Shown one piece after another: positions 1-22,779 of a stretch of DNA of 22,779 bases. Under the pieces are notes generated by a model that saw only the letters and a list, made by a program, of their open reading frames with translations, searched no databases and had not been told where the DNA came from. Each line of letters opens with the position of its first letter. Within the stretch, counting starts at the first letter, position 1. A program made the translations under genes and the position numbers. The DNA lies in the IMG/VR virus record IMGVR_UViG_3300023109_000155, positions 1-22,779 of that record; one strand, given 5' to 3'. This DNA is from a virus.

Positions 1-682
1 TGTATATCCTTTAAGAGCAGAAAATACAGGTGGAGATAATCAGTTTACAATTGCTGCATGTCAACAAGATGATGTAAACAGATTAATGGACGATTATAGT
101 AGTCGTGGACCTCAGATTGATTTTGCTGCTTATGGCGCATTTACATGGACAAGCTATCCTACAGGTACTTATAATGATGGCAAATGGGGATATTTCAGTG
201 GAACAAGTTGTGCAGGCCCGGTTGCAGCTGGATGTGCAACAGTATTTTTAGAGCATTACTTTACTGAGCGAGGAGTATATCCATCCATTGCAAAATTAAA
301 ACAGATTATGGTTCAGGCTGCAAAAGAAAATTTAATTGGAGATACAGACTTATCTACAGATGTAGATGACGGAATTGATTTCCAAAATGTTTCAGGTTCT
401 TATCTTCTTGGTTCAGGTTGTGTATATCGACCTCAAGATTTATCATCGAGCAAATTATATGCATCGACTGAAGTAAACAGAATTAAAGATAATAATTATC
501 AGAACGGTGGCGCAGAACTAACAGAATTATATGGAACACCAGCATTAAGAGTACATATCCCTTGGGGAATTAGAATGGGCACCGGTAAATATATTGCCGG
601 TGGTTCAGAACAAACAACAAACGGTAGAAGACCAGTAGAAGGAAGAGCATGGCCTAGGCAAAAGGTTTCTTTTTCATCTTGA
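1..682 (+). CDS. Subtilase-like (peptidase S8) protein, C-terminal fragment
   Basis: The reading frame is open from the window's first bases (codons in phase with position 2) to the TGA at 680-682, so the start and the Asp and His active-site regions lie upstream. The visible part reads like the end of a subtilisin domain. A YSSRGP segment (about 95-112) is followed by a strand that matches the usual 'vdiaApG' region. The GTSCAGPVAAG motif follows, with the candidate nucleophile Ser codon at 206-208; families usually have GTSMAxP here, so Met is replaced by Cys and the residue before Pro by Gly. About 100 further residues with no recognised domain follow. An in-frame ATG at 86 exists but lies inside the conserved fold, so it is not the true start. 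The gene is 40 nt upstream of gp8, in the late structural block, which suggests a virion or baseplate-associated protein. Whether it is an active protease cannot be judged without the missing Asp and His. Confidence 0.8.
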   Translation, partial: VYPLRAENTGGDNQFTIAACQQDDVNRLMDDYSSRGPQIDFAAYGAFTWTSYPTGTYNDGKWGYFSGTSCAGPVAAGCATVFLEHYFTERGVYPSIAKLKQIMVQAAKENLIGDTDLSTDVDDGIDFQNVSGSYLLGSGCVYRPQDLSSSKLYASTEVNRIKDNNYQNGGAELTELYGTPALRVHIPWGIRMGTGKYIAGGSEQTTNGRRPVEGRAWPRQKVSFSS

Positions 683-689
683 AGCTGGT

Positions 690-697
690 AATAAATA
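690..697 (+). promoter_or_regulatory. Candidate T4-type late promoter (AATAAATA) upstream of gp8
   Basis: AATAAATA lies 25 nt before the gp8 start codon and differs from the T4 late consensus TATAAATA by one base. The 10-nt string TAATAAATAA recurs before the giant gene at 9081-9090, also 25 nt from its start codon. The repeated spacing in two short intergenic gaps is the main support. AT-rich DNA makes chance matches common, so confidence is moderate. Confidence 0.5.
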
Positions 698-707
698 ATA
701 AAAAAGA

Positions 708-720
708 GTTAGAGTCTAAC
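708..720 (+). promoter_or_regulatory. Short palindrome overlapping the gp8 ribosome-binding region
   Basis: GTTAGA-G-TCTAAC is a perfect 6-bp inverted repeat that ends 2 nt before the gp8 ATG. The only purine-rich Shine-Dalgarno-like bases nearby are GAG at 712-714, inside the palindrome, and AAAAAGAG just upstream. It could form a small hairpin that modulates initiation. It is too short and GC-poor to be a terminator. Function is speculative. Confidence 0.25.
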
Positions 721-722
721 AA

Positions 723-2375
723 ATGGCAGAAATATTAAGTAATAGTTTTAAATCAGATGTGACAAGGTTATTCATAGATGACCTCGTGAACAATGATTAT
801 TATGTTTTCGTATCTGGTATCGACACTTTCGCACCAGTCGATGCACAAGCCTCTAAAGCTGGATTTTTAGAGCGAACACTTTTTGGTAAAAAAATATTAC
901 CTAACGATATTCATTTTATGGTTAAATATTATCCTTGGCAGGTTGGTCAAGTATATGTTGAATATGATGATAATGTAGATTTAACCGATACAAGATTTTA
1001 TGCAGTAGTTGGTCCTAACGATAATGATACTGGTGATTACCGAGTATTTAAATGTTTAGATAACAACTCTGGTGGAGCAGCATCAACACCACCTAATTAC
1101 GACCCTACTAATTCAAACCAAATATACATTACAGCTGATGGGTATGTTTGGAAATATATGTATGTTATATCTACATTAGAATTTGATGCTTATAATGCAA
1201 TTGGTTATGTTCCAATTGTACCAACTCCAAATCCAAATAATCCTTTACCAACAACAAATAGTACTGTATCAAATATTGTTGTAACAAATCCAGACGATAA
1301 CTTTGGATACGAAGAACATCGAGGTGGTTTAATTCAGAGCCCATTCTCATCTGGTGTACTCATTGTCACACCGTTTACTGAATGGAGTCCAGTCACAAAC
1401 TTCTTTACTGGACAATTTATTTACACAACTAATCCAACAGACGGTGTATCTCGTTTATTCCAAATTACTTATTATAGCTATAATGAAAATACAGGTAATG
1501 CTGAAATACGAGTTGGTGCTGAATTATTAACAGGTGCTCCAACACCAGATACAACTGGAGTATTGAGTAATGCTAACTTTAAGATACTTCCTAGATTAAA
1601 AATTACTGGTGATGGTACTGGAGCAGTAGGAATTCCAAATATTGTTAATAATAGAATTACAAGTGTTACAATTTTAGCAGAAGGAAGTAACTATACATCT
1701 GCAACTGCAGAAATAGTAGACCCTGGTAAGAATTCATTTTTACCAGAAAATAATACAACAACAGATGTGCGTGCATTAGCAAGACCTCGTTTATCACCCC
1801 CAGGTGGTCACGGATTTAATTTAATTGATGAATTAAAATGTAAACACTTTAGTTTTTATGGATATATCACAGCAGAAGACAATACTCAAATTGGTGATGT
1901 TAATACTTACGGTGGTGTAGGTATTGTGCGATCACCCGACTTTGATACTGGATTTACTGCTAATGTATTCGACAACAGAATAGCAGTAGTAACAGATGAT
2001 TATAATAAACTAACAGCAAATAGTACAGTCATACAAGTCAATAGTAGTAATGAAACAACATTCAGTGGAAAAGTACATGAAGTTGACGAAACAGCAAATA
2101 CAGTTTATATTGCTGAATACTTAGGACCATTCCCAAATAATGCTGCTACTGGTCAATTACATCAAAATAATACAAACGATGTACCATTAGATTTAACTTT
2201 ACCATTTAGAAACGAAACGGGCCAGACTATCAATATAAATAATCCGGTAACAACAAACGTTACATTATCAAATTATATGCAAAAGACTGGTGAAGTCTAC
2301 TTTATGGAGAACTTCTTCCCACTAGCAAGAACCGACCTATCTCGTGAGGAATTTAAGTTTGTACTGGAATTTTAA
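723..2375 (+). CDS. 8: Baseplate wedge protein gp8
   Basis: This 550-residue protein is recognised as the T4 gp8 family, a structural subunit of the baseplate wedge that binds the other wedge proteins in the virion. Three regions match T4 gp8 from memory: a VFKCLD segment near residues 103-108 (T4 VYRCLD), DGYVWKYMY at 139-147 (T4 DGYVWEYLF), and a C-terminal GEVYFMEN at 523-530 followed by a short acidic strand ending in Phe (T4 GEMIYMEN...). It is longer than T4 gp8 (334 residues). The extra length lies in the middle (about 170-500), which is rich in Asn, Thr and Gly and has a beta-strand character, a pattern I associate with marine relatives. The start at 723 is 40 nt after the upstream stop, behind a candidate late promoter and a weak ribosome-binding site. 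The next gene follows after 13 nt, so co-transcription and shared expression are likely. Confidence 0.88.
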   Translation: MAEILSNSFKSDVTRLFIDDLVNNDYYVFVSGIDTFAPVDAQASKAGFLERTLFGKKILPNDIHFMVKYYPWQVGQVYVEYDDNVDLTDTRFYAVVGPNDNDTGDYRVFKCLDNNSGGAASTPPNYDPTNSNQIYITADGYVWKYMYVISTLEFDAYNAIGYVPIVPTPNPNNPLPTTNSTVSNIVVTNPDDNFGYEEHRGGLIQSPFSSGVLIVTPFTEWSPVTNFFTGQFIYTTNPTDGVSRLFQITYYSYNENTGNAEIRVGAELLTGAPTPDTTGVLSNANFKILPRLKITGDGTGAVGIPNIVNNRITSVTILAEGSNYTSATAEIVDPGKNSFLPENNTTTDVRALARPRLSPPGGHGFNLIDELKCKHFSFYGYITAEDNTQIGDVNTYGGVGIVRSPDFDTGFTANVFDNRIAVVTDDYNKLTANSTVIQVNSSNETTFSGKVHEVDETANTVYIAEYLGPFPNNAATGQLHQNNTNDVPLDLTLPFRNETGQTININNPVTTNVTLSNYMQKTGEVYFMENFFPLARTDLSREEFKFVLEF

Positions 2376-2388
2376 GGAAATAATATAA

Positions 2389-5300
2389 ATGCCTATTAAC
2401 ACAAATCTCAACCAATCGCCATATTTTGACGATTACGACCAAGATAAACAATTCAATCGAATCTTGTTTAAGCCGGGATTTGCGGTTCAAGCTCGTGAGC
2501 TCACACAGTTACAAAGCATTCTGCAAAACCAGATTGAACAATTTGGCGATAACATATTTAAAGAAGGTAGTATTGTTAAAGGTTGTACTTTTAATAACTA
2601 TGATGATTTAAGATATGTTAAACTTACAACTCCTGCTTCGTTTGTCCCAACTGCATATGAAAGTAGAGTTGTTGTAGAGTCACCTGGTGTAGACGATATT
2701 GAAGTTGACTATGTTTATATAATGGTAGGCTCAATCTCTGGATTGCGTGCTCAAATTATTAAAAGTTTTAAAGGTACAAATGCTTCAGCAACTCCAAGTA
2801 CATTTTGGATTAAGTATTTAAATACCACAGCTAACTATACACAGTTTACAATTAATGAGCCATTTAGTATTGAACTCTTTAAATATAAGCGTGGTACTGA
2901 AGCTCCATTAGCAGTAACAAATCCAGTATTTGCCGTTGATGCAAATACAAAAACAGCATCAGGTAGTGATAGAGTAGGTAAAGCATTTGGTATTCAAATG
3001 TCACCTGGTATTGTATTCCAAAAAGGTCATTTCATATTTGCAGAAGAACAAACACTCGTTGTTGAAAATTATAGTGATGTTCCTGCTGATAAATCTGTTG
3101 GTTTCCAAGTAACAGAAGCACAAATTAATGCATTACAAGACGACAGTTTATACGACAATGCATACGGTTCTAAAAATGAAAACGCACCTGGTGCAGATAG
3201 ATTAAAACTGACTCCAACATTAGTTATTAAATTACCAACTGAAGCTGCAGAAGATTCTGACTTCTTCTCACTTATTCGTTATCAAAACGGAAACGCAGTT
3301 GGACTAAGAGATGTTTCTCAATATAATGTTCTTGGTGAAGAAATGGCTCGAAGAACATACGAAGAGTCAGGTAACTATGTACTAGAACAATTTCCAATTG
3401 CTACAGATGACCGTATACCAGAAGGTGAAGTTAATTCACAAGTTCATGCACTTGTTGGTCAAGGCGTAGCATACGTTAAAGGATTCCGTGTTGAAAACTC
3501 TGGTGAACAAAGTATTAAAATCGACCAGATTGCAGCAACAGAAATAGTTAACAATCAAAGTATTGGAACACAATATGGTCACTATGTTGACGTGAGTAGT
3601 TTCAATGGAAGAATTGATATTGACCATACACCAATTAATTTACAAAATTCAAGTAATGTAACTATCGGTACTGCAATTGCTATTAACCTTACTCCTACAA
3701 GACTTTATCTTACTGCTATCCAATTAAGTGGAAGTATTTCAAATTTAGATAGAGTAACAGATGGTAACGGATATATTTCTGTTGGTAATAAATTAAAAGA
3801 AGTAAGCAAGAAGCCATTATTATTTGACTCAAGCATATTAGGAACATTTGAGTTGACAGATACATTAGTACCTGTTAGACAAAGAATTGCTGCTACACAT
3901 TCAGCAGGAGCTATAACTCTTACAGCAAATCCTGGTGAAGATTTTGATTGTCAACAAAACGATATTTTAGTTATTGCTGATAACGGTGTTCAATGGACAG
4001 TAAGTGGATTAACAAAAACATTAAATAATTCTCAAATGGATTTCACTATTGACTCTAGTGCAAACTCTAATGTATATGTTTATCATAACAGAAGATTAGT
4101 TGGTACAGGTTCAAATGGTATTGATTCATATAATAAAGTTATTCGTGAGCCTTGGGTTAAAACGACATCAGCTCTGATCGCAGACCCAGCTAATACAAGA
4201 TACAATTTAGGTTTCCCAGATGTATTTGAGATACTTCAAGTTAAAGATAATACTGGACTTGATGTAACAGATAGCTTTAGACTTAAAACAAATCAAAAAG
4301 ACCAGTACTATGACTTATCATATATGGAATTTATTCCTGGTAGAGTCAAACCAGCTGATGGCGATCTCTTAATTAAGGTTAAGGTATTCGAAGTCTCAGC
4401 GTCTACTGGTGAGTACTTTTTCTCAATTAATAGTTACCCCAATACACTCGATAGAAATGACATACCGGTACATGTAAGTGACACAGGGATACTATTTAAC
4501 CTTAGGGATTGCTTAGACTTTAGACCTCATTGTGACAAAGAAGTTAATGCAGATTATGCTGCAACTGAGAGCAGTGCAAACGCAGGGTCAGCATTACCAA
4601 GTGTTGGAGTTACTAAACCAACCTTTGCTAGTTACGGTGTTCCTCTACTTCCAGCAATAGACGAAAGTGCAACAACAGATATTGAATATTATCTCAAGCG
4701 TATTGACGCACTTGTTGCTGACTCTTATGGGCAAATTAATTTAATTAAAGGTAAAGAAGCAAGACAACCTGTTCCACCTCAAATTGAAAACGATAAACTT
4801 GTTTTAGCAAATATTTCAATACCAAGTTTCCCAGCACTATCAAGTAAAGTTGCTCAAGAAAAACGTGCTCTTGATTATTCAATCAAGGTAACTCCTACTG
4901 GTGTTAAGGCATATACAATGAAAGATATGCATGCGCTAGAGCAGAAAATTGATAGTATGGCATATTATATTTCACTTAATCAATTAGAGTCAGATACACA
5001 AAACTTATTAGTACTTGATGAAAATGGTTTAAACAGATTTAAAAATGGATTTATTGTAGAACCATTTAATAATTTAAGTCTTGCAAATATTCAAAGCCCA
5101 GAATTTAGGGCAGCAGTACCATTCAATCAGAAAATATTAACACCTGAAGTTAAGACATTCCCAATTGATTTAAAATATAAAACAAATACAAGTGGTACAA
5201 TATTCCCATCACTTACAGATGCAAAAGTTGGTACATTAACTAAGGATAGTAATGTTTTACTTATTACACAGCCTTATGCAACAGACTTTAGAAACTGTGT

Positions 5301-7767
5301 AAGTAACTTCTTTAAATATGTTGGTGAAGGCGTTATCTCACCACCTTACGATGCTTCTTATGATACAACTACAAACCCAGTAACATTGGAGATTGATTTA
5401 GCAACTCCTTTCCAAGAGTTTGTTGATAGTATTCAAAGATTCCTTCCAATGACTGATACACGAATTCAGCAAATTGGATTTGAGCGTGATGGCGGAAGAG
5501 CAGGAAGACGAGGAGCTGGAACAGCTACAGACCAAATTACAACAATCATGAGTGAGATTATTGTTAATAATAATACAATCACTGCACCGGTTGGTGACTT
5601 TGTATCTAATTTCCAATTCCAGCCATTTATGGCATCTCGTGATATTAAACTCTTTATGAGTGGATTAAGACCTAACACTGCTCATTATTTCTATTTTGAC
5701 GGTGTTGATGTTAATGCTCATATTATTGAAGGTTCTCCATCTGACACTGTTGATGGAATCGAAAGAGCTGGTGCTAAAGGTGTTACATCAGTAACAACAA
5801 ATGCTAACGGTAATCTTTATGCTGTATTTAATATTCCTGCTGAAACATTTTATGTTGGTGATAGAGTATTAGAAGTTGCAGACATTGATACATATTCAAG
5901 TATTGATTCGGCTTCTACATCGAAAGGATTCGTTACATATCGTGCATATAACTTCAGTGTTGAAAAGACAGCTCTTACAACATCAACTCGACAACCAGAC
6001 TTTGATGTTAATACAAGAACAACTACAAGAAACGTTACAAGAAGAGTAAGAGGCCGCGACCCAATTGCTCAAACATTCTTTATTAAGAAAGGTATGGGTC
6101 AAGGTAGTAACTCAGTATTCTTATCTGAAGTTGATGTATTCTTTAAACGTGTAAGTACTGACAATGGTATTACTTTGCAAGTGCGTGAAGTTATTAATGG
6201 TTATCCAACAAACCAAATCGTACCATTCTCTAAAGTATATAAAACTTTCACAGGAACAGCTCAAGCATCTGATGATGCTTCAGTAGCAACAACATTTACA
6301 TTCGATGCACCAGTTAAACTTGATGTTGAAAAAGAATATGCAGTTGTATTACAACCAGATGCTTCAGACCCAAATTACTTAGTATTCATATCAAAAGTTG
6401 GTGGAACAGATTTAACGCCAGGAGCCTCACAGGGTTCAGCAATCGTACAAGACTGGGGTGACGGTGTTCTATTTACTTCAACTAATAACCAAGCATGGTC
6501 ATCTTACCAAGATGAAGATATGAAGTTCACTTTACGAAGAGCAAACTTTAGTGCTTCAACTGGTACTATGACATTAACTCCAAATAATCCAGAGTTCTTA
6601 ACTGTTGGTAATATTACTGGTCAATTTAATGTTGGTGAAAAGATTTACCAAGACGACCCAAATGTAACTATTACTGCTAATACAGTTTCAGTAGAAAGTG
6701 GTAATACTACAGTTTCAGGTGGAAGTAGCTTGGATAGTTTCTATAGTGCTGGTGATTTCATTAGATTATTTACAGCTGGTGATGCAGTAAATGGATTATA
6801 TAAAATTGCATCAGTAGATAGTGGAACTCAACTCACACTTGAAAGTGCTTACGGTTTTGCTAATAATGCTTCTATATTCCACAGTCCAGTTACAGTCGGT
6901 GAATTAGCTTATTTAGATAAACGTGATGCATCACGAATGCATTTGGAAAATAGTTCTGCAGCATCAACAAGAAAATTTGGGCCTTCTGCTAAACCAATTA
7001 GAGGTTTAGATAGTGGAGTCAGTGCTAGCTGTACAACAGTTGATAATATTAATATCAGTTATGTACAACCATTCATTGCTAAAGTTAATGATTCTGTTTC
7101 TACAACAACCTTTGACGGAACATTTGTACCAACAGATAATGTTAATATTACATATGACTTACCACTTCAGTTTAATAGCAACAATCACTTTAACGAAAAA
7201 GGTGTAGTTCTTTATAGTACATCGAACGACCCAACAGGTTCAAAATCGTTTGACCTTAATGTTAATATGGAAAATGGTGGTAACGCAACATCATCTCCAT
7301 TTATTGATATGGAAATTTCTAAATTATTAGCTTATCAATATACATTATCAAATACATCTGCAGATACCTCTAAATATATTTCTAAGACTATAGAGTTATC
7401 AAGTGACTTAGATGCTGAAGATTTAGAACTGACATTAACAGGTTACAGACCATTAGGTTCTGATATTAAAGTTTATCTTAAAGCTCAAAGCCCATTTGAT
7501 GGAGCTTCATTCGACACATTAGATTGGACAGAATTAGAGTTATTTGAAGGAGTCGGAGTATTCTCAAATAAGAGTAATATAAAAGATTATAAAGAATACA
7601 AATATAAGGTACCAACTACTGCTCAGAATGGCGGTGTTTGGGAATATACTAGCGATAATGGCACATTTACTGAATACAGAAGATTTGCAATACGAATTGA
7701 TTTACTTTCCAGTGAGATTAGTAATGCACCAACAGTGAAAGATTATCGAGCGATCGCATTGACATAA
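2389..7767 (+). CDS. DUF4815-type tail/baseplate structural protein (1792 aa)
   Basis: This is a large virion protein with the features of the DUF4815 family found in tail regions of marine T4-like phages. Its biochemical role is unknown; a peripheral baseplate or fibre-attachment role is inferred from position. The N-terminus (residues 1-65) has the characteristic NQSPYFDDYD, FKPGFAVQARELTQLQ and QFGDNIFKEGS segments. The family-like region runs to about residue 800 and includes LRDCLDFRPH at 705-714 and the following IEYYLKRID...PSFPAL stretch. A long, probably helical part (about 825-900) comes next. An Arg/Gly-rich patch (about 1025-1045) precedes beta-rich domains with the motif RDPIAQTFF at about 1223-1231. 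The C-terminus ends in a FAIRIDLLSS...VKDYRAIALT pattern seen in related fibre proteins. An AGGA site at 2375-2378 overlaps the gp8 stop and sits 10 nt before the ATG. Smaller open frames inside it on either strand are shadows. Confidence 0.82.
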   Translation: MPINTNLNQSPYFDDYDQDKQFNRILFKPGFAVQARELTQLQSILQNQIEQFGDNIFKEGSIVKGCTFNNYDDLRYVKLTTPASFVPTAYESRVVVESPGVDDIEVDYVYIMVGSISGLRAQIIKSFKGTNASATPSTFWIKYLNTTANYTQFTINEPFSIELFKYKRGTEAPLAVTNPVFAVDANTKTASGSDRVGKAFGIQMSPGIVFQKGHFIFAEEQTLVVENYSDVPADKSVGFQVTEAQINALQDDSLYDNAYGSKNENAPGADRLKLTPTLVIKLPTEAAEDSDFFSLIRYQNGNAVGLRDVSQYNVLGEEMARRTYEESGNYVLEQFPIATDDRIPEGEVNSQVHALVGQGVAYVKGFRVENSGEQSIKIDQIAATEIVNNQSIGTQYGHYVDVSSFNGRIDIDHTPINLQNSSNVTIGTAIAINLTPTRLYLTAIQLSGSISNLDRVTDGNGYISVGNKLKEVSKKPLLFDSSILGTFELTDTLVPVRQRIAATHSAGAITLTANPGEDFDCQQNDILVIADNGVQWTVSGLTKTLNNSQMDFTIDSSANSNVYVYHNRRLVGTGSNGIDSYNKVIREPWVKTTSALIADPANTRYNLGFPDVFEILQVKDNTGLDVTDSFRLKTNQKDQYYDLSYMEFIPGRVKPADGDLLIKVKVFEVSASTGEYFFSINSYPNTLDRNDIPVHVSDTGILFNLRDCLDFRPHCDKEVNADYAATESSANAGSALPSVGVTKPTFASYGVPLLPAIDESATTDIEYYLKRIDALVADSYGQINLIKGKEARQPVPPQIENDKLVLANISIPSFPALSSKVAQEKRALDYSIKVTPTGVKAYTMKDMHALEQKIDSMAYYISLNQLESDTQNLLVLDENGLNRFKNGFIVEPFNNLSLANIQSPEFRAAVPFNQKILTPEVKTFPIDLKYKTNTSGTIFPSLTDAKVGTLTKDSNVLLITQPYATDFRNCVSNFFKYVGEGVISPPYDASYDTTTNPVTLEIDLATPFQEFVDSIQRFLPMTDTRIQQIGFERDGGRAGRRGAGTATDQITTIMSEIIVNNNTITAPVGDFVSNFQFQPFMASRDIKLFMSGLRPNTAHYFYFDGVDVNAHIIEGSPSDTVDGIERAGAKGVTSVTTNANGNLYAVFNIPAETFYVGDRVLEVADIDTYSSIDSASTSKGFVTYRAYNFSVEKTALTTSTRQPDFDVNTRTTTRNVTRRVRGRDPIAQTFFIKKGMGQGSNSVFLSEVDVFFKRVSTDNGITLQVREVINGYPTNQIVPFSKVYKTFTGTAQASDDASVATTFTFDAPVKLDVEKEYAVVLQPDASDPNYLVFISKVGGTDLTPGASQGSAIVQDWGDGVLFTSTNNQAWSSYQDEDMKFTLRRANFSASTGTMTLTPNNPEFLTVGNITGQFNVGEKIYQDDPNVTITANTVSVESGNTTVSGGSSLDSFYSAGDFIRLFTAGDAVNGLYKIASVDSGTQLTLESAYGFANNASIFHSPVTVGELAYLDKRDASRMHLENSSAASTRKFGPSAKPIRGLDSGVSASCTTVDNINISYVQPFIAKVNDSVSTTTFDGTFVPTDNVNITYDLPLQFNSNNHFNEKGVVLYSTSNDPTGSKSFDLNVNMENGGNATSSPFIDMEISKLLAYQYTLSNTSADTSKYISKTIELSSDLDAEDLELTLTGYRPLGSDIKVYLKAQSPFDGASFDTLDWTELELFEGVGVFSNKSNIKDYKEYKYKVPTTAQNGGVWEYTSDNGTFTEYRRFAIRIDLLSSEISNAPTVKDYRAIALT

Positions 7768-7777
7768 GGCAATAACT

Positions 7778-7963
7778 ATGAAAAATTTAAAAAGAGATGG
7801 AAACAGTGGAGCGGTGTTAAACACAGATGCAGCTGCGCTGAATAAATATAAAGTAGAGCGATCCTATTATAGAAAAGTAGATAAACTACAAGACGATATT
7901 TTAGAAATCAAAAGAAGTATAATATCCATTTATGAGCGAATAGAAAAGCTGGAAAATAAGTAA
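7778..7963 (+). CDS. Small conserved coiled-coil protein (61 aa)
   Basis: A short but convincing gene, 10 nt after the DUF4815 gene, with an AAGG site at the end of the upstream gene. Its stop TAA (7961-7963) overlaps the ATG of the next gene by one base, so the two are probably translationally coupled. The N-terminal half has a polar motif RDGNSGAVLNTD followed by ALNKYK. The C-terminal half (about residues 25-61) is a charged heptad-like helix with hydrophobic residues at V34, L37, I41, I44, I48, I50, I54 and L58, consistent with a coiled coil. Small proteins with this LKRD..SGA.LNTD start occur in marine T4-like phages as uncharacterised ORFs; this is my recollection, not a search. A chaperone or connector role for the adjacent fibre is possible but unproven. 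Confidence 0.75.
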   Translation: MKNLKRDGNSGAVLNTDAAALNKYKVERSYYRKVDKLQDDILEIKRSIISIYERIEKLENK

Positions 7964-9060
7964 TGGCAAAGAATATAAGCAACGTAGAAACAACAGCTAC
8001 ATTCCAACAATGGCTAGATAAAACTAATGCCTATGCTGCTGCATTCAGAACTGATGTAGTTACTACTGGAGCAAGTGATACAGTAGCTCAAGGTAATGCT
8101 GAAATTACTGGTAACTTTACAGCTGCTGAATTTTTAGGTAATGTTCGAGCCGATGCTATATCTTCTAAAACAGCTTCAGCTACAATTCAAGTAAATAGCC
8201 CATTTAAAGTTAATGGTGCATCACAAACAACTGCTACATTTTCTAACGGAACTGGTGGACAGGTTGAATTTACAAACGGCTCAATTACATGGGATGTTGG
8301 TTTAAAAGATGGTGGTGGTAATTTCCTTATTAATACCGGCACAGGTACATCTAAACTAGAGCTATCATCTGCAGGTACATTAACTGCAATTAATATGGTA
8401 GCTACAGAAAACGTTACTGCTGTCAAATTTATTGGAGATGGTTCTGAATTAACAGGTGTTGTATCATCAGTAGCTGTTAACGAACTTTCAGATGTTACAA
8501 TTACTAATGTACAAGATGGTCAGGCATTAAAGTATAGTTCAAGTGCAGGAGCATGGGTTAACGATACTGACTTTGACTCAGGTACTAATGCTGATACACT
8601 TGACAATTTAAATAGTACACAGTTTTTAAGAAGTGATGCTAACGACACATATACTGGTGATTTAACAGTTACTGGTGATATAATCCAAACGGGTGACCAT
8701 ACTATCACAGGTTTACTTAGTGTTACTGGTGAGATAAGAGCATCTGGTGATGTTATTACTGCATACAGTGCATCTGATGAAAGATTAAAAGAGAATTTAA
8801 AAGTTATTGAACAACCACTAGAAAAAATAAATGAAATTAGTGGTTACACATTTAATTATAAAGATAAACCCCGCGAGACGGTTCCGGGAGTTATCGCACA
8901 GGAAGTTGAAAAGGTTCTTCCTAACGTTGTATTTGACCACGAAAGAGATGGTGGCACATATAAAGCCGTTCGCTATGACCAATTAATCCCTCTTTTAATA
9001 GAGTCGATTAAAGAATTGAACGAAAAAGTCAATGATTTGCAAAATCAGTTGAATTCGTAA
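7963..9060 (+). CDS. Tail fibre protein with C-terminal S74 intramolecular chaperone domain
   Basis: A 365-residue fibre-like protein. The N-terminal 30 residues are helical and may attach it to the virion. Residues about 35-170 are Thr/Gly/Asn-rich beta repeats of the kind that form trimeric fibre shafts, with a FIGDGSELTGV motif near 156-166. An ELSDVTI...QDGQALKYS module (about 174-200) and a DTLDNLNSTQFLRSD...TGDLTVTGDI module (about 211-240) are common in phage fibres. The C-terminus from S271 is a peptidase S74 / intramolecular chaperone auto-processing domain: SDERLKEN with Ser271 and Lys276 as the expected Ser-Lys dyad, then PGVIAQEVEKVLP, a conserved YKAVRYDQLIPLLIE segment and a terminal coiled coil. 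In this family the domain trimerises the fibre and then cuts itself off. The start overlaps the previous stop; GGA at 7951-7953 serves as its ribosome-binding site. Confidence 0.88.
   Translation: MAKNISNVETTATFQQWLDKTNAYAAAFRTDVVTTGASDTVAQGNAEITGNFTAAEFLGNVRADAISSKTASATIQVNSPFKVNGASQTTATFSNGTGGQVEFTNGSITWDVGLKDGGGNFLINTGTGTSKLELSSAGTLTAINMVATENVTAVKFIGDGSELTGVVSSVAVNELSDVTITNVQDGQALKYSSSAGAWVNDTDFDSGTNADTLDNLNSTQFLRSDANDTYTGDLTVTGDIIQTGDHTITGLLSVTGEIRASGDVITAYSASDERLKENLKVIEQPLEKINEISGYTFNYKDKPRETVPGVIAQEVEKVLPNVVFDHERDGGTYKAVRYDQLIPLLIESIKELNEKVNDLQNQLNS
8773..9060 (+). other. S74 chaperone domain with predicted self-cleavage before Ser271
   Basis: The SDERLKEN motif begins at the TCT codon 8773-8775. 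By analogy with endosialidase and other S74 proteins, cleavage would fall between Ala270 and Ser271 and release a fragment of about 95 residues containing the terminal coiled coil. Both expected catalytic residues, Ser271 and Lys276, are present, so the domain looks intact. Confidence 0.72.
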
Positions 9061-9080
9061 TTGGCAATTGGGTACTAACC

Positions 9081-9090
9081 TAATAAATAA
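9081..9090 (+). promoter_or_regulatory. Candidate late promoter (AATAAATA) upstream of the giant gene
   Basis: TAATAAATAA occupies the 54-nt gap between the S74 fibre gene and the giant gene, with the core AATAAATA at 9082-9089, 25 nt before the ATG at 9115. The same 10-nt string at the same distance precedes gp8. An AGGG ribosome-binding site at 9101-9104 follows. The rest of the gap shows no terminator. Confidence 0.55.
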
Positions 9091-9114
9091 TAGAAATTAA
9101 AGGGAAAAGTCTAA

Positions 9115-12100
9115 ATGGCAAAAATTTCAGAATTACCTCCTATTACCGGTGCTAATACCAGGCCAGAGGATTTATTTGTAATTGTCAACCTTGTTCAAGG
9201 TGATGATGGTACAAGTAACATCACGAGGAAAGAACTGGTTCAAGCTATTCAGTATGAGATTTTTGACCGCATTACAATCACTGGCGGTACAATATCCGGT
9301 GTCCAAATGCGAGACTCAACTCTCGATAATGTTCGTATTGACAATTCAGATATTGAAGATACTAATTTTCTCAGAGGAACAATCCGAGATACTGAAATCT
9401 TTGATTCCACTGCTAATAACATTACGATTACCTCATCATCATTTACTGATGGTACATTAGCTGATTCAACTGGTACAAATTTAGAAATTGCTAACTCATC
9501 ATTTACTGATGGCACAATAACAGATTCTACTGGTAACAACGTAGTACTTACAAGTTCTGAACTTAATGATAGTACTGCAAACAATGTCGTAATAACAAAT
9601 TCCGAGTTTAATGATGGTACTGGAAATAATGTAACATTAACTAACTCAACTATTGATGATTCTACAATCACTGATAGTACTGCTAATAACGTAACAATTA
9701 CTCAATCATCATTTACTAATGGCACATTAGCAGATAGCACAGCTAATAATATTACCATGAGTTCATCAACGTTTGATGGTGGTCTAATTACAAATTCAGA
9801 TGGTCGTACTATGACCATCACTACATCATCTTTTGATGATGGTACTGGTTCAAATAACATATTTACAGATACTACTTTATTAAATGGTACTGCAAATAAC
9901 TTCGTAATTACTTCATCACAGCTTAATGACAGTACTGTTAATAACACAATTATTACTTCATCTGAATTTAATGATGGTACTGGAAATAATGTAGTACTGA
10001 CTAATTCAACCATTGATGATTCAGTATTTACTGATGGTACAATATCTAATACTGATTTCCAAGGTACAATGCAGAATGTTGTAGCTACTGATATGACAAT
10101 CAGAAGTTCCTCTGCAGATGGTTTATCTTCAAATAATTCAACGTTTGATAATGGCTCGATGTCAGGGTCAGTATTTGACGGTGGTACAATATCAAACTCT
10201 AACCTTGTCGACTTCGACATGGAAATTAATAAAGAGTTTGAAGCACCAATCGACGATGAAGCATTCTTTGCTGTCAAAAACGAGAGAACTGGTGAAACAG
10301 AAAAAATCAATTTTGCTCAACTTTACGATGAAGTATCTCGTAAAACACAACAAGCATTAAAAGTTAATGTAGACGCTGCATCTGGTGATGATAAAAATCC
10401 AGGTACAATGCTACAACCTGTACAAACATTAGAAAGAGCATTTGAATTATGTTTGGAAAAAGCAGGTGGTGACTTAAACAGAAACGCTATTAACAACGCA
10501 GTTCATATCTCAGTTGGACCAGGTACATACTACACTAAAGGTAATCTTATGTTACCTGATGATTGTTCTATTACTTCAACAGCTGGTCAGTATGCTACTG
10601 TTATCGAACTACTTCCTGGATACGAAAACAATAATGGTATTCTTGTAGGTTCTGGTTGTTATGCTCAAGGTTTCTCATATCAAAATTTCCAAGTTGATAA
10701 CTTTGACTTCCCAGAGGGTGGATTCGCGGTTGCTTATCGACCAGGTGCTAAACTATTACGTTCACCTTACTTAAGAGATAGTACTCAGTTATCTAACTTC
10801 TTACGACAAGATGTTGAACCACCTTTAAATCCGTATAACTCAAAAGGTACACTTGCTGACCTTGGTAGAGTATTTACATTAGAGGTTGGACTTACTGGTC
10901 AATGGGCTCAAGACGATGAGGTTGTATTCTCATCTGGTGCTATTGGTTACCTATCTTGGGACGATTCACAAGACGCATTAAAAGGACAACCTGGTGATAT
11001 TGCAACATATCGTACGATCAGAGTTCGTAACCTTAAGAATAATAAAGGATTTGCTGTCGGTGATACTGTAACTACTGAATCAGGCGGTGTTGGTGTTGTT
11101 GAATCTATCGGATTTGATGACTTCCCGAACAGAGCGGTTGGTAGAGGTGGTGGTTGTGTACTTGCAGACAGAAGAGTACTCGATACAGACTCACTATATA
11201 CCTACGTATTATGTTTTGGTTTCACACCTCGTACTCAAAACGGTTTAGGTTATGTTGCTAGAGATGGAGCTGGTGTTAACGGTATTGGTTCATTGTCAAT
11301 CTTCGTTCGTTGTGCATTCTATGCATTGAATGGTGGACAAATGACACTGAACAACTCAGGTACTCAGTTCGGTGACATCTCAATGAGAGCAAAAGGTACT
11401 ACACAGTTCTTTGCTCCTAAGTCAACTACTGCAACAATTATTGGTAATACAGCCTTTGCTGATACTATTAACGATCGTGCTGATGACATTATTGATGATG
11501 TTGTTGAATATCTAACAGCTAATACAGGAAATGGCGGATTAGATTACCAAGGATATGATTCAGAAAAATGTTTAAGAGATTCAGGTATTGTACTTGATGG
11601 CACAGGTTATGACATTGCTCTCGATACTAACTATTGGGGAAGACTTGGTGGAATTACATATAGGTCACCAATCAGTTATGTTGTACCAGGTGAACAATTA
11701 GTAGAAACAAAAGGTGCACTTGAATATCTAAGAGATAGAACAAAAGAGGTATTTAATGCTGGTAATGTAAAAATTAACGAACGTGTTGAAACATCCTTTA
11801 GCGAATTACTCAATGTATTAGAGTATGGCGAAGAGAACATGAATCCAATTATTTGGCAAGATACTACAGTTCCTCAAACTGCAGCACGTAACTTAATACA
11901 AGATAACAGAGACCTTATTACTAACGAACTTATTGATTGGATTGAAAACAATGGTGAGTTCTATGCATACGACAGTGCAGCATGCCGAAGAGATGTTTCA
12001 GATTATATTCTTCCAGCTGTTAAAAACGATATGTTGTTTGACACAAACTATAACGCGGTTACTGCAGGTAGAGCATATTATATGGCTACTGCAAAAACTG

Positions 12101-15100
12101 TTATGGAAAATCAAAATAACGAAACAGTAGCTGCATACAAAAGATTAAAAGACCAAACAAACGAATTAATTGATGGCGATTCTTATCTTGCTTCACAAAG
12201 ATTAGATGATAGCTTTGATAATATATTAGAAATCTTAGAAAACAAAGGAACACAGTTTACTCCTACTGCTGCAACTTATGACCCAGAAACTGGTCTATCA
12301 GTTATCACACTCGGCACTAAGAAAGATTTCACTCCTAGTACTGTTAACTATGACCCTGCTACAGGGATTATGACAGCAACTATTGGAAATCACAAACTGA
12401 CTACTAAAGACCATATTTGGTTTAAACCAGAAGGTCTAACATTTAGTTGTAACACTGGTTCAGGTAACCAAAACCATGCTTCACCTGAAGCACATCACCC
12501 TTACTATAACAAACCATGTCCAATTATTAGTGTAACTTCAAACACTATTACAATGAATGTGGGTGTAGGTGGTCCAACTGGTCAACAAGTACATACCTTC
12601 GTATCAGCCGTACCAAATGCTTTAACATCAGGTCACGGATTAGGAGTTGGTAGAAAAGTACTTCTAAGAACTGGTGGCTTAGTATTTACATGTGATAGAG
12701 ATAATAACGCATCACGAACAGGATATCCAAGAGCTTCTGACCCAGCTGCTGGAACACCGATTGAAGTTATTGGTGCAAATGAAACTAAGATTACAGTTAA
12801 TGTTGGTAAATCAGCAATTATTGACAAACATACATTTGTTGAAGCATTAACAAATTCAGTATCAGTATTAGGTGACGACATTCAATATAGTAATGACGTT
12901 CCTGCTAACAACGCTAATGCTAGAAAACAACTTCAGAAGAACAGAGAGTTCTTGCAAGACCTAGTTGAAGGTTATATCAATGATACCTATTTCAGATATG
13001 ATTCTGATAAGTGTCAACGTGATATTAAATCTTATATTTTACCTGCTGTTGAAAGAGATATTCTAACAGGTTCTAACTATAATGCGATTCAAACTGGTAT
13101 TGCATATAGAAGTGGTACAACACTTGCAGATAATGTTATCAATGAGCAATTGATAGAAACAACTGGTGCTATTAACGAATTAAAAACACGAGTTAACTTA
13201 AACAATACAGAGAGTGGATTCACAGTAACTGATGCAACTTACGACCCAGCTACTGGAGAGTTTACAGCAACAATCGGTACTGGACATGGTCTAGCAATCG
13301 GTGATTACATTATGTTAGCCGATAACGGTATAACATTCTCTTGTGATATGGGAAGTGGTCAACAGAATCATACTTCACCACAATCACATCACCCATATTG
13401 GCAAACACCTTGCCCAATTACTGGAGTGACTTCAACAACTATTTCTATGAATGTTGGAGATGGTGGAGCTGGACAATATCCACACACCTTCGTATCAGCT
13501 GTTGCTAATGCTATTACTCCTGCTAAAGGAGTTGGTTTAAGCTTCACTCCAACAACTGCTTCATACGACCCAACAACTGGAAGATTTGAAGCAACCATTG
13601 GTCATCACCATTTAAAAGTTGGAGATTACGTAAGGTTCTTAGCAGGTGGTGTTACATTTAGTTGTGATACAGGAAGTGGAGTTCAAAATGACTCAGTACC
13701 TGCTGCCGGACATCCTTATTATAATCACCCTTGCCCAGTTTATTCAGTAACTGCAACATCGATTGTAATGTTTGTTGGAACAGGTGGTACTAATCCTCAT
13801 ACATTTGTATCTGCATTAGATAACTCAATTATAGAAATGAGAGCAATTGATGAAAAGGCTTCTGGATTTAGAAGTAACGAAGCATTCGATAAAATTGTTT
13901 CTATTGTTAATAGTTCAAATAAAACTTACTCTACAAGTAATGCAACTTATAACCCAGTAACTGGTTTATCTGAACTTACAATTGGTTCTCACGATTTACA
14001 AATCGGCGATGAGATAATGATTGCTCCTGATAGTTTAACATTTACTTGTGCAACTGATGGTAATGCAACTCAACATACTTATCCGACTACAACGATTACA
14101 AACTTTACGCCTACTGGTGCTACATATGTACCTGAAACTGGTGTATTTACTGCAACGATCGGAGCTCATAAATTACAAATTGGTGATGAAATTGAAATCG
14201 CACCAAACAGTATTGTATTTACTTGTGCTCTTGATGGTAACCAAGTACAACATGCTGCGCCAGAGCCACATCACCCATTCTATAAGAAGAAGATTAAATT
14301 AACTGCTGTTACTTCAACAGGAATTGAATGTAATGTTGGAGCTGTAGCAAATGGCGGTGGAGTACATACCTTTGTATCTGCAATCACAAATGCTATTCAA
14401 GGTGAAAGAAAGCACCCTGCATACAAGAAAGCAGTCATAGTTGCTGCTACTACAAATACTACAATAACATTGAATGTTGGTACATCAACTGATACTTCTG
14501 TTCATACATTTGTATCAGCAACTGCAAGTAATGTTAAAACAGCTAAATATATTTCTACATATACACCAAGGACAGCTACTTATGACCCAGCAACTGGAGT
14601 CTTCGTAGCAACTATCGGTCAACATAATTTAGAAGCTGGTGATTATGTATCTATCGCACCTGAAAGCGTAGTGTTTACTTGTGCAATGGATGGTAATAGT
14701 TACGAACATGCTGTTCCACAAGGACATCACCCATTCTATAAAGTACCAGTAATGATTAACAGTATTACTGCTGATACAATTACAATGAATGTTGGTGCAG
14801 GACCTGGTGGAGCTCATACATTTGTTAGTGCTACTGCTAACTGTATTGACTCAGATGCTCTAGTATTTACTGACCCTGCATCTCATGTTAAACAGTACAC
14901 ACCAACAACTTCAACTTATGACCCAGCAACTGGTGTTTCAGTTATTACTATTCCAGGGCATGATTTAACAACTGAAGATTATATTGAGTTTACTCCTTAT
15001 AGTTTCACTTATACATGTGCTCAAGATGGTAATGCTACTGAACATTCATACCCAAGAAAAGGTGATAGTAACTACAGAACTCCAATGGCGATTACAAACG

Positions 15101-18100
15101 TTTCTGGAAATGATGTTACTGTTCAACTTGCTGTATCATCTGGTGGATTACATACATTTGTAAGTGTTGAAAAAGATGCTGTATCTAAAGTCACTTATAA
15201 CTCTCAAGGTCAATATGCTAGAGAGCAATTACAGACTAATAAAGATTACTTAGCTAAGAAAGTATCTAACTACTTAGATTCACAATACTTCGTATTTGAT
15301 GGAGCAAAATGTTCTAGAGATTCAGGATTCATTCTTGATGCTGTACGAAGAGATATTGCTACAGGTTCTAATTACCATTCAGTATTTACAGGACTTGGAT
15401 ATCAGATTGGAACTAAAGGTTCAAACGAAGTTATTACAGAACAATTAACAGAAACTGTTGCTGCAATTAACTACATGAAAGCAAAAGTTGCTGCTGACCC
15501 AAGTGTTACAGGAACTGCATTAACAAGAGCTAATACTGCATTTGATGAAATTATTGACATCATGCAGAATGGTACAGGTAATGCGAATGCTCTTACTTAT
15601 TCTGATACTGCTGCATTAACTGTTAATCATAAAACTGGTGCAGATGCATTAGTTCTTAACAGATTATTCTTACAAAAAGAAGTTACTGCTTATATTGCTC
15701 AAGAGTTCCCAACATTAACTTATAATGTTGCTGACTGTGAAAGAGATACTGGTTATCTTGTTGATGCTATTGTATGGGATGTTAAATACGGCTCGAATGC
15801 AGCTGCTATTAACTTCGCAAGACTCTATTATGAAAATGCAATTAGTGTTTTACCACAAGACCAAAAGTTACCAACTGCAAAAACTTGGGAACACATTGCA
15901 GAAGTTGCATATAATATCGTAAGAGATGTTGCTGTAACTCCTACAACAGGTAATACTCAAACTCAAGACATATCACTTACTGATGCAGGAATTGAAGTTG
16001 GTAATGCTGCAAGAGATGCGGTTAATGTAACAACTCAAATTATTAGAGATGATAGCCTAAACTCTCTACCTAAACTAGACGAAGGTAGTGTTGAAACTGG
16101 ACTTGAAACTGCAATTAATGCAATCGACGGTTTAACAGAAAATCTACAAGAAAGTGTTATTGACTACTTAAGAGAAGAGCATAACGGACTACCTTATACT
16201 AAAGCAGTCTGTGAAAGAGATGTCGGCCTTATGGTTGATGCTATATCTCGTGATATCGAATATGGTGGTAATGAGAATACATTGGAAGTGTTTGATTACT
16301 ACTTCAGAAGATTCAATTCTCAATCAGCTGATTACGAACAACAACGTTCAGTCAACGTATTACCACTTGAAGTTAAAGGTCAATTTAGAACATTATCCAA
16401 TTACGAAGATAATGCTAATGTATCTGGTTTAAGAGAAGCGATCAACGTTCTTCCATACGAACAACGTAAACCAACAAAACAAGCATTTACAGTTCTTGCT
16501 GATAATGCTGCTGAAATTGTTGCACAAATTGGTAACGGTATTATAGGAACTCAATATACTCCAACTAATGCTACTTATGACCCAGCAACTGGTGTATTTA
16601 CTGCAACAATTGGTTCTCATAACCTTGTTAAAGGTGACAGTATTTGGTTGAAGCCTGAAGGATTTGTATTCTCTTGTGATATGGGTGGCGGTGTTGCTAA
16701 CCATACTTCACCTCAAGCTCATCACCCATTCTATAACAAACCAGTAAAAATTACTGCAACAACACCAACTGTTATTACAATGAATGTTGGTGACGGTGGT
16801 TCAGGTCAATATCCACATACATTTGTTTCTGCTGATGCAAATTCAATTAGTGATGGCCCTTATCAAATTACTGATGGTACTGCTGCTTCAGTAGCAACAG
16901 GTACTGCTGTACATGACCTCATTCAAACTATTGCAGACTTAATTGATGATACTAATATTGAAACATCTCAATTACCAACATTAGTTAAAGCATCGTTTGA
17001 CCCGAACAGAACATTAGCAAGAAAGAACATACAACGTAACAGAGACTTTATCATTGAAGAAGTACAAGGATATCTCAAAGACAGATATTATGTATTCGAT
17101 GGTGACAAGTGTAAGCGTGACGTTGGTCTTATTATTGATGCTGTTAAAGCTGATGTATTAACTGGTTCAAACTTCAATGCTGTATTTAACGGACTTGCAT
17201 ATCGAATCGGTACGATCGGAGCTGATGCAGTTATTAACGAACAATTAACAGAAACTGTTTCTGCTATTAAATATGCTAAAGCTCTAGTAGTTGACGGTGT
17301 AACAGATGGCACAATGAGAGCAAAGACTGCTGAAGCATTTGATGAAATCATTGACATTATGACTAACGGTGATTCTGCTGCTGATGCAATTTCATATACA
17401 TCCAACGCGGCAAGTTCAACAAGAATTAATGGTAGAGCTCAATTACAAAATAACAAAGCATTCTTACAAGCTGAAATTACTGCTTGGTTAGCTGCTAACA
17501 GACCATCACATTCTTATAATGTTGCTAAGTGTGAAAGAGATTTAGGATATTTAATTGATGCTATCTCATTCGACGCTCAACATCGTGGAAACTTTGCAAC
17601 AATTAATGACGCTAAACTTTACTTTGAAAATGCTGTAAGTGTACTGCCTCTTGACCAAAGAGAACCTACAGCTGCTGCATTTGCACACATTGGTGATTGT
17701 GCTGAATTAATTGTACAAGACACAGATATTGCTGGACTCAAATCTTCAGGTAATGCTGAATCACAAGACTTCAGTTCAGGTTCTGCAGGAGCTGGAATCG
17801 GACTTGAAGTTGAAGGATTATTTGATATAGTTGCTAACAGTATTACAAATAATACATTACTACTTAATCCTCCAGTTGCATTCCCAACACTTGAAAACTA
17901 TGATGCTGCTAATCAATCAGCATTTGGTGAAATTGAAGCTGTTAAAGCAACAGTTCAATCTGGTGTACTGAATCACTTATCACAATACTTTGAAGTACTT
18001 CCATATAGTGAAGCGAAGTGTAGAAGAGATACTGGATATATTGTTGATGCTGTTGCTCACGATATCCAATACGGTGGTAATGCTGCTACAGTACAAACTG

Positions 18101-20331
18101 CTGGAATGTATTTTGAAAATGCAGTTAATACTGGATTACAAATCGAACAAAGAATGGGAACAAGAGATGCATTCTTACACATGGCAAAAATCATCGAACA
18201 CGTTGCTGGTGCTAAAGATATTGAAACAACTCACTTCCCAAGAACAGGAAAATATTACACTGGTGATATCGTAACTAAATACGAATACTGGAACGGAATG
18301 CATTCCTATCAAACTGCAGAAGCTCAAGATATGCATGTACATGGAGCGAATCCAAATACTTGTATAGCTGCAAGAAAACTTGTAGAGATTGTTGCTAACG
18401 CGGTTGATGATTCTAATGAAATCAGAAATACAATACCTGATCGTATTGATGTTGACCAAACTTGGATGGGCGATAACTTTATCACTGCTAAAGAGATAAT
18501 GGAAAGTCAATCACAAGTATTAGGTCATGCAGTAATTAGTTACCTATCACATGCACATAACGGACTATCATTTAGAGATGCTAAGTGTAGAAGAGATATT
18601 GGATTCTTAATTGATGCAGCATCTCACGATATTAATAATCAAACTAACTTTGCAATGCGTCAAGCTGCAGGAATTTACTTTGAGAATGGATTATCAGTAC
18701 TACCTATTGATACACGAGTACAGACTGCTGATATTTACCAATTCCTTGGAGATGCAGTTGAACAAGTTGTGCAAGAGATTGCAGTAACTAACGCAGTTAA
18801 TTACACATTAACTCCACAGAATCTTTCAGGTACAGCTGCTACAGCAACTGAAGGTGCTAGGGTACATGAATTAATTGGATATATCGAAGACGTTATTAGA
18901 GCAAATGATGTAGACGAACTACCTGCTCCAGAGTCAACTGGTACTCAATCTGCTGAATTAGTAACAGCTGCACAAAGTATTGTTGATGAAACTGAAGAGC
19001 TTGCATCTGATGTAACACAATTTATTAATAGTAGCTTCAATGTACTTGACTATAACAAAGCGAAGTGCAAAAGAGATACTGGTTACTTACTCGATGCATT
19101 CAGCTTCGACTTGAACTTTGGTGGAAACACTGCTTCAAGATGGAACGCTGATTTCTACTTCTGGAACCAAATTTACAGAATACCAGAAGACCAGAGAATA
19201 CCAACTGCTAAATCATACAGACAGCTTGGTAGAATTTGTAAAGATATTGTATTAGGTGAATATGCAAATCAAGTAGTAATTGGTGAAGTAGCAACTTCAG
19301 TTGAAAGCTTGAAAGTTGAAGAATTAGCAAATATCTTCTACAAGACTCAAGTGTTCAATGATACTAAATACTTACCAGTTAAGATTGAGCCAGACTATGC
19401 ATATTCTCAAGCAGTATTTACCGATGCTCAAGCAGTAATTGGACAAAGAAGAAAATCATTACAGAAAGATACAGTACGCTATGTAAATGCTGCATACGAC
19501 TTCATTGATATTCCATTAACAAGACGTGATGCAAGAAACTTACTCACAGCAGTTTACAATGACTTTGCTTATGATAAGTTTGACCCAGATGTTGCAGCTC
19601 CAACATACAGTGATAATGGTTCACAGAATGCTGTAAGAACATTCACTGCATCATTCTTCAATTATGACGGAACTCATGTATTCCCAGTATTTAATCCAAC
19701 AAGACAAGGATTGAAATACAAAGGTTCAGTTGAACAGTTATCTGATTTATCATCTATAACAGGAATGAAGCCAAACTGGGCATACATTGTTGCTACTGAT
19801 TACTCTACTAACTTCTACGCTGGTAATATATACTATTGGGATAATAATATTTCTGATTGGGTACTAGATGGTGCAAATAATACTGACCTTCTCGATGCTT
19901 TCGTAGGAAGCTGGAACAGAATGAGAGATTATATTGTTAATAATCTATCTCCAAACTCAGAACATAGCTTGATGGTAGAAGGTTTATTTAACGACTGTCT
20001 GATAGACAATGTTCTTAGACCACAAACGTTAATATTTGGAGCCTTGGTCGAATCCATTGCTCACCAGTTTAACGGTGCTTCTGCAGGTGTTAACAGAAAT
20101 GCATTACCTCTGAACTTTAGAAACTTAGGTTCTGCAATATCGGCTATCGCTTCTGTCCTAAATGAGGATGGTGGTAGAATTAGATGGTCGGGTGCTGACG
20201 AATTGAATAACCAGTACTTTGCAAGAGGATTACGTATTAATGGTCGAACAGGACGAATTGAAGGTAGACCATTTACATCATCTGTAAGAAAACTTGCAAG
20301 AAGAGCTTCGAACTCAAGAGCATCATTATAA
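9115..20331 (+). CDS. Giant modular structural protein (3738 aa): pentapeptide-like helix, beta-helix, nested A/B modules
   Basis: A single uninterrupted frame of 3738 codons fills half the window, preceded by AGGG 10 nt before the ATG. Domains in order: residues 1-55, a KISELPPITGA / NITRKELVQAI region of a type common at the N-terminus of phage attachment proteins; 56-367, pentapeptide-like repeats; about 419-780, a right-handed beta-helix (pectin-lyase-like) with ASGDDKNPGT; about 783-3510, eleven CxRD helical modules (A) plus one degenerate copy, with nine YDPATG/HTFVSA beta modules (B) placed in their loops; about 3510-3738, a C-terminal domain with EGLFNDCLIDNVLRP, HQFNGASAGVNRNALPLNF, RWSGADELNNQYFARGLRINGRTGRIEGR and a basic tail. 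The A and B module types resemble repeats I recall from marine phage virion proteins. No enzyme active site is evident. It probably builds part of the outer baseplate or a long fibre and may contact the host, an inference from modular beta structure and position. Confidence 0.85.
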   Translation: MAKISELPPITGANTRPEDLFVIVNLVQGDDGTSNITRKELVQAIQYEIFDRITITGGTISGVQMRDSTLDNVRIDNSDIEDTNFLRGTIRDTEIFDSTANNITITSSSFTDGTLADSTGTNLEIANSSFTDGTITDSTGNNVVLTSSELNDSTANNVVITNSEFNDGTGNNVTLTNSTIDDSTITDSTANNVTITQSSFTNGTLADSTANNITMSSSTFDGGLITNSDGRTMTITTSSFDDGTGSNNIFTDTTLLNGTANNFVITSSQLNDSTVNNTIITSSEFNDGTGNNVVLTNSTIDDSVFTDGTISNTDFQGTMQNVVATDMTIRSSSADGLSSNNSTFDNGSMSGSVFDGGTISNSNLVDFDMEINKEFEAPIDDEAFFAVKNERTGETEKINFAQLYDEVSRKTQQALKVNVDAASGDDKNPGTMLQPVQTLERAFELCLEKAGGDLNRNAINNAVHISVGPGTYYTKGNLMLPDDCSITSTAGQYATVIELLPGYENNNGILVGSGCYAQGFSYQNFQVDNFDFPEGGFAVAYRPGAKLLRSPYLRDSTQLSNFLRQDVEPPLNPYNSKGTLADLGRVFTLEVGLTGQWAQDDEVVFSSGAIGYLSWDDSQDALKGQPGDIATYRTIRVRNLKNNKGFAVGDTVTTESGGVGVVESIGFDDFPNRAVGRGGGCVLADRRVLDTDSLYTYVLCFGFTPRTQNGLGYVARDGAGVNGIGSLSIFVRCAFYALNGGQMTLNNSGTQFGDISMRAKGTTQFFAPKSTTATIIGNTAFADTINDRADDIIDDVVEYLTANTGNGGLDYQGYDSEKCLRDSGIVLDGTGYDIALDTNYWGRLGGITYRSPISYVVPGEQLVETKGALEYLRDRTKEVFNAGNVKINERVETSFSELLNVLEYGEENMNPIIWQDTTVPQTAARNLIQDNRDLITNELIDWIENNGEFYAYDSAACRRDVSDYILPAVKNDMLFDTNYNAVTAGRAYYMATAKTVMENQNNETVAAYKRLKDQTNELIDGDSYLASQRLDDSFDNILEILENKGTQFTPTAATYDPETGLSVITLGTKKDFTPSTVNYDPATGIMTATIGNHKLTTKDHIWFKPEGLTFSCNTGSGNQNHASPEAHHPYYNKPCPIISVTSNTITMNVGVGGPTGQQVHTFVSAVPNALTSGHGLGVGRKVLLRTGGLVFTCDRDNNASRTGYPRASDPAAGTPIEVIGANETKITVNVGKSAIIDKHTFVEALTNSVSVLGDDIQYSNDVPANNANARKQLQKNREFLQDLVEGYINDTYFRYDSDKCQRDIKSYILPAVERDILTGSNYNAIQTGIAYRSGTTLADNVINEQLIETTGAINELKTRVNLNNTESGFTVTDATYDPATGEFTATIGTGHGLAIGDYIMLADNGITFSCDMGSGQQNHTSPQSHHPYWQTPCPITGVTSTTISMNVGDGGAGQYPHTFVSAVANAITPAKGVGLSFTPTTASYDPTTGRFEATIGHHHLKVGDYVRFLAGGVTFSCDTGSGVQNDSVPAAGHPYYNHPCPVYSVTATSIVMFVGTGGTNPHTFVSALDNSIIEMRAIDEKASGFRSNEAFDKIVSIVNSSNKTYSTSNATYNPVTGLSELTIGSHDLQIGDEIMIAPDSLTFTCATDGNATQHTYPTTTITNFTPTGATYVPETGVFTATIGAHKLQIGDEIEIAPNSIVFTCALDGNQVQHAAPEPHHPFYKKKIKLTAVTSTGIECNVGAVANGGGVHTFVSAITNAIQGERKHPAYKKAVIVAATTNTTITLNVGTSTDTSVHTFVSATASNVKTAKYISTYTPRTATYDPATGVFVATIGQHNLEAGDYVSIAPESVVFTCAMDGNSYEHAVPQGHHPFYKVPVMINSITADTITMNVGAGPGGAHTFVSATANCIDSDALVFTDPASHVKQYTPTTSTYDPATGVSVITIPGHDLTTEDYIEFTPYSFTYTCAQDGNATEHSYPRKGDSNYRTPMAITNVSGNDVTVQLAVSSGGLHTFVSVEKDAVSKVTYNSQGQYAREQLQTNKDYLAKKVSNYLDSQYFVFDGAKCSRDSGFILDAVRRDIATGSNYHSVFTGLGYQIGTKGSNEVITEQLTETVAAINYMKAKVAADPSVTGTALTRANTAFDEIIDIMQNGTGNANALTYSDTAALTVNHKTGADALVLNRLFLQKEVTAYIAQEFPTLTYNVADCERDTGYLVDAIVWDVKYGSNAAAINFARLYYENAISVLPQDQKLPTAKTWEHIAEVAYNIVRDVAVTPTTGNTQTQDISLTDAGIEVGNAARDAVNVTTQIIRDDSLNSLPKLDEGSVETGLETAINAIDGLTENLQESVIDYLREEHNGLPYTKAVCERDVGLMVDAISRDIEYGGNENTLEVFDYYFRRFNSQSADYEQQRSVNVLPLEVKGQFRTLSNYEDNANVSGLREAINVLPYEQRKPTKQAFTVLADNAAEIVAQIGNGIIGTQYTPTNATYDPATGVFTATIGSHNLVKGDSIWLKPEGFVFSCDMGGGVANHTSPQAHHPFYNKPVKITATTPTVITMNVGDGGSGQYPHTFVSADANSISDGPYQITDGTAASVATGTAVHDLIQTIADLIDDTNIETSQLPTLVKASFDPNRTLARKNIQRNRDFIIEEVQGYLKDRYYVFDGDKCKRDVGLIIDAVKADVLTGSNFNAVFNGLAYRIGTIGADAVINEQLTETVSAIKYAKALVVDGVTDGTMRAKTAEAFDEIIDIMTNGDSAADAISYTSNAASSTRINGRAQLQNNKAFLQAEITAWLAANRPSHSYNVAKCERDLGYLIDAISFDAQHRGNFATINDAKLYFENAVSVLPLDQREPTAAAFAHIGDCAELIVQDTDIAGLKSSGNAESQDFSSGSAGAGIGLEVEGLFDIVANSITNNTLLLNPPVAFPTLENYDAANQSAFGEIEAVKATVQSGVLNHLSQYFEVLPYSEAKCRRDTGYIVDAVAHDIQYGGNAATVQTAGMYFENAVNTGLQIEQRMGTRDAFLHMAKIIEHVAGAKDIETTHFPRTGKYYTGDIVTKYEYWNGMHSYQTAEAQDMHVHGANPNTCIAARKLVEIVANAVDDSNEIRNTIPDRIDVDQTWMGDNFITAKEIMESQSQVLGHAVISYLSHAHNGLSFRDAKCRRDIGFLIDAASHDINNQTNFAMRQAAGIYFENGLSVLPIDTRVQTADIYQFLGDAVEQVVQEIAVTNAVNYTLTPQNLSGTAATATEGARVHELIGYIEDVIRANDVDELPAPESTGTQSAELVTAAQSIVDETEELASDVTQFINSSFNVLDYNKAKCKRDTGYLLDAFSFDLNFGGNTASRWNADFYFWNQIYRIPEDQRIPTAKSYRQLGRICKDIVLGEYANQVVIGEVATSVESLKVEELANIFYKTQVFNDTKYLPVKIEPDYAYSQAVFTDAQAVIGQRRKSLQKDTVRYVNAAYDFIDIPLTRRDARNLLTAVYNDFAYDKFDPDVAAPTYSDNGSQNAVRTFTASFFNYDGTHVFPVFNPTRQGLKYKGSVEQLSDLSSITGMKPNWAYIVATDYSTNFYAGNIYYWDNNISDWVLDGANNTDLLDAFVGSWNRMRDYIVNNLSPNSEHSLMVEGLFNDCLIDNVLRPQTLIFGALVESIAHQFNGASAGVNRNALPLNFRNLGSAISAIASVLNEDGGRIRWSGADELNNQYFARGLRINGRTGRIEGRPFTSSVRKLARRASNSRASL
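9280..10215 (+). repeat. Pentapeptide-like repeat helix, about 60 pentads
   Basis: Hydrophobic or small residues fall at every residue number divisible by five from I60 to F315 of the giant protein without a gap. After a one-residue slip near 320-329 the pattern continues at I329, A334, F344, M349, F354, I359 and L364. Pentads resemble S-x-F-x-D, G-T-L-A-D, S-T-A-N-N and V-x-I-T-N, with Asn or Asp at the last position. This matches a four-sided pentapeptide-type beta-helix with an Asn/Asp ladder, although the canonical A[DN]LXX sequence is replaced by Ser/Gly/Thr-rich variants. The open frames on the opposite strand here only reflect the repetitive codons. Confidence 0.72.
10369..11460 (+). 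other. Pectin-lyase-like right-handed beta-helix domain of the giant protein
   Basis: The stretch begins with VNVDAASGDDKNPGT and continues with QPVQTLERAFELC, HISVGPGTYYTKG, LPDDCSIT, then short strands ending in GGQMTLNNSGTQFGD. The order 'GDD...GT...P..TL..A' followed by 'v.vgpGtY' is the usual opening of parallel beta-helix domains in phage fibres and tailspikes. No catalytic residue set of pectate lyases is apparent, so the fold is taken as structural. Confidence 0.6.
12256..12861 (+). repeat. Nested pair of B modules (B1-inner within B1-outer)
   Basis: The outer B module starts FTPTAATYDPETGLSVITLG (12256-12327), is interrupted by a complete B module (12328-12627, from FTPSTVNYDPATG to HTFVSAVPNA), and resumes with GHGLGVGRKVLLRTGGLVFTC through HTFVEALTNSV (12628-12861). 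The two outer halves join at exactly the strand-loop where intact copies read TIG-SHNL. The pair sits in a loop of helical module A2. Confidence 0.65.
13219..13830 (+). repeat. Tandem B modules B2 and B3
   Basis: Two intact YDP-x-TG...HTFVSA modules occupy residues 1369-1467 and 1476-1572 of the giant protein. Both carry FSCD-x-GSG and a second Cys in PCP. B3 replaces the usual H-x-x-P start of the His motif with DSVP. They interrupt module A3 between its helical NELKTRV segment and the following NEAFDKIV segment. Confidence 0.7.
13927..14535 (+). repeat. Nested pair of B modules (B4-inner within B4-outer)
   Basis: The outer module runs from YSTSNATYNPVTG to FTCATDGNATQHTYP (13927-14103). 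A full inner module follows (14104-14400, FTPTGATYVPETG to HTFVSAITNAI). The outer module then finishes with KHPAYKKAVIVAA...HTFVSATASNV (14401-14535). The split falls in the His/Pro loop, where intact copies read for example EHAVPQGHHPFYKVP. This is a different point from the B1 pair. Confidence 0.68.
14560..15183 (+). repeat. Tandem B modules B5 and B6
   Basis: Residues 1816-1911 and 1927-2023. Both have the FTCA/YTCA-x-DGN subtype without a PCP cysteine. B6 diverges in the His loop (EHSYPRKGDSNYRTP). Together with the B4 pair they fill one loop of helical module A3, which resumes afterwards with AREQLQTNKDYLAKKV. Confidence 0.7.
16549..16848 (+). repeat. Isolated B module B7
   Basis: Residues 2479-2578, TQYTPTNATYDPATGVF to HTFVSADANSI. 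It is inserted in type II module A6 after EIVAQIGNGI, at the position where A5, A8 and A10 have a short Thr/Asn-rich linker. It has FSCDMGGG but no PCP cysteine. Confidence 0.7.
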
Positions 20332-20351
20332 AAGAAATAGGATAAAGAAAA

Positions 20352-20777
20352 ATGCCAATAACAACAATTACAACTACCCAGGCACCTGACGCAAAACCAG
20401 TTGCCGTTAACAAGGTCGTTTCTACCAACTGGCAAGTTCTTATTGAAGTTCCTCAATACGAGGTTCCAGAACTAGTATTTGGTGGGTCGACAACAGTTGA
20501 ACCAGGTGTTGGTGAAGTTATTTCACCATTAATTTTATGTAATACAACAGCTAATACTGTTAACATTGATGTTAGAACACATCGTGAAGATATTAATGCT
20601 GAATTTTACATATTAAGAAATATGCCAGTACCAGGTTATCAAACAACAGCCATACCTCTTAATGGACAGTTTTTAAAGAGTGGTGATACACTAGAAATTT
20701 TAGCTGATGCTGATTTAGCAATACATAGTACATTATCATTCACATTAGGTCAATCAGAAGAAGATGACGTTGTTTAA
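20352..20777 (+). CDS. Small probable beta-sandwich virion protein (141 aa)
   Basis: Starts 20 nt after the giant gene, with AGGA at 20339-20342 nine nt before the ATG, so it is likely translated from the same transcript. The protein is beta-rich. A disordered Thr/Ala-rich N-terminus (residues 1-20) precedes a core with alternating hydrophobic strands (NWQVLIEV, SPLILCN, VNIDVRTH, EFYILRNMPVPG, AIPLNGQFLKSGDTLEILAD, LSFTLGQ) and an acidic tail EEDDVV. The SGDTLEILAD...L segment is the type of edge strand found in small phage structural beta-sandwich proteins. No signal peptide or membrane segment is present. It could be an adaptor between the giant protein and the collagen-like fibre, or a decoration protein; I do not recognise a named family. 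Confidence 0.72.
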   Translation: MPITTITTTQAPDAKPVAVNKVVSTNWQVLIEVPQYEVPELVFGGSTTVEPGVGEVISPLILCNTTANTVNIDVRTHREDINAEFYILRNMPVPGYQTTAIPLNGQFLKSGDTLEILADADLAIHSTLSFTLGQSEEDDVV

Positions 20778-20782
20778 TTGCC

Positions 20783-20790
20783 GATAAATA
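20783..20790 (+). promoter_or_regulatory. Candidate late promoter (GATAAATA) upstream of the collagen-like fibre gene
   Basis: GATAAATA followed by TATTAATAAT lies in the 44-nt gap, 31 nt before the ATG at 20822, and differs by one base from the T4 late consensus TATAAATA. A clear GGAGA ribosome-binding site (20808-20812) follows. No hairpin-type terminator is visible before it. Confidence 0.5.
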
Positions 20791-20821
20791 TATTAATAAT
20801 GATACACGGAGAATAACTTAA

Positions 20822-22779
20822 ATGTCCCAATTTGGAACAATCACAGGAAAGAGCATGTTAATAGGGTTCGGTAATCCGCAACCATTTCCTATTACACTCG
20901 ATGTTGTCGCCTACGAAGGTGCAGTCGTATATGCTGATAATAATAAAGTTTATTATTCCAACGGTACTAACTGGATAGAGATTGGAGCGGGACCCCAAGG
21001 TATTCAAGGTGCAACTGGTACTCAAGGCTTACAAGGTCTACAAGGTGACTACGGACCCGGTTTTACAATTATTGGTTCTGTTGCAGATGTTGACTCTGGT
21101 GGTGACCCACAAGCTACATTAAACGGAGCATTTGGTTCTGCTAATATCGGTGATGGTGTTATTGATGAAGCTGACGATGAACTTTGGATTTATGTTGGTT
21201 CAAGTACTTGGGTAAATATTGGTAACTTTAGAGGCGTTCAAGGTTTTACTGGTATTCAAGGTACTCAAGGTGTTCAAGGTACTTTAGGTAATGAAGGTAT
21301 TCAAGGTGAACGAGGATTCCGTGGTATTCAAGGTCCTAAAGGTATTCAAGGTACACAGGGCGTTCAAGGTGATTTAGGTATTCAAGGTATCCAAGGCCGA
21401 AGAGGACCACAAGGTGTTCAAGGCATACAGGGTGATTTGGGTATTCAAGGTTTACAAGGTCGTGAAGGTCCTCAAGGAATTCAAGGCATAACTGGTATCC
21501 AAGGCGATACTGGTATTCAAGGTTTACAAGGCTATAACGGTGATGATTCTGGTCACGTTGTAGAATTTAGAATTGCAGAAGATATAACAGAAGTTGACCC
21601 AGGTACAGGTAACTTAATTCTTAACAGCTCGAATAGTCCAACAGATGATTACTCGGGTGTTACTAAAATGTGGATTGATGATGAAGCATTTTACAGTGTA
21701 AACTTAGAAGGTTTATACACACTTATTTCTCAGTCGACTGGTGCCAACAGAGGATTTATGAAAATCACTCTACGTGGTGGCCCAGACCATTACATGATTT
21801 TCTCAATCCAAGATGCTGTTGACCAAACAGGTTATTGGGAATTTGATTTAACGTTCGTATCAGGTACTGGTCAACGTGGTGACTTCATTTTAGAGAATAC
21901 TCCAAGCGCAGGTATTACAACAGTATTACCAGTTACAGTTGCATTTAGTTTATCAGGCGATAAAGGTATACAAGGTACTCAAGGCTTACTTGGTATTCAA
22001 GGAACTCAAGGAGTTCAAGGCCTTCAAGGGCGTATAGGTCCACAGGGAGTTCAAGGCATAACCGGTAGTCAAGGCGTTCAAGGCCTCCAAGGGTTATTAG
22101 GGCCTCAAGGTACTCAAGGGCCACAAGGACTACAAGGTATCCAAGGACCTCAAGGATTACAAGGAAATACTGGTGATTTTGGTGGTATTTCATACAATTA
22201 CGATTATAGTAATGATACAACAGATGCTGACCCAGGTTCTGGTAACTTACGATTCAGCTCAACAAATTTCACATCAGCAAACTTAAAACTTTATATTGAC
22301 GACGAAGATAACGGTGCAGTCAATGTAATGGACGGACTTCTTACTGAACTTGATGCACTTACAGGTTCTCCAAAAGGTTACGTTAGGTTTATTGATGCAA
22401 CAGATTATACAAGACAATTCCTAGCTCGCATTGACTTAATTACAGATAGTACTGGTTATTGGGAACTTGGAGTTACAAGACTTAACGGTGCAACATCATT
22501 TACAGATGGTGATAATTTAAGAGTAACATTCTCAAGAAACGGTGATAGAGGTTTACAGGGACTCCAGGGAATTCAAGGTACACAAGGTTTACAAGGAAGT
22601 ATAGGACCTCAAGGCGTTCAAGGAATGCAAGGTACTACTGGTATTCAAGGTACCCAAGGTATTCAAGGTATACAGGGTGAAGCAATTCAAGGTAGTCAAG
22701 GTACCCAAGGGATAACAGGTTCTCAGGGAACTCAGGGTATTCAAGGATTACAGGGTGGTACTGGTGGACAAGGTACTCA
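20822..22779 (+). CDS. Collagen-like tail fibre protein, 3' end beyond window
   Basis: Open for 652 codons to the window edge with no stop, so the C-terminus is missing. The start is supported by GGAGA nine nt upstream. Domains: residues 1-56, an N-terminal cap ending in NGTNWIEIG; 57-80, a short Gly-X-Y block; 81-136, a globular insert ending in SSTWVNIG; 138-240, a 34-triplet collagen block; 241-381, globular domain D1; 382-451, a 23-triplet block; 452-576, globular domain D2, homologous to D1; 577 to the edge, a fourth collagen block. Phage collagen-like proteins form trimeric fibres, and the globular repeats may be receptor-binding or spacer knobs. Triplets are mostly Gly-X-Gln, with Pro only in the X position. 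The frame on the opposite strand over 21945-22220 is an artefact of the repeat. Confidence 0.85.
   Translation, partial: MSQFGTITGKSMLIGFGNPQPFPITLDVVAYEGAVVYADNNKVYYSNGTNWIEIGAGPQGIQGATGTQGLQGLQGDYGPGFTIIGSVADVDSGGDPQATLNGAFGSANIGDGVIDEADDELWIYVGSSTWVNIGNFRGVQGFTGIQGTQGVQGTLGNEGIQGERGFRGIQGPKGIQGTQGVQGDLGIQGIQGRRGPQGVQGIQGDLGIQGLQGREGPQGIQGITGIQGDTGIQGLQGYNGDDSGHVVEFRIAEDITEVDPGTGNLILNSSNSPTDDYSGVTKMWIDDEAFYSVNLEGLYTLISQSTGANRGFMKITLRGGPDHYMIFSIQDAVDQTGYWEFDLTFVSGTGQRGDFILENTPSAGITTVLPVTVAFSLSGDKGIQGTQGLLGIQGTQGVQGLQGRIGPQGVQGITGSQGVQGLQGLLGPQGTQGPQGLQGIQGPQGLQGNTGDFGGISYNYDYSNDTTDADPGSGNLRFSSTNFTSANLKLYIDDEDNGAVNVMDGLLTELDALTGSPKGYVRFIDATDYTRQFLARIDLITDSTGYWELGVTRLNGATSFTDGDNLRVTFSRNGDRGLQGLQGIQGTQGLQGSIGPQGVQGMQGTTGIQGTQGIQGIQGEAIQGSQGTQGITGSQGTQGIQGLQGGTGGQGT
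21233..21541 (+). repeat. Collagen block 2: 34 Gly-X-Y triplets
   Basis: Uninterrupted Gly every third residue from 138 to 240. Twenty-one of 34 triplets end in Gln (GIQ, GVQ, GTQ, GLQ, GPQ). At DNA level the 9-mer ATTCAAGGT recurs many times, with synonymous variation between copies. Confidence 0.88.
21542..22549 (+). repeat. Duplicated globular domains D1 and D2 flanking collagen block 3
   Basis: D1 (residues 241-381) and D2 (452-576) share the order DPG[TS]GNL, [FILN]-x-S-[ST]-N, a [WY]IDDE motif, then TGYWE[FL] and a closing GD[KR]G that re-enters the collagen repeat. They are diverged copies of one domain. Between them (21965-22174) lie 23 Gly-X-Y triplets, 18 ending in Gln. Confidence 0.75.
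22550..22779 (+). repeat. Collagen block 4 with one interruption
   Basis: Gly-X-Y triplets continue from residue 577 to the window edge. The triplet pattern is broken once, at GEAIQG (about 22677-22694), where five residues instead of three lie between the register glycines. Such breaks usually kink or loosen a triple helix. Confidence 0.82.

Follow-up and report, generated by a model that had tools for sequence, protein, structure and literature searches.

A beta module nested within its own kind in tail and baseplate-type proteins of marine cyanophages

Recursive insertion of a protein domain into members of its own family is already known, and we found one precedent for it, the Si3 region of the cyanobacterial RNA polymerase beta' subunit. 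There, HABAS (sandwich-barrel hybrid motif) domains are recursively inserted in one another, with six nesting levels in Prochlorococcus rpoC2, bifurcating hosts and 8-9 domains (PMC11515920; PMC13114784). Among cyanophages, S-CREM2 has a giant long tail fibre, supported by virion proteomics (PMC10665884). We detected no copy of the beta module described here (module B) in S-CREM2, so that this phage says nothing on the virion location of B-bearing proteins. Self-nesting of B in cyanophages was not found described in the open literature, most subscription journals being outside the coverage of the search.

The window, the whole stretch of 22,779 nucleotides analysed here, is a complete virus contig without a megablast match to named phages. 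All of its B modules lie within one giant open reading frame (Table 1), the product of which strongly matches PHROG 701, 5342 and 18802 (virion structural, tail fiber) as well as PHROG 1276. All four are whole-protein clusters of cyanophage structural and tail fibre proteins, and the nesting grammar of the domains is absent from their descriptions. Neighbours of the giant gene code for a baseplate wedge, a tail fibre that has an S74 chaperone, and a collagen-like tail protein. The matches to PHROG 701 and 5342, together with the baseplate wedge and S74 tail fibre neighbours, place it among T4-like cyanophage tail or virion structural genes, and the nest-bearing proteins of relatives bear annotations of tail fibre, structural or baseplate wedge protein.

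Several other features of the contig were recorded. The giant gene is flanked at 7963-9060 and 20822-22777 by the tail fibre with the self-cleaving S74 chaperone and by the collagen-like tail protein, which carries GIQG repeats. Just upstream of the baseplate wedge gene, positions 2-682 encode the C-terminal part of a subtilase (Peptidase_S8) that also matches a tail fibre cluster and is possibly a virion-borne protease. In the N-terminal part of the giant protein (9400-10200), short imperfect repeats (ITNSEFNDGTGNN...) form an extended series that matches Pfam Pentapeptide_4. A likeness to iota-carbonic anhydrase (E about 1e-6 to 1e-5 over the whole chain, best stretch only 13 bits) was judged to be due to chance.

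Table 1. Positions of the giant reading frame and its B modules in the window; columns are those of the B profile.
Feature	Position	Strand	Residues	Remarks
Giant ORF, 3738 aa	9115..20331	+		contains all B modules of the window; virion/tail-fibre type, T4-like cyanophage relative
Nest 1, outer B, first part	12253..12321	+	1047-1069	columns 2-24
Nest 1, inner complete B with short linkers	12322..12627	+	1070-1171	profile match 1071-1170
Nest 1, outer B, second part	12628..12864	+	1172-1250	columns 22-101
Uninterrupted B between two A helices	13216..13518	+	1368-1468	profile match
Uninterrupted B, same A loop as 13216..13518	13540..13830	+	1476-1572	profile match
Nest 2, outer B, first part	13924..14103	+	1604-1663	match 1604-1658, columns 2-56, 63 bits; linker strand TTTITN
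Nest 2, inner complete B	14104..14400	+	1664-1762	match 1663-1762, columns 2-101, 152 bits
Nest 2, outer B, second part	14401..14535	+	1763-1807	match 1765-1807, columns 57-100, 29 bits
Uninterrupted B directly 3' of nest 2	14557..14847	+	1815-1911	profile match
Uninterrupted B	14893..15186	+	1927-2024	profile match
Uninterrupted B, another A region	16552..16851	+	2480-2579	profile match

The earlier note, a model's reading of the letters, had described positions 13927-14535 (residues 1605-1807 of the ORF at 9115-20331) as a B module split by a complete copy of itself, with halves that complement each other without overlap, and had proposed a comparison of the predicted folds as the check. The split and the complementarity were confirmed, and the predicted folds agree with the note. 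A profile that combines the window protein's seven uninterrupted B modules gave three ordered matches over residues 1604-1807 (nest 2, Table 1), and the two outer halves adjoin exactly, with neither overlap nor gap in model columns. With a broader profile (147 representatives, 97 columns), the rejoined outer halves scored 109 bits, versus 72 and 40 bits separately. The inner and outer modules of nest 2 are 54% identical, and seven contiguous and two reconstituted modules of the window match the full-length profile. Chance does not explain the arrangement, which is shared at 67-89% identity by about 77 orthologous loci (a few being one contig fetched twice) and at 51% identity by the locus L276.

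The fold comparison came from AlphaFold2, run on nest 2 with a 74-row alignment of the window, 27 orthologous or same-loop nests and single modules; the whole nest reached pLDDT 95.0 and pTM 0.81 (a run on the single sequence, with pLDDT 35, was discarded). Both modules are predicted to fold alike, with the same eight strands in the same order, and B is predicted to be a compact eight-stranded barrel-like domain. In the numbering of the model, the inner strands are 65-69, 74-78, 89-92, 97-101, 109-112, 123-129, 133-137 and 148-153, and the outer ones 6-10, 15-19, 30-33, 38-42 and 50-53, then 170-176, 180-184 and 194-199. The offset between inner and outer strands is a constant +59 before the insert, and the second part of the outer module follows the inner one by 46-47 residues. 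The junctions of the nest carry short strands (56-61 and 158-163), which may form a two-strand connector.

B modules occupy loops of the helical modules (A). In A units without an interruption, the helix AFDEIIDIMQNG precedes a short stretch and then the first helix of the next unit. The A loop at 13216-13830 holds two B modules in the window, one in L021, L025 and L034 and none in L045 and L276. Nest 2 and the two B modules after it are preceded by an A helix (AFDKIVSIVNS) and followed by the helix that opens the next A unit. The earlier reading of three levels, B within B within A, thus holds for B within B and for B modules in A loops. The placement of nest 2 inside the third helical module, A3, is partly supported; nest 2 may instead lie between A3 and the next A unit, depending on where the A boundary is drawn.

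We surveyed about 280 related loci and named cyanophages by iterative excision, in which complete modules are located and cut out, the flanks are joined and the search is repeated. The fetched loci contain 1131 contiguous modules, and rounds two to seven reconstituted 393, 214, 177, 17, 12 and 5 more; in the first excision run, every module reconstituted after round one spans an excision point. The loci and named phages together contain 380 nests, 118 of them distinct, with 45 at depth two, 14 at three, 45 at four, 5 at five, 5 at six and 4 at seven. In the biggest, a single outer module encloses 17 modules, and 21 nests branch, in that a host accepts inserts at more than one loop. Two of the seven-level nests were checked by eye. 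Same-family nesting, taken to be rare when this locus was first read, is therefore usual in the B family. The window itself has no nest of depth three or more; inserted B modules that are themselves hosts were seen in relatives, to depth seven. The distant relatives L276 (ORF residues 2961-3265) and L053 (1400-1702) have a three-level nest in common, with loops at columns 56 and 21.

The named phages extend this picture to isolated, independently sequenced genomes, which makes an assembly artefact very unlikely. The B family occurs in more than 320 cyanophage records (tblastn). Syn30 and S-P4 each carry a single nest that is five levels deep and holds eight modules, one of the several nests in P-RSM6 is of depth five, and depth four is reached in Syn1, Syn19, metaG-MbCM1, Sf-FP1 and Sf-CH1b. 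According to the excision parser, S-H9-2 and P-HM1 reach depth three. In P-SSM2, the gp7-annotated protein contains a nest of two levels.

Two side observations concern unusual records. A single annotated CDS of P-RSM6 (L290, record positions 103907-129628) spans 25.7 kb and more than 8500 residues, with several nests in the part that was read. Cyanophage-type nested genes were also detected in L232, L233 and L234, contigs assigned to two marine Euryarchaeota MAGs and to Nonlabens xiamenensis, the Nonlabens contig being 188 kb long; these seem to be phage contigs that were binned or co-assembled together with those genomes.

The junctions of the nests fall only in columns 21-28, 56, 67-71 and 79-85. 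Mapped by residue count to the predicted fold, these zones correspond to the loops between strands 2-3, 5-6, 6-7 and 7-8. Among the 61 distinct linear nests of at least three levels, pairing the pieces last-in-first-out outscored first-in-first-out pairing in 60, because different levels are cut at different loops. Of 428 outer modules, 409 have independently aligned halves that are complementary to within five columns; with shuffled partners the number is 153 on average and 178 at most, a figure that is high since many nests share one loop. A control with displaced excisions was not discriminating, since modules with internal gaps still pass as full-length and permuted joins arise from tandem arrays, and it was replaced by the tests of pairing order and complementarity. 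At the level of sequence, these tests establish nesting, last-in-first-out pairing and the four permitted loops.

We consider that B is very probably both an insertable cassette and a host for it, that an interrupted B folds from its two pieces and that the nests pair like brackets. Of the other explanations, an exchange of strands between inner and outer modules, which would be nested in sequence and not in fold, survives best and is nevertheless improbable. Some recursively inserted Si3 HABAS domains do exchange secondary structure elements (PMC11515920), and the likeness of inner and outer modules, at the identity given above for nest 2, makes a swap chemically possible. The preference for last-in-first-out pairing speaks against it, and swapped pieces would leave the modules incomplete; so does the AlphaFold2 model of nest 2, which was read for strand order and is of high confidence.

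A second self-nest of the window (nest 1, residues 1047-1250), absent from the earlier finding, is cut at another loop than nest 2 and bears on how the insertion of B arises. A scan of virus contigs returned about 40 orthologous loci, and a later scan added more. The outer module of nest 1 is uninterrupted in L021, L023, L025, L027, L034, L041 and L045, which read ITLGTGHGL or a close variant, while the window and most orthologues have about 102 aa between ITLGT and GHGL. In the DNA alignment, filled and empty states differ by a clean in-frame difference, and the site is also empty in the outgroup relatives L059 and L276. A tree built from residues 430-1040 implies five switches between the two states, and well supported branches force at least three. 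A gain with losses, repeated gain and recombinational exchange all fit this history. As the inner modules have the look of orthologues, a single gain with later losses or allele exchange seems the likelier course for nest 1.

The growth by insertion into loops that had been suggested for this protein is thus supported by the empty site of nest 1 in close relatives and in the outgroup. An orthologue lacking the inner copy, which the earlier note proposed to look for, exists for nest 1 (L021 and others); for nest 2, none of the related loci examined has an empty site. Nest 2 is filled in every orthologue, including L276, and is therefore older than nest 1. The nest-free relatives of the L059 type were considered as carriers of an empty nest 2 site and are not claimed as such, since their modules are not matchable one to one to the outer and inner modules.

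The order of the pieces (N-N-C-C) could also be the remnant of three B modules in a row, the first of which lost its second half and the third its first half by deletion. Tandem B modules are indeed present in the window protein and in nest-free relatives such as L059. We regard this origin as very improbable, for the two deletions would have to end at one and the same model column every time, against the complementarity found in nearly all outer modules. The outer module of nest 1 is a single uninterrupted module in close relatives and the outgroup, and this polymorphic empty site excludes deletion from a tandem array as the origin of nest 1. For nest 2, the rejoined outer modules of the window and L276 are most like each other (57%), as expected of one entity. 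Hardly any credence is due to a reading of the outer pieces as independent partial domains, or as linkers resembling B halves by chance: some C-pieces are short (about 16 residues) and have weak scores of their own, but joining raises the score above that of the better half in all 177 cases, the two halves are complementary and the fold of nest 2 is confidently predicted.

With insertion as the preferred explanation, a loop of one B would receive, in frame, an entire second B flanked by a few linker residues, and the host module would still fold from its separated pieces. Repetition of this step would produce bracket-like nests, up to seven deep and sometimes branched, in giant tail or baseplate proteins of marine cyanophages. 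Such nests may form a rigid or branched scaffold of the tail or baseplate fibre, showing many similar surfaces to the cyanobacterial host, with modules gained, lost or exchanged by recombination. We infer that B modules space out a fibre or an extension of the baseplate and offer surfaces for display; an insertion joined by two chain crossings would probably be stiffer than a tandem linker and could be branched. The wider proposal, that B is a self-inserting system building tree-shaped proteins with turnover at four loops, the deepest and most branched same-family nesting yet described, and a means of remodelling cyanophage tail and baseplate fibres, seems to us evenly balanced between holding and failing.

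Repeat proteins are usually explained by tandem duplication. The B proteins were repeatedly enlarged by insertion of a domain into itself and grow like a tree as well as like beads on a string. Filled and empty states still segregate among close relatives in a widespread group of marine viruses, and domain insertion, loop tolerance and folding with seven nested interruptions become testable in one family. Standard domain annotation misreads the nests as truncated fragments.

The predicted fold of B resembles, with modest scores, the FCCH barrel (first catalytic cysteine half-domain) of E1 ubiquitin-activating enzymes and part of a phage endosialidase. Among the best 50 structures listed in the fold search, E1 enzymes (FCCH; PDB 2v31, UBA1, UBA6) came first, with E 0.003-0.01, probability mostly 0.8-0.99 and TM-scores of 0.21-0.31 on the query and 0.41 on the 112-residue chain 2v31. 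Pfam E1_FCCH (PF16190) stayed far below the cut-off (best E 0.015, two of 15 B modules) and gave no match for the whole window protein; ubiquitin chemistry, moreover, has no place in the tail protein of a phage. Within E1, FCCH is likewise present as an inserted module. The tailspike endosialidase of phage phi92 (PDB 4hiz) was found with probability 0.99-1.00, TM-score 0.35-0.36 on the query and about 11% identity. We know of no report of self-nesting in the phi92 enzyme. As to HABAS, B has no Pfam match to it, and no RNA polymerase entry is among the top 50 structures listed in the fold search.

Taken together, the interrupted domain in the window and the inserts acting as hosts in relatives constitute recursive same-family insertion. 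Si3 and the B nests are alike in that small beta domains of one family stand in the loops of their own kind at several levels. They differ in that Si3 is one region of a conserved cellular enzyme, whereas B, apparently another family, is found in viral tail-type proteins with many independent nests. Unlike Si3, the B nests reach seven levels and 17 modules and vary in presence and absence among close relatives.
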